DNA of 64,000 bases from positions 1 through 64,000 of the forward strand of contig NZ_NADJ01000032.1 of NCBI RefSeq assembly GCF_002196705.1, read 5' to 3'. The notes beneath the pieces were generated by a model. It saw only the letters and a list, made by a program, of their open reading frames with translations. It was not told the origin of the DNA and ran no database searches. Both the position numbers and the translations under genes were made by a program. The DNA comes from Desulfosporosinus sp. FKB (lineage in GTDB: Bacteria; Bacillota; Desulfitobacteriia; Desulfitobacteriales; Desulfitobacteriaceae). This document shows positions 1 to 64,000 of the stretch, one piece after another (the stretch's first letter is position 1; every line of letters begins with the position of its first letter).

Positions 1-130
1 GCCATACTCAATTTCTCTGAATTAAGCATTCAATGCAAGTTCTATCCTTGATAAGTTCTTTTGGTGAATTAGCAATTCTATGAAAACAAGAGGAAAACCA
101 AGAAAAATCAAATTTATATAGGGAGAGTAT

Positions 131-985
131 ATGAAAGAACCAATTTTAAGCATCCAAGATTTATATTATGTCTATGGAAACGGACAAGCAGCATTAGACG
201 GGGTCAGTATTGATATTAATGAAGGCGAGAAGATCGCAGTTATCGGTTCGAATGGAGCTGGAAAATCCACATTTTTCCTGAATGTTAATGGCGTTCTAAC
301 GCCGAAAAATGGAGAAATTCGTTATAGGGGCACTATTATTAATAAAAGGAATCTAAAAGAACTGAGGAAAAATATTGGAATTGTTTTTCAGGATGCAGAT
401 AATCAGATTATTGCTTCTACGGTCAGAGCGGAAGTAGGTTTCGGACCAATGAATTTAAAACTTCCGCAAGAGGAAGTCATAAGAAGGGTCGATGAAGCCC
501 TAACTTATATGAATATTATGGATTTTAAAGATCGTCCGCCTCACTATTTAAGTGGTGGGGAAAAGAAAAAGGTCACTATTGCTGACATTATTGCCATGAA
601 GTCAGAAATCATTATTTTTGATGAACCAACGGCTGCGTTAGACCCGTTAAATGCGAAGATGTTGGAAGAGATTTTATCCAAATTGAGTATGGAAGGGAAA
701 ACAATTTTGATTTCTACACATGACGTGGATTTTGCTTACCGATGGGCGCAAAGAGTTCTTGTTTTTTATCAAGGAAAGATTATTGCGGACGGAACGCCGC
801 TGGAAATATTCCAAGAAGAAGCAGTTTTAAAGAAAGCGAATTTAAAGGAGCCGATGATGTTAGGTGTGTATGAATCGCTGGTGGAGGAGCATCTTCTTGC
901 CGATGAAAAGATATTTCCAAAAAGTATCCAGGAGTTTCGAGAAATGCTCCAGAATATGCGGAGGAGTAAGCTTTTAAGTGGTTAA
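131..985 (+). CDS. cbiO: Cobalt/nickel ECF transporter ATP-binding protein
   Basis: This is the energy-coupling ATPase of an ECF-type cobalt/nickel importer, acting at the cytoplasmic face of the membrane. The 284-residue protein has Walker A GSNGAGKST at about 39-47, signature LSGGEKKK near 139 and Walker B IIIFDEPTAALDP near 160, followed by a C-terminal extension past residue 230 typical of CbiO. The SD is GGGAGAG just before the ATG. The permease CbiQ and substrate component CbiM are not in the window and probably lie upstream. The cobalamin-regulated adenosyltransferase downstream supports a cobalt role. Another ECF substrate (nickel) cannot be excluded. Confidence 0.88.
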   Translation: MKEPILSIQDLYYVYGNGQAALDGVSIDINEGEKIAVIGSNGAGKSTFFLNVNGVLTPKNGEIRYRGTIINKRNLKELRKNIGIVFQDADNQIIASTVRAEVGFGPMNLKLPQEEVIRRVDEALTYMNIMDFKDRPPHYLSGGEKKKVTIADIIAMKSEIIIFDEPTAALDPLNAKMLEEILSKLSMEGKTILISTHDVDFAYRWAQRVLVFYQGKIIADGTPLEIFQEEAVLKKANLKEPMMLGVYESLVEEHLLADEKIFPKSIQEFREMLQNMRRSKLLSG

Positions 986-1055
986 GTAAATTCATGGAAG
1001 AATCTAGTGAGTAATGGTCTTGTCGATAGGGCATAAATGTTAAATAGCATAACAA

Positions 1056-1306
1056 ATCAGGTGACGTTTATATTCTAACACGAACGGTTAAAAGGGAAGT
1101 TGGGTGAAAATCCCACATGGTTCCGCTACTGTATAAAGAAGAATCCTCATAGAAAATCACTGGGAGACTGGGAAGGTTCAGAGGGTGATAGGGGGTGTGT
1201 GCAGTGTTCTTTGAACATGGTTTGCGTTGTTTGGGAACCTCTTGATTACCTGGCGAGAGGTTTTCTGCGCTTGTCGCAAAACGACTAAAGACTAGGAGGA
1301 CTAAAA
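1056..1306 (+). promoter_or_regulatory. Cobalamin (B12) riboswitch leader
   Basis: The leader carries the AdoCbl riboswitch core: GGGTGAAAATCCC at 1102-1114 followed by a TTCCGCTACTGTA segment, then CACTGGGAGACTGGGAAGG at 1158-1176. A later hairpin with arms 1236-1242 and 1256-1262 (AACCTCT/AGAGGTT) sits shortly before the SD of the corrinoid adenosyltransferase and is a candidate regulatory or kissing-loop stem. Outer boundaries are approximate. No long U-tract is evident, so control of translation initiation is more likely than termination (inference). Confidence 0.85.
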
Positions 1307-1307
1307 A

Positions 1308-1838
1308 ATGAAACAGGGGTTAGTCCACATTTATACCGGCCCAGGAAAAGGAAAAACAACAGCTGCGCTCGGATTGGGGAGCAGGGCAAGCGGTCACGGA
1401 CTTAAGGTTCTAATGATTCAGTTTCTCAAGGGACAGTCTACTGGTGAAATGGAGACTATCGCCAAGCTGGGTCCGAATTTTAAACTATTTAGGCATAATA
1501 AGAATGACAAATTCACTTGGGAAATGACTGCTAACGAATTGGGAGGAATTAAAGGGGAAACGCGGAATGCTTTGAATTATGCTATTGAGGCCGTGATTAG
1601 CGGAGAATGGGATTTGATTATTATGGACGAGGTTATGGCTGCTGTGAATCTGGGCTTACTTCCTCTGAAGGAAGTAGTCGAGCTTGTTAAGGAGAAACCT
1701 CCTACAGTGGAACTCGTCCTGACAGGGAGGGATGCACCATCAGAATTAATTGAGTTGGCGGATTATGTTTCGGAAATAATCGCTCGAAAACATCCTATGA
1801 AAAGGGGAATAATGGCGCGGCAGGGGATCGAATATTAG
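1308..1838 (+). CDS. cobO: Cob(I)yrinic acid a,c-diamide / corrinoid adenosyltransferase
   Basis: It transfers the adenosyl group of ATP to the cobalt of reduced corrinoids in adenosylcobalamin synthesis and salvage. The 176-residue protein starts with the family's P-loop GPGKGKTT at residues 11-18, then GLGSRASGHGLKV and the DLIIMDEV segment, as in the CobA/BtuR/CobO family. The SD is AGGAGG before ATG. It is a single gene behind a cobalamin riboswitch, so expression should fall when B12 is plentiful. A weak hairpin follows the stop (about 1837-1874). Confidence 0.93.
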   Translation: MKQGLVHIYTGPGKGKTTAALGLGSRASGHGLKVLMIQFLKGQSTGEMETIAKLGPNFKLFRHNKNDKFTWEMTANELGGIKGETRNALNYAIEAVISGEWDLIIMDEVMAAVNLGLLPLKEVVELVKEKPPTVELVLTGRDAPSELIELADYVSEIIARKHPMKRGIMARQGIEY

Positions 1839-2159
1839 GGCATTCCTTGTAAACAAGTATGTTGGGGTGCCCTTGCACTCCTCTATAACAAAATGTACTC
1901 CTCTTTGCAATAGAGTGGGTGAATCGCTTAGTTGTCATCAATTGTTAAGGCGATCACAATGCTACCTTATATCTCACTTGTGAGTAAATTAGATACATTG
2001 AATTGTGTATAATGAAATCATTCTGGAAAAAGAGAAGTATTCAGCGGCCCTCTTATATCTTGGGCTATCAGTTAAATTTGATTGCAGAAGTCGAGTTTAA
2101 TGTTTAACTTATAAATATTCAGATAACAATATTGGTAATATTCTGAAAGGAGTAATAAT
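1839..2159. other. Gene-free stretch
   Basis: After a weak hairpin (AGGGCA/TGCCCT arms, about 1837-1874) I see only AT-rich sequence without a recognisable gene, ending in the SD (AAAGGAG) of the small ORF at 2160. Confidence 0.5.
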
Positions 2160-2288
2160 ATGTCTGACCCTAATTATCAAGTCGCGAACCTATCGGATTA
2201 TGAACTAAACCAAATCCGAGACCTTGAGCAAAAACTGAATAACGGTCAAAATAGTGGAACTGTCGTAATAGCATATTCTCAGCGATAA
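2160..2288 (+). CDS. Small 42-residue hypothetical protein
   Basis: An ATG at 2160 lies 8 nt behind a good SD (AAAGGAG) and opens a 42-codon frame starting MSDPNYQVANLSDYELNQ. The product is soluble, polar and probably helical in its middle (YELNQIRDLEQKLN). It ends at TAA 2286-2288 and is followed 17 nt later by a hairpin with a U-tract, so SD, frame and terminator are arranged as in a real monocistronic gene. I do not recognise the family and infer no function. Upstream sequence contains no clear promoter. Confidence 0.6.
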   Translation: MSDPNYQVANLSDYELNQIRDLEQKLNNGQNSGTVVIAYSQR

Positions 2289-2304
2289 CGATAGTTCCGG
2301 TTAA

Positions 2305-2338
2305 GGGAGACTTCGGATGAACACCAAGGTCTCTTTTT
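2305..2338 (+). terminator. Rho-independent terminator after small ORF
   Basis: GGAGAC and GTCTC arms enclose a roughly 17-nt loop and are followed directly by TTTTT. Confidence 0.6.
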
Positions 2339-2523
2339 ACGTTATAAGCACATCAATGCAGTCCTATGCGACATGATGCCAGTACAATTGCCGTAATAAT
2401 TAGCGGTTTGCGTTTATTAAGACAAAGTTGAGTGAATTGACGTTCTATATAGCCTTTTTTCTGCAAGGATTTAATAAAAATATCATTTAACTTGAATATC
2501 AAAATATATGATTACAAAAGTTA

Positions 2524-2553
2524 TTGACCGAATAGTACTAAGTATGATATATT
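2524..2553 (+). promoter_or_regulatory. Candidate promoter of the feo operon
   Basis: TTGACC (2524-2529) and TATATT (2548-2553) are spaced by 18 nt and lie just upstream of the Fur-box-like palindrome and the feoA SD. Assigned by eye only. Confidence 0.5.
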
Positions 2554-2556
2554 TTA

Positions 2557-2595
2557 TTACGTAATTGAGAATGAATTTCAATACCAATTACGTAA
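2557..2595. promoter_or_regulatory. Fur-box-like site inside an 11-bp perfect inverted repeat
   Basis: TGAGAATGAATTTCA (2566-2580) matches the 7-1-7 Fur consensus TGATAATNATTATCA at most positions. It is framed by perfect arms TTACGTAATTG (2557-2567) and CAATTACGTAA (2585-2595). Its position just downstream of a candidate -10 and before feoA makes iron-dependent repression by a Fur-family protein the natural reading (inference). Confidence 0.6.
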
Positions 2596-2622
2596 CTAAC
2601 TAATTTATAGGAGGGGTTTCAA

Positions 2623-2886
2623 ATGGAAAAAGAAAATACGGCGACCCCAAGGTTATCGTCATCAGGGCATGTACTACCGCTGAGCATGGTACACGCCGGG
2701 GAATGTGTCAAGGTTAAGTCGATTTCCGGTAAGGATGATATAAGGCGTTTTCTCAGCAACATAGGTTTTGTGGAAGACACTGAGGTAACCGTTGTTTCAG
2801 AGATGAACGGGAATGTCATTGTAAACGTGAAGGGAACAAGAGTGGGGATCAGCAAGTCGATGGCCAACCGTGTGCTGATCGTTTAA
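2623..2886 (+). CDS. feoA: FeoA-domain ferrous iron transport protein (first copy)
   Basis: A small cytosolic SH3-like FeoA protein thought to modulate the FeoB permease. At 87 residues it is longer than the usual ~75 because of a polar N-terminal extension of about 15 residues. The FeoA core (VKSISGKDDIRRFLSNIGFVEDTEVTVV...GTRVGISKSMANRVLIV) follows. The SD GGAGGGG precedes the ATG. It is the first gene of a feoA-feoA-feoB-Cys-rich peptide operon, next to a Fur-like site. Its exact function relative to the second FeoA is unknown. Confidence 0.9.
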   Translation: MEKENTATPRLSSSGHVLPLSMVHAGECVKVKSISGKDDIRRFLSNIGFVEDTEVTVVSEMNGNVIVNVKGTRVGISKSMANRVLIV

Positions 2887-2915
2887 CAACCAGACTAATA
2901 CTTGGAGGGGAAATT

Positions 2916-3137
2916 ATGAAAACGCTTAAAGAAATCAAACCGGGAGAAACCGTAATCGTCACTGCTTTCACAGTATTCGGCGCACTGCGTCGTCGTCTCA
3001 TGGACATGGGTATTACAAAAGGAACACAGATCTACGTGCGGAAGGTAGCACCTCTTGGCGACCCGATTGAAATCACCGTTCGCGGCTACGAGCTTTCCCT
3101 ACGCAAGGATGAGGCACAAAATATCCAGGTGGTCTAA
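2916..3137 (+). CDS. feoA: FeoA-domain ferrous iron transport protein (second copy)
   Basis: A second FeoA of 73 residues, the usual length, with the core LKEIKPGETVIVTAF...RRRLMDMGITKGTQIYVRKVAPLGDPIEITVRGYELSLRKDEAQNI. The SD GGAGGGG precedes ATG. It lies 29 nt after the first feoA and 55 nt before feoB. Paired feoA genes upstream of feoB are known in several Firmicutes. It presumably interacts with FeoB at the inner face of the membrane. Confidence 0.95.
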   Translation: MKTLKEIKPGETVIVTAFTVFGALRRRLMDMGITKGTQIYVRKVAPLGDPIEITVRGYELSLRKDEAQNIQVV

Positions 3138-3192
3138 AAAGGGCACAATTATTTAAGAGTAAAGTAATTAACTCTGTAAAGGAGAAGACACG

Positions 3193-5343
3193 ATGGCAAT
3201 TAAAATCGCACTAGCCGGAAACCCAAACTGCGGCAAGACAACCATGTTCAACAATCTGACGGGCAGTAACCAATATGTGGGCAATTGGCCGGGTGTAACT
3301 GTAGAAAAAAAGGAAGGAAGGCTTAGAGGACATAAAGATGTAATCGTCACAGACCTTCCTGGGATCTATTCTCTTTCTCCATACACACTGGAAGAGGTCG
3401 TCAGCCGTAATTATCTGGTGAATGATCGTCCCGACGCTATTATCAACCTAGTGGACGGCACTAACCTTGAGCGGAACCTGTACTTGTCGACGCAGATAGT
3501 GGAATTGGGCATTCCAGTTGTGATTTCGTTGAACATGATGGATATCGTCAGAAAGACCGGTGACAGGATTGATTCTCAGAAACTTGGAGCGGCCTTAGGC
3601 TGCGAAGTTGTGGAAACCGCCGCAATCAAAGGTGAAGGTTCCATGGAAGCAGCGGAAAAGGCTATCCAACTCGCTAAAGTAAAACAGGACTCCGTTCCTC
3701 AGCACAAGTACAGTAAACGGCTTGAGCAAGCTCTTTCCGCTATTGCGGAGACCTTCAAGGATGTTTTGGATCCGCAGCGTGCACGCTGGTATGCTGTCAA
3801 GCTTTTTGAACGGGATGGGAAGGTTTTGAAAGCCCTCCAATTGTCTTCGGTACAAAGGAACAAGCTGGAAGGGCTCATTGCTCCCGTCGAAGAGGAATAC
3901 GGTGATGACAGTGAAACCATCGTCACCAACGAAAGGTATGAATACATTGCCGAACTGATGAAGAGCAGTGTTATGAAAAAGCAGAAGACTATGACAGCGT
4001 CGGATAAAATCGATCGTATTGTCACTAATCGCTGGCTTGCTCTGCCGATCTTCATCGCAATTATGTTTTCCGTATACTATGTTTCAGTTACTTCACTTGG
4101 GACTATAGTAACCGATTTTACCAACGACACTCTTTTTGGTTCATGGATTCAGCCGGCAGTGGATACCTGGCTCACCAATATCGGTACGGCAGATTGGCTT
4201 GTGCGTCTCATCATCGATGGAATAATCGGCGGACTGGGGGCAATGATCGGCTTTGCGCCGCAAATGGCAATTCTATTTGTATTTCTTTCCATTCTGGAAG
4301 AGTGCGGCTACATGGTGCGCATTGCTTTTATCATGGATCGTATTTTTCGTAGATTCGGCCTGTCCGGCAAAAGTTTTATCCCACTGTTGATTTCCTCGGG
4401 CTGTGGTGTGCCGGGCATCATGGCAACCAAGACAATTGAAAATGAAAAAGACCGCCGCATGACCATCATGACCACTACGTCCATTCCTTGCGGCGCAAAG
4501 CTGCCGGTTATTGCGCTGATTTCGGGAGCAATCATGGGCGGCTCTTGGTGGATGGCTCCTTCAATGTATTTTATCGGAATTCTTGCCGTCATTGTATCCG
4601 GCGTCATGCTAAAAAAGACAAAGCTATTTGCCGGCGATCCATCTCCGTTTGTAATGGAACTTCCTCAATACCATATTCCGGCGGTAAAAAATGTATTGTT
4701 TCATGTTTGGGAGCGTGTCGGGAGTTTCTTGAAAAAGGCAGGCACTGTATTATTTCTTGCCGTCGTCGTGATGTGGTTCCTTGCAAGCTATGGTATAAAA
4801 GATGGCCGTTTCGGTATGGTTGACCAGGGGCATAGCCTGATAGCGATTATTGGTGGCTTTTTAGCTCCGATCTTTACTCCGCTTGGTTTTGGCAATTGGA
4901 GGGCGGTAGCTGCATCATTTTCCGGCTTTATCGCCAAAGAAGGAATTGTCAGCACGATGGGCGTTCTTGTTGGTATGGCTAATTCAGGTGACAACGATGC
5001 AGGACTTTGGTCAGCTGTTATGACAATGTTCCCCAGTGCAGTGGCCGCATTCTCGTTCCTTCTTTTCAATCTGCTCGATTCACCGTGCATCGCGGCAATG
5101 AGTACTATAGCCAAAGAGATGAACAGCAGGAAGTGGACTGCCATTGCTCTCGTTTATCAGAATTTGTTTTCTTACTGCATTGCCCTGATGGTCTATCAGT
5201 TTGGGAGACTGTTTACCGGCGCTCCTTTGGGCGGAGGCACGATTGCTGCATTTACGATACTTCTCTTTATGCTGTATCTGTTGTTCCGGCCGACACCTAA
5301 ACAAAAAGCAGTTCTGAGCCGGGCAGTAGGTGCAGACGCGTAG
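3193..5343 (+). CDS. feoB: Ferrous iron transport GTPase/permease FeoB
   Basis: The main Fe(II) uptake permease. The N-terminal cytosolic G domain of the 716-residue protein has G1 GNPNCGKTT (9-17), G3 DLPG and G4 NMMD, followed by a helical GDI-like region. The membrane part has two Gate-type halves with conserved SGCGVPG and SIPCGAKLP segments. The length is normal and the SD (AAGGAG) is good. It follows two feoA genes and precedes a Cys-rich peptide, the usual Feo layout of anaerobic Firmicutes. Likely Fur-controlled. Confidence 0.97.
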   Translation: MAIKIALAGNPNCGKTTMFNNLTGSNQYVGNWPGVTVEKKEGRLRGHKDVIVTDLPGIYSLSPYTLEEVVSRNYLVNDRPDAIINLVDGTNLERNLYLSTQIVELGIPVVISLNMMDIVRKTGDRIDSQKLGAALGCEVVETAAIKGEGSMEAAEKAIQLAKVKQDSVPQHKYSKRLEQALSAIAETFKDVLDPQRARWYAVKLFERDGKVLKALQLSSVQRNKLEGLIAPVEEEYGDDSETIVTNERYEYIAELMKSSVMKKQKTMTASDKIDRIVTNRWLALPIFIAIMFSVYYVSVTSLGTIVTDFTNDTLFGSWIQPAVDTWLTNIGTADWLVRLIIDGIIGGLGAMIGFAPQMAILFVFLSILEECGYMVRIAFIMDRIFRRFGLSGKSFIPLLISSGCGVPGIMATKTIENEKDRRMTIMTTTSIPCGAKLPVIALISGAIMGGSWWMAPSMYFIGILAVIVSGVMLKKTKLFAGDPSPFVMELPQYHIPAVKNVLFHVWERVGSFLKKAGTVLFLAVVVMWFLASYGIKDGRFGMVDQGHSLIAIIGGFLAPIFTPLGFGNWRAVAASFSGFIAKEGIVSTMGVLVGMANSGDNDAGLWSAVMTMFPSAVAAFSFLLFNLLDSPCIAAMSTIAKEMNSRKWTAIALVYQNLFSYCIALMVYQFGRLFTGAPLGGGTIAAFTILLFMLYLLFRPTPKQKAVLSRAVGADA

Positions 5344-5390
5344 ATTTCATTTTTCAATACAATCCCTATTTGCTTAAGGAGGTTTTTTTT

Positions 5391-5525
5391 ATGAATTTGC
5401 CTACAATACTTATCAGCCTTGTCCTGGTTGCGCTTTTTGCGCTGGCCGTCCGCCGCGTTATAAAAAAAGGAACCTGCGGTGGATGTGGCCAAAAAGGCTC
5501 CTGCAGTCATTGCAGCCACAGTTAA
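5391..5525 (+). CDS. FeoB-associated Cys-rich membrane peptide
   Basis: A 44-residue peptide with one N-terminal membrane helix (LPTILISLVLVALFALAV), a basic RRVIKK stop-transfer and a Cys-rich tail (GTCGGCGQKGSCSHCSHS). It starts at ATG 5391 behind AAGGAGG, 47 nt after feoB. This architecture is that of the FeoB-associated Cys-rich membrane family found downstream of feoB in Firmicutes. The four cysteines could bind iron or a cluster (inference). It is short enough to be missed by automatic gene calling. Confidence 0.85.
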   Translation: MNLPTILISLVLVALFALAVRRVIKKGTCGGCGQKGSCSHCSHS

Positions 5526-5618
5526 GACGATGTGAAGGATTCCTATAACCATGAGAGGTTGATGCTAATCTTTCATAAGTGTTAAATAGAGAAGGGGCAG
5601 ATGTGGTAGATAAGGCGG

Positions 5619-6377
5619 CTATACCTCGACATGCCGATTGAGAATGTATACCGAAAAAGCGAACAAAAGTGCCGAAATGGAGAGAGAGAGGAGTAAGGTT
5701 GTTAAGAAATTACTCCCATTCACACTGATGAAGTGCATTTGTCCATGGTGGACAGAGGGTGAACTCGACGGTAAAAGTCCAAAGGCTTTTACCACATATA
5801 AATTGACAATGACCCCAAACCCAAGACTGCCCCAGACTATGGGGAATTCGGGCAGCCAATGGGACCTTGCAAAAGTAACTATCAGGGTACCCAGGAGAAT
5901 CGAGAAAGGACTTATAAGCAACAACCAGGTAAGGTCTTTAGCACAAACCTGAAATGCGTCCAAGAGTTGAGTATGAGGTAGAAAAGGGGGCAGAGTTGAG
6001 TTGATTAAAAACAGCTGTATCAATACTATAGCTAAAATGGATACGTAACTCTCTAAGACCAGCAAGAAACTTGCAACGAATTTGGCACTAAGCAGTAAGC
6101 TTTTAGAATAAGGAAGGGCCAGCCACCATCCAATAGTTCCTTCATGCCATTCTTTATTTAGAATTGAGAATGAGATCACAAAAGGGATCGAAATTAGAAC
6201 GCACCAGATGACAAAGCCACCGGTGATAAATCCCAGGGATGTGGCCCAGATTAATCCTCCCATCATTAAGGCGTTTGCTAATCCTTGATAAATGCTCGTT
6301 ACAGGAGACCTCTCAGGGTAATAAACTTTATCGAAGATCTTTGAATCATTTCTCACCAAAGTCCAAAGTACTTTCAT
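5619..6377 (-). CDS. ABC-2-type transporter permease
   Basis: A membrane permease of 252 residues with about six hydrophobic segments, probably of an ABC-2 exporter partnered with the ATPase encoded just upstream on the same strand. The chosen ATG (6375-6377) begins MKVLWTLVRNDSK and lies behind AGGGGG at 8-nt spacing. It overlaps the ATPase stop by 4 nt (ATGA), implying translational coupling. Substrate is unknown. In the YtrA-type GntR systems such ABC pairs are linked to cell-envelope stress or antibiotic response (family knowledge). Confidence 0.8.
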   Translation of the reverse strand: MKVLWTLVRNDSKIFDKVYYPERSPVTSIYQGLANALMMGGLIWATSLGFITGGFVIWCVLISIPFVISFSILNKEWHEGTIGWWLALPYSKSLLLSAKFVASFLLVLESYVSILAIVLIQLFLINSTLPPFLPHTQLLDAFQVCAKDLTWLLLISPFSILLGTLIVTFARSHWLPEFPIVWGSLGFGVIVNLYVVKAFGLLPSSSPSVHHGQMHFISVNGSNFLTTLLLSLSISALLFAFSVYILNRHVEV

Positions 6378-7069
6378 CGAAATAACCCCCTGTATATGGA
6401 TTCTATGCATCCTTTTTCCTGGCGCAGGGCTTCTACATTTCCCTCTAAAACGAGCTGCCCCCTGTTCAGAAATACAACATGATCAAACAAGCTCTCTGTT
6501 TCGTGAATTTCATGGGTACTGATTATGATGGTTTGTGGTTGATCAAGCATAGAATCGATAAGGGATTGAATTATGCGTTCACGAGACAAAAGATCAATCC
6601 CAGTAAAAGGTTCATCGAGTAGTACGAGTTTAACTTTCCGTGCCAGACATAGAATTACATACAAACTGGCTTGCTGACCTTTGGACAAGGCGGATACCCG
6701 TGAATCTAAGTCAAGATCCATAGTCTTGATCATTTCGAGAGCGCGAGGTAGGTCAAAGCCCGGCAGAATGGTCAGAGCATAGTTTATAGCTCGTTCAATG
6801 GTATGGACTTTGTACCACTTGGCGCGGTCTGGGAGGTATGCAATCTCAGCGTTAAACTTCCAGTGAGGTGGTTGGCCAAAAACCAGAATGTTCCCTGCCT
6901 GCGGTTTAACGAGCCCGACGATAACCTTGAGAAGCGTTGATTTTCCGGCACCGTTGGGACCTAAAAGTCCTGTGATTTGGCCTTCTGGAAAGGAAACGTA
7001 TAAGTCGTCGAGGGCGATCTTAGGACCGTAGGATTTGCTTAAGTATTTAATTTCAAGGGCATTACTCAT
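6374..7069 (-). CDS. ABC transporter ATP-binding protein
   Basis: The ATPase partner (231 residues) of the permease downstream. It has Walker A GPNGAGKST, signature variant SKGQQASL, Walker B LVLLDEPFTGID and the H-loop STHEIHE. The signature has K in place of the usual second G (LSKGQ), as in many ABC-2 ATPases. ATG at 7067-7069 is preceded by AAGGAGG at 9-nt spacing, and the gene begins inside the 3' end of the GntR gene, so the three genes form one operon. Confidence 0.88.
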   Translation of the reverse strand: MSNALEIKYLSKSYGPKIALDDLYVSFPEGQITGLLGPNGAGKSTLLKVIVGLVKPQAGNILVFGQPPHWKFNAEIAYLPDRAKWYKVHTIERAINYALTILPGFDLPRALEMIKTMDLDLDSRVSALSKGQQASLYVILCLARKVKLVLLDEPFTGIDLLSRERIIQSLIDSMLDQPQTIIISTHEIHETESLFDHVVFLNRGQLVLEGNVEALRQEKGCIESIYRGLFR

Positions 7070-7451
7070 GCCAAGCAACCTCCTTTAGTAGAGACTCTGC
7101 GGTTGGCCGGTCAATTCCTAGTTTTTTCATAGACGAGACAAAGACAAGGACAGCCTCACTTGCCAGCGCCATTTTTACTTGCTTGACAGTATCGAGATCA
7201 GAGGTGATAAAAGTCCCCTGTCCCCGGCGGGTTTCTGTCAGGTGGTCACGATCCAGTTCTTGATAGGCGCGCATCACGGTGTTGGGGTTGATCTTTAACT
7301 GTTGCGCAAGCTCCCTGACGGAGGGCAGCTTTGTTCCCAGTGGGACATCGCTTCGCGCAATGGCATGGCGAATTTGCTGCAAAACTTGTTCATATAGTGG
7401 TTTGGATAAATCCATTTGGAAATTAAAATCACCAACTTGAATGTTTTCCAA
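7062..7451 (-). CDS. GntR-family regulator, YtrA subfamily
   Basis: A 129-residue regulator with an N-terminal winged helix (PLYEQVLQQIRHAIARSDVPLGTKLPSVRELAQQLKINPNTVMRAYQEL) and a short C-terminal dimerisation tail, the layout of YtrA-type GntR proteins that control adjacent ABC operons. The start is TTG at 7449-7451 behind AAAGGAG at 8 nt. A longer frame upstream crosses the operator and promoter and is rejected. It probably represses its own operon through the inverted repeat at 7479-7517 (inference). Confidence 0.88.
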   Translation of the reverse strand: MENIQVGDFNFQMDLSKPLYEQVLQQIRHAIARSDVPLGTKLPSVRELAQQLKINPNTVMRAYQELDRDHLTETRRGQGTFITSDLDTVKQVKMALASEAVLVFVSSMKKLGIDRPTAESLLKEVAWHE

Positions 7452-7478
7452 TAACGCGTCTCCTTTATATAAATAACT

Positions 7479-7519
7479 GATCCTAAGTGTATTATATGAA
7501 CTAATACACTTAGGATCAA
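7479..7519 (-). promoter_or_regulatory. YtrA-type operator overlapping the GntR-ABC promoter
   Basis: A perfect 16-bp inverted repeat (arms 7479-7494 and 7502-7517, 7-nt centre) contains AGTGTA-N13-TACACT at 7486-7510, the operator form described for B. subtilis YtrA. On the minus strand, -35 TTGATC (7514-7519) and -10 TATAAT (7491-7496) are spaced by 17 nt. The operator therefore covers nearly the whole promoter, a simple arrangement for repression. Confidence 0.8.
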
Positions 7520-7640
7520 GAAGACAAATGAGTTTTTTGTTAGAAGAATAAATTTGATTCAAGGCTCTATGAATTCGATGAACTTGAAGGCGCATGATGA
7601 CTAGCCGTTGTCTGAGCATGTCTGCCGTATAGAATGTAAG

Positions 7641-7684
7641 AAAGATCCCCCCGATTTTCAGTATTGAAAATCGGGGGGATCTTT
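7641..7684. terminator. Strong bidirectional terminator
   Basis: A perfect hairpin with 20-nt arms (AAAGATCCCCCCGATTTTCA and its complement) and a GTAT loop, with T-runs on the right side and A-runs on the left. It separates the GntR-ABC operon from the exporter region. Confidence 0.8.
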
Positions 7685-7695
7685 TTGGGACGCTA

Positions 7696-7784
7696 TTTAT
7701 GCAGTTTTTAAGACCCCACTTCAATAAGTGGGGGTGGGTCCTTCGTTAACTTCAGGTGGGGTAGAGTCCTCCTTCGCCGCTTAA
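7696..7784 (-). repeat. Inverted repeat copy A (IS-end-like)
   Basis: Read on the minus strand, this ~88-bp element matches 15077-15165 on the plus strand with only a few differences. It contains GCGGCGAAGGAGGACTCTAC, GAAGTTAACGAAGGACCCAC and a CCCCCACTT/AAGTGGGG hairpin followed by TTAAAAAC. It begins only about 10 nt beyond the MFS stop codon, in the MFS sense direction. It resembles the hairpin-bearing right end of IS200/IS605 elements. No tnpA or tnpB is present. Confidence 0.7.
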
Positions 7785-7794
7785 CTCAAAGCAG

Positions 7795-9243
7795 TTAATG
7801 AAGAGATATATATTTATTTAACTCAACACTTGTGTTGTCGGAATGTTTAGCAGCAAATACACAAATTACGGAAGCAATAATCCCCAGGACAGTTATTCCT
7901 GCGAAGCCAACATGAAATGAAAGTATCTGGGCTTTAGCAAGAGTATGGTGTATAAGAGAGTAATCGCTGAAAGCACCGTCATAGAGAGTGCCTGCAATAG
8001 CTACTCCCATACTCATACCTAAGGATCTGGACATATTCAAAATGCCTCCGGCAACACCTGCGTGCTCAGGAGGGATGCTTCCCATAACTGAACTATTATT
8101 TGGAGGCGTAAATATTCCAATTCCTGCGCCTACTAAAACCAATCCCAAGAGATAGACATAAGCAGCAGTATTGTTTGATAATAGGATTAATACAATTGCG
8201 CCCAGCGAAGAAATAATCATACCGCTGCTCGTCAATAGTTTAGTTCCCATGTGGTCAGCAAGTGCTCCGGAAAAGGGTGACATAATAAACATCGCCAGAG
8301 AGACTACCGTCATTATAAGACCGACCAGGAATGGAGACAGTTGTAATACCCATTCCAGATAAAACGGCATCAAAAATAGTACACCAAACATTAGCGAATA
8401 AGAAAGTAATCCAGTAATATTTCCGCTTGTAAACGTTCTGTTTTTGAATAAGTTAAAATCAATCATAGGATTTTTACATTTTTTCTCACGAAGGATAAAA
8501 AGAGACAAAAATATAATACATACAAGAGACTCCGCTAAAATTTCGGGGGATAACCAACCGACTTTATAACCGTCTTTGAAAATCAGAACCAATAAGATCA
8601 AAAATGGTGTGAAAAGCAGGGCGCCTAAATAGTCGAACCGGGAGGAATGAAGATTAGGCTGATCCTTTGGTAAGATAAAACTTGCTGTGATTGTACCGAT
8701 TATCGCAACAGGAATATTGATATAAAAGATTAAACGCCAACCAAAACTTCCAATTATTAAGCCTCCAACAGTAGGCCCTATAGATAGACCTATAGCTTGA
8801 GCTGCCCCTTGAATACCAATAGCTTTACCTCGGCTTGTTGAGGGAACAACTGAAGTAATAATTGCAATTGAGTTCGCCTGTAACATGGCTGCGCCCAGAG
8901 CTTGCAACACTCTGGATCCTATTAGCAAAGGCATGGTTGAAACGAGTCCGCATAATCCTGAGCCTAAACCAAAAATTGCAAAGCCAATGGTGTAAAACTT
9001 TTTTCTTCCTAACCTATCTGATAAACTGCCTAATAAGGTAAGCAGTGATGTTAACGTTAAAAGATAAGCAATTGAAACCCATTCAACGCTGTCCATACTT
9101 ACCGCAAAACTTTTACTTAAAGTAGGCATAGCAACATTGATGATACTTGCGTCCAAGGCAGCCATAAATGCACCAATACACACTGTACCCACTACGACCC
9201 AATAATAGCCTTGTTTATGATGTAATGATGCATTCGTCCTCAT
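7795..9243 (-). CDS. DHA2-family MFS multidrug exporter (EmrB/QacA type)
   Basis: A proton-driven drug exporter with about 14 membrane helices in 482 residues. It has the DHA2 hallmarks: LDASIINVAMPTL in helix 1, SLSDRLGRKKFY (motif A) after helix 2, GSRVLQALGAAML (motif B) and IGLSIGPTVGGLI (motif C of exporters). The start is ATG at 9241-9243 behind AAGGAG at 8 nt; the upstream in-frame GTG abuts the SD and is rejected. It is transcribed away from a TetR regulator, about 670 nt apart, which may control it. Substrate unknown. Confidence 0.9.
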   Translation of the reverse strand: MRTNASLHHKQGYYWVVVGTVCIGAFMAALDASIINVAMPTLSKSFAVSMDSVEWVSIAYLLTLTSLLTLLGSLSDRLGRKKFYTIGFAIFGLGSGLCGLVSTMPLLIGSRVLQALGAAMLQANSIAIITSVVPSTSRGKAIGIQGAAQAIGLSIGPTVGGLIIGSFGWRLIFYINIPVAIIGTITASFILPKDQPNLHSSRFDYLGALLFTPFLILLVLIFKDGYKVGWLSPEILAESLVCIIFLSLFILREKKCKNPMIDFNLFKNRTFTSGNITGLLSYSLMFGVLFLMPFYLEWVLQLSPFLVGLIMTVVSLAMFIMSPFSGALADHMGTKLLTSSGMIISSLGAIVLILLSNNTAAYVYLLGLVLVGAGIGIFTPPNNSSVMGSIPPEHAGVAGGILNMSRSLGMSMGVAIAGTLYDGAFSDYSLIHHTLAKAQILSFHVGFAGITVLGIIASVICVFAAKHSDNTSVELNKYISLH

Positions 9244-9912
9244 AATTGTCACTCCTTATAGTTCAAATATCTGCATTGTTTAAAATAATATTGATTTAGG
9301 GGTTATTCCCAAATGGATTCCTTTGTAAATCAATGAAATAGTCGTATAGAGCGTTATTACGCTCCTCTCGATAACATATTTTAATAGCGTTAACCTTGAA
9401 ATTTATTTGGTTAACTGTTTAATACCAGTGAATAATATAAGTATAAATTTAAACAATACGAAAATCAAGGGAGTTAAGGCCTAAAAATGTAGAAAATTAT
9501 AGAATAGGATCGCATTTATTACATAATATGTTAATTGTTGAAAATACGTGTATGTGGACTTAGAGACATTAGGGATACAATTAGCCTAAATAAGGGGAAA
9601 CGACCATTAAATATTACAATAGCATTTTGCTGCAGTGTCCAATTGATCGAAGGTTATATCGTTGGCGATGGCGCAAGTGCCATTCAACTTGGCGCAGGGG
9701 CATCTTTTTTTAAATTCAGCCATTGGACACACGCCTTAATCCTTGCCAAAACACTACCAGTGATTAATGGCTGTTAAAAATGACCTTGCTTTCCCAAAGA
9801 CGTTAGATTAAACATTATTACGAAATAGAATAGACAAATCATAGGAATATAGCTTTTACTATTTGTGAATTTTGTGTTATACTTTAGCGGAATAGTGAAA
9901 AGAGGTTCATTT
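9244..9912. other. Divergent intergenic region between exporter and TetR gene
   Basis: A largely non-coding, AT-rich stretch of about 670 bp. Visible structure: GAGCG/CGCTC arms at 9349-9353 and 9360-9364; GTTAACC/GGTTAAC arms at 9389-9395 and 9409-9415, which could be an operator; and distant complementary words GTGTCCAAT (9635-9643) and ATTGGACAC (9722-9730). An 80-codon frame at 9535-9777 starts with TTG, has no convincing SD and resembles nothing I know, so it is not called. The TetR promoter lies at the right end. Confidence 0.5.
9864..9892 (+). promoter_or_regulatory. Candidate promoter of the TetR gene
   Basis: TTTACT and TATACT are separated by 17 nt within the AT-rich sequence just before the TetR SD (AGAGG). 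Located by eye; coordinates are within a few bases. Confidence 0.45.
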
Positions 9913-10482
9913 ATGCAATACCTTAAAGATGAAGTTCGAAACAGGATAATCATGGAGGCAATGAAAGAATTTCAAGATAGGGGGTTTTTACATGCGTCAA
10001 TGAGAACTATAGCTAATAACGCTGGGGTAGCTATAGGCAATGTCTACAGATACTTTAAAAACAAGGAAGACCTGTTCAATGAAATAGTAGAGCCGGTATA
10101 TCAATGTTTTTTAGGGATGGAAGTACATAAGCAAGAGATATATTCGTTTGAAGAAATCGTTAATTACATTATGGAAGTTATGAAAGAGTATAAAATCCAG
10201 TTATTAATTATGGTCGATAGAAGCAAAGGGACAAAGTATGCGAGTTTCAAGGAAGAGATAACTAGGCTCGCAGGAAAAAGTATAAGAGAAAGTTTATGGC
10301 CTGAATTGCGAAAAAAAGGAATTGAAGTTAAAGATCCTTTTATTTTTTGTGTTATTGCTTCAACGTTTATTGATGGTTTATTTCTAATATTGAGAAAATC
10401 CGAGGAGGATGTAGCAACAAGATACTTGATTCATCAGCTGATGATTTTGTTTTTTAATAACCTGGATAAACGTTTCGAGTAG
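9913..10482 (+). CDS. TetR/AcrR-family transcriptional regulator
   Basis: A 189-residue regulator with an N-terminal TetR helix-turn-helix (RNRIIMEAMKEFQDRGFLHASMRTIANNAGVAIGNVYRYFKNKEDLF) and a divergent helical ligand domain. ATG 9913 is chosen because AGAGG lies 7 nt upstream; the frame is open 16 codons further but lacks an SD there. It sits between a divergent MFS exporter and a co-directional RND pump and probably represses one or both until a toxic compound binds (inference). Confidence 0.88.
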   Translation: MQYLKDEVRNRIIMEAMKEFQDRGFLHASMRTIANNAGVAIGNVYRYFKNKEDLFNEIVEPVYQCFLGMEVHKQEIYSFEEIVNYIMEVMKEYKIQLLIMVDRSKGTKYASFKEEITRLAGKSIRESLWPELRKKGIEVKDPFIFCVIASTFIDGLFLILRKSEEDVATRYLIHQLMILFFNNLDKRFE

Positions 10483-10571
10483 GTTTTATAAGTTCTTAAA
10501 TAGGGGCATTTTCAGGGGATAAATGAAATTTGGCACATTCTTTATGACAAATAAGTAGGGCGAGGCAATTA

Positions 10572-10585
10572 GTTGAGTACTTAAC
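10572..10585. promoter_or_regulatory. Candidate operator before the RND operon
   Basis: GTTGAGTACTTAAC is palindromic except for one base pair and lies about 90 nt before the RND start. It could bind the TetR protein, but this is only a positional inference. Confidence 0.3.
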
Positions 10586-10673
10586 CTAGTAGTCAGATTA
10601 TTTAATTTGCCTATTTTGGAAGAGAGCGTAAACTTGTCAGTTACTAAATTTGAAATGAATAAGGAAGAAAAAG

Positions 10674-13600
10674 ATGAATTTAACAGAGATATCGGTTAAA
10701 AAACCAGCGGCGATGTGGATGGTCGTCGTATTATTAGTGGCGTTAGGAATAATTGGTTATACCAATATGGGCGCCAATTTACTGCCTTCGATGAATATTC
10801 CGGTTATATCAGTCACAACAACCTACAGCGGTGCAAATGCTGAGGACATCAGAAAAGATATTATCAAGCCGATTGAAGATGCTGTCTCAGGCATAAGCGG
10901 GGTAGACACAATAAATTCCACGGCTAAAGAGGGATATGGAACTGTCACAGTTACTTTTAAAATGTCTGCGGACATGAATACTGCTTATTTGGATGTCCAA
11001 AAAGCTATTGATGGTATTTCCAATACTCTCCCGGCAAATGCCGATAAACCTGTTTTATTTAAGATGGACACCAACGCAATTCCAATCTTGCTGCTTTCTG
11101 TCAAAGGAGATAAGGTCGGCAGTGACGAGCTTTATAATGAATCAGATATTATCAAACAAAAAATAGAGAAAATCCCGGGAGTAGGTAATGTTACGATCAG
11201 CGGCGGAGAAAAGAAAGAGTTAATGATTAAACTCGATAAATCTGCTGTGGAGTATTATGGCATAACCGTTAACACATTAATCAACAAATTAAATTCTGTA
11301 AATATAAACATTCCTGGCGGAGAGCTAAAGCAGGATAATGTTGATCAATCCGTTAGAGTTATCGGACAATTCCAGAATATCGAGGATGCCCAAAATTTGA
11401 TGGTTCCTACGGCAAATGGAGGAACCGTACGTCTGGGCAATATTGCCCAAATTAGTCTTGAAGAACCGGAAGCAACTTCATTGGCACGGTTCAATGGCCA
11501 GAAAACAATGACAATAATTGTAGGCAAACAAAGTGATGCCAATGTCGTTGAAGTAGCTAATAGCGTAAAAAACGAATTAGAGACCATCAAAAAGACCATT
11601 CCCGCGGGAATACAGATGGATACCGCCTTTGACACGACTACATTTATTACAGACTCCTTAACGGAGGTAAAACACAACCTTATTGAAGGAATTATCGTTA
11701 CGGCTTTGGTGTTGTTTGCGTTTTTCCGCAGTTTCAGATCGTCCTTGGTAGTTTTGGTTGCCATACCGACCTCCCTGATTGCTACCTTTTTCATGATGTA
11801 TAAGCTTAATTTTACGTTGAATATGATGTCTTTAATGGGATTATCTCTAGTTGTCGGTACTCTGGTTGATGATTCTATCGTTGTAATCGAAAGTATTCAA
11901 AGACATCTGACGATGGGTAAAGGGCTGGTTCGAGCGGCAATTGATGGCCGAATGGAAGTTGGAATGGCTGCCATAGCTATCAGTCTCTGTGATATTGTTA
12001 TCTTTGCTCCTATATCCATGATGTCAGGGATGATTGGCCAGTATTTCAAAGAATTTGGCTTGACGATAGTTGTAGCTACGTTATTCTCTCTTTTGGTATC
12101 CTTTACGATTACGCCAATGCTTTCGTCAAGGTTATTAAAAACAGAGAAAAAGCAAGTGACTCCCGAATATAAAAAGGACAGCCTTTTTGGTAAAGTCACC
12201 CAAAAATATCGAGAAACACTCGTCTGGGCGCTTGAACACAGAAAAAGAGTACTGATTTTAGGAATTGCAGGGGTAATCTTAAGTATTGCTCTTGTTCCTA
12301 TGGGAATATTGAAAACGGAATTTGTACCGACTACCGATCAAAGCAGTTTTACCGTTAATATGGAGCTCGCTCCGGGGTCGACTTTGGAGCAGACCAGCAG
12401 CAAGGTCGCTCAGCTGGAAAACTATTTGCACAATACAAAAGAGGTAAAAAGTTATTTTTCAATGATCGGTCAAAGTGGGCAATCGAACACGGACAAATCA
12501 GTCGCCCAGATATATGTTAATTTAGTCCCTAAAAACTCTCGCCAAAAAACTCAAAGTCAAGTTGCCGGTGAGGTTCGCACTTTTGGAAAAAGCATGACCG
12601 GAGTGGATTTTAATGTTGAAGAATCCCAAAGCGGAGGCGGAGCATCGAAGCCTATTTCAATCAGCATTAAAGGGGATGATCAGGCTACCCTTGCGACTCT
12701 GTCCAAACAAGTTGAAACTATCGTCAAATCGGTTCCCGGTGTTATAGATGTTGGTAATAGTGCCGATGTCAAAAGCAGCGAATTAAGAGTAACGATGGAC
12801 AGTTTAGCTGCCGCACAGGCGGGAATTTCCACCTCGGATGTAGGCAGCACGATCAGGATGGCCTTGCAGGGTACAAAAGTGGGAGTCTACAGGTCCAATA
12901 ACTCGGAGAATGATATAACACTTAAATTTATGGATGGACAAATAAAAAATGTCGATGACATCAAATCCATAAAGATTACCAATCAGGCAGGAGTACAAAT
13001 TCCTTTAAGCCAAGTCGCAGCAGTTGTGAGAGGAGAGAGTGAACCATCTCTGTCCAGAGAGGATAAGCAAGACGTTGTTACCGTTGATGCTAACCTTCAA
13101 GGAAGAGTTCTTGGTGAGGTCACCAGGGATATTCAAGCAAAACTTAGTTCTGTAACCTTGCCCTCAGGATATACCATAAGCTATGGCGCAAGTCAGAAGA
13201 ATATGGCCGATTCCTTCAGCTCTCTTGGCTTAGCCTTAGGTGCTTCCTTGGCGCTGGTATATATGATCTTAGTAGTTCTCTATGAATCGTTTTTGACCCC
13301 GGCAATCAGAATGGTTTCTCTTCCCTGTGCTATTATCGGAGCGCTTCCTTTGCTGGCCTTAACCGGGCAAACATTAAATATGATGTCTTTTATCGGTTTG
13401 ATTATGCTGGAGGGGCTGTCATCCAAAAACGGAACATTGTTAATAGACTATACTAACACCTTAATGCACAAAGGTATGAGCTTAAAAGAAGCCCTGATTG
13501 AATCGGGCACAACAAGACTAAGACCAATTATTATGACGAGTGCAACCATGATTGTTTCCATGCTGCCTGTTGCTCTTTCCATAGGTGAAGGAAGCGAGAT

Positions 13601-13766
13601 GAAAAAGAGTATGGCTATTGTAATCATCGGAGGCATGGTCATGTCTACGCTCCTTTCGCCCATTATTTTGCCGGTAGTTTATACTTTAATGGACGATCTA
13701 AAGCATCGTATTTCAAAGAAAAGAAAAACAATAAATGCCGGGGAGGTTCCACAAATTGAAATTTAA
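10674..13766 (+). CDS. RND-family efflux permease (AcrB/MexB-like)
   Basis: A 1030-residue proton-driven exporter of the HAE/AcrB type with two repeats of six membrane helices and large extracytoplasmic loops. Visible hallmarks are the N-terminal LTEISVKKPAAMWMVV helix, VGTLVDDSIVVIES with the paired Asp of helix 4, and EGLSSKNGTLLIDY, whose Lys corresponds to the proton-relay Lys of helix 10. The SD AAGGAAG precedes ATG. The adaptor gene overlaps its 3' end. No outer-membrane channel gene is present, consistent with a monoderm pump. Confidence 0.93.
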   Translation: MNLTEISVKKPAAMWMVVVLLVALGIIGYTNMGANLLPSMNIPVISVTTTYSGANAEDIRKDIIKPIEDAVSGISGVDTINSTAKEGYGTVTVTFKMSADMNTAYLDVQKAIDGISNTLPANADKPVLFKMDTNAIPILLLSVKGDKVGSDELYNESDIIKQKIEKIPGVGNVTISGGEKKELMIKLDKSAVEYYGITVNTLINKLNSVNINIPGGELKQDNVDQSVRVIGQFQNIEDAQNLMVPTANGGTVRLGNIAQISLEEPEATSLARFNGQKTMTIIVGKQSDANVVEVANSVKNELETIKKTIPAGIQMDTAFDTTTFITDSLTEVKHNLIEGIIVTALVLFAFFRSFRSSLVVLVAIPTSLIATFFMMYKLNFTLNMMSLMGLSLVVGTLVDDSIVVIESIQRHLTMGKGLVRAAIDGRMEVGMAAIAISLCDIVIFAPISMMSGMIGQYFKEFGLTIVVATLFSLLVSFTITPMLSSRLLKTEKKQVTPEYKKDSLFGKVTQKYRETLVWALEHRKRVLILGIAGVILSIALVPMGILKTEFVPTTDQSSFTVNMELAPGSTLEQTSSKVAQLENYLHNTKEVKSYFSMIGQSGQSNTDKSVAQIYVNLVPKNSRQKTQSQVAGEVRTFGKSMTGVDFNVEESQSGGGASKPISISIKGDDQATLATLSKQVETIVKSVPGVIDVGNSADVKSSELRVTMDSLAAAQAGISTSDVGSTIRMALQGTKVGVYRSNNSENDITLKFMDGQIKNVDDIKSIKITNQAGVQIPLSQVAAVVRGESEPSLSREDKQDVVTVDANLQGRVLGEVTRDIQAKLSSVTLPSGYTISYGASQKNMADSFSSLGLALGASLALVYMILVVLYESFLTPAIRMVSLPCAIIGALPLLALTGQTLNMMSFIGLIMLEGLSSKNGTLLIDYTNTLMHKGMSLKEALIESGTTRLRPIIMTSATMIVSMLPVALSIGEGSEMKKSMAIVIIGGMVMSTLLSPIILPVVYTLMDDLKHRISKKRKTINAGEVPQIEI

Positions 13767-14985
13767 TCTAAGTAGGATCAGGCAGATTAAGAAACGAACT
13801 ATAATTATCGGTCTTCTGATAATAGCCGCTGCTTTGGGGGGGAATTATGCTTTAAAGCATAGAAAAGTTGAAGCCCCAGCAGTTACTGTAAAAAATGTTA
13901 AAACTCAAAAGGTCGCCGTTGGTTCTTTGTCGACTATGGTTGATTACGCCAGTAAATTTGATCCTGCCCAGGAAGTACAGGTTTTTCCCAAGACTGGTGG
14001 AAGAGTTTCAAGTTTAAATGTTGATATTGGTTCTAAGGTAACCAGCGGACAGGTTCTCTTTACGATTGATGCGTCGGATCTTCAAGCTCAGCTGCAAATA
14101 CAACAGCAGGCCTTAGCCGTGGCAGAGGAAAACTTAGCAAAAACACGCTTGACTTCACAACAAACCTTAGAGAAATCCCAAATCAGTTATAACGATGCCC
14201 AAAATGATTATAATAATGCCAAAGCTTTATATGATGGGGGAGCGGTTTCTAAACAGGATTTAGACAGCGCCAAAACAAAATATGATAATGCTGCTATTGA
14301 GTTAAAGGCTGCTCAAGATGATTTAGCAGTGTCAGCAGCAGAAGCACAAGTAGAACAAGCGAAAGCAAGTGTCAATGCAGCTCAGATCCAGCTTGATAAT
14401 CTAACCGTAGTATCCCCTATCTCGGGAGTAGTTTCTGCTAAAGACGTTAAAGTCGGAGGAATGGTCAGCAGCCAATCAGGTTCGGTTACGGTTATTGATT
14501 CCAACAGTATGGTGGCCGAAATTAGTGTTCCGGATATTGTTATAGGTAAAATAAAGGTAGACCAAACTGTACCTGTGAGCATAAATGCCATGAAGGACAA
14601 AAAGGTCTCGGGAGTCATTGCTACGATCAGCCCTAACTCGGATGCGAAGGACAATTCGTATTTAGTGAAAGTAAAAATTGATAATTCACAGAGCGGTTTA
14701 ACTGCAGGTATGTTTATTAAAATATCGCTGCCGGCTGAAACAGAAAGTAATATATTGCTCGTTCCTAATGAAGCCCTCAACATAGAGAATAATGTAAATT
14801 ATCTTTATGCAGTTGTTAATGGAAAAGTTAAGAAAATAGCTGTAACGGTTGGTATTTCTGATAATAAAAATACGGAAGTCAAAGGAAATATCACAAAGGG
14901 TATGGAGGTAGTTACAGAAGGACAGAGCTTTTTAAATGAGGGAGAAAAGGTGAATATTGTCGAAGGAAGTAGTAAGCCGGAGTGA
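13756..14985 (+). CDS. RND efflux adaptor (membrane fusion protein)
   Basis: A 409-residue HlyD/AcrA-type adaptor: an N-terminal membrane anchor (about residues 15-30), a lipoyl-like half (GGRVSSLNVDIGSKVTSGQVLFTID), an Ala/Gln-rich coiled coil, the second lipoyl half (LTVVSPISGVVSAKDVKVGGMVSS) and beta-barrel domains. The start is TTG 13756 behind GGGGAGG at 9 nt, overlapping the RND gene by 11 nt. The permease-then-adaptor order is the reverse of the common proteobacterial order. It probably links the pump to the cell wall side. Confidence 0.9.
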   Translation: MKFNLSRIRQIKKRTIIIGLLIIAAALGGNYALKHRKVEAPAVTVKNVKTQKVAVGSLSTMVDYASKFDPAQEVQVFPKTGGRVSSLNVDIGSKVTSGQVLFTIDASDLQAQLQIQQQALAVAEENLAKTRLTSQQTLEKSQISYNDAQNDYNNAKALYDGGAVSKQDLDSAKTKYDNAAIELKAAQDDLAVSAAEAQVEQAKASVNAAQIQLDNLTVVSPISGVVSAKDVKVGGMVSSQSGSVTVIDSNSMVAEISVPDIVIGKIKVDQTVPVSINAMKDKKVSGVIATISPNSDAKDNSYLVKVKIDNSQSGLTAGMFIKISLPAETESNILLVPNEALNIENNVNYLYAVVNGKVKKIAVTVGISDNKNTEVKGNITKGMEVVTEGQSFLNEGEKVNIVEGSSKPE

Positions 14986-15024
14986 ACTCGCTTACGCTAA
15001 AGCTGAACATCGGGGCTTCAGATA

Positions 15025-15049
15025 CAATAATGTCCAGTGGACATTATTG
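15025..15049. repeat. 12-bp-arm palindrome
   Basis: Arms CAATAATGTCCA (15025-15036) and TGGACATTATTG (15038-15049) are perfectly complementary around a single G. It lies between the adaptor stop and repeat copy B and is absent near copy A. Confidence 0.6.
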
Positions 15050-15076
15050 CCGAGCCGCCTTTCCCAATAGGAATAC

Positions 15077-15165
15077 TTAGCGGCGAAGGAGGACTCTACC
15101 CTACCTGAAGTTAACGAAGGACCCACCCCCATCTATAGAAGTGGGGGTCTTAAAAACTGGATAAA
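15077..15165 (+). repeat. Inverted repeat copy B (IS-end-like)
   Basis: Nearly identical to the minus strand of 7696-7784. It shares GCGGCGAAGGAGGACTCTAC and GAAGTTAACGAAGGACCCAC and a CCCCCA/TGGGGG hairpin whose loop differs from copy A while the stem is kept, then GTCTTAAAAACTG. Like copy A it lies downstream of an efflux gene in its sense direction. Confidence 0.7.
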
Positions 15166-15207
15166 GTCACTAGATGTTAAGAAGTAGGTTATAAGCGAGA
15201 TAATAAT

Positions 15208-15248
15208 AAGAACCCCCTGGACATTAGATGTTTGTCTAGGGGGTTCTT
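15208..15248 (+). terminator. Terminator after the RND operon
   Basis: AAGAACCCCCTGGACA pairs with TGTCTAGGGGGTTCTT (one mismatch/wobble), with an 8-10 nt loop. The hairpin is strong; the following T-tract is short. Confidence 0.65.
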
Positions 15249-15555
15249 AATGCTGACAGTAATTATTTTTACCTACTTGCTGGCAAACGGGAGTCTAAGA
15301 TGAAGCAGAACCTGGTTGAAACTTCTTGATGGTTGGGCTGGATGATCCTTTCGAGGTAAATTAAGCGGGGAATACTTGAGGTTCGGCAAAATAATAGTGA
15401 CTTCAAGACAAATATATGGTATAGTATCTTTAGTGATAGTATTCACAATCACAAATAATAATTATAATTGTGAATTATGTGACAAAGTGTTTTCTTTTGG
15501 TACTTATAAGCAACCTAAACGCTTATTAAGTTATATTTCAAAGGGGGAATTTAAA

Positions 15556-15804
15556 ATGTGTCCATATATTAATGAAGGGATGAATGTTAACGGTTCGTAT
15601 TATTATTGTGATGCTGCGGCTCTGGGTATAAAGCTAAGCGCAAAGGAATTAGCAGATATAGGCTGTACAGGGACGCAAAGGAAAACATGCAAGAGTTTAA
15701 TGGAAATGACTCTTGGGTACGCTTTGCTTCCAGATCCCGTCGAGAAAAATACAAATGTAATTATTGATTTCAACAGAGACAGCAAAAAACTTTGTGCGAA
15801 ATAA
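15556..15804 (+). CDS. Small cysteine-containing hypothetical protein
   Basis: An 82-residue soluble protein starting MCPYINEGMNVNGSYYYCD at ATG 15556, 7-8 nt behind AAGGGGG. The five cysteines (one at position 2, then YYYC, IGC, KTC, KLC) suggest a metal or cluster site or disulfides. An open frame extends 60 codons upstream but has no SD and AT-rich content, so the shorter form is chosen. It is a single gene, convergent with a receiver protein across a shared terminator. I do not recognise the family. Confidence 0.65.
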   Translation: MCPYINEGMNVNGSYYYCDAAALGIKLSAKELADIGCTGTQRKTCKSLMEMTLGYALLPDPVEKNTNVIIDFNRDSKKLCAK

Positions 15805-15826
15805 ATTTATAAGCGCAGAGCGTGCA

Positions 15827-15860
15827 TAGCTAAAGCCCTCACAGATGAGGGCTTTAGCTA
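15827..15860. terminator. Bidirectional terminator between convergent genes
   Basis: TAGCTAAAGCCCTC (15827-15840) and GAGGGCTTTAGCTA (15847-15860) form a perfect 14-bp stem with a 6-nt loop between the stops of two convergent genes. Confidence 0.75.
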
Positions 15861-15869
15861 TGGTCAACC

Positions 15870-16250
15870 TTACTGACGATGTTCGTTCAATAATAAGTTA
15901 TCAACTGCAATGCTGAGCTCTTCCAAATCAAATGGCTTAGTCATGACATAATCGATACCGCCATTATGAAGTATTTCATTGATCTCTTGTTGATCCGTAT
16001 AAGCAGACATTAAAATGACTCGAATGTTCGGATTGTAACGATGTAATTGTTCGCGAAGCTCTAAGCCATTCAGACCAGGCATCTTGATGTCGGATATTAT
16101 TAGGTCGGGCAACTGCTCTTTCGCCAATGACAATGCTTCGATTCCTGAAGTAGCAGTCGATACGGTGTACCCTTTCGAAGAAAAAAGAGCATTCAGGAGA
16201 CTTCGAATTCCAAGATTGTCATCAACGATTAGTAAAGAACCTTGACTCAA
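15870..16250 (-). CDS. Spo0F-like stand-alone response regulator
   Basis: A 126-residue receiver domain with no output domain. Acidic pocket D10/D11, phosphoacceptor D54 (ISDIKMPG), Thr/Ser in LMSAY and K105 (TKPFD) are all in place. The pattern GIRSLLNALFSSKGY resembles B. subtilis Spo0F (GIRILLNEVFNKEGY), which also uses D54. TTG 16248-16250 is chosen over longer in-frame starts because it gives the Spo0F-like length; the SD is only moderate (AGAGAG). No histidine kinase or phosphotransferase is adjacent. A phosphorelay role is inferred. Confidence 0.8.
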   Translation of the reverse strand: MSQGSLLIVDDNLGIRSLLNALFSSKGYTVSTATSGIEALSLAKEQLPDLIISDIKMPGLNGLELREQLHRYNPNIRVILMSAYTDQQEINEILHNGGIDYVMTKPFDLEELSIAVDNLLLNEHRQ

Positions 16251-16666
16251 GCAAATCCATCTCTCTTTCCATAGTTTTCCTAACATATGTATTGGAATTA
16301 TGATACTTATATGACCCAATAAGCCAAAATAACGGCTTCTGAAATTAAAAATGTAAGCAACAAAAGGCTGCTTACACTTCTTAGTTTGCAGCTAGGCTGT
16401 CATATTCCCGATGGAAGTTAGACCCTTTAGCTTTGCGTCTCGCTCTTTCGAACAATTTGCCCTAAATACACAATATGTTGATTTCGAGAAAATCAGAACA
16501 TTTCTTATATTATAAGACAAATTTTAACAAATTACAACATAATTTGAAACCTTTAGCCAAAATACGTTAATCCATAACTAGTATGTAAAAATTGCAAAGG
16601 TTGTTACTGTTGCACAATCTGCAATGGTATTTGCTTAAGCGTTTTTAAGTATAAGGTAAAAAAAGC

Positions 16667-16873
16667 CTAAAAGGCGTAATGATGTGTCAAAACGCGTCCT
16701 CTCAGGCTAATTTTCCGTGTGCATATTTCTTTCGCTAGCTGTTTTGCAGCAGCTCCTTGTTTAACGATGCCGCCTTCGTACGAACTACAATGGATCAGCT
16801 TATGCTCGGAAGCCTGTTCCATGAAAGCCTCTATGACGATGGCTCTGAAATGTCCTATCATTAAATTGATCAC
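16667..16873 (-). CDS. Possible small protein or gene remnant
   Basis: A 68-codon minus-strand frame with GTG at 16871-16873 and a weak SD (AGGAAG, far upstream). The composition looks protein-like, with the segment HCSSYEGGIVKQGAAAKQLAKEI. The stop is followed by a GCC/GGC hairpin and seven T's, as expected at a gene end. Upstream, another frame also reads plausibly before a stop, so it may be the 3' remnant of a longer gene. I cannot assign a family, and coding status is unproven. Confidence 0.25.
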   Translation of the reverse strand: MINLMIGHFRAIVIEAFMEQASEHKLIHCSSYEGGIVKQGAAAKQLAKEICTRKISLRGRVLTHHYAF

Positions 16874-17314
16874 TGTTTCTGTGATTTTCTTCCTGCAAAT
16901 TCGTGGAAAACCAGTCCAGTATCAAAAGGATTTAATAAAAGTAAGTAAATAATGATCATAGTAAAATCAAGAGCTATTTTTAATGATGGTTTACAATTCA
17001 ATTAACTCACTTCCTTAAAAGATTTTAAACAATCAATGTTATGTGCCTTAGTAATAACTATAAAGGGTCTTCCTGAAATTAATCTGAATAAAACCAAGAT
17101 TATAATCTGAAGAATTTTAGTACTTTGATTCACTCAGGAATAGCTCATTTCCTCATTCGTTTGGTGCCAAAACGTGCAAAGGAAATCCATTTTCTACAAA
17201 AGTATTGTACCTAACTGGTATGTTCTTATTCATAATTGGCACGATCTGAGTGGATTAGAACGGATTTGCGAAAAGTTATACACTAATACAACCTCAAATT
17301 AATACCCTCTTGAC

Positions 17315-17344
17315 TTGCTTGAAGCGTGTTACCTAAGGTATAAT
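17315..17344 (+). promoter_or_regulatory. Candidate promoter of yqeG
   Basis: TTGCTT (17315-17320) and a perfect TATAAT (17339-17344) with an 18-nt spacer lie 29 nt before the yqeG start codon. Confidence 0.5.
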
Positions 17345-17373
17345 TATGAAAAGTTCTATACTTGGAGGGTTCA

Positions 17374-17904
17374 ATGTTTGACTATTTTCGACCAACACTT
17401 CAAGCTCCTTCCATAGATCTCATTGTTGTTGAGCAACTTGTTCGAGATGGAATTAAGGGGCTCATTATCGATTTAGACAATACTATGACACCTTGGAATG
17501 ATGTCGAAGTGGGTCCAAAGGTTAGAGAGTGGTTTATCAAAGTCAAGGCGGCCGGCATTTCTGCCTGCGTCGTATCGAATAATAAGAAGCGACAACGCGT
17601 GGCAGTTGTTGCGGAACGGTTAGGGATTCCTTTTGTTTTTGGAGCGACAAAGCCGCGCAGAAGGGCTTTCCGTGCGGGATTGGAATTGTTAGGTACAGGG
17701 CAGAATGACACAGCTGTTATAGGCGATCAGTTATTCACAGATATTCTAGGCGGAAATCGGCTCGGCCTCTATACGATTCTCGTGACCCCCATTAACGATC
17801 GCGAATTTATTGGAACGCGGATTATGCGGCGGATGGAAAAGGTCCTTGTTTGGCTGATGAAACATTTTGCCCCTGCCAAACCGTATAGTCCCAAAATACA
17901 TTAA
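17374..17904 (+). CDS. YqeG-family HAD-IIIA phosphatase
   Basis: A 176-residue HAD-superfamily hydrolase of the YqeG type. Motif I DLDNTMTPW carries the nucleophilic Asp, motif II CVVSNN the Ser, and the C-terminal GDQLFTDILGG the Mg-binding Asp pair. Family members are related to phosphatidylglycerophosphate phosphatases; the substrate here is not known. ATG 17374 follows GGAGG at 4-5 nt; an upstream TTG in frame overlaps the SD. In many Firmicutes it precedes aroE, as it does here. Confidence 0.9.
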   Translation: MFDYFRPTLQAPSIDLIVVEQLVRDGIKGLIIDLDNTMTPWNDVEVGPKVREWFIKVKAAGISACVVSNNKKRQRVAVVAERLGIPFVFGATKPRRRAFRAGLELLGTGQNDTAVIGDQLFTDILGGNRLGLYTILVTPINDREFIGTRIMRRMEKVLVWLMKHFAPAKPYSPKIH

Positions 17905-18002
17905 GAACTATAACAACAAGGGAATGGGTCAGCCATTCCTTTTTCTCTATTGTGGTGACTCATTGTCAACAATAATTTAATCGTTGATAAGGGATGGATG
18001 TT

Positions 18003-18836
18003 ATGGAAAAACATTTTGCTGTGATTGGGAACCCCATTGGGCATTCTTATTCGCCGGCAATGCATAATGCGGGCTATAAATATCTGGGTATTGATGCGCA
18101 ATACCATCGTTTTCAAGTGCCCCCTGATCGTTTGGCTGAAGCTGTCAAAGGTTTGTGTGCCTTAGGTTTTAGCGGCTGGAATGTTACACTTCCTCATAAG
18201 GAGACTATTATTCCGTATCTCGATACCCTTACGCCCCAGGCAAAGCGAGCCGGTGCCGTGAACACCGTAAAGATTCTTGATGGGGAAAAGATAGGTCATA
18301 ATACGGATGGGGACGGATTTATCTGTTCCATCGAGAGTGAGCTTGGGGAATTTACGGACAAAAGGGCAGTTGTTCTAGGTGCCGGAGGCGCTTCGAAAGG
18401 GATCGCTTTAGCTCTCGCAGCCAAAGGTATGCACGTACATATTCTTAATCGAACACCTGAAAAAGCGGCAGAGCTAGTTAGAATTCTGGATTCTAAAGGT
18501 GGTAGGGGAAGTTTTGGCGAATTTAAGCCGGGAGATTGGCTGGAGGACGTTGACCTATTAGTTCAGACAACCTCCTTGGGCTTACGTGGGGAACCATTTT
18601 CCTTTTCACTGGAAGGTATTTGCCCAAAGGCATTGGCCGTTGATATTATCGTAACCGTTCAGGGAACTTCATTTCTGCAAGAAGCTAAAAAGTTGGGATG
18701 TCGTGTCTTAGATGGAACCGGCATGCTTCTCCATCAAGGAGCTTTGGCTTGGGAATTTTGGCTGGGCGGACAGGCGCCAATTGAGGTTATGCGTAAAGGC
18801 CTGCAAGATCAGATGCAGCAGCGGGAGTGGTTATAA
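18003..18836 (+). CDS. aroE: Shikimate dehydrogenase
   Basis: It reduces 3-dehydroshikimate to shikimate with NADPH. The 277-residue protein has the N-terminal substrate site GNPIGHSYSPAMHN and NVTLPHKE (catalytic Lys), and the Rossmann segment VVLGAGGASKGIALAL followed by LNRTPEKA typical of NADP binding. ATG 18003 follows AAGGGATGG; the ATG nine bases upstream abuts that SD. It is the first shikimate gene of the cluster and precedes a pilin-like gene by 21 nt. Confidence 0.95.
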   Translation: MEKHFAVIGNPIGHSYSPAMHNAGYKYLGIDAQYHRFQVPPDRLAEAVKGLCALGFSGWNVTLPHKETIIPYLDTLTPQAKRAGAVNTVKILDGEKIGHNTDGDGFICSIESELGEFTDKRAVVLGAGGASKGIALALAAKGMHVHILNRTPEKAAELVRILDSKGGRGSFGEFKPGDWLEDVDLLVQTTSLGLRGEPFSFSLEGICPKALAVDIIVTVQGTSFLQEAKKLGCRVLDGTGMLLHQGALAWEFWLGGQAPIEVMRKGLQDQMQQREWL

Positions 18837-18857
18837 AAAAACAAAAGGAAGAGAGCC

Positions 18858-19292
18858 ATGTCACAGACAGGGGACAAAGAGTACGGATTTACCCTTCTGG
18901 AAATGTTGTTGGTATTGACACTCTTGGCGGGAGCGGGCTATGCACTGCTCGTCAAGCTTCCCAATCGATGGGAGCAGGATCGACTATCCCTTGTGACAAC
19001 TCAATTATTAGAAGAGATTCGGGATGCCCGACAGGCTGCTTTGGCTGAAAATGATTGGTATCAAGTTAAGTTTTACACTCAAGGAGAACATCATTATCAG
19101 ATTTTCAAAGAGGGGACTAGAATCAAAGATATTTCTTTGCTGAAGGGCATCCGATTTCTCGGACAGCCGGACAATCTTTTATTTAATGCTTCTGGCAGAA
19201 GCGCAGGAACAACTATTATTTTAACTAACTCTTTTGGAGAGTGCCGAAGTGTTGTCGTTGCCCCTGTAGGGATGAGAATTCGAGAAAAGTGA
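18858..19292 (+). CDS. Type IV pilin-like protein (GspH/FimT type)
   Basis: A minor prepilin of 144 residues with a short leader ending YG and the cleavage/methylation motif G-FTLLEMLLVLTLLAG with Glu at +5, followed by a hydrophobic helix and a soluble C-terminal domain that begins with the LVTTQLLEEIRDARQAALAEN pattern of GspH/FimT. ATG follows AGGAAGAG. It lies between aroE and aroC, separated from the main pilus genes by the aroCKB block. It is likely processed by the PilD peptidase encoded at 28.8 kb. Confidence 0.85.
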   Translation: MSQTGDKEYGFTLLEMLLVLTLLAGAGYALLVKLPNRWEQDRLSLVTTQLLEEIRDARQAALAENDWYQVKFYTQGEHHYQIFKEGTRIKDISLLKGIRFLGQPDNLLFNASGRSAGTTIILTNSFGECRSVVVAPVGMRIREK

Positions 19293-19386
19293 ACTCGTTC
19301 AACTAAAATTTTTTATTTTGAGTGACATTCTCTATATTAATATATATTTAGCAAATTTTTTACTTTAGCAGAGGGAAGGGATTAGA

Positions 19387-20535
19387 GTGCGTTTTTTAAC
19401 CGCAGGGGAATCTCATGGTCAAAAGTTGATAGGGATAATTGAAGGACTTCCCTCAGGTATGAAGATTTCCAAAGAAATAGTCGATCGGGCTTTGAAAGAA
19501 CGGCAGCAAGGTCCGGGACGCGGGGGACGGATGGCTATTGAACAGGATCAAGTCCATTTTATTTCTGGAGTACGGGGCGGATTGAGCACCGGCGCTCCTC
19601 TGGCTATGGAAATTTTGAACCGGGATTGGGAAAACTGGGAGAAAATCATGACCTGGGAGGAAAAGGCAGATTTAGAAAGCCGAAGAGTGATGACTCCTCG
19701 TCCAGGTCATGCAGATTTGACAGGGGCTTTAAAATATCGTACAGAAGTAAGGAACATCCTGGAAAGGGCGAGCGCTCGCGAAACGGCAATGAGAGTGGCA
19801 ATCGGGAGTATTGTAAGGCAAGGCTTGTCCCAATTAGGAGTGGAAATTAGGGGGCGGGTGACCGCTGTTAGTGGTGTTCATGCTGAATTATCAGAGGATG
19901 CTGAGTATTGGCAGCGTGTTCAGCAATCAGAGTGGTCGGTGGGAGACCCTGTGGCCGAACGCCGAATGGGGGAACGTCTTCGGGCAGCTCGTGAGGAAGG
20001 AGAATCCTTAGGAGGCTTGTTAGAAGTCCAAGTTCTTCATCTTCCGGCAGGACTAGGTTCTCATGTACAATGGGATCGTAAACTCGATGGAAGATTAGCT
20101 CAAGCTGTTCTTTCTGTACAAGCTATTAAAGGAGTCTCTTTTGGTATAGGTTTTGATGCCGGAGAAAAAATGGGTTCCTTGGTACATGATCCAATAGGAT
20201 ATCGGCCGGGTCAAGGGTTCTACAGGGAGTCAAATCATGCCGGAGGAATTGAGGGAGGGATGAGCAACGGAGAGGCGATTGTTCTCCACGCTGTCATGAA
20301 ACCAATTCCTACTCTTTATAAACCGCTGAATTCTGTTCATCTTGAAACAAAGGAAATCGTCAAAGCAAGTGTGGAGCGCTCTGATGTTTGTGCAGTTCCG
20401 GCCGCTTTGGTGGTTTTGGAACATGTTGTTGCTTGGGTCATAGCAGAAGCAATTTTGGAAAAATTTCCCGCAGACAGTTTTCCAGAGTTAGAAGCCTCTT
20501 GGCAGACTTATCAAGAATATCTAAAGAATATTTAA
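19387..20535 (+). CDS. aroC: Chorismate synthase
   Basis: It converts 5-enolpyruvylshikimate 3-phosphate to chorismate with reduced FMN. The 382-residue protein has the signature GESHGQ near the N-terminus, RQQGPGRGGRM, and later GGIEGGMSNGE. It starts with GTG 19387 behind AGGGAAGGG. It is followed at 27 nt by aroK. Residue count and motifs are normal for the family. Confidence 0.97.
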   Translation: MRFLTAGESHGQKLIGIIEGLPSGMKISKEIVDRALKERQQGPGRGGRMAIEQDQVHFISGVRGGLSTGAPLAMEILNRDWENWEKIMTWEEKADLESRRVMTPRPGHADLTGALKYRTEVRNILERASARETAMRVAIGSIVRQGLSQLGVEIRGRVTAVSGVHAELSEDAEYWQRVQQSEWSVGDPVAERRMGERLRAAREEGESLGGLLEVQVLHLPAGLGSHVQWDRKLDGRLAQAVLSVQAIKGVSFGIGFDAGEKMGSLVHDPIGYRPGQGFYRESNHAGGIEGGMSNGEAIVLHAVMKPIPTLYKPLNSVHLETKEIVKASVERSDVCAVPAALVVLEHVVAWVIAEAILEKFPADSFPELEASWQTYQEYLKNI

Positions 20536-20562
20536 AATTACAGGGAGAGAGGAAGAAGCTCC

Positions 20563-21090
20563 ATGAGGAACATCGTTCTCATTGGATTTATGGGAACCGG
20601 CAAAAGTACAGTTGGCCGGCGCTTAGCCCAGGCACTGGCATGGAATTTTGTCGATACGGATGCTGAAATCGGAGAAGTAACAGAATTAAGTGTGAGTGAA
20701 ATCTTTCGGCGTTATGGAGAGACCCGCTTTCGATCTGAAGAAAGGATCGTCGTCGCACGACTGGCTCAGGAGGATGAACTTGTTATAGCTACCGGCGGGG
20801 GGACAGTATTGAATTCGTCAAATTGGGGTGTTTTGGCGGAAAACGGAGTTATCGTCAGTTTGTACGCCTCGCTGGACGTGATTCTCGATCGAATCGGCCA
20901 TAAAAATGACCGCCCGCTTCTCAGAAGTACTCATGACGAAATTGAAAGATTATTTCTGGAACGGCAGCCATTTTACGAAAAGGCCGATTTTACCGTTGAT
21001 ACAACATTTAGAACTATTGAGGAAGTGGTGGGCGAAATCCTGGCTCACCTGGGAAGGATGGCTGTCCATGAGTTTACCAGAAAAAATTGA
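20563..21090 (+). CDS. aroK: Shikimate kinase
   Basis: It phosphorylates shikimate at O3 using ATP. The 175-residue protein has P-loop GFMGTGKST (8-16), DTDAEIGE (Asp binding shikimate), GETRFRSEE, ATGGGTVLNS and the lid region NDRPLL. Its final 23 nt overlap the start of aroB, suggesting translational coupling. The SD is GGAAG before ATG. Confidence 0.96.
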   Translation: MRNIVLIGFMGTGKSTVGRRLAQALAWNFVDTDAEIGEVTELSVSEIFRRYGETRFRSEERIVVARLAQEDELVIATGGGTVLNSSNWGVLAENGVIVSLYASLDVILDRIGHKNDRPLLRSTHDEIERLFLERQPFYEKADFTVDTTFRTIEEVVGEILAHLGRMAVHEFTRKN

Positions 21091-22162
21091 GGTTGCAGCG
21101 AAACAAAGATATCCGGTTTATTTAGGAGCTGCGTTGGAAGAGTTGGGAGATAATTTGCATTCTCTGTCCGATAAAATCCAACATATTCTTGTCATCTCAC
21201 ACAAGAAGGTCTCAGATCTTTATCTGGAGCGGCTTCTGAAGGGGCTGGAGGATTACCGCGTTGATTTGTTAACCGTACCGGAAGGGGAAGAGGAAAAGTC
21301 TCTGGAACGTCTGAGCCGGCTGACAACAGCTGCTCTGGACTGCGGCGCAGATCGGAAAACGTTAGTTATTGCCTTAGGCGGCGGGGTTATCGGAGATTTA
21401 GCCGGTTTCTTTGCCAGCGCATTCATGCGAGGTGTTCGTTTCCTTCAAGTTCCTACAACGTTATTAGCTCAGGTAGACAGCAGCATTGGCGGTAAAGTTG
21501 CCGTCAATCATCCGGCGGGAAAAAATATTCTGGGGGCTTTTTATCCGCCGCTTGCTGTCTGGACAGATTTTTCGACGTTAAATAGTTTGCCTTGGAATGA
21601 AGTTGAAAATGGCTTGGCGGAAAGTATTAAACATGCTTTGATAGATGATGAGGATCTTTTTGTTTTTTATGAGACTCAGGTCGATAGTATCAGGCAGCGA
21701 GATCCTGCAATTTGGCGTGAGATGGTAACACGGTCCGCTTCAATTAAAGTCAGAATTGTATCTCAAGATGAACGGGAACAAGGCATTCGCCGTTTGTTGA
21801 ATTTAGGCCATACTTTTGGACATGCTCTGGAAACGGAAATGAATTATCGCGGCGTGACTCATGGCCAGGGAGTCAGCATAGGTATCGTTGCCGCGGCTTA
21901 TCTAGCCAGTGCTAAGGGATTTCTCACTCTGACAGAGGTTGAAAGAATTAAACAGCTGCTTCAACGTTATGACCTGCCGACGTCGATTGAAAAGCAAGAC
22001 CCTCAATCTTTGTTGCGGCGAATGCAAACAGACAAGAAAAATCAGGGTGGCCGCAAAATTCTTGTTCTTCCCCAAGGAATCGGGAAGTCAGTGGTTTCTG
22101 AGGATTGTACGGATGACGAGATTCTGGCGGCTTGGCATAAAATTATTGTGGAAAACAATTAG
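21068..22162 (+). CDS. aroB: 3-Dehydroquinate synthase
   Basis: It forms 3-dehydroquinate from DAHP using NAD+ and a divalent metal. The 364-residue protein carries EGEEEKSLE, GGGVIGDLAGFFAS (NAD binding), PTTLLAQVDSSIGGK, NGLAESIKHA, and the metal ligands NLGHTFGHALE and HGQGVSIG. ATG 21068 is chosen (SD AAGGA at 9 nt). A frame reading further upstream lies within aroK and would add a non-family N-terminus. A terminator follows. Confidence 0.96.
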   Translation: MSLPEKIEVAAKQRYPVYLGAALEELGDNLHSLSDKIQHILVISHKKVSDLYLERLLKGLEDYRVDLLTVPEGEEEKSLERLSRLTTAALDCGADRKTLVIALGGGVIGDLAGFFASAFMRGVRFLQVPTTLLAQVDSSIGGKVAVNHPAGKNILGAFYPPLAVWTDFSTLNSLPWNEVENGLAESIKHALIDDEDLFVFYETQVDSIRQRDPAIWREMVTRSASIKVRIVSQDEREQGIRRLLNLGHTFGHALETEMNYRGVTHGQGVSIGIVAAAYLASAKGFLTLTEVERIKQLLQRYDLPTSIEKQDPQSLLRRMQTDKKNQGGRKILVLPQGIGKSVVSEDCTDDEILAAWHKIIVENN

Positions 22163-22204
22163 ACCACACACGTGAATAAAACTTAATTAGCTTCGCGGCT
22201 TTGA

Positions 22205-22250
22205 AGATTCGGCTCGGATATTAATTTCCAGTCGGATCTTTTTGTTTTTT
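22205..22250 (+). terminator. Terminator after aroB
   Basis: AGATTCGGCT (22205-22214) pairs fully, with G-U wobbles, with AGTCGGATCT (22230-22239), followed by a T-rich tract. Confidence 0.7.
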
Positions 22251-22417
22251 CTTGCTAAAATGTGGAGCTAAACTGAAGATGTCGTTGGAAAATGAAAAAG
22301 AACCGTTAATAAACATATAATGAATAAAGATGTGTCGACGTCAAAAGGAGTTTTAAAATAGATAGAGAAGTTTAAAGGAAAATCGAGGTAATCCTCGATC
22401 TGAGGAGACGAATAACT

Positions 22418-22786
22418 TTGAATAGAATTATGACACTAAAAAGAGTGAAGAATGTACAAATGGGTTTTACCCTTTGGGAACTTATGATTGTTCTTTGTTT
22501 AATGGGAGTTCTTTTAGGTACAGCTGTTCCTCACTTCTATTCGTCTTCTAACTCTGTAAGATTAGAGGCCGATCTGGCTAATCGCGAAGAAATCGAAGGT
22601 GCCGCTCAGTTATATCGAATTGATATCGGAACCTTTCCCGTCAGTGTTTCTGATTTAGTCAATTTGCCTGATGATATAAAGGGATGGAGAGGACCGTATT
22701 TGCCTGAAATCCCCGTAAACCCTTTTGACCCTAAGGTGGGCTATCAAATTGACAACTTGGGGCAGGTCATAACTATCAATAATTGA
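22418..22786 (+). CDS. Type II secretion GspG-like / pilin-like protein
   Basis: A 122-residue prepilin with leader ...QMG and motif G-FTLWELMIVLCLMG (Glu +5). The soluble domain follows the GspG plan: LADLANREEIEGAAQLYRIDIGTFP...LVNLP... GWRGPYLPEIPVNPFDPKVGYQ. The start is TTG 22418 behind GAGGAG; ATG 22430 is an alternative. It opens the main pilus gene block downstream of the aroB terminator. Confidence 0.85.
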   Translation: MNRIMTLKRVKNVQMGFTLWELMIVLCLMGVLLGTAVPHFYSSSNSVRLEADLANREEIEGAAQLYRIDIGTFPVSVSDLVNLPDDIKGWRGPYLPEIPVNPFDPKVGYQIDNLGQVITINN

Positions 22787-22987
22787 TGATCAATAATAAG
22801 TGAATGAAACACGTAAGGTTTTAAAAGATAACGATTAATTAGCAGTCGAGTACAAAAAAAGAGAGTTTCCAGACTATCGGGAGAAGGAAGGTTGATAATG
22901 AAGTAACAAGAAAAGCTAAAGAAGGGAAAACATAAATACCGGGAAGGTGGTAAGACGAGAGATTATCGATATTTTCAGGGTTATATT

Positions 22988-23341
22988 TTGTTGGATGTTT
23001 TATTGGCAGTCTTCCTTTTTTCTTTAGGGTTTGCCGCTCTGTATGGATTATACGAAAGAGCCTTAGTCGAAGCGCATCAGTCCTTATCCCTAATGGAAGC
23101 CGCAAATCTAGCTCAAAAGAAGATGGAGCAGTTAGCGGCTCAAAGCTGGAGAGACAATATCGATGCACAGCGTTGCCTGCCAGGAGGAATAGTAGAGGGA
23201 AATGAAGGAAACTTTCAGTGGCGGATCGATTCCAACTGGGATGATATCCCCCAATTATTGAGAGTTAAGGTGAATGTACACTGGATTGAAAGAGGAACTT
23301 CAGAATACTACCAAATAGAGAGTTTATTTGAGGTTGAATGA
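22988..23341 (+). CDS. Minor prepilin, GspI/PilV-like, with upstream in-frame stop
   Basis: The intact frame encodes 117 residues starting within the hydrophobic helix (LDVLLAVFLFSLGFAALYGL), followed by the GspI/PilV pattern MEAANLAQKKMEQLAAQSW. The natural protein should begin earlier: reading back in frame gives RYFQG-YILLDVLLAV, a prepilin cleavage site with Asp at +5, and a good SD (AAGGAAGG) before ATG 22898. However, codon 3 of that ATG is TAA (22904-22906) and no ATG, GTG or TTG lies between. The TTG at 22988 would delete the leader. The gene is therefore a recent pseudogene, a read-through case or a sequence error. Confidence 0.65.
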   Translation: MLDVLLAVFLFSLGFAALYGLYERALVEAHQSLSLMEAANLAQKKMEQLAAQSWRDNIDAQRCLPGGIVEGNEGNFQWRIDSNWDDIPQLLRVKVNVHWIERGTSEYYQIESLFEVE

Positions 23342-23342
23342 C

Positions 23343-23864
23343 GTGAAAAACAAAAACGGGTTCACTCTTTTGGAGGTATTGAGCGGATTACTGATTGCCG
23401 GAATAGTTTTAATTAGTGCCTTAAACCTTTTGGAAGGTATGTGGAAAGGAGCACGCACTCTAAAAGGTCAGTTGGAGGCCCAATATGCTCTTTTGACTGC
23501 CGGTAAAACAGTGAGTGATGAGATTCGGCGGGCAAAATCTGTCCAATGGGTCAAAGAAACTTGTGAATTGAAGCTCATCTCGTCAATTATTGAGGATGAG
23601 AATCCCTTACAAATTGTCGATTCCTATTTTGTAGCTGATTTGGATTCCGATGGAATAAGGGATCTGTATTGGAAGCATATGGGTGTATCTCAGCCAATTG
23701 CAAGCTTCTTGACCGGTTGGGAAAGCGTGGAGGTGGAGCCGGGATTGTGGGAAATAGTTCTAAAGGTGACTGTCGACAAGCAGAGTGTCACGTGGAAACA
23801 AGTTGTCCGCCAGCGTGTTTATCCCAGCACATCTTCACAAAGTGTTGCTCCAGAGGCTTCGTAA
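23343..23864 (+). CDS. Prepilin-type protein (GspJ/PilW-like)
   Basis: A 173-residue minor prepilin with a very short leader VKNKNG and motif G-FTLLEVLSGLLIAGIVLISALN (Glu +5). The remainder is a pilin-like soluble domain with an LKGQLEAQYALLTAGKTVSDEIRRAKS stretch, as in GspJ/PilW. GTG 23343 lies 9 nt after GAGG and 1 nt after the previous stop, indicating translational coupling. The next gene overlaps its end. Confidence 0.82.
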   Translation: MKNKNGFTLLEVLSGLLIAGIVLISALNLLEGMWKGARTLKGQLEAQYALLTAGKTVSDEIRRAKSVQWVKETCELKLISSIIEDENPLQIVDSYFVADLDSDGIRDLYWKHMGVSQPIASFLTGWESVEVEPGLWEIVLKVTVDKQSVTWKQVVRQRVYPSTSSQSVAPEAS

Positions 23865-24220
23865 GTCCTCTTATCCTTTTGCTTTTAGCTTCCTTTTCGG
23901 GATTGGGAATGGAAGTGTATTTGAAGGCGAATTTAGGAAAGAGAATGGTCAGGAGAGAGACCCAGAGCCGACAGGCGCTTTATATGGCTGAAGGAGGAAT
24001 CGAATGGGCGAAGGCTCATTTGCTGTCTGATTTTGGACTGCGCCGTGGAGAGGTAGTATTTGACATGGGGCAGGCAGCTATCTTCATCGAGAGCAGCGGA
24101 GATGACTATAAAGTCATCTCCGAAGGGCGTTCAGGTTTAGCTGTCCGTAGAATTGAGGAAATCCTGCAAGAGGAAACTGGGAAATGGATTGTTAAAAGTT
24201 ATCAGGAGTTACATCAGTAA
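23792..24220 (+). CDS. PilX/GspK-like minor pilin (start uncertain)
   Basis: The frame encodes a protein with a basic Cys-containing leader (TKCCSRG), a hydrophobic segment FVSPLILLLLASFSGLGMEVY lacking Glu at +5, and the PilX hallmark RRETQSRQALYMAEGGIEWAKAHL. GTG 23792 is the most reasonable start (142 residues) though it overlaps the upstream gene by 73 nt and has no strong SD. Absence of Glu +5 is a known feature of tip-located minor pilins such as GspK/PilX. Part of the pilus operon. Confidence 0.68.
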   Translation: METSCPPACLSQHIFTKCCSRGFVSPLILLLLASFSGLGMEVYLKANLGKRMVRRETQSRQALYMAEGGIEWAKAHLLSDFGLRRGEVVFDMGQAAIFIESSGDDYKVISEGRSGLAVRRIEEILQEETGKWIVKSYQELHQ

Positions 24221-24222
24221 TT

Positions 24223-25890
24223 ATGAAACACGCAATGGAATTTGTTCGATATCTCAGGGGCCCAAGGAAATTTGATTCTTTTTCAGCAAACAAAGCTATC
24301 GATAACAGCAACAGTGAAGAGCTTCTTAAGAAAAACGTCCTATCCCGGGAAACTTTAAATGACGATTTGCGCCGATACTTGGGTATACCAGAGATTTCTA
24401 TGACTCAAGTCGTAGTTGACCCTGAGGCTGTTAATTTAATTCCTGAAGAAATAGCACGACGTTATACCCTTATTCCTTATCAGCTTCAAGGGAAAAGCTT
24501 AATGGTCGCAATGGCAGACCCGACGGATGAAGGGGCTCTCCGTACTGTTCGTATCATTACCGGCATGGACGTTGCTCCGGTTTATGTTCGAGAGAAAGAA
24601 ATTAAAGCCGCCATTCGCCAGTATCTTACTGTTGAACAATCTGTGGCTCAAATGACGTATTTAATGGGACAGACGGATAATGAAACGATTACGGAAAAAG
24701 CAGCAGGAGAATTCAACAATTGGGAAGAAGACGCCCCAACGCTAAGATTTGTTTATTCAGTGCTTCAGGAGGCGGTGATCGAAGAGGTTAGCGATATTCA
24801 TTGGGAACCACGTCAGAAGGATTTTGTTGTCCGTTATCGTATTGACGGTAAACTACTTAAAAAACATATCCTTTCTGCGTCAACAGCGCGCACGATTATA
24901 TCCTCACTAAAAGTAATGGCCAATATGGATGTTGCAGAACGGCGGATTCCCCAAGACGGACGAATGACCTTTAGCGTTGGCACGCGGCAGGTAGATCTGC
25001 GCATGTCTTCCCTACCGACGGTCTACGGAGAGAAAATTGTCGTTCGCGTCTTAAATCCTGAAATGGCCCAACGTTCTCTGGAAGAGTTGGGCATGCGTCC
25101 GGAGGTCAAAGCAGGGGTTCAAGGGCTATTAAAGCATACCAATGGTTTAATTTTAGTCGTTGGACCGACGGGGAGCGGCAAAACGACGACCCTTTATGCA
25201 CTTCTTCGCGAGTTAAATGCCGAGGAGCAAAACATTATTTCGATTGAAGAGCCCGTAGAATATCAGCTTCCGGGAATTAATCAGGTTCAGGTAAACTTGC
25301 CGGCAGGACTGACTTTCGCCGTCGGTTTGAGGCATATCCTGCGTCAGGATCCCGACGTGATTATGATTGGCGAAATTCGCGATGAAGAAACCGCCCGTAT
25401 AGCGATCACGGCTTCCCTCACGGGTCACTTAGTGTTGTCAACACTGCATACGAATACGGCGGCCGAGGCTTTAGAACGCCTTTTAGACATGGGAATTGAG
25501 CCTTATCTTTTAGCGTCTGCTGTAAGGGGAATCTTATCTCAACGCTTGGTGCGGCGCTTATGTAACTCTTGCAAAAAAGGTTATAACATTTCTGAGGTGG
25601 AGAAAAGAGCTCTCCGTTTACCAACGCCAATAAATCAATTGTATCGCTCTCGGGGCTGTAATAAATGCTTTGGTACAGGCTTTAAAGGAAGGATCGGGGT
25701 TCATGAGTTTTTGCTCTATAATCAGGAAATTAAGGAATTAGTACTTACGCGGCATAATTCCAGGGATATTGAACGACAAGCAGTACTTTCAGGGATGTTA
25801 ACGATTTATGAAGATGGTCTTTTGAAAGTCACCCAAGGTTTAACCACCATTGAAGAGATGCTTTTTACAACGTCTGAGATAGAACGCTAA
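24223..25890 (+). CDS. pilB: Type IV pilus assembly ATPase PilB / GspE
   Basis: The cytosolic hexameric ATPase that powers pilus extension. The 555-residue protein has an N-terminal GspE/PilB domain (about 45-140), DIHWEPR and RIDG boxes, Walker A GPTGSGKTT (about 314-322), an Asp box, Walker B DPDVIMIGEIRD, the His box TGHLVLSTLHTN, and a zinc-binding CNSC...CNKC tetracysteine loop near 447-480 typical of extension ATPases. It starts 3 nt after the PilX-like gene. Works with PilT and PilC downstream. Confidence 0.95.
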   Translation: MKHAMEFVRYLRGPRKFDSFSANKAIDNSNSEELLKKNVLSRETLNDDLRRYLGIPEISMTQVVVDPEAVNLIPEEIARRYTLIPYQLQGKSLMVAMADPTDEGALRTVRIITGMDVAPVYVREKEIKAAIRQYLTVEQSVAQMTYLMGQTDNETITEKAAGEFNNWEEDAPTLRFVYSVLQEAVIEEVSDIHWEPRQKDFVVRYRIDGKLLKKHILSASTARTIISSLKVMANMDVAERRIPQDGRMTFSVGTRQVDLRMSSLPTVYGEKIVVRVLNPEMAQRSLEELGMRPEVKAGVQGLLKHTNGLILVVGPTGSGKTTTLYALLRELNAEEQNIISIEEPVEYQLPGINQVQVNLPAGLTFAVGLRHILRQDPDVIMIGEIRDEETARIAITASLTGHLVLSTLHTNTAAEALERLLDMGIEPYLLASAVRGILSQRLVRRLCNSCKKGYNISEVEKRALRLPTPINQLYRSRGCNKCFGTGFKGRIGVHEFLLYNQEIKELVLTRHNSRDIERQAVLSGMLTIYEDGLLKVTQGLTTIEEMLFTTSEIER

Positions 25891-25904
25891 GAGGAGAGAA
25901 CAAT

Positions 25905-26951
25905 ATGCTTTCGATGGAAGAATTATTTCTTAATGCAGCAGAAAGAAAAGCCTCTGACATCCATTTAACGGTAGAGAGTCCTCCTGTCCTCAGGGTGGAT
26001 GGTTCATTAGTACCTTTGCCCATGGACAAGCTGTCTCAGGTCGATTTAGAAACCTTTGCCCTTTCCCTGATGAATGAAATCCAGCGAAAACGATTTGCTG
26101 AATTGGGAGAATTGGATTTATCCTACAGTTTACCGCAGGTTGGGCGTTATCGGGTCAACGTCTTTCGCCAAAGAGGATCTATTGGGGTCGTTATTCGCTT
26201 AATTCCCTACGATATTCCCACTCCGGAAAGCCTTGGCCTCCCAGATGTGAGCCTTGATTTAGCTAGGCTGCCCAAAGGTTTGGTGCTTGTGACAGGTCCT
26301 ACCGGGAGCGGTAAATCTACAACCCTTGCCTCACTGATTGATTTTATTAACCGGACGAGAGCTTGTCACATTATGACTATTGAAGACCCGATTGAGTATC
26401 TGCATAAGCACCAATTAAGTTTAGTGAACCAACGTGAGATTGGCTGCGATACAAATTCTTTTGCTAATGCTCTGCGGTCAGTTTTGCGGCAAGATCCCGA
26501 TGTGATTTTAGTGGGTGAAATGAGAGATCTTGAAACAATCGCCACGGCTGTGACAGCAGCTGAAACAGGACATTTAGTTTTTAGCACATTGCATACCAAT
26601 GATGCTACACAATCGGTAGATCGGATGATTGATGTCTTCCCGCCCCACCAACAGCAACAGATCCGAGTGCAGCTAGCGGCTGTATTACAGGGAATTCTGT
26701 CTCAACAGTTATTTCCCAGAGCAGATCATCGGGGAAGAGTTGCAGCAATTGAGGTTATGCTCGCAACTCCTGCCGTTCGAAGTCTAATTCGGGAGGGAAA
26801 AACTCATCAACTTCCTACTGTAATTCAAACAAATAGCAAATTGGGTATGCAAACAATGGATAAAGCCATTCTTGACCTCGTTCAAAAAGGATTGGTAACC
26901 TATGAAGTCGCTCAGGAAAAACTGCAAACCCCTGACAGTCTCCACAGATGA
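25905..26951 (+). CDS. pilT: Type IV pilus retraction ATPase PilT
   Basis: The ATPase that depolymerises pili and drives twitching. The 348-residue protein shows ASDIHLT near residue 17, Walker A GPTGSGKST (131-139), Walker B DPDVILVGEMRD, TGHLVFSTLHTNDA and the C-terminal AVRSLIREGKTHQL segment corresponding to the AIRNLIRE motif of PilT. It lacks the zinc loop of PilB. ATG follows GAGGAGAG. Its stop overlaps pilC by 4 nt. Confidence 0.95.
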   Translation: MLSMEELFLNAAERKASDIHLTVESPPVLRVDGSLVPLPMDKLSQVDLETFALSLMNEIQRKRFAELGELDLSYSLPQVGRYRVNVFRQRGSIGVVIRLIPYDIPTPESLGLPDVSLDLARLPKGLVLVTGPTGSGKSTTLASLIDFINRTRACHIMTIEDPIEYLHKHQLSLVNQREIGCDTNSFANALRSVLRQDPDVILVGEMRDLETIATAVTAAETGHLVFSTLHTNDATQSVDRMIDVFPPHQQQQIRVQLAAVLQGILSQQLFPRADHRGRVAAIEVMLATPAVRSLIREGKTHQLPTVIQTNSKLGMQTMDKAILDLVQKGLVTYEVAQEKLQTPDSLHR

Positions 26952-28147
26952 GTAAACGCTGGTTTAAATGGAAAGCGGTGGATGCTCAAGGAATTTTGCA
27001 AAGCGGACGCTGCTTGGGAAACGACTCTTTCGAGGTTCAAACACTGTTGAAAAAGGAAGGATATTTACCGGTCAAGATTAAGAAACATAAGAATTGGTTA
27101 GCAGAGTTCATCGTTCGTTCAAACGCTCAATGGGGTCATTTTGCAAACCGCTTGAGTTCATTATTAGAGGCCGGAATTCCTCTGCTCCAAGCTTTGGAGA
27201 TTATGACCCAGTCTCAAGGGAATTTAACCTTTGAGCAAAGTCAGTGGTCAAGTGTCAAAAATTCTATAGCGGCCGGATGTGATTTATGGGAAGCGCTTCT
27301 CCAGCTCAAATCGCCTCCGAACGCTTATGTCTTGTCGATGATCAAAGCGGGAGAGTATTCAGGAAATTTAGCAAACGTTTTGAGTGAAGTGGCTGCAGAA
27401 TTAGAGCAAGAAGATAACTTCCGGCAGAGAATAAAGGCTGCCCTAGCTTATCCCATCTTTTTACTGCTGGCTGTTTTTGTTGTACTCTGCAGTCTATCCA
27501 TGGGTGTTCTTCCCATGTATGAGAGGCTCTTTGCAAGCATGAACGTTGAGTTGCCTGAATTGACTCAAGTCATTTTTGCTGTCGGACGAAAATTCCCTCT
27601 GACGTTACAAGTAATGGGGGGACTGGCAGTAATGATGCTGCTGATCTGCGTAATTTGGAAACCAAAGGATTGGCAGAACTACCTTAACAACAAGATCAGA
27701 CATTTTCCTTATCTTGGCAGGATATTTCGACTCAGGGATTTAATTCAATTTAACAGTATCTTGGGTCACCTCTTAATGACGGGTATTCCCTTGTTAGAAG
27801 GGCTGCGGCTAACGGCTGGAACGCTGCAAACTATGGAAATGTTGGCCTTGACAGAGCGGCTTATGCTCAGCGTTAAACAAGGGAATCCCATGGCGGATTT
27901 GTTGTTTGAAAGCGGAATTTTTCCTAAAGAAGGGGCAGAGATGATCGCAGTCGCCGAAGAAAGCGGGAACTTAGATAAAATGTTCTTGCAAATTGCGCTT
28001 TCGTTGCGCAAGGACCTGGAATTTAGGCTCGATCAATTTACGCGTATACTTGGACCGGCCTTGATTCTTGTTATGGCCGGGCTGGTTGGTTTAGTTGCCG
28101 GGGGAGTAATGATTCCTATTTTTGATCTTAGTTCTCAGCTGAAGTAA
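26948..28147 (+). CDS. pilC: Type IV pilus inner-membrane platform protein PilC
   Basis: A 399-residue GspF-family platform protein with two repeated cytosolic helical domains (FANRLSSLLEAGIPLLQALEIM and FNSILGHLLMTGIPLLEGLRL) and three membrane helices (around 170, 220 and 375). It couples the PilB/PilT motors to pilin assembly. ATG overlaps the pilT stop (ATGA). Confidence 0.94.
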   Translation: MSKRWFKWKAVDAQGILQSGRCLGNDSFEVQTLLKKEGYLPVKIKKHKNWLAEFIVRSNAQWGHFANRLSSLLEAGIPLLQALEIMTQSQGNLTFEQSQWSSVKNSIAAGCDLWEALLQLKSPPNAYVLSMIKAGEYSGNLANVLSEVAAELEQEDNFRQRIKAALAYPIFLLLAVFVVLCSLSMGVLPMYERLFASMNVELPELTQVIFAVGRKFPLTLQVMGGLAVMMLLICVIWKPKDWQNYLNNKIRHFPYLGRIFRLRDLIQFNSILGHLLMTGIPLLEGLRLTAGTLQTMEMLALTERLMLSVKQGNPMADLLFESGIFPKEGAEMIAVAEESGNLDKMFLQIALSLRKDLEFRLDQFTRILGPALILVMAGLVGLVAGGVMIPIFDLSSQLK

Positions 28148-28220
28148 GCTTTCACATGGGAACTAAGGAAGGGAAGTTTTTTAGATGAGGAAGGAAATAT
28201 CCGAGTAGGAGGATGAAACA

Positions 28221-28742
28221 ATGAAACCTATGAAACCGATGAATGATTTTCAGCGGGAGAATGGATTTACACTCATCGAAGTTATGGCAGTCATCATAAT
28301 AATGGGTATTATAGCTGCTGTGATCATTCCCAAAATGACGTCAAGTACGGCTTTGGCACGAAAAAAGGCCGATGTGGCGACTGCGCATCAGGTTAAAGCG
28401 GCTCTCGATCGTCTTCAAGTTGAAAACGGAGTGTATCCGAAATATGGAGAACTGACGGCGGATGAGGGTGAAGTGGTTTGCAGCGAGCTGATTCCGAAAT
28501 ATATCGGAAAACTGGATAAAACAACAACCCAACAAACAGTGGCAGATGGCAACAAAGGGTTTGGTGTTGCCCAATTGACAGCGGTTGATTCCGATAAAAG
28601 CCAGTATTCGATTCCAGAACCGGCAGATAGTAGTAATGATATTAAAACGATCATGATCTATTTGTCTTCTGACGGTCTGGCGGCAGAAGTTCGAGCATAT
28701 GATGACGATTTAAAGACTGTTCTTTGGACATCGGCAAATTAA
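28221..28742 (+). CDS. Type IV pilin, probable major pilin
   Basis: A 173-residue prepilin with leader ending RENG and motif G-FTLIEVMAVIIIMGIIAAVIIPKM (Glu +5), the best match to the canonical signal in the cluster. The C-terminal domain (about 120 residues, one Cys) starts with the ARKKADVATAHQVKAALDRLQVENGVYP pattern of GspG-like major pilins. ATG 28221 follows AGGAGG at 8 nt. Its position after pilC and before the peptidase, with larger flanking gaps, fits a highly expressed subunit. Confidence 0.85.
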   Translation: MKPMKPMNDFQRENGFTLIEVMAVIIIMGIIAAVIIPKMTSSTALARKKADVATAHQVKAALDRLQVENGVYPKYGELTADEGEVVCSELIPKYIGKLDKTTTQQTVADGNKGFGVAQLTAVDSDKSQYSIPEPADSSNDIKTIMIYLSSDGLAAEVRAYDDDLKTVLWTSAN

Positions 28743-28793
28743 TTATCTAAATTATTAACTCAAGTCGGTAAACTCAGAAAAGAGGTAACTTTT

Positions 28794-29561
28794 TTGATAG
28801 GTATTAATTTGATGATCGGCGTATTAGGCATTATCATCGGCAGCTTTTTAAATGTTGTCATATATCGTGTACCGAAAGGGGAATCCATCGTTTCACCGGG
28901 TTCGCATTGTCCGAAATGCGGGCATGCTCTTCGAGCTTGGGAACTTATTCCCATTATTAGCTATTTAATTCAACGGGGCCGATGCCGAAGTTGTCAGGCT
29001 AAGGTTCCTTGGCGCTATCCCATGGTAGAACTTCTTACGGGTTGTTTTTTCTACTTAACGGGTACATCGGGTTTCTTAACGGGACTTCACCCGGCTCGAA
29101 TTTTATTAAATCTGGTTTTTATATCAGTTTTGATTGCTTTAGCGTTTATCGATTTAGACACATACCGTTTACCCGACGTTTTGACGATTCCCCTATGGGG
29201 TCTGGGTTTGGTGGGGGCTTTTTTAATACCGGGGAGTCCGTCAGGATGGGAGAGTATTTTCAGTTCCCTGGGGGCTGGAGGTTTTTTTTGGCTGATAGCC
29301 AAATTTTATCCTCAGGGTATGGGCCTGGGAGATGCTAAATTGGTTGCTGCCTTAGGGGCTTTTTTGGGTTTTCCGGGGATCTTTTTGGCCGTCTTTTCCG
29401 CGAGCCTTCTGGGAGCAATTGTTGGCCTAGTGTTTCTTGGCATAGGTCAAAAGGGCTTTCGTCAACAAATTCCTTTTGGCCCCTACCTTTCTTTAGGTGC
29501 TGTACTGGCTTTATTGTGGGGGCCGAGGATCTTTGATTTGTATTGGGCATGGGTTAAATAG
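28794..29561 (+). CDS. pilD: Prepilin leader peptidase / N-methyltransferase
   Basis: A bifunctional membrane aspartyl peptidase (A24A) that cleaves prepilins after Gly and methylates the new N-terminus. The 255-residue protein has the Cys-x2-Cys pairs CPKC and CRSC of the methyltransferase loop, followed by several helices with the catalytic Asp boxes IDLDTYRLPD and GLGDAKLVA. The start is TTG 28794 behind GAGG at about 8 nt. Confidence 0.94.
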   Translation: MIGINLMIGVLGIIIGSFLNVVIYRVPKGESIVSPGSHCPKCGHALRAWELIPIISYLIQRGRCRSCQAKVPWRYPMVELLTGCFFYLTGTSGFLTGLHPARILLNLVFISVLIALAFIDLDTYRLPDVLTIPLWGLGLVGAFLIPGSPSGWESIFSSLGAGGFFWLIAKFYPQGMGLGDAKLVAALGAFLGFPGIFLAVFSASLLGAIVGLVFLGIGQKGFRQQIPFGPYLSLGAVLALLWGPRIFDLYWAWVK

Positions 29562-29576
29562 CCCAGGAGGTGACTG

Positions 29577-31025
29577 ATGCGCAAGAAGCTTGTCGTATTT
29601 GAAATAACCGACAGTGAACTTCGGGTCTTTAAAGCTTCTCTTCCCCTGATTGCAAAACTTAACCAAAGTCATAGCTCTGCAGCGGTCAAGTTTGACCGAA
29701 TTCAAATTACGGGCGTAATAGAACAGGGGATTGTCCGTGATAAAGCCGCCCTGCTTGGTTGTTTAATGGATTATCAAAGGGAAAACCCATGTGACGGATA
29801 CTTGGCCTTTTTAGCAATACCCATGCAAACAGGATTTATTCGTTCCTATAAACTCCCCTGGCTTGCGAAATCTTATAGAGATTCCGCCATAGCCCTTTTG
29901 GTGGCTGAAGAAGTACCGAGCAGTGCAGATCTTCTTTATGATTACGTGATCCTCGGGGAAGAAAAGCATAAGAGCCTCACCATTTTGCTGGGAGCTTCCC
30001 GCCGTGAAGTTCTTGAACAGTATGTCGCTATTTTTAAACAGGCTGGAATAAGGGTAGGCGGGGTTAATTTCTCATGGGCCGTATTAGGGCAGGGGTTAGA
30101 ACTAAATCCTGATGAGGATACTCTCTACGTTCGTGAAGAGGCCAATGGATTTCAATTCGCACTCTTTCGAGGGCAGATACCTGAAAGAGTGCGAAATCTG
30201 TTTGCCAAAAAAACAAACGTTGCTCTTGGTGACGCCGAGATTTGCAGTCAAGATATTCAGGGATATTCAAAGGAATGGGAAAATGAAATTCGGAGCTTTC
30301 TCTTGTATCTTAAGGCGCAAAATCCAGATATGACGTTGAAATGTCTTCTTTGGAGCGGCGGTTTACGTCTTGAATCCCTGGTCAAGAGTGTAACACTTCC
30401 TGATCACATCACGGCAGCCCAGGCTAAATTTAAGTCAGTTCCTGAGACCTGGTTATGGGCTCTTGGAGAATATCAAGGTTTTGCAGAAGCTGTTATTGCC
30501 TATGGGATTATCCTTCTGCAAAAGTCTGCGTCCCTAAATCTTTGGAGACAACCCAGCAAGGCAGGGAAGATGCTAAAAAGGTATCAAATAATAGGCGCTG
30601 CTTTAATTTCTCTCTTGCTGCTTGGAAACAGCGGTTGGGTGTTCCTGCGGCAAGAGATGTCAGCTCAGCAGAATAGGGTTCAGCAACTTTCACATCAAGG
30701 TGCTGAACTTGAAACCCAATTAAGACGCCAAATGGACTTGACGAGATCTTGGAAAATGACAAAAGCCCATTCTGAAAAAGTGGCCGACATTTTAGTGCAA
30801 GTGCAAAACTTACTGGACTCGCAGCTAACGATCAAGAAATTGGTTTATAGGCAAGGTACTCTTTCTCTAACCGGCAGTGCAGGAGACGTTAGATCTATTC
30901 AATCCTTGATCCAAGGACTTCGCAGATTAGGTTGGCACCAGCCTGTCTTGACAGGCTATTCCTCAACGTCATCCGAGCAAACTGAATTTTCCATAAGCGC
31001 GAAACGAAAAGATGTCAACAATTGA
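29577..31025 (+). CDS. PilM-PilN fusion pilus assembly protein
   Basis: A 482-residue protein. The N-terminal ~330 residues show an actin-like PilM/GspL-type fold (MRKKLVVFEITDSELRVFKAS at the start; YVAIFKQAGIRVGGVNFSWAVLGQGL). A single membrane helix follows at about 343-360 (IIGAALISLLLLGNSGWVFL), then a coiled coil and a small domain (QLTIKKLVYRQGTLSLTGSAGDVRSIQSLIQGL) typical of PilN. Such a cytosolic-helix-extracytosolic plan equals PilM joined to PilN, comparable to GspL. ATG follows AGGAGG. The fusion assignment is from pattern recognition, not a search. Confidence 0.75.
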   Translation: MRKKLVVFEITDSELRVFKASLPLIAKLNQSHSSAAVKFDRIQITGVIEQGIVRDKAALLGCLMDYQRENPCDGYLAFLAIPMQTGFIRSYKLPWLAKSYRDSAIALLVAEEVPSSADLLYDYVILGEEKHKSLTILLGASRREVLEQYVAIFKQAGIRVGGVNFSWAVLGQGLELNPDEDTLYVREEANGFQFALFRGQIPERVRNLFAKKTNVALGDAEICSQDIQGYSKEWENEIRSFLLYLKAQNPDMTLKCLLWSGGLRLESLVKSVTLPDHITAAQAKFKSVPETWLWALGEYQGFAEAVIAYGIILLQKSASLNLWRQPSKAGKMLKRYQIIGAALISLLLLGNSGWVFLRQEMSAQQNRVQQLSHQGAELETQLRRQMDLTRSWKMTKAHSEKVADILVQVQNLLDSQLTIKKLVYRQGTLSLTGSAGDVRSIQSLIQGLRRLGWHQPVLTGYSSTSSEQTEFSISAKRKDVNN

Positions 31026-31057
31026 CCGGGTTCAATTTTGAAATGGAGGGATGAGCT

Positions 31058-31540
31058 TTGGCATTTTTTAAGAACAATATCAGAGCTTGTCTGGTCGCTT
31101 TTGCTCTCTTAAATCTTTTGGAATTTTGCATATTCTGGAATCCGGCCTATCGAAACCTAGAGGATCTCCGGAAGGAAATAATATATTGGGAAACAATGTC
31201 GAGGACAAGCTTAGACATAGCTGTTCCCAAGGTTCCCACAAGAGATCAATTTCTGGGTATCGTGGAAGGATGCCGAGCTAATTTTCTTCAGGCTGGAGTT
31301 AAGGTAACTGATTTGAAAGTCGAAGGATTTGGAACGCCGGAGAACCGGGTGATTTCCCAGGGAGCAGCCATTGATTATGCTCTGCTGCGTTTGCATTTGC
31401 AGGGGAATTGGGAAACTATTATTTCACAGCTTGAAGCTCTTGAAGATTCTCATGAAGAGATTTTTATTCGAGAAATTATGTTAGATCCCGAAGGTGGAGA
31501 GGGCTTGCTGCAGATTTATTATTATTCGCCTAATGAGTAA
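31058..31540 (+). CDS. PilO-like pilus assembly protein
   Basis: A 160-residue bitopic protein with one N-terminal helix (ACLVAFALLNLLEFCIFW), a short coiled coil and a ferredoxin-like domain (VPTRDQFLGIVEGCRANFLQAGVKVTDLKVEGFG...DYALLRLHLQGNWETIISQLEALE), as in PilO. The start is TTG 31058 behind GGAGG. It follows the PilM-N fusion and probably pairs with its PilN half in the alignment complex. Divergent, so assigned mainly by architecture and position. Confidence 0.75.
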   Translation: MAFFKNNIRACLVAFALLNLLEFCIFWNPAYRNLEDLRKEIIYWETMSRTSLDIAVPKVPTRDQFLGIVEGCRANFLQAGVKVTDLKVEGFGTPENRVISQGAAIDYALLRLHLQGNWETIISQLEALEDSHEEIFIREIMLDPEGGEGLLQIYYYSPNE

Positions 31541-31618
31541 CATATCTGCTGACGTCCTGGAATAATGTGGAACGAAACATCCCTTCTCCGGCATATGTTA
31601 GCGCAAGGAGGGATTTCT

Positions 31619-32146
31619 GTGCTTAAAGAATATATCCTTCAGCCTGGAGACAATTTTCATCGTCTGGCCCAGCGCCTGGGATGTGCCTGCGACGATTTTA
31701 TGCGAGTAAATCCAAATATGGATCCTTGGAAACTTCAAATTGGACAAAAAATTGTTCTTCCTGAGTTGAAAAGTAATCTTCAAGGAAAAGAACAATATGC
31801 TGATATAGGGACTGATCATGGTCAAGAATTTGCCGGGGACTATCTTGATGATGTAGAAATGGAAGTTGAAGGAGTCAAATTCCGTCTCAAACGAATTGGA
31901 GAGCCTAAAATTCCCCATGAAATTCACTTTATTCTTCCCCGGACTGAGATTCATAAAGTTCAGCCCGCTGGCGAAGGCGGGCCCACTGAAGTGCAGATCA
32001 TGATCAGCAACTTGGATATTGTTCTTTCCCCGCGTCTCGTAAGCGGCGACAGCGCCGAACAGATTAAAGCCACGCCTCAAACCACGGTTCAGATGAAAGA
32101 ACAGCAAAGCGTTCAACCATTTCAATCATCTCAATCATCTCTTTAG
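31619..32146 (+). CDS. LysM-domain protein of the pilus cluster
   Basis: A 175-residue protein beginning with a LysM domain (EYILQPGDNFHRLAQRLGCACDDFMRVNPNMDPWKLQIGQKIVLP, about residues 3-50). A ~90-residue beta-rich region (VEMEVEGVKFRLKRIGEPKIPHEIHFILPRTEIHKVQ) and a Gln/Ser-rich tail follow. GTG 31619 follows AAGGAGG at 7 nt. No signal peptide or membrane segment is seen. It occupies the place where diderm clusters have PilP/PilQ, so a peptidoglycan-linked role in pilus passage is possible (inference). Confidence 0.7.
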   Translation: MLKEYILQPGDNFHRLAQRLGCACDDFMRVNPNMDPWKLQIGQKIVLPELKSNLQGKEQYADIGTDHGQEFAGDYLDDVEMEVEGVKFRLKRIGEPKIPHEIHFILPRTEIHKVQPAGEGGPTEVQIMISNLDIVLSPRLVSGDSAEQIKATPQTTVQMKEQQSVQPFQSSQSSL

Positions 32147-32190
32147 ATGTGGGAGCGGCCTGGAATGACTATTAAATATCGGAAATTTTG

Positions 32191-32213
32191 CCTCCGTATA
32201 GCGGGGGTTTTTG
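32191..32213 (+). terminator. Terminator after the pilus block
   Basis: CCTCCG and CGGGGG arms (one G-U pair) with a short loop, followed by TTTTTGTTT. Confidence 0.65.
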
Positions 32214-32335
32214 TTTGGAATAGTAGCTTATAGCGTTCCCATACCTTCAGTTTTCGCTGAACGAGTTCACTTAAATACTTTGCTACGGTGCTAAATTATG
32301 ATAATATTTTTAGTAAGGAATAAGGAAGTGATGAA

Positions 32336-32782
32336 TTGGCAAGTATTTATGTGTTTCATGGTCCTAATTTAAACTTATTAGGGACACGTGAGCCTCAGCA
32401 TTACGGCGTGCGTACTTTAGCAGAGATAAATCAAGAGGTGCAAGGGCTTGCTGAACAAGCAGGACTTAATGCCGAATGTCGGCAGACGAATCATGAGGGA
32501 GATTTGCTTGATTGGATACAAGCGTTAACGCCTGAGGATTTTCTGATCCTCAATCCTGGGGCATGGACTCATACGAGTTACGCCATTCGCGATGCTATAA
32601 GCGGTGTTAAGGTACCCACTGTAGAGGTTCATCTTTCCAATATTCATGCTCGGGAATCCTTTCGAGAAACGTCTCTGATCGCACCGGTTTGTCTTGGGCA
32701 AATATCAGGATTGGAATCTGACGGTTACAATTTGGCAATGCGCTTTGCCATTGATTATCAAATTGGACGAACAAAAGAATAA
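32336..32782 (+). CDS. aroQ: Type II 3-dehydroquinate dehydratase
   Basis: It dehydrates 3-dehydroquinate to 3-dehydroshikimate. The 148-residue protein has the type II signature HGPNLNLLGTREPQHYG (catalytic Tyr in the lid), NHEGDLLDWIQ, ILNPGAWTHTSYAIRDA and VEVHLSNIHARE with the catalytic His. The start is TTG 32336. It supplies the shikimate step missing from the aroE-C-K-B set upstream. In B. subtilis yqhS (aroQ) also precedes yqhT and efp, so this marks the beginning of the conserved block. Confidence 0.96.
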   Translation: MASIYVFHGPNLNLLGTREPQHYGVRTLAEINQEVQGLAEQAGLNAECRQTNHEGDLLDWIQALTPEDFLILNPGAWTHTSYAIRDAISGVKVPTVEVHLSNIHARESFRETSLIAPVCLGQISGLESDGYNLAMRFAIDYQIGRTKE

Positions 32783-32796
32783 AGGGGGTTGAATCA

Positions 32797-33858
32797 TTGA
32801 CTCGATTAGAACGGATGCGCCAGCGAATGCAGGAAGAAAACATTGATACGTATGTGGTTCTTCGTCCTGAGAACGGAAGGTATTTAAGCGGCTTTACCGG
32901 GGGCGAGGCAACATTGGTCATTACCCTGGAAAGGTCTTTTTTGTTGACAGATTTCCGATACATAGAACAGGCGAAAGAACAATCACCTGATTTCGAAATT
33001 GTTAAAACGGGACATGATCACTTTTTTGCCATGGGTGATATGGGTCTTCAATCTAAACGAGTGGGTTTTGAGGGAGACTTTATTACTTATACGGATTACG
33101 AAAAGCTGAGACAGTCTTTTGCCCAAAGTGAGCTTCTGTCCCTGCCGAGTCTTGTCAATAATCTTCGTTCAGTTAAAGATGAACAGGAGATACCTTTAAT
33201 CCGGCAAGCTGTTCAAATTGCCGATGAGGCTTTTGCTGAAGTCTTAAAAGCCATTGAAGTTGGGCAGACAGAAGAGGAAATTGGACTGAATTTGGAGTTT
33301 TCCATGCGCCGTCGGGGAGCCAGCGGAGGTTCTTTTGAGTTTATCGTGGCTTCAGGCCTTCGAAGTGCTATGCCGCATGGCACAGCAAGTCCAAAGAAGG
33401 TACAAATGGGAGAGTTTCTCACCATGGACTTCGGCGCAATTTATCAAGGATACTGTTCTGATATAACGAGAACAGTTTTTTTAGGCGAACCCACTGAGAA
33501 ACATCGAGAACTATACGCAATTGTGTTGGCCGCTCAACGGGCCGGTATCGCTGCCGTGGCCCCTGGACGAACCGGCAGAGAGGTTGATTCTGCAGCTCGT
33601 AATATTATTGAAGATGCCGGCTTTGGGGAATACTTTGGACATGGTTTGGGACATTCTGTAGGCTTGGCGATTCATGAGGGACCAAACTTTAATCAGCGGG
33701 AAGAACGTGTTATCGAACCGGGAATGGTTCTTACGGTGGAACCGGGTATTTATATTCCTGATTGGGGCGGTATCCGCATTGAAGATATGGTTCTGGTGAC
33801 AGCAGATGGCTGTGAAGTCTTGACCCAGGCTCCCAAAGAATTAATTCTCTTAACATAG
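32797..33858 (+). CDS. Xaa-Pro aminopeptidase family protein
   Basis: A metallopeptidase of the M24B family that removes an N-terminal residue before proline. The 353-residue protein has a creatinase-type N-terminal domain and a C-terminal pita-bread fold with metal ligands in MDFGAIYQGYCSDITR (two Asp), GHGLGHSVGLAIHE (His), VEPGIYI (Glu) and GIRIEDMVLV (Glu). The start is TTG 32797 behind AAAGGGGG. Equivalent to B. subtilis YqhT, which also sits between aroQ and efp. Confidence 0.93.
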   Translation: MTRLERMRQRMQEENIDTYVVLRPENGRYLSGFTGGEATLVITLERSFLLTDFRYIEQAKEQSPDFEIVKTGHDHFFAMGDMGLQSKRVGFEGDFITYTDYEKLRQSFAQSELLSLPSLVNNLRSVKDEQEIPLIRQAVQIADEAFAEVLKAIEVGQTEEEIGLNLEFSMRRRGASGGSFEFIVASGLRSAMPHGTASPKKVQMGEFLTMDFGAIYQGYCSDITRTVFLGEPTEKHRELYAIVLAAQRAGIAAVAPGRTGREVDSAARNIIEDAGFGEYFGHGLGHSVGLAIHEGPNFNQREERVIEPGMVLTVEPGIYIPDWGGIRIEDMVLVTADGCEVLTQAPKELILLT

Positions 33859-33906
33859 ATCCGAGCCGATTTTTTTGCTTCCTGACCTTTAAGTTACAAG
33901 AACTAG

Positions 33907-33935
33907 TTGCACTCGGGCTATCCGGAAGGTATACT
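33907..33935 (+). promoter_or_regulatory. Candidate promoter of efp
   Basis: TTGCAC (33907-33912) and TATACT (33930-33935) with an exact 17-nt spacer, 42 nt before the efp ATG. Confidence 0.6.
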
Positions 33936-33976
33936 TTCGTTGGTACAAAAGAATATATAGGGGGAACGATTAATTT

Positions 33977-34534
33977 ATGATTTCTTCGAACGACTTTAAG
34001 ACAGGTCTCACCATTGAAATTGATGGAGACGTTTTTTCGGTGGTTGAGTTCCAACATGTTAAGCCGGGTAAAGGGGCTGCCTTTGTTCGCACGAAACTAA
34101 AAAACGTTAAAACAGGCGGGGTTGTTGAACGTAAGTTTAATGCCGGCGAAAAAGTTAATACGGCTCATGTTGAGCGGCACGAAATGCAGTATCTTTACAA
34201 AGATGGAGATCATTACGTGGTTATGGATAACGAAACTTATGAGCAAGTTTCTTTAACAGAAGGACAAATTGGTGACGGCGTGAAATGGCTCAAAGAAAAT
34301 ATGAACTTAGGGGTTCTTTTCTTTGATACGGAGGTTATCGGTGTTGATGTGCCGAACTCAGTGCAACTCCTTGTGACAGCTACGGAACCGGGAGTGAAAG
34401 GTGATACGGCTACCGGGGGAACGAAACCTGCGACCTTGGAAACGGGTGCCATTGTGCAAGTTCCTTTCTTTGTCAATGAAGGAGACGTGCTTATTATTGA
34501 TACCAGGACAGGAAACTATGTTCAAAGGGCGTAA
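33977..34534 (+). CDS. efp: Translation elongation factor P
   Basis: It relieves ribosome stalling at polyproline stretches. The 185-residue protein has the KOW-like N-terminal domain with the loop [16 protein letters not shown], in which the tip Lys may be modified in Firmicutes, and C-terminal OB domains ending [23 protein letters not shown]. Length is standard. The SD AGGGGGAACG precedes ATG. A good promoter lies upstream. Confidence 0.98.
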
Positions 34535-34613
34535 TTAAGCGAAATTAAACATGTAATCACCTTCTATGGGACAAACTAAGAGTAATTAGTTGTTTTATAG
34601 GAGGTGTTTTTGT

Positions 34614-36287
34614 TTGTCTTCCAGGACTTCAAAACTTAGTGTAATTCCCCTTGGAGGAACCGGAGAAATCGGGAAAAACTTAATTGTTCTTGAATATGAA
34701 GATTCAATTATTGTCATTGACGGAGGCGTGAAGTTCCCTGATGAGGAGTTGTTAGGGATTGATCTTGTCATCCCTGATATCTCCTATTTAGAAAAAAACC
34801 GTGAACGGATAAAAGGACTCTTTATCACCCATGGCCATGAAGATCATATTGGGGGTCTGCCCTTTATTTTGCCACAATTAAATATACCGATTTACGGAAC
34901 AAAGTTAACAATTGGCTTGGTGATGGCGAAGTTTCAAGAGCGCACCCCTTATCCGGAATCGTTGGTTCATACCATTGAACCTGGTGAACTTATCCAGGCT
35001 GGGGCATTTCAGGTGGAAGCCTTTCGAGTGACCCACAGTATTCCGGATGCTGTGGGGTATTCCTTGCTCACTCCTATCGGCAGAGTAGTCTACACCGGCG
35101 ATTTTAAAGTCGACTATACACCCATCGATGGGCAGAATATGGAACTGGGGAAACTTGCCGCTTGGGGAGAAGAAGGAATTCTGGCTCTGCTCTGTGATTC
35201 GACGAATGCCGAGCGGCCAGGGGTTACTATGTCGGAAAGGGTTGTAGGAAAAACCTTGCGGGAATGGTTTGAACGGGCAGAAGGAAAAATTATTCTGGCC
35301 TCCTTTGCCTCCAACGTGCACCGAATTCAGCAAGCCATCGATGCTGCTGCTGATATTGGCCGTAAAGTTTGTGTTGTGGGCAGGAGCATGGAAAGTGTTG
35401 TTCGAACAGCCATTGAGATGGGATATCTAAAGCTGCCTGCTCAGGAGATCTTAATAGAAAGTTCAGAAGTAGATAAAATTCCTCGCACAGGCTTACTGGT
35501 GCTCACTACCGGGAGCCAGGGAGAACCTCTGGCGGCTTTGACCAGAATGGCGACGGGAAGCCATCGTCAGATTAAAGTTGAGGCCGGCGATATGGTGATT
35601 ATTGCTGCAACTCCGATCCCTGGAAATGAGAAACTCGTTGGCAAAACTATTAATCATCTCTATCAAATAGGGGCCGAAGTTGTTACCAAAGAGATGGGAC
35701 AGGTCCACGTATCTGGGCATGCCAATCAGGAAGAGCTCAAGTTAGTTATTCGTCTTGCCCGTCCTCGGTTTTTGATACCTCATCATGGAGAAATCCGGCA
35801 CCAAGTAGCTCTGCGCAGAATAGGGCATATGATGGGCTATGAGGATAAGGATATTGCCCTAACCCAACTTGGCTCAAGAGTTGAGCTTTCGGCAGAGCGA
35901 ATGGAATTTGGAGCAAGTGTACAAGCCGGAAGCGTATATATCGATGGCTTGGGCGTGGGAGATGTGGGCCAGATTGTGCTTCGTGATCGTCAGCAACTCG
36001 CTCAGGATGGTGTCGTTATTGTCGTGGCAGCTATTTCCAAAGCAAAACCCTATACGCGCATATCCGGACCGGACATTATTTCCCGAGGGTTTACTTTTAT
36101 GAAAGACGCTGGAGAATTGATTGACGGAGCTCAAAAAGTAGGGAATAGTGCGTTAACGGTTCAGCTGGAAAAGGATCAAATAGAGTGGGTGACGTTAAAA
36201 AGCGCCCTTCGGGATAGTCTTGGAAATTACTTTTGGGAGAAGACTCACCGTCGCCCAATGATTTTGCCAGTACTGGTTTCAATATAA
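34614..36287 (+). CDS. rnj: Ribonuclease J
   Basis: A metallo-beta-lactamase/beta-CASP ribonuclease with 5'-3' exo- and endonuclease activity. The 557-residue protein has HGHEDHIGG (about 73-81), VTHSIPD, YTGDFKVD, then the beta-CASP region (CDSTNAERPG, ASFASNVHRIQ) and VSGHANQEELK with HHGE near the C-terminus. TTG 34614 behind AGGAGG at 9 nt is preferred over an upstream in-frame TTG that would place the SD inside the gene. It is placed between efp and spoIIIAA; a strong terminator follows. Confidence 0.95.
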   Translation: MSSRTSKLSVIPLGGTGEIGKNLIVLEYEDSIIVIDGGVKFPDEELLGIDLVIPDISYLEKNRERIKGLFITHGHEDHIGGLPFILPQLNIPIYGTKLTIGLVMAKFQERTPYPESLVHTIEPGELIQAGAFQVEAFRVTHSIPDAVGYSLLTPIGRVVYTGDFKVDYTPIDGQNMELGKLAAWGEEGILALLCDSTNAERPGVTMSERVVGKTLREWFERAEGKIILASFASNVHRIQQAIDAAADIGRKVCVVGRSMESVVRTAIEMGYLKLPAQEILIESSEVDKIPRTGLLVLTTGSQGEPLAALTRMATGSHRQIKVEAGDMVIIAATPIPGNEKLVGKTINHLYQIGAEVVTKEMGQVHVSGHANQEELKLVIRLARPRFLIPHHGEIRHQVALRRIGHMMGYEDKDIALTQLGSRVELSAERMEFGASVQAGSVYIDGLGVGDVGQIVLRDRQQLAQDGVVIVVAAISKAKPYTRISGPDIISRGFTFMKDAGELIDGAQKVGNSALTVQLEKDQIEWVTLKSALRDSLGNYFWEKTHRRPMILPVLVSI

Positions 36288-36318
36288 GTATCGCTTAGAG
36301 TTTTATTTGGAGCATGAA

Positions 36319-36377
36319 AAACGGGGGTGTTGCCAAACGAACTACTCAAGTTCGTTTTACAACACCCTTCGTTTTTT
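36319..36377 (+). terminator. Terminator after RNase J gene
   Basis: A long stem pairs GGGTGTTG with CAACACCC and, internally, AAACGAAC with GTTCGTTT, followed by TTCGTTTTTT. Confidence 0.75.
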
Positions 36378-36457
36378 AGAGAGAAATACTTTTTCCCTCT
36401 TAAAACATGTCTAAAATTGCCAGAGAGGACATACCTTCAATTAAGGGGGGCAAAGGT

Positions 36458-37480
36458 GTGTCGCTGCATTATCAGTTATCTGCCATCCAAGCAAAAAACG
36501 TGTCGCCTTCACGGTCTAAGCAGGAGTCAACGGGTTGGGGAGATATGGCGAGATGGTTTGGTGAAACAGTTTGCTCGATTTTCCATAAGATTCAGGGTTT
36601 TGAGTTTCGGGAAGCTGAAGAAATACGATTACGAGTTGGTCAACCCTTAATGCTCAGGACCTCAGATAAAGACCTGTTTCTTAACCGCGAAGGACAAACT
36701 ACATCACCGGACAAAGCCTATTGTATTACCATGGCCGATTTGACAGCTGCTTTGGAGAAGATGACTCAAAGTTCTGTTTATGCTGTAGAAGAAGATTTGA
36801 GGCAAGGTTTTTTAACCCTGCCGGGAGGAAATCGGGTTGGAGTCACGGGAGAGGCGATCTTGCAAAAAGGTAAACTACTTAAGCTAAAGCATATTTCCTC
36901 TTTGAATATTCGCCTTGCACGTGATATTCAAGGACGAGGGCTGAGGATTTTACCCAAACTATGCCGTAAGGACGGCTTCATCTATCATACCTTGGTAATT
37001 TCTCCGCCACGGGCCGGAAAAACAACTCTTCTGCGTGACCTTATCCGGTTAATAAGCAATGGGGTCCCCCAGCTGGGACTTGAGGGAAAGAACGTGGGAG
37101 TTATCGATGAACGGGGGGAGCTCGCCGGAATGAATCAGGGGGCAGCCTCATACAATCTTGGTTATCGTACGGATGTGCTCGATGGCTGCCCTAAGGCATA
37201 TGGCTTATCGATGCTGATTCGATCTATGGCTCCTCAAGTTATCGTTATGGATGAGTTGGGGCATCTCGATGAGGTTGAAGCCTTAAAAGATGCCTTACGT
37301 ACAGGAGTGCGAATTTTATGTACGGCTCATGCGAGTTCTCTGGAAGAAGCTAAAACAAGACCAACCTTAGCTCAATTACTTGAGGAAGGAGTGTTTGAAC
37401 GATTGGTTGTGCTGAATAGACAAACCGGACCGGGTACCATCGAAGGAGTATATGACCTTAAGACGGGGAGGAACCTTTAA
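36458..37480 (+). CDS. spoIIIAA: Stage III sporulation protein AA
   Basis: A secretion-type ATPase of the SpoIIIA-SpoIIQ feeding-tube complex in the mother cell. The 340-residue form chosen starts at GTG 36458 behind AGGGGGG; an open frame extends 17 codons further. Hallmarks are EIRLRVGQPL, LPGGNRVGVTGEA, Walker A SPPRAGKTTLLRDLIR, VGVIDERGELAG, VIVMDELGHLDEVEAL and CTAHASSLEEA. First of eight spoIIIA genes; sporulation control by sigma-E is expected but I did not identify its promoter. Confidence 0.92.
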   Translation: MSLHYQLSAIQAKNVSPSRSKQESTGWGDMARWFGETVCSIFHKIQGFEFREAEEIRLRVGQPLMLRTSDKDLFLNREGQTTSPDKAYCITMADLTAALEKMTQSSVYAVEEDLRQGFLTLPGGNRVGVTGEAILQKGKLLKLKHISSLNIRLARDIQGRGLRILPKLCRKDGFIYHTLVISPPRAGKTTLLRDLIRLISNGVPQLGLEGKNVGVIDERGELAGMNQGAASYNLGYRTDVLDGCPKAYGLSMLIRSMAPQVIVMDELGHLDEVEALKDALRTGVRILCTAHASSLEEAKTRPTLAQLLEEGVFERLVVLNRQTGPGTIEGVYDLKTGRNL

Positions 37481-37989
37481 TGATAGTGTTCGGATGTATT
37501 GCCCTTATTGCCGGTTGTGGATCTATGGGATTATGGCTTGCTCAGCGAGTTCGACGCAGGCCGGAGGAACTTAGAGGGTTTTTAATCGCTCTTACTCTTT
37601 TAGAGACAGAAATTGTTTGGGGGGCAACCCCTTTACCTGAAGCATTTTGTGTCTTAAAGGAACGAACGAGTCCGCCATGGCAAGATTTTTTCTCTGCCCT
37701 TCAGCTGCGCTTAGAGCGGGGAGATTCGGCAGGGAAAGCCTGGAATGAAGAAACTTCTCTGCAAAGATCCCGGTTTTGCCTAAAAGAAGAAGATTGGCGG
37801 GTGATTCGCGATATTGGCAAAGGATTAGGACGTTCAGACAGTCAGGAACAGCAGAAGCAATTGCAGCTTGTCTTGCGCCAGCTTTCAATGCTGAAAGATC
37901 AAGTAGGGCTATGGTCAGAAAAGCAAGCCAAAATGTGGTCCTATTTAGGGTTCCTCTGCGGAGTTGCAGGAGTGCTCATTTTAATATAA
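37480..37989 (+). CDS. spoIIIAB: Stage III sporulation protein AB
   Basis: A 169-residue mother-cell membrane protein with an N-terminal helix (VFGCIALIAGCGSMGLWLAQ), the RRPEELRGFLIALTLLETEIVWGATPLPEAF pattern, and a C-terminal helix. This is the GspF-like fold element of the SpoIIIA complex. ATG overlaps the spoIIIAA stop by 1 nt. Confidence 0.93.
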   Translation: MIVFGCIALIAGCGSMGLWLAQRVRRRPEELRGFLIALTLLETEIVWGATPLPEAFCVLKERTSPPWQDFFSALQLRLERGDSAGKAWNEETSLQRSRFCLKEEDWRVIRDIGKGLGRSDSQEQQKQLQLVLRQLSMLKDQVGLWSEKQAKMWSYLGFLCGVAGVLILI

Positions 37990-38009
37990 CCAAGAGAGGA
38001 GTCGAAAGA

Positions 38010-38207
38010 ATGAGCTTCAATTTAATTATTACAGTTGCCGGAATTGGGATTTTGGTTGGGGTTCTGGCTTCCGTTTTAAATCAATCCGGAAGAGGGGAAA
38101 TGGCTCAAGGTGTAACGATTATCGGCGTCATAGTGGTTCTCTATATAGTGGTACAATCTATCGCAGAATTATTTACCTTAGTAAAAAGCGTTTTCAACCT
38201 ATATTAG
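38010..38207 (+). CDS. spoIIIAC: Stage III sporulation protein AC
   Basis: A 65-residue membrane protein with two helices (LIITVAGIGILVGVLASVL and GVTIIGVIVVLYIVVQSI), the standard size for SpoIIIAC. ATG 38010 follows GAGAGGAG. A longer frame upstream is antisense-free but overlaps spoIIIAB and is rejected. Confidence 0.93.
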   Translation: MSFNLIITVAGIGILVGVLASVLNQSGRGEMAQGVTIIGVIVVLYIVVQSIAELFTLVKSVFNLY

Positions 38208-38218
38208 GGGGACAAGAT

Positions 38219-38605
38219 GTGGAAATATGGCAAATCGTGGGACTAGCCCTTATAGTTACCATCATAAGTGTTGTCTTAAAACAGTTCCGTCCTGAAATAG
38301 CGTTACAACTTTCTATTCTCGCCGGTGCCACTATATTTATCCTGATTTTAAGCAAAGTCAGAGTCATTATTGACCTGCTTCAAACGTTGGCGGATCAAGC
38401 CAATATAAGTTCTTATTATTTAACGATTGTCTTAAAAATTGTCGGGGTGGCCTATTTGGCAGAGTTTGGAGCCCAAATTTGTCGAGATGCAGGAGAAGGG
38501 GCCTTGGCGACAAAAATTGAGATTGCAGCCAAAGTTGGGGTTATTGTTTTAGCGTTACCGATTATTGTTGCCATAACAGAATCCTTAGTCAGACTTGTTC
38601 CGTGA
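38219..38605 (+). CDS. spoIIIAD: Stage III sporulation protein AD
   Basis: A 128-residue protein with four hydrophobic segments, homologous in plan to SpoIIIAC plus extra helices (QIVGLALIVTIISVVLKQFRPEIALQLSILAG; YLAEFGAQICRDAGEGALATKIEIAAK). The start is GTG 38219 behind AGGGGG. It acts with AC in the membrane ring of the SpoIIIA channel. Confidence 0.93.
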   Translation: MEIWQIVGLALIVTIISVVLKQFRPEIALQLSILAGATIFILILSKVRVIIDLLQTLADQANISSYYLTIVLKIVGVAYLAEFGAQICRDAGEGALATKIEIAAKVGVIVLALPIIVAITESLVRLVP

Positions 38606-38615
38606 GGTGATGCAT

Positions 38616-39788
38616 TTGAGGGTATCTATAATTAAAGTGATTCTTTTCCTTATTGTCATGGTGAGTGGGACAACTTCTCCCGTATTAGCGGATGAAATTC
38701 CCTCACAGCAGCCGCCTAAGTTGGAACTTTCCCAACAGATTGATTTGAGTCAACTACGAGGCTTCCTGGACCAACTGGATCGGGATGCCCAAAGTGAAAC
38801 CGGTTTTTCCTTAAATCAAATGTTTGAGGATTTGAAGAGCGGGACATTAAATTTATCACCTGAGAAATTTGGTCAGTTACTTCTTGGAATTTTAGCTCGC
38901 CAAATATCGGCCAATGTTCCCTTGATCGGAAAACTGCTCGTGCTCGCAGCCTTGGGAGGAATTTTAAATCAGCTCCAAACTGCCTTTAGCGGAAATGTTG
39001 GCAAAACAGCTCAGGTTATGACGTACCTCGTTCTTCTGAGTATTGCGCTTACCTCTTTTCGTGAAGCCTTGACTATTGCATCAGGTGTCATTGATCAAAT
39101 GGTAGGGTTAATGCAAACCTTGTTCCCGGTGATGATGACGTTATTAATTACTATGGGGAATCTTACCAGCGCAGCGCTCTTTAAACCCCTTATCTTGGGA
39201 AGTTTGACTGTCTTAGCAACAATTATTAAAACGGTTATTTTACCGCTCTTTTTTCTGGCGGCCGTATTAAAGCTTTTTAATCAAATCTCCAAGGAGTTCA
39301 AACTCAGTAAGCTGGCAGGACTCTTTGAATTTGTGGGAAAAGTTTCCTTGGGGGTGATCCTGACAATATTTATCGGCATCATGACTGTCCAGGGAGTCAC
39401 GGGAGGAGTAGCCGACAGTGTCGCTTTCAGAACAGCCAAGTATTCGGCTGATCTTGTTCCGGTGGTAGGGAAGTTTTTTAAGGATGCTGTAGAATTAGTT
39501 ATAACTTCAGGGCTGTTGTTAAAAAATGCAGTAGGAATTGTTGCCTTGCTGGCAATTATCGTAATTTGCCTGGGTCCTTTGCTGCGGCTTTTAACCATGA
39601 TTCTTGTGTTTCGAATTTCTGCTGCTTTAATAGAACCGCTTGGGGAAAAGGCCTTGGCAGACAGTCTTCAGGATATGTCCAAAAGTTTAATCTTTATCTT
39701 GGTAACGGTTGCTTCGGTAGGAATTATGTTTTTCATGACAATTGCGGTGGTAATTGGGACAGGAACATTATCTGTAATGTTGCATTGA
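38616..39788 (+). CDS. spoIIIAE: Stage III sporulation protein AE
   Basis: A polytopic protein of 390 residues with a signal-like N-terminus (IIKVILFLIVMVSGTTSPVLADE) and about seven further helices; conserved IGKLLVLAALGGILNQLQTAF and FRISAALIEPLGEKALADSLQDM. TTG 38616 is chosen because GAGGT lies 7 nt upstream; ATG 38610 is too close to the SD. It is the likely permease-like part of the SpoIIIA system. Confidence 0.93.
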   Translation: MRVSIIKVILFLIVMVSGTTSPVLADEIPSQQPPKLELSQQIDLSQLRGFLDQLDRDAQSETGFSLNQMFEDLKSGTLNLSPEKFGQLLLGILARQISANVPLIGKLLVLAALGGILNQLQTAFSGNVGKTAQVMTYLVLLSIALTSFREALTIASGVIDQMVGLMQTLFPVMMTLLITMGNLTSAALFKPLILGSLTVLATIIKTVILPLFFLAAVLKLFNQISKEFKLSKLAGLFEFVGKVSLGVILTIFIGIMTVQGVTGGVADSVAFRTAKYSADLVPVVGKFFKDAVELVITSGLLLKNAVGIVALLAIIVICLGPLLRLLTMILVFRISAALIEPLGEKALADSLQDMSKSLIFILVTVASVGIMFFMTIAVVIGTGTLSVMLH

Positions 39789-39797
39789 GGAGGAGAT

Positions 39798-40376
39798 ATG
39801 GTGCAGACGCTGCAAAATTTGGTGCGGAATTTAGCGTTGATCCTGCTTATGGCAACCTTTCTGGAAATGCTTTTGCCGAATAAATCCATGCGGGGATTTG
39901 TGCAAATGGTTATGGGGCTGTTTGTGATTTCAGCAGTACTTTCTCCTATAACAATCTTTTTACATACCCCGCTGGCAATGGGAGTACCTGCTTGGAGCCC
40001 TTCAGTACCCCAAGACCTGCCAACAATTGCCGAAGGACAGGATATGAACGTCGGACGGGATGCCGTGCAGGGACAATACCGGCAAATTCTCGAAAACCAG
40101 ATAAAAGCATTGGCCCTTGGGACAAAAGGCGTTAAATCTGCAGTCGTGGCTATAACATTTGCAGAGGGGGGAGGGGGCATGACCGATCAGCCAAAGATTT
40201 CGAACATTAATGTAACGATATCGTTAGATAATGATGGAATACAACCCGTTCAACCCATAGAAATAGGATCACAGCCTGATGCCAAATCACAATCTTCTCA
40301 ATGTGTAGAAGTACGAGATAAAATTTCGGTTTTAATGAGCTTGTCAAAAGACCTAATTCATGTTCAAGAAACCTAA
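39798..40376 (+). CDS. spoIIIAF: Stage III sporulation protein AF
   Basis: A 192-residue protein with two N-terminal helices (LVRNLALILLMATFLEMLLP and GFVQMVMGLFVISAVLSPI), then a soluble ring-building-motif-like domain. The SD AGGAGG is followed by ATG 39798 or the adjacent GTG 39801. Member of the spoIIIA operon. Confidence 0.9.
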   Translation: MVQTLQNLVRNLALILLMATFLEMLLPNKSMRGFVQMVMGLFVISAVLSPITIFLHTPLAMGVPAWSPSVPQDLPTIAEGQDMNVGRDAVQGQYRQILENQIKALALGTKGVKSAVVAITFAEGGGGMTDQPKISNINVTISLDNDGIQPVQPIEIGSQPDAKSQSSQCVEVRDKISVLMSLSKDLIHVQET

Positions 40377-40405
40377 AATGATGTTTTGGAAGGGGGCAGC
40401 AATTT

Positions 40406-40969
40406 GTGAATCTGACAAAATTTATTTCTTCGGAAAAAACTTTAGTGGGGTTAGTAGCACTCATCGCTATAGGCATGTCCTTTATCTATTTGGGCAAGGG
40501 TCCGGAAAATCCTCTGCCCAAAACGCAAGCCGTGCCTACAAGCTCGATGATAGCAGCCTCGGGTTCGAAAATCACTGCTTTGGAAAAGGAATTAGAGAAC
40601 AAACTTCAAGCTAATTTATCATTAATGGATGGTGTGGGTAAAGTTCAGGTATCCGTGAGTTTAGCAACGGGACTAAAGACCGAATATGCCCGCAATCAAA
40701 ATGTTACGAAGAACACGTCTAAAGAGACGGATAAAACAGGAGGAACTCGGGAAACAACACAGGTTACGGAGAACAATCAGGTAGTTATGCCCAATGGTTC
40801 CTCTCAGCCGGTTATGATGATGGAAGACCGTCCTGAGGTTGCCGGAGTACTGGTAATTGCCGAAGGGGCTCGTGATCCCAAGGTAAGGGAAGCGATTCAT
40901 ACGGCAGTTCAAACTCTCTTGAGTATTCCCAGTGCCAAAATTACTGTGGTTCCAATGGGGGGAGAATGA
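40406..40969 (+). CDS. spoIIIAG: Stage III sporulation protein AG
   Basis: A 187-residue bitopic protein. After one N-terminal helix (LVGLVALIAIGMSFIYLG) it has the ring-forming domain (LQANLSLMDGVGKVQVSVSLATGLKTEYARN...RPEVAGVLVIAEGARDPKVREAIHTAVQTLLSIPSAKITVVPM), which in B. subtilis assembles a large ring in the intermembrane space. GTG 40406 follows GGAAGGGGG. Confidence 0.93.
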   Translation: MNLTKFISSEKTLVGLVALIAIGMSFIYLGKGPENPLPKTQAVPTSSMIAASGSKITALEKELENKLQANLSLMDGVGKVQVSVSLATGLKTEYARNQNVTKNTSKETDKTGGTRETTQVTENNQVVMPNGSSQPVMMMEDRPEVAGVLVIAEGARDPKVREAIHTAVQTLLSIPSAKITVVPMGGE

Positions 40970-40970
40970 T

Positions 40971-41540
40971 GTGAAGAGTAAGCTGCGCAAGCCTCTGATT
41001 ATTATAAATAATTTTCTGCAATTATGGAGAGTATTGGGATTGGCTGCCTGTTTAGTCATAATTTTTGGGGCGTTATGGGTTTGGTCTAATAGCCCGCGGC
41101 ATGTAGATACAGCGAAGCTAACAGCCCAGTCTTCTTCACCACTTGTTGATTCTTCAATTAAAATCCAATATGAGACTATTCAGCCGGACGGAACCGGAGA
41201 AAACTATTTTGTAAATTATCGTTTAAAGAGAGATCAGTTTCGGCAGGAAACGAAATCAATGATCTCAGAATTGCTGGATTCAACGGTGGAAAAAACTAAG
41301 ATTCAAGCCCAGGAACAATGGCTGACACTTAGTTCGAAAATCGAAAAAGAAGATGAAATTGAAAATCTTTTAAAGATCAAGGGATTTAAAGATCTTGTGA
41401 CAGATGTCTGCCCAGATAATGTAACAGTGATTGTTTATGCTTCAGGTTTAACACCTAACGAAATCAGTATTATCCAAGAGGTTGTTGTGCGAGTTACAAA
41501 TGTAAGATTGGATAAGATTATGATATCAACAAAACAGTGA
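40971..41540 (+). CDS. spoIIIAH: Stage III sporulation protein AH
   Basis: A 189-residue bitopic protein with helix VLGLAACLVIIFGALWVW and an EscJ/PrgK-like extracytoplasmic domain (NYFVNYRLKRDQFRQETKSMISELLDSTVEKTKIQAQEQWLTLSSKIEKEDEIENLLKIKGFKDLVT) that should pair with SpoIIQ. GTG 40971 follows GGGGGAGAATGAT, one base after the spoIIIAG stop. In B. subtilis accB follows directly; here a receiver gene and a fused accB follow. Confidence 0.92.
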   Translation: MKSKLRKPLIIINNFLQLWRVLGLAACLVIIFGALWVWSNSPRHVDTAKLTAQSSSPLVDSSIKIQYETIQPDGTGENYFVNYRLKRDQFRQETKSMISELLDSTVEKTKIQAQEQWLTLSSKIEKEDEIENLLKIKGFKDLVTDVCPDNVTVIVYASGLTPNEISIIQEVVVRVTNVRLDKIMISTKQ

Positions 41541-41615
41541 GTGAATAAATCCCTCAATAAAAATTCAAAGTCGTGAGCAGGAAAATCGACATTGAGCACG
41601 AATCTACTATAGATT

Positions 41616-41663
41616 GGGCTGAAGTCCTTAGGGCTAAAGTCCTGGTTAAAGGAGAGAAACTCC
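41616..41663 (+). promoter_or_regulatory. Tandem 15-nt repeat and SD hairpin before CheY-like gene
   Basis: GGGCTGAAGTCCTTA (41616-41630) is followed by GGGCTAAAGTCCTGG (41631-41645), each able to fold, then GGAG-AGAAA-CTCC (41651-41663), a hairpin whose 5' arm is the SD. It could limit translation of the receiver gene (inference). Confidence 0.4.
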
Positions 41664-41665
41664 GA

Positions 41666-42025
41666 ATGAAAAGAATCTTAATCGCGGATGATGCTAGTTT
41701 TATGCGCTTAATGATCGGCGAAATTCTAGCACGTAAAGGTCTACCCGAAACTTTAGAAGCTGAAAACGGTTTACAAGCTGTTGAGCTCTTTAGAACTTAT
41801 AGACCTATTTTAACGATTTTGGATATTACCATGCCAGAGCTTGACGGTCTGGCTGCACTTGAGGAAATATTAAAGATTGATCCCTCAGCCCGAGTAATCA
41901 TTTGTAGTGCTGTAGCCAGTGAAGCTACGGTATCTGATGCCTTACAGCGGGGAGCGGCAGATTTTATTTCAAAACCTTTCCGTCCGGATGAACTGCTGCG
42001 AATTGTGAAGAAGTACCTTGAATAA
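41666..42025 (+). CDS. CheY-like stand-alone response regulator
   Basis: A 119-residue receiver without output domain: ILIADDASFMRLMIGEIL (acidic pair), phosphoacceptor in LTILDITMPELDGL, ICSAV (Ser) and SKPFRPDEL (Lys). The pattern is that of CheY-type regulators. ATG 41666 has a GGAG 11 nt upstream held in a small hairpin. It is inserted between spoIIIAH and the accB-type gene, with a terminator after it. Partner kinase is unknown; a chemotaxis or a sporulation role are both possible. Confidence 0.85.
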   Translation: MKRILIADDASFMRLMIGEILARKGLPETLEAENGLQAVELFRTYRPILTILDITMPELDGLAALEEILKIDPSARVIICSAVASEATVSDALQRGAADFISKPFRPDELLRIVKKYLE

Positions 42026-42040
42026 AAAAGTTTAATGATT

Positions 42041-42069
42041 AAAAGCTGGCACTGGTGTGACAGCTTTTT
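42041..42069 (+). terminator. Terminator after CheY-like gene
   Basis: AAAAGCTG (42041-42048) pairs with CAGCTTTT (42061-42068), ending in a T-run. Confidence 0.65.
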
Positions 42070-42101
42070 AATGCTGGATCCTTCCGACATAATTCAACTC
42101 A

Positions 42102-42156
42102 ATTTTCAACGCAGAAAAGTAAAATACAATATACTTTGCCTCCCTGCGTTGAAAAT
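42102..42156. repeat. Long inverted repeat upstream of the carboxyltransferase gene
   Basis: Arms ATTTTCAACGCAG (42102-42114) and CTGCGTTGAAAAT (42144-42156) are perfectly complementary; inside, AAAGTA and TACTTT can extend the stem. It is followed by A/T but not a clean U-tract. Either a second terminator or a leader structure; a TATAAT (42260-42265) lies downstream. Confidence 0.5.
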
Positions 42157-42298
42157 AGCAACATTGCCCCATATAATAAGACATATGTTTTACTTAGGTA
42201 AAGTATCGTCTTAAACAAGATAACAAACAATTTATCCAGCCATAAATATTTTCTATTATTATAATTCGACTGGGATAAAAGAGAGAGGGGCAACGGCA

Positions 42299-44215
42299 GT
42301 GAAACCGATTAAAATTACAGATACGACACTAAGGGATGCTCATCAAAGCCTTTGGGCTACTCGTATGCGTACAGAGGATATGCTGCCGATTTTAGAAGAA
42401 CTGGACGAGGCAGGGTATTTTTCTTTGGAAGTATGGGGAGGAGCAACCTTTGACGTTTGTCTGCGATTTCTAGGTGAAGATCCTTGGGAACGCCTGCGGG
42501 AGATTAAACGTCGCGTTCGTAAGACTCCCTTACAAATGCTGCTTAGGGGGCAGTCCCTGGTAGGTTATCAACACTATCCTGATGATGTGGTACGAGAGTT
42601 TGTCTCTCTCAGCGTTAAAAACGGCATTGATATTGTTCGGATTTTTGATGCACTTAACGACGTAAGAAATATGGTTGTTCCCATGGAAGCGGCTAAAAAG
42701 GCAGGAGCTCATGTACAAGCATCTGTTGTTTATACCATGAGTCCTGTACACACCATTGATCATTATCTGGAAACTGCCACAGCCCTTGCGGAACTGGGTG
42801 CGGATTCCATCTGTATAAAGGATATGGCTGGACTTTTGACGCCCTTTAAAGCTTACGAGTTAGTTTCCCTCCTGAAAAAGAAGCTAGGAATTATGGTTCA
42901 TCTACACAGCCATTATATTGGCGGGATGGCTGTCGGAGCTTATTTAAAGGCTGCAGAAGCCGGCGTTGATGTCATCGATACGGCGAGTGTCCCATTAGCT
43001 TTTGGAGCAAGCCAGCCACCTGTGGAAACAGTAGTTCGGGCTTTTCAAGATTCCGACTACGACAGCGGTTTAAATCTTAGACATTTGTTCCATATTTCGA
43101 AGTACTTCGAAGCTTTGCGTAAAAGCCGTGGTTTTGAACGTGGGATCACACGAATTACAGATATGCGGGTTTTTGAACATCAAGTTCCTGGCGGAATGAT
43201 CTCGAATTTGGTCTCTCAATTGGAAGAGCAAAGGGCCCTTGACCGTATTCATGACGTGTTGGAGGAAATTCCTAAGGTTCGGGCAGAGTTAGGCTTTCCG
43301 CCTCTGGTTACCCCTACAAGTCAAATTGTTGGAACTCAGGCTGTATTAAATGTTCTGAGCGGGGCAAGATATAAATTAGTGCCTGGTGAAGTAAAGGCTT
43401 ATGTTCGTGGCCAATATGGCCGTCCGCCGGCTCCAATGAATCTTGACATACAGAAAAAAATCATTGGTGACGAGGAGCCTATGACTGTACGTCCGGCAGA
43501 TAGTCTAGAACCGGGGATGGAGAAAGCCAAACGGGATAGTATAGGGTTAGCCAATTCCCCGGAGGATGTTATGAGTTTTGCTATGTTTCCTCAAATCGCC
43601 AAGAAGTTTTTTGAAGATAGAAAAAAGGGCATTCTTCCTAACAGGGAAATTCAAACTGGCACCAATGTGTCTAAAGAAACAAAGGCTGCGAGTGAACTAT
43701 GGAAGACGGGATTATCTAAGGAGGATTTAAAAATGAACTTGAAAGAAATTAAAGAATTAATTAAGATAATCGACGAGACGGAGATAAGTGAGTTAAATCT
43801 GGAAAGTGATGGTGTAAAAATAGCTATTCGCAAGGGAGTAAACCCGCAATCTTGTGTCCCGGTTGCTGCACCTGTCCGGCAGGAGGTTAAAACAAGTGCT
43901 GCGGTGAGTCCCAATGTCCAGGCTGAGGTAAGCAGCGAAGTACCTCTTGTTTCTTCGGATATAGCAAAGCAGGAAAATATTGAAACCATAACCGCTCCCA
44001 TGGTGGGAACGTTTTATCATGCTTCAGCACCTGATGCAGCCCCTTTTGTTGAAGTAGGACAGCAAATCAGCATCGGTCAGCCTGTTTGTATTATTGAAGC
44101 TATGAAACTGATGAATGAAATCGAATCGGAAGTGGAAGGAAAGTTACTTGAAATTCTTGTCGAGAACGGGCAACCGGTTGAATATGGTCAGCCACTGTTT
44201 ATCATTGAAAAATAA
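42299..44215 (+). CDS. Pyruvate/oxaloacetate carboxyltransferase fused to biotin carboxyl carrier protein
   Basis: A 638-residue protein. Residues 3 to ~455 are an HMGL-like carboxyltransferase (OadA/PycB): [54 protein letters not shown] (metal-binding His) and [11 protein letters not shown]. From Met479 a complete AccB-like unit follows: [27 protein letters not shown], a Pro/Val linker and a biotinyl domain with EAMKLMNE (biotinylated Lys603). AccC is directly downstream. It probably forms a two-subunit pyruvate carboxylase (or oxaloacetate decarboxylase alpha). GTG 42299 follows GAGAGGGG. In-frame SD and ATG at residue 479 may give free AccB. Confidence 0.9.
43718..43735 (+). promoter_or_regulatory. 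Internal SD and start codon for the AccB-like part
   Basis: AAGGAGG (43718-43724), 8 nt, then ATG (43733-43735) in frame with the larger gene. Translation from here gives 160 residues beginning [17 protein letters not shown], the normal beginning of bacterial AccB. Confidence 0.65.
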
Positions 44216-44226
44216 GGAGTAGAGGC

Positions 44227-45573
44227 ATGTTTAAAAAAATCCTGGTTGCAAATCGAGGAGAAATTGCCCTTCGTGTCATTAGGGCCTGTCATGAACTGGA
44301 TATTGAAACTGTCGCCGTGTTTTCTGAAGGAGATCGAGAAGCTTTACACGTGAAGGCCGCAGATGAGGCGGTGTGCGTGGGACCGGTTGCAAGCTCGAAA
44401 AGCTATTTGAATATTCCTAATATCATCAGTGCGGCTGAATTAACAGGTGTTGATGCGATTCATCCCGGTTATGGTTTTTTGTCTGAAAACGCTCGTTTTG
44501 CCGAGATTTGTGAGTCTTGCGGAATAACCTTTATTGGACCATCCTCGCAAGCCATAGAGATGATGGGCGATAAGGCCATAGCCCGAAAAACTATGATTGA
44601 TTCAGGAGTACCGGTTGTTCCGGGGTCAAAAGACATTATTAAAGATCTGCGAATGGCCGAAACTGTTGCCGAAAGTATCGGATATCCGGTTTTAATAAAA
44701 GCCTCAGCAGGAGGCGGGGGTAAAGGAATGCGAGTTGCTCAGAACGTTAAGGAGCTGAGTAAAGCAATTCAAGCTGCCCAAACGGAGGCTCAGGCGGCTT
44801 TTGGCAACTCTGATGTTTATCTGGAAAAATATGTTGAAGAACCCAGGCATATTGAAATTCAAATCCTGGGGGATAAATATGGTGAAGTTGTACATCTGGG
44901 AGAAAGAGATTGCTCTCTGCAGCGCCGTCACCAGAAGCTCTTGGAAGAATCACCGTCCAGCGCCATAACTCCTGAATTACGGGCTAAAATGGGTGCGGTT
45001 GCTGTGAAAGCTGCCAAATCGGCAAATTACTCCAATGCCGGGACCATTGAATTTTTGCTGGATCGCCATGGTAATTTTTATTTTATCGAAATGAACACCA
45101 GGATCCAGGTTGAGCACCCGGTCACAGAACTTGTAACAGGCCTTGATTTGGTGAAAGAACAAATCCGCTTAGCAACAGGAGAACCATTAGGCTATACTCA
45201 GGCGGATATTGAAATTCGCGGCTGGGCCATTGAGTGCCGAATTAATGCTGAGAATCCAGACAAAAATTTCATGCCTTCACCGGGTACTCTGAAACTGTAT
45301 CATGCTCCCGGAGGGCCGGGAGTCCGGGTGGACAGCGCTGCTTATCAAGGTTATGCAGTCTCCCCTTACTACGATTCTATGGTTGGAAAACTGATCGTTT
45401 GGGGGGCTACCAGACAGGAAGCTATCCAGAGGATGAAACGTGCCCTTGAGGAATTTGTAATTGAAGGAATTCATACTACCATACCATTTCATTTAAAAGT
45501 TTTAGAGAACGCCTTTTATCGGCGCGGCGAAGTTTATACGAATTTTATTCAGCGCCGTATTCTTGGAGAATAG
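44227..45573 (+). CDS. accC: Biotin carboxylase
   Basis: The ATP-grasp enzyme that carboxylates carrier-bound biotin with bicarbonate. The 448-residue protein has [26 protein letters not shown], the glycine-rich ATP loop [12 protein letters not shown], the HIEIQILGD and [12 protein letters not shown] motifs, and [14 protein letters not shown] with the catalytic Arg. SD AAGGAG precedes ATG, 11 nt after the carrier gene. It can serve either acetyl-CoA carboxylase or the carboxyltransferase fused upstream. Confidence 0.96.
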
Positions 45574-45625
45574 GTTAATAGATTTTACAAGTACAGATGC
45601 AAATTTTATGATTGATTTTCAATTG

Positions 45626-45675
45626 AGGGCATTTTCAAAGATTCAAACATAATCTTTGCCAGAATGCCCTTGATT
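45626..45675 (+). terminator. Terminator after accC
   Basis: AGGGCATT (45626-45633) pairs with AATGCCCT (45663-45670), with inner AAAGATT/AATCTTT pairing, followed by TTGATTTGTT. Confidence 0.7.
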
Positions 45676-45684
45676 TGTTATAAT
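45656..45684 (+). promoter_or_regulatory. Promoter of asp23-amaP-nusB operon
   Basis: TTGCCA (45656-45661) and perfect TATAAT (45679-45684) with a 17-nt spacer. The -35 lies within the accC terminator stem, so terminator and promoter share sequence. Leader to asp23 is about 110 nt. Confidence 0.65.
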
Positions 45685-45803
45685 AGCAACGATTAGAGGA
45701 TACTTGGGTTTTATGTTTTAGCAGATTTTATCGCGGTCTTGGGTTAACTCTAACTCGGATTTAAACTTATATGAATATTGATCTATAGCGGGAGGTGTAA
45801 ATA

Positions 45804-46199
45804 GTGGAAAGTCTTGAAACGGAGAACTCCCTGGGGTCCATCCGTATCGCTGATGAAGTTGTGGAGGTCATTGCTGGCTTAGCAGCTTCTGAGGTTGAGG
45901 GTGTCGTTGGTATGAGCGGAGGTTTTGTAGGGGACCTTGCGCAAATGTTAGGACGAAATAAAAATTTATCCAAAGGGGTTAAAGTCGAGGTTGGCGAACA
46001 CGAGGTTGCCGTAGATCTCTTTATTGTTGTGGAGTATGGAGTATCGATTCCGGAAGTCGCTTATAAGGTTCAAGAGGCCGTTAAGGATGCCATTGAAAGT
46101 ATGACAGGACTTAGGGTTGTGGAAGCAAATGTACATGTTCAAGGGGTTAACTTTAAACCGGTATCGGAAAGTAAAGAAGAAGACTTCCGTCTGAAGTAA
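45804..46199 (+). CDS. Asp23/Gls24 family envelope stress protein
   Basis: A 131-residue Asp23/Gls24 (DUF322) protein: GSIRIADEVVEVIAGLAASEVEGVVGMSGG at the start and VDLFIVVEYGVSIPEVAYKVQEAVKDAIESMTGL...VNVHVQGV. Family members coat the inner membrane through AmaP, encoded next, and respond to envelope stress. GTG 45804 follows GGGAGG. It corresponds to yqhY, which follows accC in B. subtilis and has been linked to acetyl-CoA carboxylase homeostasis. Confidence 0.95.
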   Translation: MESLETENSLGSIRIADEVVEVIAGLAASEVEGVVGMSGGFVGDLAQMLGRNKNLSKGVKVEVGEHEVAVDLFIVVEYGVSIPEVAYKVQEAVKDAIESMTGLRVVEANVHVQGVNFKPVSESKEEDFRLK

Positions 46200-46204
46200 A
46201 AAGG

Positions 46205-46228
46205 CCCCCCCTGGAATTCCAGGGGGGG
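46205..46228 (+). terminator. Palindromic attenuator between asp23 and amaP
   Basis: A perfect 24-bp palindrome with CCCCCCCTGG / CCAGGGGGGG arms, followed by TTTCT, lies 5 nt after the asp23 stop and just before the amaP SD. It probably reduces read-through so that asp23 is made in excess over its anchor. Confidence 0.65.
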
Positions 46229-46249
46229 TTTCTGAAAGGAGGACGACAC

Positions 46250-46765
46250 TTGTTAGGCTTTATTTTGGGAGTTCTCATGGTTCTGGGGGCATTTTGGATA
46301 GTTGCCATGGCCACTGGGTGGGGACTCCCTTATATGTTATTGCTTCAGGGACTCCATTGGCTTAAATGGAATCCCTGGGAGAGCTTAGCGGCAGCCGCTT
46401 TCTTACTTTTAGGGGGATTGCTCCTGCTTCTTAGGCCGCAAGATAACTCTAATCGTACCTTCCGAACTCCTTCAAGCGGAGGAGAAGTTCGAATTTCTCA
46501 GGAAGCACTTGAAGAGATTATTGCCCGCAGTGCGAAAGCGCTTACTGGTATTATGGAGGTTCAATCAAAGTTCAGAGAACGTGAAGCAGGTCTTCAAATT
46601 ACGGTAGCATGCCAATATGAGCAAGGAGTTTTAATACCTCAGCTGTCTAAAGAGCTGAAAGAAAAAGTAAAAGAGGATGTCGAACTATATACCGGAATCA
46701 GTGTAACAGAGGTGAAAGTGCTGGTGCGGAGCTTAGAAAAAGCGCGCACGGCACGTGTTCGATGA
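46250..46765 (+). CDS. amaP: Alkaline shock response membrane anchor AmaP
   Basis: A 171-residue membrane protein with two N-terminal helices (LGFILGVLMVLGAFWIVAMATG and LAAAAFLLLGGLLLLLRP), then an Asp23-like soluble domain (GEVRISQEALEEIIARSAKALTGIMEVQSKFR). It should tether Asp23 to the membrane. TTG 46250 follows AAAGGAGG. Overlaps the next gene by 4 nt. Confidence 0.9.
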   Translation: MLGFILGVLMVLGAFWIVAMATGWGLPYMLLLQGLHWLKWNPWESLAAAAFLLLGGLLLLLRPQDNSNRTFRTPSSGGEVRISQEALEEIIARSAKALTGIMEVQSKFREREAGLQITVACQYEQGVLIPQLSKELKEKVKEDVELYTGISVTEVKVLVRSLEKARTARVR

Positions 46766-47007
46766 GTAATTTTTGGCAAGGCATAGGAGAGAAAATCTCT
46801 GGGTTTGTCATGTGGGCCTTAGAACATCATCCCGGTAAATTTATTGGAACTGTTAGTGGCTTTGCGTTGGGACTATTGATGGTAACTCTTGGTTTTTGGC
46901 GCACAATGGTACTCATATTTTTTGTTATTCTGGGATTTATAATAGGCAAACGCCAAGATGATCATCAGGATATTATGACTTGGCTGGAAAAAACAATAAA
47001 CAAGTAG
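46762..47007 (+). CDS. DUF2273 small membrane protein
   Basis: An 81-residue protein with two closely spaced helices (FIGTVSGFALGLLMVTLGFW, MVLIFFVILGFIIG) and a charged C-terminus (KRQDDHQDIMTWLEK), the DUF2273 pattern that accompanies asp23/amaP in Gram-positives. ATG 46762 overlaps the amaP stop. Probably part of the membrane-anchoring complex; precise role unknown. Confidence 0.9.
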   Translation: MSNFWQGIGEKISGFVMWALEHHPGKFIGTVSGFALGLLMVTLGFWRTMVLIFFVILGFIIGKRQDDHQDIMTWLEKTINK

Positions 47008-47022
47008 TAGGAGGAATAATCC

Positions 47023-47469
47023 TTGAGCCGTAGATTAGCTCGTGAAACGGCATTACAGGTGCTGTTTCAAAAAGACCTGACAAAAGAAACTCTGAAAACT
47101 ACAGCAGAAGTTGAGCGTTGGGCGGAAGAATTCAAAGTACCGGAGATTAGTAAAACGTTTGCCCAAGAACTTGTCGATGATACAATTGCTCATTTAGAGG
47201 AGATTGATAAAACCATTGCTTCCTTTGCTCAAGGCTGGGCAATTGGGAGGATGGCCAATGTTGACCGCAATGTCATACGTCTAGCTACCTGTGAGATCCT
47301 TTTTCGATCCGATATACCAGGCAGGGTGAGTCTTAATGAAGCTATAGAATTAGCCAAACGCTTTGGAGGGGAAGAGTCCGCGAAATTTGTCAACGGAATC
47401 CTTGATCGAATCGTAGACAGCGTGGCGAAAGGAAATACTAGAGCGACTGATGCTGGATTGTCAAACTAG
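47023..47469 (+). CDS. nusB: Transcription antitermination factor NusB
   Basis: A 148-residue all-helical RNA-binding factor that with NusE binds boxA in rRNA leaders. Signatures: SRRLARETALQVLFQKDL at the start and NVIRLATCEILFRSDIPGRVSLNEAIELAKRFGGEESAKFVNGILD. TTG 47023 follows GGAGG. Its place between yqhY-type genes and folD agrees with B. subtilis. Confidence 0.96.
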   Translation: MSRRLARETALQVLFQKDLTKETLKTTAEVERWAEEFKVPEISKTFAQELVDDTIAHLEEIDKTIASFAQGWAIGRMANVDRNVIRLATCEILFRSDIPGRVSLNEAIELAKRFGGEESAKFVNGILDRIVDSVAKGNTRATDAGLSN

Positions 47470-47627
47470 TTGTATTAATTTTTTTATGAGTTTAAATACT
47501 TTAATAAATGATTTTTTTATATACGTTTAATCCAGCTATTTTTGAAGGATATTGACTCAAGGATATCGAATAAACAATTAAATATAAAAATATGGGTTAA
47601 TTACTCTGGACATTGAGGAGGAGTCAA

Positions 47628-48470
47628 ATGTACCGTATTGTTAAAAAAAGACTTTTGGCTCAAGGTATAGCCTTGCTGGAAGTTGAAGCTGCGGCTGTAG
47701 CTGCTAAGGTTGAGCCCGGGCAATTTGTAATTGTCCGGGTTGATGAGGTTGGCGAGCGAATTCCGCTGACTGTTATGGATTTTAATCGCGAAAAAGGAAC
47801 AATTACTATTGTCGTTCAAGATGTAGGATACTCCTCGGCGATCATTACAACAATGAATGAAGGCGATGCGTTCCAGGATTTTGTCGGCCCCTTGGGAGTT
47901 GCTTCCGAAATTGAAAACTTCGGTACTGTTGTATGTATCGGCGGAGGCCTAGGGATCGCTCCGATTCATCCCATTGCTCGGGGATTAAAGGATGCCGGCA
48001 ATCATGTGATTTCGGTCTTGGGTTCCAGGAGTGCAGATCTCTTGATTTTGGAAGAAGAAATGCGCGCCGTAAGCAATGAGGTAGTCATTGCCACCAATGA
48101 TGGCAGTGCCGGCGTAAAAGGGTTTGTGACCGATGGTTTAGCAAAAGTGTTAAGCGAAGGGCACAAAGTCGCTGCTATTTGGGCGATTGGTCCAATGGTA
48201 ATGATGAAGGCGGTTGTAGAGTATACACGGCCTTTAGGTATAAAAACTATTGTCAGCATGAATCCAATTATGGTTGATGGAACTGGTATGTGCGGTGCTT
48301 GCCGTATCAGTGTTGGCAATGAGACAAAATTCGCTTGTGTCGACGGTCCTGAGTTTGATGGCCATTTGGTTGATTTTGATTTGGCCATGAAACGTCTCGC
48401 CTTTTACAAGGACGAGGAAAATCGAGCTAAGGCTCGTTTGGAATGTCATCACGAAGGAGGGCATCATTAA
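47628..48470 (+). CDS. Sulfide dehydrogenase / NfnA-type FAD/NAD(P)-binding subunit
   Basis: A 280-residue ferredoxin-NADP+ reductase-type subunit (SudB/NfnA family). It has an FAD domain (GQFVIVRVDEVGERIPLTVMD), an NAD(P) domain (VCIGGGLGIAPIHPIARGL) and a C-terminal [2Fe-2S] site (GTGMCGACRISVG...FACVDGPEFDG). ATG 47628 follows GAGGAGG. Together with the next gene it forms a two-subunit flavoprotein that moves electrons between NAD(P)H and ferredoxin or sulfur compounds; which of these applies is not settled by sequence. Confidence 0.9.
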   Translation: MYRIVKKRLLAQGIALLEVEAAAVAAKVEPGQFVIVRVDEVGERIPLTVMDFNREKGTITIVVQDVGYSSAIITTMNEGDAFQDFVGPLGVASEIENFGTVVCIGGGLGIAPIHPIARGLKDAGNHVISVLGSRSADLLILEEEMRAVSNEVVIATNDGSAGVKGFVTDGLAKVLSEGHKVAAIWAIGPMVMMKAVVEYTRPLGIKTIVSMNPIMVDGTGMCGACRISVGNETKFACVDGPEFDGHLVDFDLAMKRLAFYKDEENRAKARLECHHEGGHH

Positions 48471-49861
48471 TGGCTGCGAACAAGATACCCCGTCACGAAA
48501 TGCCCTGCCAGGATTCAAAGGTCAGAGCGCATAACTTTGAAGAGGTTGCTCTGGGCTATACTAAAGAAATGGCTGTCGAGGAAGCCCAGCGCTGCCTGCA
48601 ATGTAAAAAGCCGTTATGCCGCACTGGCTGCCCGGTGGAAGTTCTTATTCCGGATTTTATTAAACAAATTGCTGAGGAAAACTTTGAAGAAGCCTCTAAA
48701 GTTTTGAAAATTAAGAATTCCTTACCTGCTGTCTGCGGCCGGGTTTGTCCACAAGAATCCCAGTGCGAGAGTAAATGTATTCTGGGCATAAAAGGGGACC
48801 CTGTGGCTATCGGACGTCTTGAGCGTTTTGCAGCAGACTTTGGTATGAAAACAAAGAAAGCTGAGATGGAAAAAGCTGAACCGAGCGGAAAACGAGTTGC
48901 CATTATTGGTGCTGGACCGTCAGGTTTAGCCTGCGCCGGCGATTTAGCGAAAGCCGGACATGCTGTTACGATTTTTGAAGCGCTGCACGTTGCCGGAGGC
49001 GTTCTGATGTATGGGATTCCTCAGTTCCGTCTTCCTAAAGACATTGTGCAAACAGAAATTGATACCTTGAAACAAATGGGAGTTGAAATTCTCACCAATC
49101 AAGTTGTGGGAAAAGTAACTTCTGTAGATGAACTTATGGCAAACGGCTATGATGCCGTATTCATCGGCACAGGTGCCGGGCTTCCCTATTTTATGAATAT
49201 CCCCGGAGAAAATCTTAATGGGGTATATTCTGCCAATGAATTTCTGACCAGAACGAATTTAATGAAGGGATATAAATTCCCGGACTATGCAACCCCTGTT
49301 AAGGTTGGGAAAAATGTGGCAGTGCTCGGCGCTGGAAACGTGGCCATGGATTCAGCGCGTACCGCGCTGCGTTTAGGTGCTGAAAATGTTTATATCATTT
49401 ACCGCCGTTCACGTGACGAAATGCCGGCTCGGAAAGAAGAACTTGAACATGCTGAGGAAGAAGGAATTCAATTCCGTCTTTTGACCAATCCTGTTTCCAT
49501 CGAAGGGGATGAACGGAGCTGGGTAAAAAGTTTAACTTGCTTACGTTATGAACTGGGAGAACCGGATGCATCCGGACGGCGGGCTCCGGTACCTATTTCC
49601 GGTTCAGAATTCGAAATCGAAATGGATACTGTCGTCGTAGCGATTGGACAAGGTCCTAATCCGTTAGTAACGACATCGACGCCTGGATTAGAATTAAATA
49701 AACGCGGTAATATTGTCGCAGATCCAGAAACCCTAATGACTTCGAAACCTGGCGTTTTCGCCGGCGGAGACATTGTTACAGGAGCAGCGACAGTTATCCT
49801 GGCCATGGGTGCCGGTAAAAAGGCCGCTGCCGGTATTGATGCTTATCTAAAAACGAAATAA
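48470..49861 (+). CDS. gltA: NADPH-dependent glutamate synthase small-subunit-like / SudA-NfnB
   Basis: A 463-residue flavoprotein of the GltD-like family. It has two N-terminal cysteine clusters (CLQCKKPLCRTGCPV and CGRVCPQESQCESKC) for [4Fe-4S] centres, FAD-binding VAIIGAGPSGLACAGDLAKAGH, NADPH-binding VAVLGAGNVAMDSARTALRLGA and the C-terminal GVFAGGDIVTGAATVILAMGAGKKAA. ATG 48470 shares one base with the stop of the upstream subunit. The pair suggests SudAB/NfnAB rather than true glutamate synthase, since no large subunit is present. Confidence 0.9.
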   Translation: MAANKIPRHEMPCQDSKVRAHNFEEVALGYTKEMAVEEAQRCLQCKKPLCRTGCPVEVLIPDFIKQIAEENFEEASKVLKIKNSLPAVCGRVCPQESQCESKCILGIKGDPVAIGRLERFAADFGMKTKKAEMEKAEPSGKRVAIIGAGPSGLACAGDLAKAGHAVTIFEALHVAGGVLMYGIPQFRLPKDIVQTEIDTLKQMGVEILTNQVVGKVTSVDELMANGYDAVFIGTGAGLPYFMNIPGENLNGVYSANEFLTRTNLMKGYKFPDYATPVKVGKNVAVLGAGNVAMDSARTALRLGAENVYIIYRRSRDEMPARKEELEHAEEEGIQFRLLTNPVSIEGDERSWVKSLTCLRYELGEPDASGRRAPVPISGSEFEIEMDTVVVAIGQGPNPLVTTSTPGLELNKRGNIVADPETLMTSKPGVFAGGDIVTGAATVILAMGAGKKAAAGIDAYLKTK

Positions 49862-49866
49862 TACTA

Positions 49867-49910
49867 AATTTAGGCTGAATTTTGTTTGTCAAACGAATTC
49901 AGCCTAAATT
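49867..49910. terminator. Inverted repeat after the SudAB pair
   Basis: AATTTAGGCTGAATT (49867-49881) and AATTCAGCCTAAATT (49896-49910) form a perfect 15-bp stem with a 14-nt loop. No immediate U-tract, so its efficiency as a terminator is uncertain. Confidence 0.55.
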
Positions 49911-50016
49911 CGCCAGAAAAATTTCAGTTTTTTTATAATATTACAACTAATAAGCTCGAATTAACTTGTGATGTGCGGAGCAAGGTCTAGCCCAAATTAT
50001 GAGAGGAGTGTGTCAA

Positions 50017-50868
50017 TTGGCTCAACTACTAGATGGAAAAGCAGTAGCAAAAGTTCTGAAGGAAGAAATTCGTGAGGAGATCGTTCAGTGGAAAGAGAAA
50101 GGTATCCAACCAAAGCTCGCTGTAATCTTAGTTGGAGATGATCCGGCATCCGTAGTTTATGCTCGGTCAAAGCAAAAAGTCAGTGAAAGTTTGGGCATGG
50201 CCTTCGAATTGTTCGTTATGCCTGGCAGTACGCCTGAAGCCGAAGTTCTGGCTCAAATCGAAAAACTTAACCAAGATCAGAATGTTCATGGGATAATGAT
50301 TGAGCTTCCTCTTCCCAAAGGTATTGCCAAAGAAAAAGTCATGGCAGCAGTTCGCCCGGATAAAGATGTTGATGGGGTTCACCCGATTAATCGAGGTTAC
50401 ATTTTAAGCGGTGAGGAAGGACTGTTCCCAGCTACTCCTCAGAGTTGTATTGAACTGCTTGTCCGTTCAGGTGTACAAATTGCAGGCAAGCATGTGGTCA
50501 TCGTCGGCCGCGGAGAAACGGTTGGAAAGCCTTTAGTATTCTTAATTCTAAAGCATAACGCTACGGTAACTATTTGCCATTCTAAAACTCCTGATCTTGG
50601 GGCCTTCACCCGTCAGGCTGATATCGTCATCGCTGCTGTCGGACGTGCCAAATTAATTAAAAAAGATATGATTAAACAAGGTGCCATTGTTGTTGACGCA
50701 GGAATTAACGAAACTCCGGAGGGAATTTGCGGAGACGTGGATTTTGAGGCTGTCAAAGAGGTAGCTGACCTGATTTCTCCTGTTCCCGGCGGAGTTGGCT
50801 CTTTAACAACGGCTTTGATCATGCGCAATGTTCTGAAAGGAATTGTCTTACAAGGAGGTAAGCGATAG
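50017..50868 (+). CDS. folD: Methylenetetrahydrofolate dehydrogenase / methenyl-THF cyclohydrolase
   Basis: A bifunctional one-carbon enzyme of 283 residues. It has the catalytic Tyr/Lys region ASVVYARSKQKV, PLPKGIAKEKVMAAVRPDKDVDGVHP and the nucleotide site VVIVGRGETVGKPL, where Gly replaces the Ser usual in GRS. The C-terminal end is VPGGVGSLTTALIMRN. TTG 50017 follows GGAG at 8 nt; an ATG six codons upstream lies before the SD. With FchA it supports the methyl branch of acetyl-CoA synthesis and purine supply. Confidence 0.95.
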   Translation: MAQLLDGKAVAKVLKEEIREEIVQWKEKGIQPKLAVILVGDDPASVVYARSKQKVSESLGMAFELFVMPGSTPEAEVLAQIEKLNQDQNVHGIMIELPLPKGIAKEKVMAAVRPDKDVDGVHPINRGYILSGEEGLFPATPQSCIELLVRSGVQIAGKHVVIVGRGETVGKPLVFLILKHNATVTICHSKTPDLGAFTRQADIVIAAVGRAKLIKKDMIKQGAIVVDAGINETPEGICGDVDFEAVKEVADLISPVPGGVGSLTTALIMRNVLKGIVLQGGKR

Positions 50869-51503
50869 TGGACTCAAATCAAATCTGGCAATGGACAACA
50901 GAGGATTTTTTAACGGTATCTGCTAGTTCTTCTCCAACGCCGGGCGGAGGGAGCGTTTCTGCCTATGTTGGAGCCCTTGCTGCTTCTATGACATGTATGG
51001 TAGCTAATCTGACCATTGGCAAGGAGAAATATAAAGAGGTTGAGCCAAAGGTAAAAGAGATTTTGGCACAGGCGGAAATGGTTTTGGACCTCTTAAAAAA
51101 AGGACTCAGTCAAGATATAGCCGAGTTCTCAAATTTTATGGCGGTATTAAAATTACCAAAGGGTACTGAAGAAGAAAAAGCGATGAGGGCTAATAAGCTG
51201 CAGGAAGTTTTGGTTTCAGCTACCGATACACCATTGGGAATTGCCCAAAATTGTTTTAAAGTTTTGCAATTAGCTCAAGAATTAGCGCCAATCGGGAATA
51301 AAGGAGCCATTAGTGATGTAGGGGTCGCTGCTTATTTGGCGGAAAACGCCCTTAAATCGGCGATGCTTAGTGTCGATATTAATCTGCCTCAGATAAAAGA
51401 TCAGGGATACCAAGAACGGGTCAAGGCCGAACGGACTCGGTTATTTGAACAGGCTGCCGCAATTTGTGCAGAAACTGTTGCCGTAGTACAAAGCAGACTT
51501 TAG
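50868..51503 (+). CDS. fchA: Methenyltetrahydrofolate cyclohydrolase / formiminotransferase-cyclodeaminase family protein
   Basis: A 211-residue protein of the FTCD cyclodeaminase domain family: SSPTPGGGSVSAYVGALAASMTCMVANLTIGKEKY and NKGAISDVGVAAYLAENALKSAMLSVDINL. Stand-alone members in acetogens and relatives act as methenyl-THF cyclohydrolase (FchA). GTG 50868 shares one base with the folD stop and follows AAGGAGG. Its pairing with folD favours the FchA reading over histidine degradation. Confidence 0.88.
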   Translation: MDSNQIWQWTTEDFLTVSASSSPTPGGGSVSAYVGALAASMTCMVANLTIGKEKYKEVEPKVKEILAQAEMVLDLLKKGLSQDIAEFSNFMAVLKLPKGTEEEKAMRANKLQEVLVSATDTPLGIAQNCFKVLQLAQELAPIGNKGAISDVGVAAYLAENALKSAMLSVDINLPQIKDQGYQERVKAERTRLFEQAAAICAETVAVVQSRL

Positions 51504-51616
51504 TAGCGAAGATAAGTCAAAGGCACTATAGGTATTGATTTATCCACGACATCTGATGCTTATGCTGGCCGATAAAGATTTGCAATGAATTTTATGGGTG
51601 GGTAAGGAAATTAAAC

Positions 51617-51672
51617 AAAACCATGCATTGAAGTGGATGATTTAAACCACTATTTATGCATGGTTTTGTTTT
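51617..51672 (+). terminator. Terminator after fchA
   Basis: AAAACCATGCAT pairs with ATGCATGGTTTT, with an inner AGTGG/CCACT stem, followed by TGTTTT. Confidence 0.7.
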
Positions 51673-51787
51673 AAGAAGGGCGCTTATGGATTTTGCAACG
51701 GCCACTTTGTTGATGGTAAGAACCCAATAAATACGAATACCTTCAGTTTTGAACTAAACTGCTGTTTCCGGGCGCGGTCCGGAAAGC

Positions 51788-51818
51788 TTGACTCGATCCA
51801 CTTTTCTAATGGTATAAT
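51788..51818 (+). promoter_or_regulatory. Candidate promoter of the xseA operon
   Basis: TTGACT (51788-51793) and TATAAT (51813-51818) with a rather long 19-nt spacer, shortly before the xseA SD (GAGG). Confidence 0.5.
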
Positions 51819-51836
51819 GATTTTGAGGTGAAGGTT

Positions 51837-53042
51837 GTGCCCAAAATATGGTCGGTATCCGAACTTGTGGGTCAAATCAGTCAAGTTCTTCAGGAACAAA
51901 AAGATTTTCAAAATTGTTGGATCAGCGGAGAGCTTTCGAACTTTAAGAATCATCGTGCCTCCGGGCATTGGTATTTCACCTTGAAGGACGAGTTTTCCAG
52001 TCTAAAAGCAGTTATGTTTAAAAGCCGTTCTGAAAGAGTCCGTTTTGCCCCGTCAGATGGATTGAAAGTTCTGGTACGCGGCAATTTGCGCATTTATGAT
52101 CGTGAGGGAACGGTACAATTTTATGTTGAGGAAATGGAACCAAGTGGTCTTGGACAACTCTACTTGGCCTTTGAGCAGCTTAAAAAAAAGCTGGCCGCAG
52201 AGGGATTATTTGACCCGGTGCGAAAAAAAAAGATTCCTGCTTATCCTCGCAGTATTGGGATTGTAACAAGCCCAACAGGAGCAGTTATTCGAGATATACT
52301 CAATGTTATGGGGCGTCGTCATCCAAACCTTTCATGGATTTTGGCACCTGCTGCTGTGCAAGGTGAATTGGCGCCGCAAGAAATTGCCCAAGCAATTGCT
52401 CGGCTAAACCGTTCAGAAGCAGTCGACGTTATTATTATCGGGCGAGGCGGCGGGTCTCTCGAGGAATTGTGGGCCTTCAACACGGAAATTGTTGCAAGGT
52501 CAATAGCGGCCTCCCGAATACCCATTATCTCGGCAGTTGGGCATGAGACTGATGTAACTATATCTGATTACGTGGCAGATCTAAGAGCTCCAACTCCCTC
52601 GGCGGCGGCTGAACTCGCTGTTCCCATACTGGTTGATTTACAGCTGCAAGTCGAGCAATTGCGGATTCGCTTGAAGAATGGCTTAGAAGCGCAAATTGAA
52701 CGCAAACGCCAACAGCTTGCGGGGATCGCTAATAAGGGTCCGCTTAAGGATCCGTTCTGGAGAATCGATCAGAATCGCCAGCGTTTGGATAGCCTTCACA
52801 TGCGTCTTCAGGAAGGCATGACTAGATTTGTCAATGATAAAAATGGTATACTAAATTTATTGGCAGCAAAATTGGATTTGCTAAGTCCGTTAGCGATCTT
52901 AGGCCGAGGATATTCTCTGGCCTATAATGAAGAAGGAAAACTTCTTCGTTCGGCTGCGAATGTCGAGGTACTGGAACAGATTCGCGTTCAGCTAAGTGAA
53001 GGACGGCTGGTCTGCAAGGTAACAGAGAAGGAGATTGAATAA
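51837..53042 (+). CDS. xseA: Exodeoxyribonuclease VII large subunit
   Basis: The catalytic subunit of a bidirectional single-strand exonuclease. The 401-residue protein has an N-terminal OB domain (VSELVGQISQVLQEQKDFQNCWISGELSNFKNHRASGHWYFTLKD), then SIGIVTSPTGAVIRDILNV, VIIIGRGGGSLEELWAFN and SAVGHETDVTISDYVADLRAPTPSAAAE. GTG 51837 is favoured over GTG 51828 by the 8-nt distance from GAGG. Operon with xseB, ispA and following genes. Confidence 0.96.
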   Translation: MPKIWSVSELVGQISQVLQEQKDFQNCWISGELSNFKNHRASGHWYFTLKDEFSSLKAVMFKSRSERVRFAPSDGLKVLVRGNLRIYDREGTVQFYVEEMEPSGLGQLYLAFEQLKKKLAAEGLFDPVRKKKIPAYPRSIGIVTSPTGAVIRDILNVMGRRHPNLSWILAPAAVQGELAPQEIAQAIARLNRSEAVDVIIIGRGGGSLEELWAFNTEIVARSIAASRIPIISAVGHETDVTISDYVADLRAPTPSAAAELAVPILVDLQLQVEQLRIRLKNGLEAQIERKRQQLAGIANKGPLKDPFWRIDQNRQRLDSLHMRLQEGMTRFVNDKNGILNLLAAKLDLLSPLAILGRGYSLAYNEEGKLLRSAANVEVLEQIRVQLSEGRLVCKVTEKEIE

Positions 53043-53043
53043 T

Positions 53044-53349
53044 ATGAAAGAAGAAGAACTAGAGGGCTTTTCTCAATCTTCCCTTGAGCTTCTCAATTTT
53101 GATATATCGGAAGAAAAAGACGCTATTTCTTTGGAAACTGGATTTGAACGATTAGAATCCATTGTTAAGGCCCTTGAACAGAAAGACCTTCCTTTAGAAA
53201 ACGCTTTGAACTATTTTAAAGTTGGTGTTGCTCTCGTCCAACATTGTTCCAGGGTGCTAAATCAGGCGGAGAAACAAATGCAGGTTTTACTTGAAGACCC
53301 TGATGGACAACTACAGTTTCAGACCATCAGTTTTGATGTGAAAGGATGA
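53044..53349 (+). CDS. xseB: Exodeoxyribonuclease VII small subunit
   Basis: A 101-residue subunit with the conserved helical hairpin SLETGFERLESIVKALEQKDLPLENALNYFKVGVALVQHCSRVLNQAEKQMQVLL at about residues 30-85. The acidic N-terminal extension of about 30 residues makes it longer than the usual ~80. ATG 53044 follows AAGGAG, one base after the xseA stop. Confidence 0.93.
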   Translation: MKEEELEGFSQSSLELLNFDISEEKDAISLETGFERLESIVKALEQKDLPLENALNYFKVGVALVQHCSRVLNQAEKQMQVLLEDPDGQLQFQTISFDVKG

Positions 53350-53356
53350 GAGAGTA

Positions 53357-54223
53357 GTGTTCCAGGAAACTTTTCAACTGTATATAACCATGATTGAGAA
53401 ATATCTTGCGCAAATGCCCTGGGGCAAGGATAAACTAAGTGAAAGCATGTCCTATTCTCTGGTTGGAGGAGGTAAACGTATCCGACCAGTTTTAGCTTTA
53501 GCTTCGGCGAAGGCAGTGGGAGGAGATCCGGAAAAGATTTTACCCGCCGCTTTAGCTCTGGAGTTAATTCATACGTATTCTCTCATTCATGATGATTTAC
53601 CGGCAATGGATAATGATGACTATAGAAGGGGAAGATTATCTAATCATAAGGTTTTTGGTGAGGCTAATGCAATTTTAGCAGGGGATGGATTGTTAACCTA
53701 TGCCTTTGAATTTCTCGCCGATCCGGTTCTCTGTCAACCCGAAAGGCAGCTTCGAGTTATCCGTGAAGTGGCTGTTGCAGCGGGAAAAAACGGTATGGTG
53801 GGAGGACAAGTTTTAGATATTGCAGGCGAAGGAAAAAAACTTTCTTTGGCGGAACTCGAAGAAATACATAAAGCGAAGACGGGTGCGTTATTGACGGTCT
53901 CCGCACGTCTTGGCGGTATATTAGCGGGAGGCACTGAGGAGCAGATTGAGGCCTTAACCAATTATGCTCAAGCTTTAGGGCTGGCCTTTCAAATAAAAGA
54001 TGATATTTTAGATGTAACCGGAGACAGTGAGACCCTTGGTAAACCCGCAGGCAGTGACCAACGTCAAGAGAAGGCAACTTACGTCTCGATATTGGGCCTT
54101 GAGGAAGCGAAACGCCAGCTGCATGCTCAAATTCAAAGAGCTCAATCTGCCTTAAAACTATTGGCTAACGGAGCAGAGTTTCTTGGCGATCTTGCTGTTT
54201 ATATCGAACAACGCCAGCATTGA
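53357..54223 (+). CDS. ispA: Geranyl/farnesyl diphosphate synthase
   Basis: It condenses IPP with allylic diphosphates to give FPP. The 288-residue protein has GGGKRIRPVL, first aspartate motif DDLPAMDNDDYRRG, GEANAILAGDGLLTYAF, GQVLDIAGEG and second aspartate motif FQIKDDILDVTGD. GTG 53357 follows AAGGATGAG. The product feeds polyprenoid and quinone synthesis, working with dxs downstream. Confidence 0.94.
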   Translation: MFQETFQLYITMIEKYLAQMPWGKDKLSESMSYSLVGGGKRIRPVLALASAKAVGGDPEKILPAALALELIHTYSLIHDDLPAMDNDDYRRGRLSNHKVFGEANAILAGDGLLTYAFEFLADPVLCQPERQLRVIREVAVAAGKNGMVGGQVLDIAGEGKKLSLAELEEIHKAKTGALLTVSARLGGILAGGTEEQIEALTNYAQALGLAFQIKDDILDVTGDSETLGKPAGSDQRQEKATYVSILGLEEAKRQLHAQIQRAQSALKLLANGAEFLGDLAVYIEQRQH

Positions 54224-54237
54224 AAGAGGGTGCTACC

Positions 54238-54678
54238 ATGCCCATTTTTCCAGGGATTTTTTATAACGCGATACTTGTTTCTGCAGTAACGGCTTGGCTT
54301 ATTGCCCAACTTTTGAAAGTTGTTATAAACTTAATTGTGGCCGGTAAATTCAACCTTCAACTTATATTGAGTTCTGGAGGATTTCCAAGTTCTCATTCTG
54401 CAACGGTCAGTGCCTTAGCTTTGGGAATCGGGAAATATTATGGCTGGAATTCTCCTATTTTTGCGGTCTCTGCTGTTTATGGTATGGTTGTATTATATGA
54501 TGCTGCGGGAGTCAGGCGAGCAGCCGGCAAGCAAGCAGAAGTTCTTAATCAGCTGGTCGAACGATTGTCCCAAGGGTCAGATCTGTCCCAAGACCGTTTA
54601 AAAGAATTAATCGGACATACGCCATTAGAGGTCTTCGGTGGTGTTCTCGTAGGGATTATTGTGGGGCTTTTAATCTGA
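54238..54678 (+). CDS. Divergent PAP2 family membrane protein
   Basis: A 146-residue protein with about four helices and the acid phosphatase/vanadium-dependent haloperoxidase-related pattern (SSGGFPSSHSATVSALALGIG, YDAAGVRRAAGKQAEVLNQL, GHTPLEVFGGVLVGIIVGLL), as in B. subtilis YuiD-like proteins (DUF212). The GFPSSHSA and GHTPLEV elements echo PAP2 motifs. ATG 54238 follows GAGGG. A lipid-phosphate substrate is plausible given ispA and dxs beside it but not shown. Confidence 0.85.
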   Translation: MPIFPGIFYNAILVSAVTAWLIAQLLKVVINLIVAGKFNLQLILSSGGFPSSHSATVSALALGIGKYYGWNSPIFAVSAVYGMVVLYDAAGVRRAAGKQAEVLNQLVERLSQGSDLSQDRLKELIGHTPLEVFGGVLVGIIVGLLI

Positions 54679-54709
54679 TCAGACGTATATTGAGGAGGTT
54701 TACGGAACG

Positions 54710-55324
54710 TTGGCAGTTCGCAAACGTAAAAGCTTGAAGCATTTAAGCCTTGTTTTCATTGGGAGCTTTCTTATTGCAGCCGCTGTTGGGATCAGTTCAG
54801 AGTTATTAATGCGCAAAACCTCATCCTTATGGGTTGCAGCCTTCTTGCTTTTAACCGTAATTGGAGTGCATATTGTTTTTGATATTATAGGAATTGCTGC
54901 CACCGCTGCTCAGGAAGCTCCTCATCATGCCAGAGCTGCCAACCGTGTCCAGGGTGCACGCCAAGCGGTGTTTCTTGTACGGCATGCAGACTTGGTAGCC
55001 AATATGGCTAATGATGTCGTGGGGGATGTTACAGGAACCTTAAGCGGAGTGATGGCAGCAGCAATTGTTATAGATATTGTCCGGTTATATCCGAATTTTG
55101 GAACGAAAGAAATTTGGTTAACGACGATTATCTTGGCTTTGGTGGCGTCAATCACGGTCACCGGTAAAGCAATAGGTAAGACTCTGGCTATCCAAGAAGC
55201 GAATACAATTATTGCCTGGGTCGGGAGTGTTATTGCTGCTTTCGAACAAATTACGGGTTGGAATCTGACCGGAGCGAATAAACGAGGGGGCAAAAAGGAT
55301 GGGACTACTCGAAAAAATCCATGA
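54710..55324 (+). CDS. Uncharacterised membrane protein
   Basis: A 204-residue protein with about four hydrophobic segments ([88 protein letters not shown]) and the motif [35 protein letters not shown] between them. The arrangement faintly recalls the DUF21 membrane module of CorC/CNNM proteins. TTG 54710 follows GGAGG. The last 26 nt overlap dxs, so the two are coupled. I do not recognise the family firmly and assign no function. Confidence 0.75.
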
Positions 55325-57209
55325 GCCAAATGATTTGGGCTCGTTGGATTTGGCCGAGCTTAACACTCTGGCTCAAGAGATTCGGAAACATATGATTGAT
55401 GTGATCTCTAAAAATGGCGGGCATTTAGCACCTAACCTTGGAGTCGTTGAATTGACAATAGCATTGCATAGGGTATTTGATAGTCCTAAGGACAAGATTG
55501 TCTGGGATGTCGGCCATCAAACCTATGTTCATAAATTATTAACGGGTCGTTATGATCGATTTTCTACGATACGTCAATATCAAGGTATCTCTGGTTTTCC
55601 CAAACGCTCCGAAAGCGTACATGATTGCTTTGAAACAGGTCATTCCAGTACCTCTATCTCGGCAGCGGTTGGTTTTGCAAAGGCCCGCGACATTCTGGGG
55701 GAACATCATCATGTGGTCGCAGTAATCGGAGATGGGGCTATGACAGGCGGGATGGCTTACGAGGCCTTAAATCATGCTGGCCATAATGAAACAAATATTA
55801 TTGTCGTTCTCAATGACAATGAGATGTCCATTTCACCTAATGTCGGAGCAATGTCTTCCTATCTCAACCGTCTAAGAACAGATCCTCTTTATGACAAGCG
55901 CAAGGAAGAAATTGAGGAGTTATTGAAACGTATTCCCAAAATCGGGTCGAAAGTTGCCAAAATGGTTGCCAAAGCAAAAGACAGCCTGAAATATTTGCTG
56001 GTTCCCGGCTTGCTTTTTGAGGAATTAGGGTTTACCTATTTGGGCCCAATCGATGGTCATGATCAGGCTTTATTAGAAGAAGTTCTCGATCAGGCCAAGC
56101 ATAAAAATGGCCCTGTCCTTGTTCATGTTGTAACCTGCAAAGGAAAAGGATTTGAACCTGCTGAAGAGAACCCTGATGTATTTCATGGTGTGGCTCCCTT
56201 TGATCCGGAAACAGGTAAGATTATAAAAAAATCTGCACCGCCAACCTATACAGCAATTTTTGGGGATACTCTCTGTCGATTAGCGAAGGATGACCCTGAA
56301 ATTGTGGCTATAAGTGCAGCCATGCCGAGTGGGACGGGTCTAAAGACTTTTGCGGAAATGTTTCCTGAACGTTTTTTTGACGTAGGAATTGCAGAACAAC
56401 ATGCTGTAACGTTTGCCGCTGGCTTAGCTTTTGGAGGACTTAAACCAGTCGTTGCCATTTATTCGACATTCTATCAGCGAGCCTATGATCAGGTTCTCCA
56501 TGATGTTTGTCTGCAAAATGCTCCCGTTGTCTTAGCTATTGATCGGGCAGGAGTCGTAGGTGATGATGGGCCAACACATCACGGCGTTTTTGATATTTCC
56601 TTTTTGAGGATTATTCCTAACCTCATTCTCATGGCTCCTAAGGATGAGGATGAATTGCGCCATATGCTTTTAACGGCCTTGAAGTATGATGGCCCGGTTG
56701 CTTTGCGTTACCCAAGATCGGCGGGACAAGGTGTTTCTCTAACGGAACCATTGCATGAGATTCCCATTGGCAAGGGAGAAGTGTTGCGAGACGGCAAGGA
56801 TGTGACGTTGATTGGAATTGGCCCTATGGTAAATATTTGTCTTTCTGCTGCGCAAGAATTGCGTCATAGAGGCATTGAGGCTGCGGTAATCAACTTGCGC
56901 TTTATTAATCCTCTTGATCGCGAATTGATCTTATCCTATGCCCGAAAAACCGAAAATTTTGTTACAATTGAAGACCATGTCCTAAAAGGTGGTATGGGCA
57001 GCGCTATTCTTGAACTTTTAGAAGAAGAAGGAATCCAAGGGGTTAACGTTGAACGTCTTGGATATACTGGTTTTGTGGAACAGGGATCAATTCCTCAGCT
57101 GCATATGGCTCAAGGATTATCTGTTAAAGGAATTATCCAAGCAATAGATCGTTTGAAAATAGTCGGATCCATCACCCAATCTCCGGATAGAGTGTCTACC
57201 GGCAAATGA
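55299..57209 (+). CDS. dxs: 1-Deoxy-D-xylulose-5-phosphate synthase
   Basis: A thiamine-diphosphate enzyme condensing pyruvate and glyceraldehyde 3-phosphate, the first step of the MEP isoprenoid pathway. The 636-residue protein has [17 protein letters not shown], the ThDP site [19 protein letters not shown]...[19 protein letters not shown], and the transketolase-like C-terminal half ([38 protein letters not shown]). ATG 55299 follows GAGGGGG. Confidence 0.97.
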
Positions 57210-57227
57210 AGGGGCGAAAAGAAAGTA

Positions 57228-58037
57228 TTGTCTAAAGGAAAAGAACGTATTGATATTTTAATGGTGAAAAATAATTTGGCAGCTAGTCGGGAGAAGGCTA
57301 AAGCCATGATTATGGCCGGAATCGTGTTTGCAGGCGGGCAGCGTGTCGATAAACCCGGGGCAGAATTAGCGAATAATTCTCGAATTGAGGTGAAAGGGGA
57401 AATCTTACCCTTTGTTTCAAGAGGAGGATTAAAGTTAGCCAAAGCTGTTGAAACCTTTTCACTTCAATTTAATGACCAGATAGTTGTCGATATCGGAGCC
57501 TCCACTGGCGGGTTCACAGATTGTGTCCTGCAAAATGGAGCAAAACGCGTTTATGCTGTAGACGTTGGCTATGGACAGTTAGATTGGAAACTACGTACTG
57601 ATCCCCGAGTAATCTCCATGGAACGTGTGAATGCTCGGTATTTAACCAAGGATTCTTTGCCGGAACAAGTGGATTGGGTTGTTTCCGACGTGGCTTTTAT
57701 TTCTATAACTAAGATTTTTACAGCAATGAAAGAAATCTTAAAGGAACATGGACAAGTACTCACTCTTATTAAGCCTCAATTTGAAGCCGGAAGAGAATTT
57801 GTGGGCAAAAAAGGTGTTGTCAAAGATCTTATGGTCCATAGACAAGTTCTCATGGATGTCCTCAGTCAAGCAGAAGTTTCAGGCTTCCGCATCCTGGGCC
57901 TTGAATACTCGCCGATCCGTGGACCGGAAGGAAATATTGAATATCTTGCTTGGTTAAAACTAGGGGCTTCGCAAGGAATCGATTGGAAGAACGAGCTGGA
58001 ATTTGTTGTTGAACATGCTCAGAAAGAGACGGAATAA
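57228..58037 (+). CDS. tlyA: TlyA-family rRNA 2'-O-methyltransferase
   Basis: A 269-residue protein with an N-terminal S4 RNA-binding domain (ERIDILMVKNNLAASREKAKAMIMAGIVFAGGQRVDKPG) and an FtsJ-like SAM domain (VVDIGASTGGFTDCVLQNGAKRVYAVDVGYGQLDWKLR; WVVSDVAFISITKI; LTLIKPQFEAGR). The TlyA family methylates rRNA ribose. TTG 57228 lies 18 nt after dxs with a modest SD. Equivalent of yqxC in the B. subtilis order. Confidence 0.94.
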   Translation: MSKGKERIDILMVKNNLAASREKAKAMIMAGIVFAGGQRVDKPGAELANNSRIEVKGEILPFVSRGGLKLAKAVETFSLQFNDQIVVDIGASTGGFTDCVLQNGAKRVYAVDVGYGQLDWKLRTDPRVISMERVNARYLTKDSLPEQVDWVVSDVAFISITKIFTAMKEILKEHGQVLTLIKPQFEAGREFVGKKGVVKDLMVHRQVLMDVLSQAEVSGFRILGLEYSPIRGPEGNIEYLAWLKLGASQGIDWKNELEFVVEHAQKETE

Positions 58038-58041
58038 CAAA

Positions 58042-58866
58042 ATGGAAAGAGTCGTGGGTTTATGGCTCAATAAGAGTAAACCGGAAGCAACCGTATTGGC
58101 TCAGGAGATAAAAGACTGGTTTCGGAAACGTGGCTGGGTCGTTTTATCACAATGGGAAGATATAATTAAACATAAAACGGACTTTTTGATCTCTTTAGGT
58201 GGGGATGGTACTCTGCTGGAGGCAGCTCGGGAAGGTGCACCTCATGGAATTCCGGTTATGGGAGTCAATTTCGGCCGCCTTGGCTTTTTGTGTGAAATCG
58301 AGAAAATCGATGTATTTCAGGCTTTAGAAAAGATACTTAACCAGGACTATCAAATTCAGGAACGACTTATGTTAAGGGCTGTGGTTAAACGAAACGACGT
58401 TGAAGTATATTCACAGCTTGCCTTGAACGATGTGGTTTTTTCCCGTGAGAGTCCTGAAGGAATTATTACACTTCAAGCTAATTTATCAGGTGAACCCTCG
58501 GTTAGTTACCCCGCAGATGGTCTGATTGTGTCAACACCAACAGGCTCTACTGCCTATTCCTTGTCGGCAGGCGGCCCAATTCTCAGTCCTAACGTTCAAG
58601 CCGTTCTTCTTACACCTTTGGCAGCTCATACCTTGTCCGCCCGACCGATGCTTGTCTCAGATCAGGAGGAAATCCAAATTTCTTTGTCCAATGGGGAACA
58701 ATGCCTTGTTAGTTTTGATGGAAGAACTAGTATTAAACTTCATTCGAGTGAATCTGTCATTATCCAAAAGGCTCCTATTCGGGCAAAACTTATTCGCTTA
58801 GGGAATCGAAGTTTTCCCCAAGTAGTTCGAGAGAAGTTAAGGGACCGTTGGCACGAGAAGACCTGA
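58042..58866 (+). CDS. nadK: NAD kinase
   Basis: It phosphorylates NAD to NADP. The 274-residue protein has the diacylglycerol-kinase-like GGDGTLLEAAR (about 53-63), GVNFGRLGFLCEI and the strong LALNDVVFSRE...ADGLIVSTPTGSTAYSLSAGGPIL motif. ATG 58042 is chosen; it lies 4 nt after tlyA and has a weak SD (AAAGAGACGG), suggesting coupling. In many clostridia nadK lies between tlyA and argR as here. Confidence 0.96.
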   Translation: MERVVGLWLNKSKPEATVLAQEIKDWFRKRGWVVLSQWEDIIKHKTDFLISLGGDGTLLEAAREGAPHGIPVMGVNFGRLGFLCEIEKIDVFQALEKILNQDYQIQERLMLRAVVKRNDVEVYSQLALNDVVFSRESPEGIITLQANLSGEPSVSYPADGLIVSTPTGSTAYSLSAGGPILSPNVQAVLLTPLAAHTLSARPMLVSDQEEIQISLSNGEQCLVSFDGRTSIKLHSSESVIIQKAPIRAKLIRLGNRSFPQVVREKLRDRWHEKT

Positions 58867-58934
58867 GGCGGGAGGTAGGCAAAATAACTTGGCTCAATAT
58901 TCTTGAATTGTGCAATGAAACAGGAGGCAAATCA

Positions 58935-59387
58935 ATGAAAGCTCGTCGCCAGATGAAAATTCAAGAAATTATTACTAAGGAGATTATTCGAACGCAGGAA
59001 GACCTTGCAGAAAAATTACATCAAGCAGGTTTTGAAGTAACTCAGGCAACCGTCTCTCGAGATATAAAGGAAATGGGTTTGACCAAAATTCCTACTGCCG
59101 ATGATGATTATCGTTATGCGATTCCTACCGAGGTTCATCCGACGAATCTCCAAGACCGTCTCAAACGTTTATTGCGTGAAACGGTGATCTCTATTAATGA
59201 TACAGAGAGCCTGATTGTGATTCGAACGATACCAGGAAATGCACATGCCCTTGCCGCAGTTATGGATAATATGAATTGGGAAGAGGTTATAGGAACTGTT
59301 GCGGGTGATGATACAATACTTCTCGTGATCAAACCCAAAGAAGTTGTACCAGTAGTTTTGAAACGACTGACGGACTTGCTCGGTTAG
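58935..59387 (+). CDS. argR: Arginine repressor ArgR/AhrC
   Basis: A 150-residue hexameric regulator of arginine metabolism. It has an N-terminal winged helix (RRQMKIQEIITKEIIRTQEDLAEKLHQAGFEVTQATVSRDIKEMGLTKI) and a C-terminal arginine-binding/oligomerisation domain (VIRTIPGNAHALAAVMDNMNWEEVIGTVAGDDTILLV, with the GDDT Asp pair). ATG 58935 follows AGGAGG at 7-8 nt; the open frame upstream overlaps nadK and lacks an SD. Confidence 0.96.
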   Translation: MKARRQMKIQEIITKEIIRTQEDLAEKLHQAGFEVTQATVSRDIKEMGLTKIPTADDDYRYAIPTEVHPTNLQDRLKRLLRETVISINDTESLIVIRTIPGNAHALAAVMDNMNWEEVIGTVAGDDTILLVIKPKEVVPVVLKRLTDLLG

Positions 59388-59397
59388 GAGGGGGATT

Positions 59398-61068
59398 ATG
59401 CTCGAAGAACTGCATGTCGAAAATTTTGGTTTGATGGAAGACGTCCGTTTATCCTTCGAACAAGGTTTAACGGTATTTACCGGAGAAACTGGAGCCGGAA
59501 AATCTATGTTGATTGATGCTTTAGGAGTACTCTTGGGCGGACGTGCGAGTTCGGATCTTTTGAGACATGGTGAGAAACAGGCAAAAATTGAAGGGGTGTT
59601 CCGCGACTTAGCCAAGGATTGTCTTTTAAGACTGGAGGATGCCGGTTATCCGGCGGAAGATGGTCAACTGTTTCTGTACCGCGAAATCAATTCTTCGGGA
59701 AAGAATAGTTGTCGTATTCAAGGCCGGACGATCCCCCTTACGCTTTACCGCTCCCTTTGTGAAGGACTTGTAGATATCCATGGGCAAATCGAAAATTTAT
59801 CCCTCTTTAACTCCGATAATCATCGTAAACTTTTAGATGCCTTAGGCGGCCTTCAGGATAACGTTCGTCTTGTGAAAAATGCTGCAAAATCGTATCTGGC
59901 TATCCTGCGTGAAGAAAGAGAATTGTCTGTTTCTGAAGCAGATCGGGCCAACAGGGAAGAAATTCTGCGGTATCAAATCGAAGAAATTAATACCATTAAT
60001 CCCCAGCCTGGTGAGGAAGAAGAACTGGTTCAAGAGAAGAAACGTTTGAATAATGCCGAACGTATTACGAGTCTGATCTCTGAAGTATATTCCTCGTTGT
60101 ACGAAGGTTCTGCGGGAAAACCGGCTGCGATTGATTTATTGGCAAGCTCTTTGAAAGCCCTTCAGGAATTAAAGCGTTGGGATGAGGAACTAAATCTTTC
60201 AGAAGTGATGGAGACCATCTATTATGCGGCGGAAGATTTGGCCCATCAAGTCCGCAGCTATAAAGACAACTTGGAATTTGAACCCGACAGGCTCGATCAG
60301 ATTGAGGAGCGGCTTATTCAACTATCCAAACTAAGAAAGTATGGTGCAACCATTGATGAAATAGTAGCCAAACGAGAAGAGTTGCTTGACGAACTAGAGA
60401 AGATAACTCACTCTCATGAAAAGCTGGCACTAATTCAGGAGGAAAAGGGAAAAGCACGTCAGGCTTATGAAACCTTCGCCGGGAAGCTCAGTGCCAGAAG
60501 ACGGGACATGGCAGAACAGATTGAAAAGGGTTTGACCTTAGAACTTTCCGATTTGGGTTTGGAAAGAAGTGTCTTCGAGGTACGTTTTACACCAATTGAA
60601 GACCCCACCTTAGAGGGAGCGGAAATTCTCGAATTCTATTTTTCTGCTAATCCGGGAGAACCTCCTAAACCACTGAGCAAAGTTGCTTCAGGGGGAGAAA
60701 TGTCTCGCTTGATGCTGGCTCTGAAAAGTATGCTAGCCAAAGTAGAATCAGTAGGTACCTTTATCTTTGATGAAGTGGACAGCGGAGTTGGGGGAAGAAC
60801 GATTCATAAAGTTGGTGAAAAGCTGGCTAAAATAGCTCAGGATAAACAAGTCTTTTGTATAACGCATGCAGCGCAGGTTGCTGCTTTCGCTGAAGTTCAT
60901 TATGGTATTGTGAAAGAGGTAGACGGCGAAAGAACTCGTACGAGAGTTAACGTTTTATCAGAAACAGAACGACTTAAAGAATTGGCCCGCATGCTTGGAG
61001 GGGACGAGGAAGATATTACACGCCAACATGCACAGGAATTGTTCGAACGTTGCCAGAAACAGCCTTAA
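59398..61068 (+). CDS. recN: DNA repair protein RecN
   Basis: An SMC-like ATPase for double-strand-break repair. The 556-residue protein has Walker A GETGAGKS (about 29-36), IHGQIENLSLF, two coiled-coil arms between about 150 and 370, then the signature LSKVASGGEMSRLMLALK and Walker B TFIFDEVDSGVGGRT. SD TAGGAGGGGG precedes ATG. It sits between argR and spoIVB as in B. subtilis and ends at a terminator. Confidence 0.97.
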   Translation: MLEELHVENFGLMEDVRLSFEQGLTVFTGETGAGKSMLIDALGVLLGGRASSDLLRHGEKQAKIEGVFRDLAKDCLLRLEDAGYPAEDGQLFLYREINSSGKNSCRIQGRTIPLTLYRSLCEGLVDIHGQIENLSLFNSDNHRKLLDALGGLQDNVRLVKNAAKSYLAILREERELSVSEADRANREEILRYQIEEINTINPQPGEEEELVQEKKRLNNAERITSLISEVYSSLYEGSAGKPAAIDLLASSLKALQELKRWDEELNLSEVMETIYYAAEDLAHQVRSYKDNLEFEPDRLDQIEERLIQLSKLRKYGATIDEIVAKREELLDELEKITHSHEKLALIQEEKGKARQAYETFAGKLSARRRDMAEQIEKGLTLELSDLGLERSVFEVRFTPIEDPTLEGAEILEFYFSANPGEPPKPLSKVASGGEMSRLMLALKSMLAKVESVGTFIFDEVDSGVGGRTIHKVGEKLAKIAQDKQVFCITHAAQVAAFAEVHYGIVKEVDGERTRTRVNVLSETERLKELARMLGGDEEDITRQHAQELFERCQKQP

Positions 61069-61123
61069 TTTGCAAGTCATTTCAAGTAAAACTAAGACAA
61101 ATGGTTTAATAAAAAATTTTAAG

Positions 61124-61152
61124 AACAGGCTACATAAAGTAGTCTGTTTTTT
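61124..61152 (+). terminator. Terminator after recN
   Basis: AACAGGCTAC and GTAGTCTGTT form a 10-bp stem (one G-U) with a 5-nt loop, followed by TTTTTTA. Confidence 0.75.
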
Positions 61153-61303
61153 ATTTGTTGTCTAAGTTACCAATGTTTAAAAATATGGCACGAAATTTAC
61201 AGGATGAAACGTGAGCAATTTGGATAATTTAAGATTAGAATTCACTTCAAATCATTAAAACACTCTAAAATGAGGAAAAAGGAAGAAAATTGGGGAGACT
61301 AGA

Positions 61304-62587
61304 GTGGAGGGTGATAAGAGAGTGAGAATAGCAAGGATTTTTGTTTTATTCGGTCTCATGTTCTGCACCTTCCTATATCTGAATCCTGAGTTTCAACAGT
61401 TGGTGGAGTTTCCTGAGCAAAATCTTACTCTAAATTTGCAAACAGAGCCTCAGTTCCAAGGATTTTGGTCCAAAATCGTCAAAGAAGAAAAAGAGGTTGT
61501 TTCAAATCCAACGGTTTCAGTTTCTTCGGGTGGGTTAGATTCTAAGATATCGAAAAAAATCGAAGTCGTTTATAAACTCTTTGGGATTTTTCCGATACGA
61601 TCCGGAGAAATAGAAGTTATGCCTCCTATGAAATTGATCCCAGGCGGTCAATCAATTGGCGTTTCCTTACAGACAAAAGGAGTTTTGGTAGTAGGACAAG
61701 CAGCCATTGAAGACAAAGGCGGCCAAAAAATGTACCCTGCGAAAGAGGCGGGAATTGAAGTTGGAGATACTCTTTTAAAGATTAACAATCAAGAGGTTCG
61801 TACCGATCAGGATGTATCTGATGCCGTTAATTTAGCAGGACAACAAAACGGTGTCGCCCAAGTCATGTTTAAACACCAAGGCCAAATTCTAGAAAAACTT
61901 ATAAAACCCATTTTTTGTATGGAAACTGGGCGCTATAGAGTAGGATTATTTGTTCGGGACGAAGCAGCAGGCGTTGGAACACTTTCTTTTATTGATCCAG
62001 CAACAAACCAGTATGGAGCATTAGGACATGTAATTACGGATGCTGATACTAATCAAAAAATTGAAGTTTATAATGGTAAAATCATGGCTTCAACGATTTA
62101 TTCAATTCAAAAAGGTAAACGCGGTCATCCTGGCGAAAAGATTGGTTCCTTTGTCACGAATTCTCCTTTTTTCGGTACAATTGAAAAAAATTCGTTGACT
62201 GGAATATTTGGCAAATTGCGAGGTCAAATCACGAATCCGTATTATAAAGAGCCAGTTCCTGTTGGTTGGGAATCTGAAGTAAAAGTAGGGCCGGCTAAAA
62301 TTTATACTGTAATCCAGGGGGAAAAAGTTGAGGAATTCAGCATCAATATAGATCGTGTTATGCATAATCGTACCGATAGTAAAAATATGATTGTTCGAGT
62401 AACAGACCCACGACTTCTGGAAGCAACAGGTGGCATTATTCAAGGCATGAGCGGCAGCCCAATAATTCAAAATGGCAAAATCATCGGAGCTGTTACTCAT
62501 GTTTTTGTTAATGATGCCCAGCGTGGTTACGGAGTGTTTATTCAGAACATGATCAATGAGGGTATCGACAATAAAGCAGCTGCATAA
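61304..62587 (+). CDS. spoIVB: SpoIVB serine peptidase
   Basis: The forespore-secreted S55 peptidase that signals sigma-K activation by cleaving SpoIVFA. The 427-residue protein has an N-terminal membrane anchor (about 8-26), a PDZ domain (about 115-195; GVLVVGQAAIEDKGG...AGIEVGDTLLKINNQEV) and the peptidase domain with His242 (YGALGHVI), Asp368 (VTDPR) and Ser385 (QGMSGSPI), matching the known catalytic triad. GTG 61304 follows GGAG; GTG 61322 is an alternative. Sigma-G/F control is expected but not verified. Confidence 0.95.
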   Translation: MEGDKRVRIARIFVLFGLMFCTFLYLNPEFQQLVEFPEQNLTLNLQTEPQFQGFWSKIVKEEKEVVSNPTVSVSSGGLDSKISKKIEVVYKLFGIFPIRSGEIEVMPPMKLIPGGQSIGVSLQTKGVLVVGQAAIEDKGGQKMYPAKEAGIEVGDTLLKINNQEVRTDQDVSDAVNLAGQQNGVAQVMFKHQGQILEKLIKPIFCMETGRYRVGLFVRDEAAGVGTLSFIDPATNQYGALGHVITDADTNQKIEVYNGKIMASTIYSIQKGKRGHPGEKIGSFVTNSPFFGTIEKNSLTGIFGKLRGQITNPYYKEPVPVGWESEVKVGPAKIYTVIQGEKVEEFSINIDRVMHNRTDSKNMIVRVTDPRLLEATGGIIQGMSGSPIIQNGKIIGAVTHVFVNDAQRGYGVFIQNMINEGIDNKAAA

Positions 62588-62601
62588 TTCACAACGCTTG
62601 T

Positions 62602-62635
62602 AAAGAAGTGACCTGGGAGAGTCACTTCTTTTTTT
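62602..62635 (+). terminator. Terminator after spoIVB
   Basis: AAAGAAGTGAC pairs with GTCACTTCTTT, 8-nt loop, followed by a run of T's. Confidence 0.8.
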
Positions 62636-62674
62636 CTGGATTTATATAAATAAAGAAGGAGTCTGGAAAACAAT

Positions 62675-62681
62675 TGTCGAA
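62675..62681 (+). promoter_or_regulatory. 0A box upstream of spo0A
   Basis: An exact TGTCGAA, the core Spo0A-binding element, lies 43 nt before the spo0A start codon. AAGGAGT about 20 nt upstream resembles a sigma-H -35 with a degenerate -10 over the box. Autoregulation is inferred. Confidence 0.55.
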
Positions 62682-62723
62682 ATTATAGTTACATAATTTA
62701 TCGAGAATGAGGAGGATCCTGGG

Positions 62724-63548
62724 ATGCAAAGGCCTATACGAGTCTTACTAGCAGATGACAACCGGGAATTTGTTGAAATTGTTAAAGAATTCATTGAACG
62801 GCAAGAAGATATGACTCTTGTTGGAGTAGCTTATCATGGAAATGAGGCCCTCGAATTAATTGCCCGTGAAGAACCCCATGTCGTACTTTTAGATATTATA
62901 ATGCCTCATTTAGATGGTTTAGGAGTTTTAGAAAAACTTCAAGTTTTAACTCCCAGACCAAAAATCATTATTCTAACTGCCTTTGGCCAGGAATCAATGA
63001 CTCAAAGAGCAGTTAATTTAGGAGCTAATTATTACATACTGAAGCCTTTTGATTTAGAAACCTTAGGAAAGCGCATTCGTCAACTACAAGATGATTTTCC
63101 GGATACGCTTAGTTCTGCCCAACTTGTAAATCCGACTATAAATAATAAAGTTGTTAGTTCTCCCCAAATTTCTTCAAGTATCCTTCCGCCAACCTCCAAG
63201 AATCTTGAAGTGGAAGTAACCCGCATGATACATCAAATGGGAGTGCCAGCTCATGTTAAGGGTTATCAATATCTGAGAGATGCAATTGTAAGCGTGGTGC
63301 AAGAAGTTTCTTTACTTGGAGCTGTTACTAAAGAACTTTATCCGATGATTGCCGAAAAGTACCAAACGACTCCCAGCCGTGTGGAAAGGGCAATCCGTCA
63401 TGCCATTGAATTAGCTTGGGATCGGGGAAATGTGGATTTCATGAATCGCTTTTTTGGCTATACCATCAACATTGACCGCGGCAAGCCAACGAATTCCGAG
63501 TTCGTGGCAATGGTTGCCGATAAGCTCCGTATGTCGATGATGTATTAG
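62724..63548 (+). CDS. spo0A: Sporulation master regulator Spo0A
   Basis: The response regulator that commits cells to sporulation. The 274-residue protein has a receiver domain (D11/D12 pocket, phosphoacceptor D57 in [22 protein letters not shown]107 in LKPFD), a linker near 125-155 and the Spo0A-specific DNA-binding domain ([24 protein letters not shown]...[27 protein letters not shown]). ATG 62724 follows GAGGAGGAT. Preceded by spoIVB as in all endospore formers of this type, with a 0A box upstream. Confidence 0.98.
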
Positions 63549-64000
63549 AATCCCCTTGTGGCAAGGTTACAGGGTTTGCTATTGCAACAAACTATTTTAA
63601 ATAGTTATAGAAATGGTTTGTAAACCTACAAACTAGTATAGTTCATTGCAATAAAATTATTTGTCCGCAAACATCTCTAGTTAATTACTTGGAGGTGTTT
63701 TTTGCTTTGGAATTATCTAAATTGGACTTATCGGAGGATAGCGTAAATTCATGTACAATTAATAAATGGAGTTAGATACAACTCGTAGCACTATAAAATG
63801 ATTTAGGTTTCTGAATTATTTAGTTATAAAAACATAATCTCTAAACCTTGATTTTAATTTTCTTATAAGTTTAGAAACCATGGATATTGTTGATTTGGGA
63901 GGAATATTAAGGGGATGCGTTGAATATTTAGCATATAGGTAGAGAATAGGAGCTGCATCGTAATGAGGTTTTTTAATTGCAAAATATAAACGAACATTAC
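63549..64000. other. Gene-free window end
   Basis: AT-rich sequence after spo0A. A hairpin (63670-63704) may terminate spo0A. SD-like GGAGG words occur (near 63900), but the ATGs that follow run into stops within a few codons, so no gene start is supported. Confidence 0.55.
63670..63704 (+). terminator. Probable terminator after spo0A
   Basis: AACATCTC (63670-63677) pairs with GAGGTGTT (63692-63699) including one G-U pair, followed by TTTTGC. Confidence 0.55.

Follow-up and report, generated by a model that had tools for sequence, protein, structure and literature searches.

A probable nested accB gene with a conserved internal start inside a carboxyltransferase-AccB fusion gene of Desulfosporosinus

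Two-subunit pyruvate carboxylases carry the biotin carboxylase (BC) on one chain and the carboxyltransferase (CT) with the biotin carrier (BCCP) on the other, according to the accessible parts of PMC5059739 and of a review (PMC8100219). In enzymes of the Methylobacillus flagellatus kind, a BT-like domain lies between the CT and the carrier, and the holoenzyme is alpha2beta4 (PMC5059739, same part). According to the accessible part of Lombard and Moreira 2011 (PMC3199775), BCCP and pyruvate-type carboxyltransferases have fused and separated many times. Short proteins can also be encoded within longer genes. In type I-B systems, Cas11b results from internal in-frame translation within cas8b (PMC11899642, accessible part).

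The window of this study is the whole stretch of DNA that was analysed, 64,000 nucleotides from Desulfosporosinus sp. FKB. One of its open reading frames (ORFs) encodes a CT joined to a complete AccB and seems to contain a second, internal start. As far as the accessible text on the M. flagellatus enzyme goes, the two arrangements are alike in having the biotin carboxylase as its own chain and the CT and the carrier together on the other. The differences are that the carrier here is of the AccB type, that a linker and then AccB's N-terminal domain appear to fill the region between CT and carrier, that the gene has a putative internal start, and that the AccC of the acc locus would supply the biotin carboxylase. 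With Cas11 and cas8b, as described in the accessible part of that report, the locus shares a single ORF, an in-frame internal start and a short C-terminal product equal to the end of the long product. However, the long form here would be a metabolic enzyme and the short form apparently an essential subunit of a different enzyme, acetyl-CoA carboxylase (ACC), with no defence function. The order accB, accC, Asp23-family gene is common to the window and the accBC-yqhY operon of Bacillus subtilis (PMC5437119, accessible part). Of these two loci, a carboxyltransferase is joined in frame ahead of accB in the window alone. Genes in which a conserved internal start yields a C-terminal subunit are already known; the use proposed here, to join pyruvate carboxylase and acetyl-CoA carboxylase, is new as far as we found. 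We found no description of a nested accB in the accessible parts of the literature searched, which lay mostly outside subscription journals. The accessible part of the Heliorestis genome paper gives both carboxylases without remark on the gene (PMC7143216).

The fusion gene and its surroundings

The features of the locus, all on the forward strand, are as follows.

40932..41540, +, ORF in the place of spoIIIAH (name from the original prediction and by position)
42299..44215, +, whole fusion ORF, GTG start, 638 aa, carboxyltransferase plus AccB
42299..43732, +, PycB/OadA-type carboxyltransferase (HMGL-like and PYC_OADA; Pfam PF00682, PF02436), residues 1-478
43646..43732, +, linker of low confidence, probably disordered, bearing the putative internal ribosome site, residues 450-478 (AlphaFold2 pLDDT below 50 at 450-480)
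43718..43724, +, internal Shine-Dalgarno sequence (SD) AAGGAGG, 8 nt 5′ of the internal start
43733..43735, +, internal start codon ATG, AccB Met1, in frame with the fusion ORF
43733..44215, +, nested accB, 160 aa (N-terminal domain, linker, biotinyl domain; TIGR00531)
44105..44107, +, biotin-accepting lysine of EAMK, fusion residue 603, AccB residue 125
44227..45573, +, accC, biotin carboxylase, the next gene (TIGR00514, 754.2 bits against a cut-off of 626.5)
45804..46199, +, Asp23-family-like ORF in the place of B. subtilis yqhY (assigned by position)

The original prediction had placed a complete AccB at residues 479-638 and an AAGGAGG, with 8-nt spacing, before an in-frame ATG at 43733. 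Both statements held. The BCCP model TIGR00531 matched residues 479-638 over its full length (positions 1-156 of 156) with 168.4-172.7 bits against a cut-off of 115.2, and the SD was confirmed at 43718-43724. The nested AccB also aligned from its Met1 to the AccB chain 4hr7_B. The motif E600-A601-M602-K603 (EAMK) was invariant across 31 aligned fusions; we take its lysine K603 to be the biotin acceptor. The duplex energy of the internal SD was -12.0 kcal/mol, compared with -8.7 kcal/mol at the ORF's own start.

An AlphaFold2 model based on 31 sequences had a mean pLDDT of 76.9 and a pTM of 0.69. The CT domain was mostly well predicted, with residues 283-302 below 50. It was followed by a stretch below 50 (450-480), the AccB N-terminal helix and strands, a low stretch (513-556) and the biotinyl domain, in which the loop 601-605 was below 50. 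In this predicted structure, the internal start is at a domain boundary.

By position, we take the ORFs at 45804..46199 and 40932..41540 to be the counterparts of yqhY and spoIIIAH, respectively. The B. subtilis operon presumably also lies beside the spoIIIA genes, as in the window. An ORF that we named by eye as a CheY-like receiver (window 41666-42025) lies between the gene in the spoIIIAH position and the fusion. A matching stretch in one related locus (L052) was just 33% identical, and we saw no such stretch in L073, L080 and L091.

Conservation of the internal start

We compared 131 fused ORFs, namely the window's, 49 rows of its class and 81 from other genomes of its phylum. They represent at least 33 family groups and 130 genomes including the window's; these are the strongest matches listed, and weaker fusions lie outside the set. 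Every one has at least 357 open codons ahead of AccB. Before counting, we dropped L125, L128, L130, L134-L136, L141, L142, L144 and L145 as duplicates, L107 for a run of N, and L116, L117 and L118 as partial or divergent matches. L119 and L120 are outside the second set of loci.

A start codon (ATG, GTG or TTG) stood at AccB residue 1 in 127 of the 131 ORFs, compared with a mean of 89.4 and a maximum of 99 in synonymous-codon shuffles. The residue itself varied (75 Met, 31 Leu, 24 Val and 1 Ser), and the codons were ATG in 75 ORFs, TTG in 28, GTG in 24, CTG in 2, CTA in 1 and AGT in 1. Thus, all 24 Val codons were GTG and 28 of the 31 Leu codons were TTG. A start together with an exact SD match of at least 5 nt was found in 120 of the 131 ORFs; in 200 synonymous-codon shuffles, the mean was 38.5 and the maximum 48. 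The remaining eleven rows comprised seven start codons with a 4-nt SD match, three shifted starts and L092. The shifted starts, each with an SD, were an ATG one codon upstream in the two CTG rows and a GTG three codons upstream in the AGT (Ser) row. L092, with CTA, was the single truly startless row. Among the other in-frame ATG, GTG and TTG codons of the same ORFs, 393 of 5350 had an SD of at least 5 nt. The SD occupied two reading frames (110 and 13 rows), and the amino acids that it encoded differed (KED, AGG and others). It paired better than the ORF's own SD in 99 of 128 cases and equally in two, with medians of -11.7 and -10.0 kcal/mol.

The fused sequences are related by descent and the 131 rows are not independent, so we also counted events on a tree. 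On a FastTree tree of the CT part, we counted a minimum of 21 changes of the residue-1 codon. One parsimony reconstruction kept 18 of the 21 within ATG, GTG and TTG; the other three led to CTG, CTA and AGT. We also compared residue 1 with the other columns of the codon alignment. Among 77 variable columns made mostly of M, V, L and I, residue 1 had 97% start codons, the next column 69% and the 95th percentile was 53%. In 127 of the 131 ORFs, the mRNA around the junction had less structure than the gene median, which the A/G-rich linker codons alone could cause. When the window stretch was folded by itself, its local RNA structure was not unusual (z -0.22).

The shuffles, the column comparison and the tree ruled out a chance origin of the start and SD. 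A recent fusion or an assembly error in the window's genome was ruled out by the presence of the arrangement in 130 genomes. The internal start and SD are conserved as nucleotide signals, and their retention in relatives, which was a proposed check, extended far beyond the genus. The original prediction that an oadA/pycB-type gene had become joined to an accB keeping its own initiation site was supported, with an amendment: the junction is not recent, being found in at least 33 family groups and in metagenome-assembled genomes (MAGs) labelled Actinomycetota.

These MAGs came from a scan of named genomes, in which we inspected the best 80 loci and did not count as AccB fusions those whose AccB match began after residue 19 or was missing. 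At least 20 of the 80 had a complete-length AccB fusion with an in-frame start at residue 1 or one codon after it. L269, with an ATG and a 5-nt SD one codon past residue 1 and accC behind, was counted as start-bearing. The start-bearing loci included MAGs titled Actinomycetota, Coriobacteriales, Eggerthellales, Subteraquimicrobium and Aquicultor, the last two of which we place in Actinomycetota. At least L247, L248, L251 and L252 overlap with the set of 131. L260 had no exact SD of 4 nt or more, and L253, L255 and L261 had 4 nt only. Two start-bearing loci, L257 and L266, passed TIGR00531. In L268 (Candidatus Aquicultor primus, 2493-3789), the AccC match was in two pieces 64 bases apart, which may reflect an insertion or a sequence error.

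Ten other loci among the best 80 (L263, L264, L270-L275, L283 and L295) were fusions with an AccB-like end that had no internal start with an SD. They came from Actinomycetota and Thermoleophilia, PVC, Bacteroidales and other MAGs. Up to ten codons from the junction, none of the ten had an in-frame start with a 5-nt SD. The AccB match of L275 began 19 residues in and that of L283 17 residues in, so that residue 1 was extrapolated in both. The accC gene followed all 19 start-bearing named loci with downstream room (L254 lies at a contig edge) and none of the ten startless fusions. Three startless carrier ends were scanned against the TIGR00531 cut-off of 115.2; that of L263 passed (127.4), and those of L270 (110.2) and L295 (91.2) were below. 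The startless carrier ends thus seemed less clearly AccB by these scores.

Within the set of 131, accC was directly downstream of 129 fused ORFs. The two misses were L092 and L183, the latter at a contig end. L092 is one of two fusions in the draft genome G024. The other, L052, lies with spoIIIA genes, accC and Asp23 genes and keeps the SD and start. L092 has none of these neighbours, and reads AAGGAAG and CTA. G024 has an estimated contamination of 7%, and L092 may derive from another organism than L052. That L092 is without both the start and accC holds in either case. The same draft contained a stand-alone AccB-like ORF (L113 1965-2495, G024:C41) with ETLK replacing EAMK, possibly decayed or specialised. 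It was followed by a match to the last 25 AccC residues only, and its neighbours resembled ketoacyl synthase and condensation enzymes.

Carriers and carboxylases in the fused genomes

A separate accB elsewhere in the genome had been named as evidence against the original prediction. In a profile search of the window's genome, we found no second AccB above the TIGR00531 cut-off. Two other matches were below it (39.1 and 34.3 bits), in the frame of a 1157-aa pyruvate carboxylase and in a 106-aa frame. Biotin/lipoyl-type matches outside the fusion were the end of the same pyruvate carboxylase, the 106-aa frame, which has a PF01039 gene nearby, one frame of 399 aa and three weaker matches. AccA and AccD are encoded on another contig and need a BCCP. 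As the fused AccB is the sole protein that passed TIGR00531, it is the only evident carrier for acetyl-CoA carboxylase in this genome. The search for biotin carboxylases in this genome gave AccC, the only stand-alone one, and the pyruvate carboxylase. Across the 130 fused genomes, 125 had one AccB match only: 46 of 49 in the class (at 1e-8) and 79 of 81 outside it (at 1e-10).

The CT side matched a model of pyruvate carboxylase subunit B. The model PRK09282 (NF006761), a domain-type model of wide scope, scored 800.7-881.9 bits against a cut-off of 402. Two equivalog models of the same name were below their cut-offs (PRK14041, 627.4 against 734; PRK14042, 545.8 against 1182). The oadA model TIGR01108 missed its cut-off (731.5 against 756.5 bits), and transcarboxylase 5S missed it by far (523 against 827). 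The CT part aligned to 5ks8_C, 2nx9_A and 1rqb_A, and the sequence match to 5ks8_C, which we take to be the M. flagellatus two-subunit pyruvate carboxylase, ended near residue 448. D13, R83, Q85, K174, H203 and H205, as well as the biotin lysine K603, were invariant among 31 aligned fusions. D13, K174, H203 and H205 were aligned with 5ks8_C and 1rqb_A, and we assume that they are metal ligands and the carbamylated lysine. A single PYC_OADA match, taken as the fusion, was found in 89 of the 130 fused genomes (24 of 49 in the class and 65 of 81 outside it); this count includes G038, which has two matches in one frame, and some genomes are incomplete. Judging from the conserved residues and these counts, it is very likely that the long form is catalytically active, and many genomes would have no other candidate pyruvate carboxylase of its kind. 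The fusion is not the sole possible pyruvate carboxylase of the window's genome, which also encodes the separate single-chain enzyme of 1157 aa. Because of this second enzyme, the role of the long form in the window's genome is uncertain, and it may be redundant or different.

An AccA match better than 1e-20 was absent in 19 of the 93 fused genomes searched, and these 19 were among the 81 fused genomes outside the class. We had predicted a loss of the internal start wherever AccA is missing. This prediction failed, as all 19 kept it. All 19 also encoded FabD and a PF01039 carboxyltransferase (L327-L356). FabD uses malonyl-CoA. Genomes without AccA therefore still appear to need malonyl-CoA, which fits, without proving, an ACC that uses a different carboxyltransferase. 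Near the PF01039 genes of these genomes, a biotin-carrier motif was close by in seven of ten loci inspected, as in methylmalonyl-CoA decarboxylase clusters. L329, L340 and L344 had no such motif near the PF01039 gene within the stretch inspected. In the genomes without AccA, either an MmdA-like protein may act as the ACC carboxyltransferase or the free AccB may be used otherwise.

One congeneric draft genome, G012, differed from the others. It had no fused CT, and its sole PYC_OADA match was in a 1156-aa frame. Its accB stood alone behind accD-accA (L057 60-2521, G012:C317) and was 90% identical to the fused AccB of L059. About 20 nt before its ATG were as in the fusion junctions, SD included. 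We regard this accD-accA-accB order as an apparent relocation of the nested gene; G012 is one draft of 970 contigs with 7% estimated contamination, and a misassembly is possible.

Proposed products and alternative readings

We consider it likely, from the sequence comparisons, that the locus is a nested in-frame gene that encodes both a CT-AccB fusion and a free AccB for acetyl-CoA carboxylase. Initiation at GTG 42299 would give the 638-residue protein, in which a flexible linker connects a PycB/OadA-type carboxyltransferase to a complete AccB. Ribosomes recruited by the AAGGAGG within the linker codons would begin at ATG 43733 and give a free AccB of 160 residues. AccC would carboxylate the biotin of the long and the free form alike. 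Together with AccC, the long form would most likely be a two-part pyruvate carboxylase that converts pyruvate to oxaloacetate. The free AccB with AccC and AccA/AccD, or with another CoA carboxyltransferase in some lineages, would most likely form acetyl-CoA carboxylase. That both proteins are made, that they have these enzymatic roles, that they share AccC and that anaplerosis is thereby coupled to fatty acid synthesis is what we infer from the genes.

If both products are made, an apparently essential gene of fatty acid synthesis is hidden inside another gene in a very large bacterial group and would go unnoticed if one looked for accB as a separate ORF. It would be a metabolic counterpart of the Cas11-type nested subunit, for which the apparent natural loss in L092, the apparent relocation in G012 and the startless fusions offer ready controls. 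One could then ask whether a shared biotin carboxylase links anaplerosis to lipid synthesis. A more far-reaching version is possible but doubtful. The double start might be ancient and predate the divergence of the Bacillota and Actinomycetota lineages in which it occurs. One mRNA might set the ratio of pyruvate-carboxylase-type to acetyl-CoA-carboxylase-type carriers. The long and short AccB might share AccC, perhaps in mixed complexes formed through the AccB N-terminal domain, and the supplies of oxaloacetate and malonyl-CoA might compete for one biotin carboxylase.

Other readings of the internal signal were weighed against the same data. Possibly the long fusion alone is made, and its AccB domain serves its own carboxyltransferase as well as AccA/AccD; the internal SD would then be a relic of a separate accB. 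The fused AccB is complete, and the linker that holds it was predicted with low confidence, which could allow the carrier to reach further partners. However, a relic would decay, yet the start and SD are kept across at least 33 family groups while the residue varies among Met, Leu and Val, and it was L092, the copy without an adjoining accC despite downstream room, that lost both. We regard this reading as very unlikely. It is hardly credible that the SD-like sequence acts as a translational pause, without new initiation, that aids the folding of the carboxyltransferase before AccB emerges. Such a pause would suit the position of the SD in the inter-domain linker, but it needs no ATG, GTG or TTG at a fixed spacing, whereas the identity of the start codon is strongly constrained. 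Furthermore, the ten startless fusions join a CT to an AccB-like end, and none of them has an in-frame start with a 5-nt SD near the junction.

The remaining readings concern the functions of the products. The free AccB might be made but serve chiefly the pyruvate carboxylase complex, as an additional component or stoichiometry partner, like Cas11 in Cascade, and not ACC. The retention of the internal start in all 19 genomes without AccA and the accC gene adjoining 129 of 131 fusions are consistent with this. Nevertheless, all of those 19 genomes have FabD and a PF01039 carboxyltransferase, the accB of G012 stands behind accD-accA where the CT is absent, and 125 of 130 fused genomes had no second AccB match at the thresholds used. 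These observations make such a partner role quite unlikely. It is also possible, although unlikely, that the long form works as an oxaloacetate decarboxylase, or as the pyruvate half of a transcarboxylase with an MmdA-like partner, with the free AccB acting as proposed. OadA and transcarboxylase 5S, too, are close to its CT in sequence. The PF01039 gene near a small carrier frame in the window's genome and the MmdA-like genes with carriers in genomes without AccA could provide such a partner. However, the CT was below the cut-offs of TIGR01108 and 5S and above that of PRK09282, and a biotin carboxylase gene adjoins it. To our knowledge, carboxylases have a biotin carboxylase and decarboxylases do not. 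A two-part pyruvate carboxylase together with a free AccB for acetyl-CoA carboxylase is the reading that we prefer.

We also looked for intermediates in which an unfused CT and accB lie side by side. A CT was present in none of the 54 unfused rows within the fetched stretch. The only adjacent unfused case seen was on plasmid pNK84 of Caballeronia sp. NK8 (L377 2486-5898). It has a carboxyltransferase (pycB, 489 aa), AccB and AccC in the same order as the window, but as three separate adjoining genes, with 30 bases between pycB and accB and no fusion.
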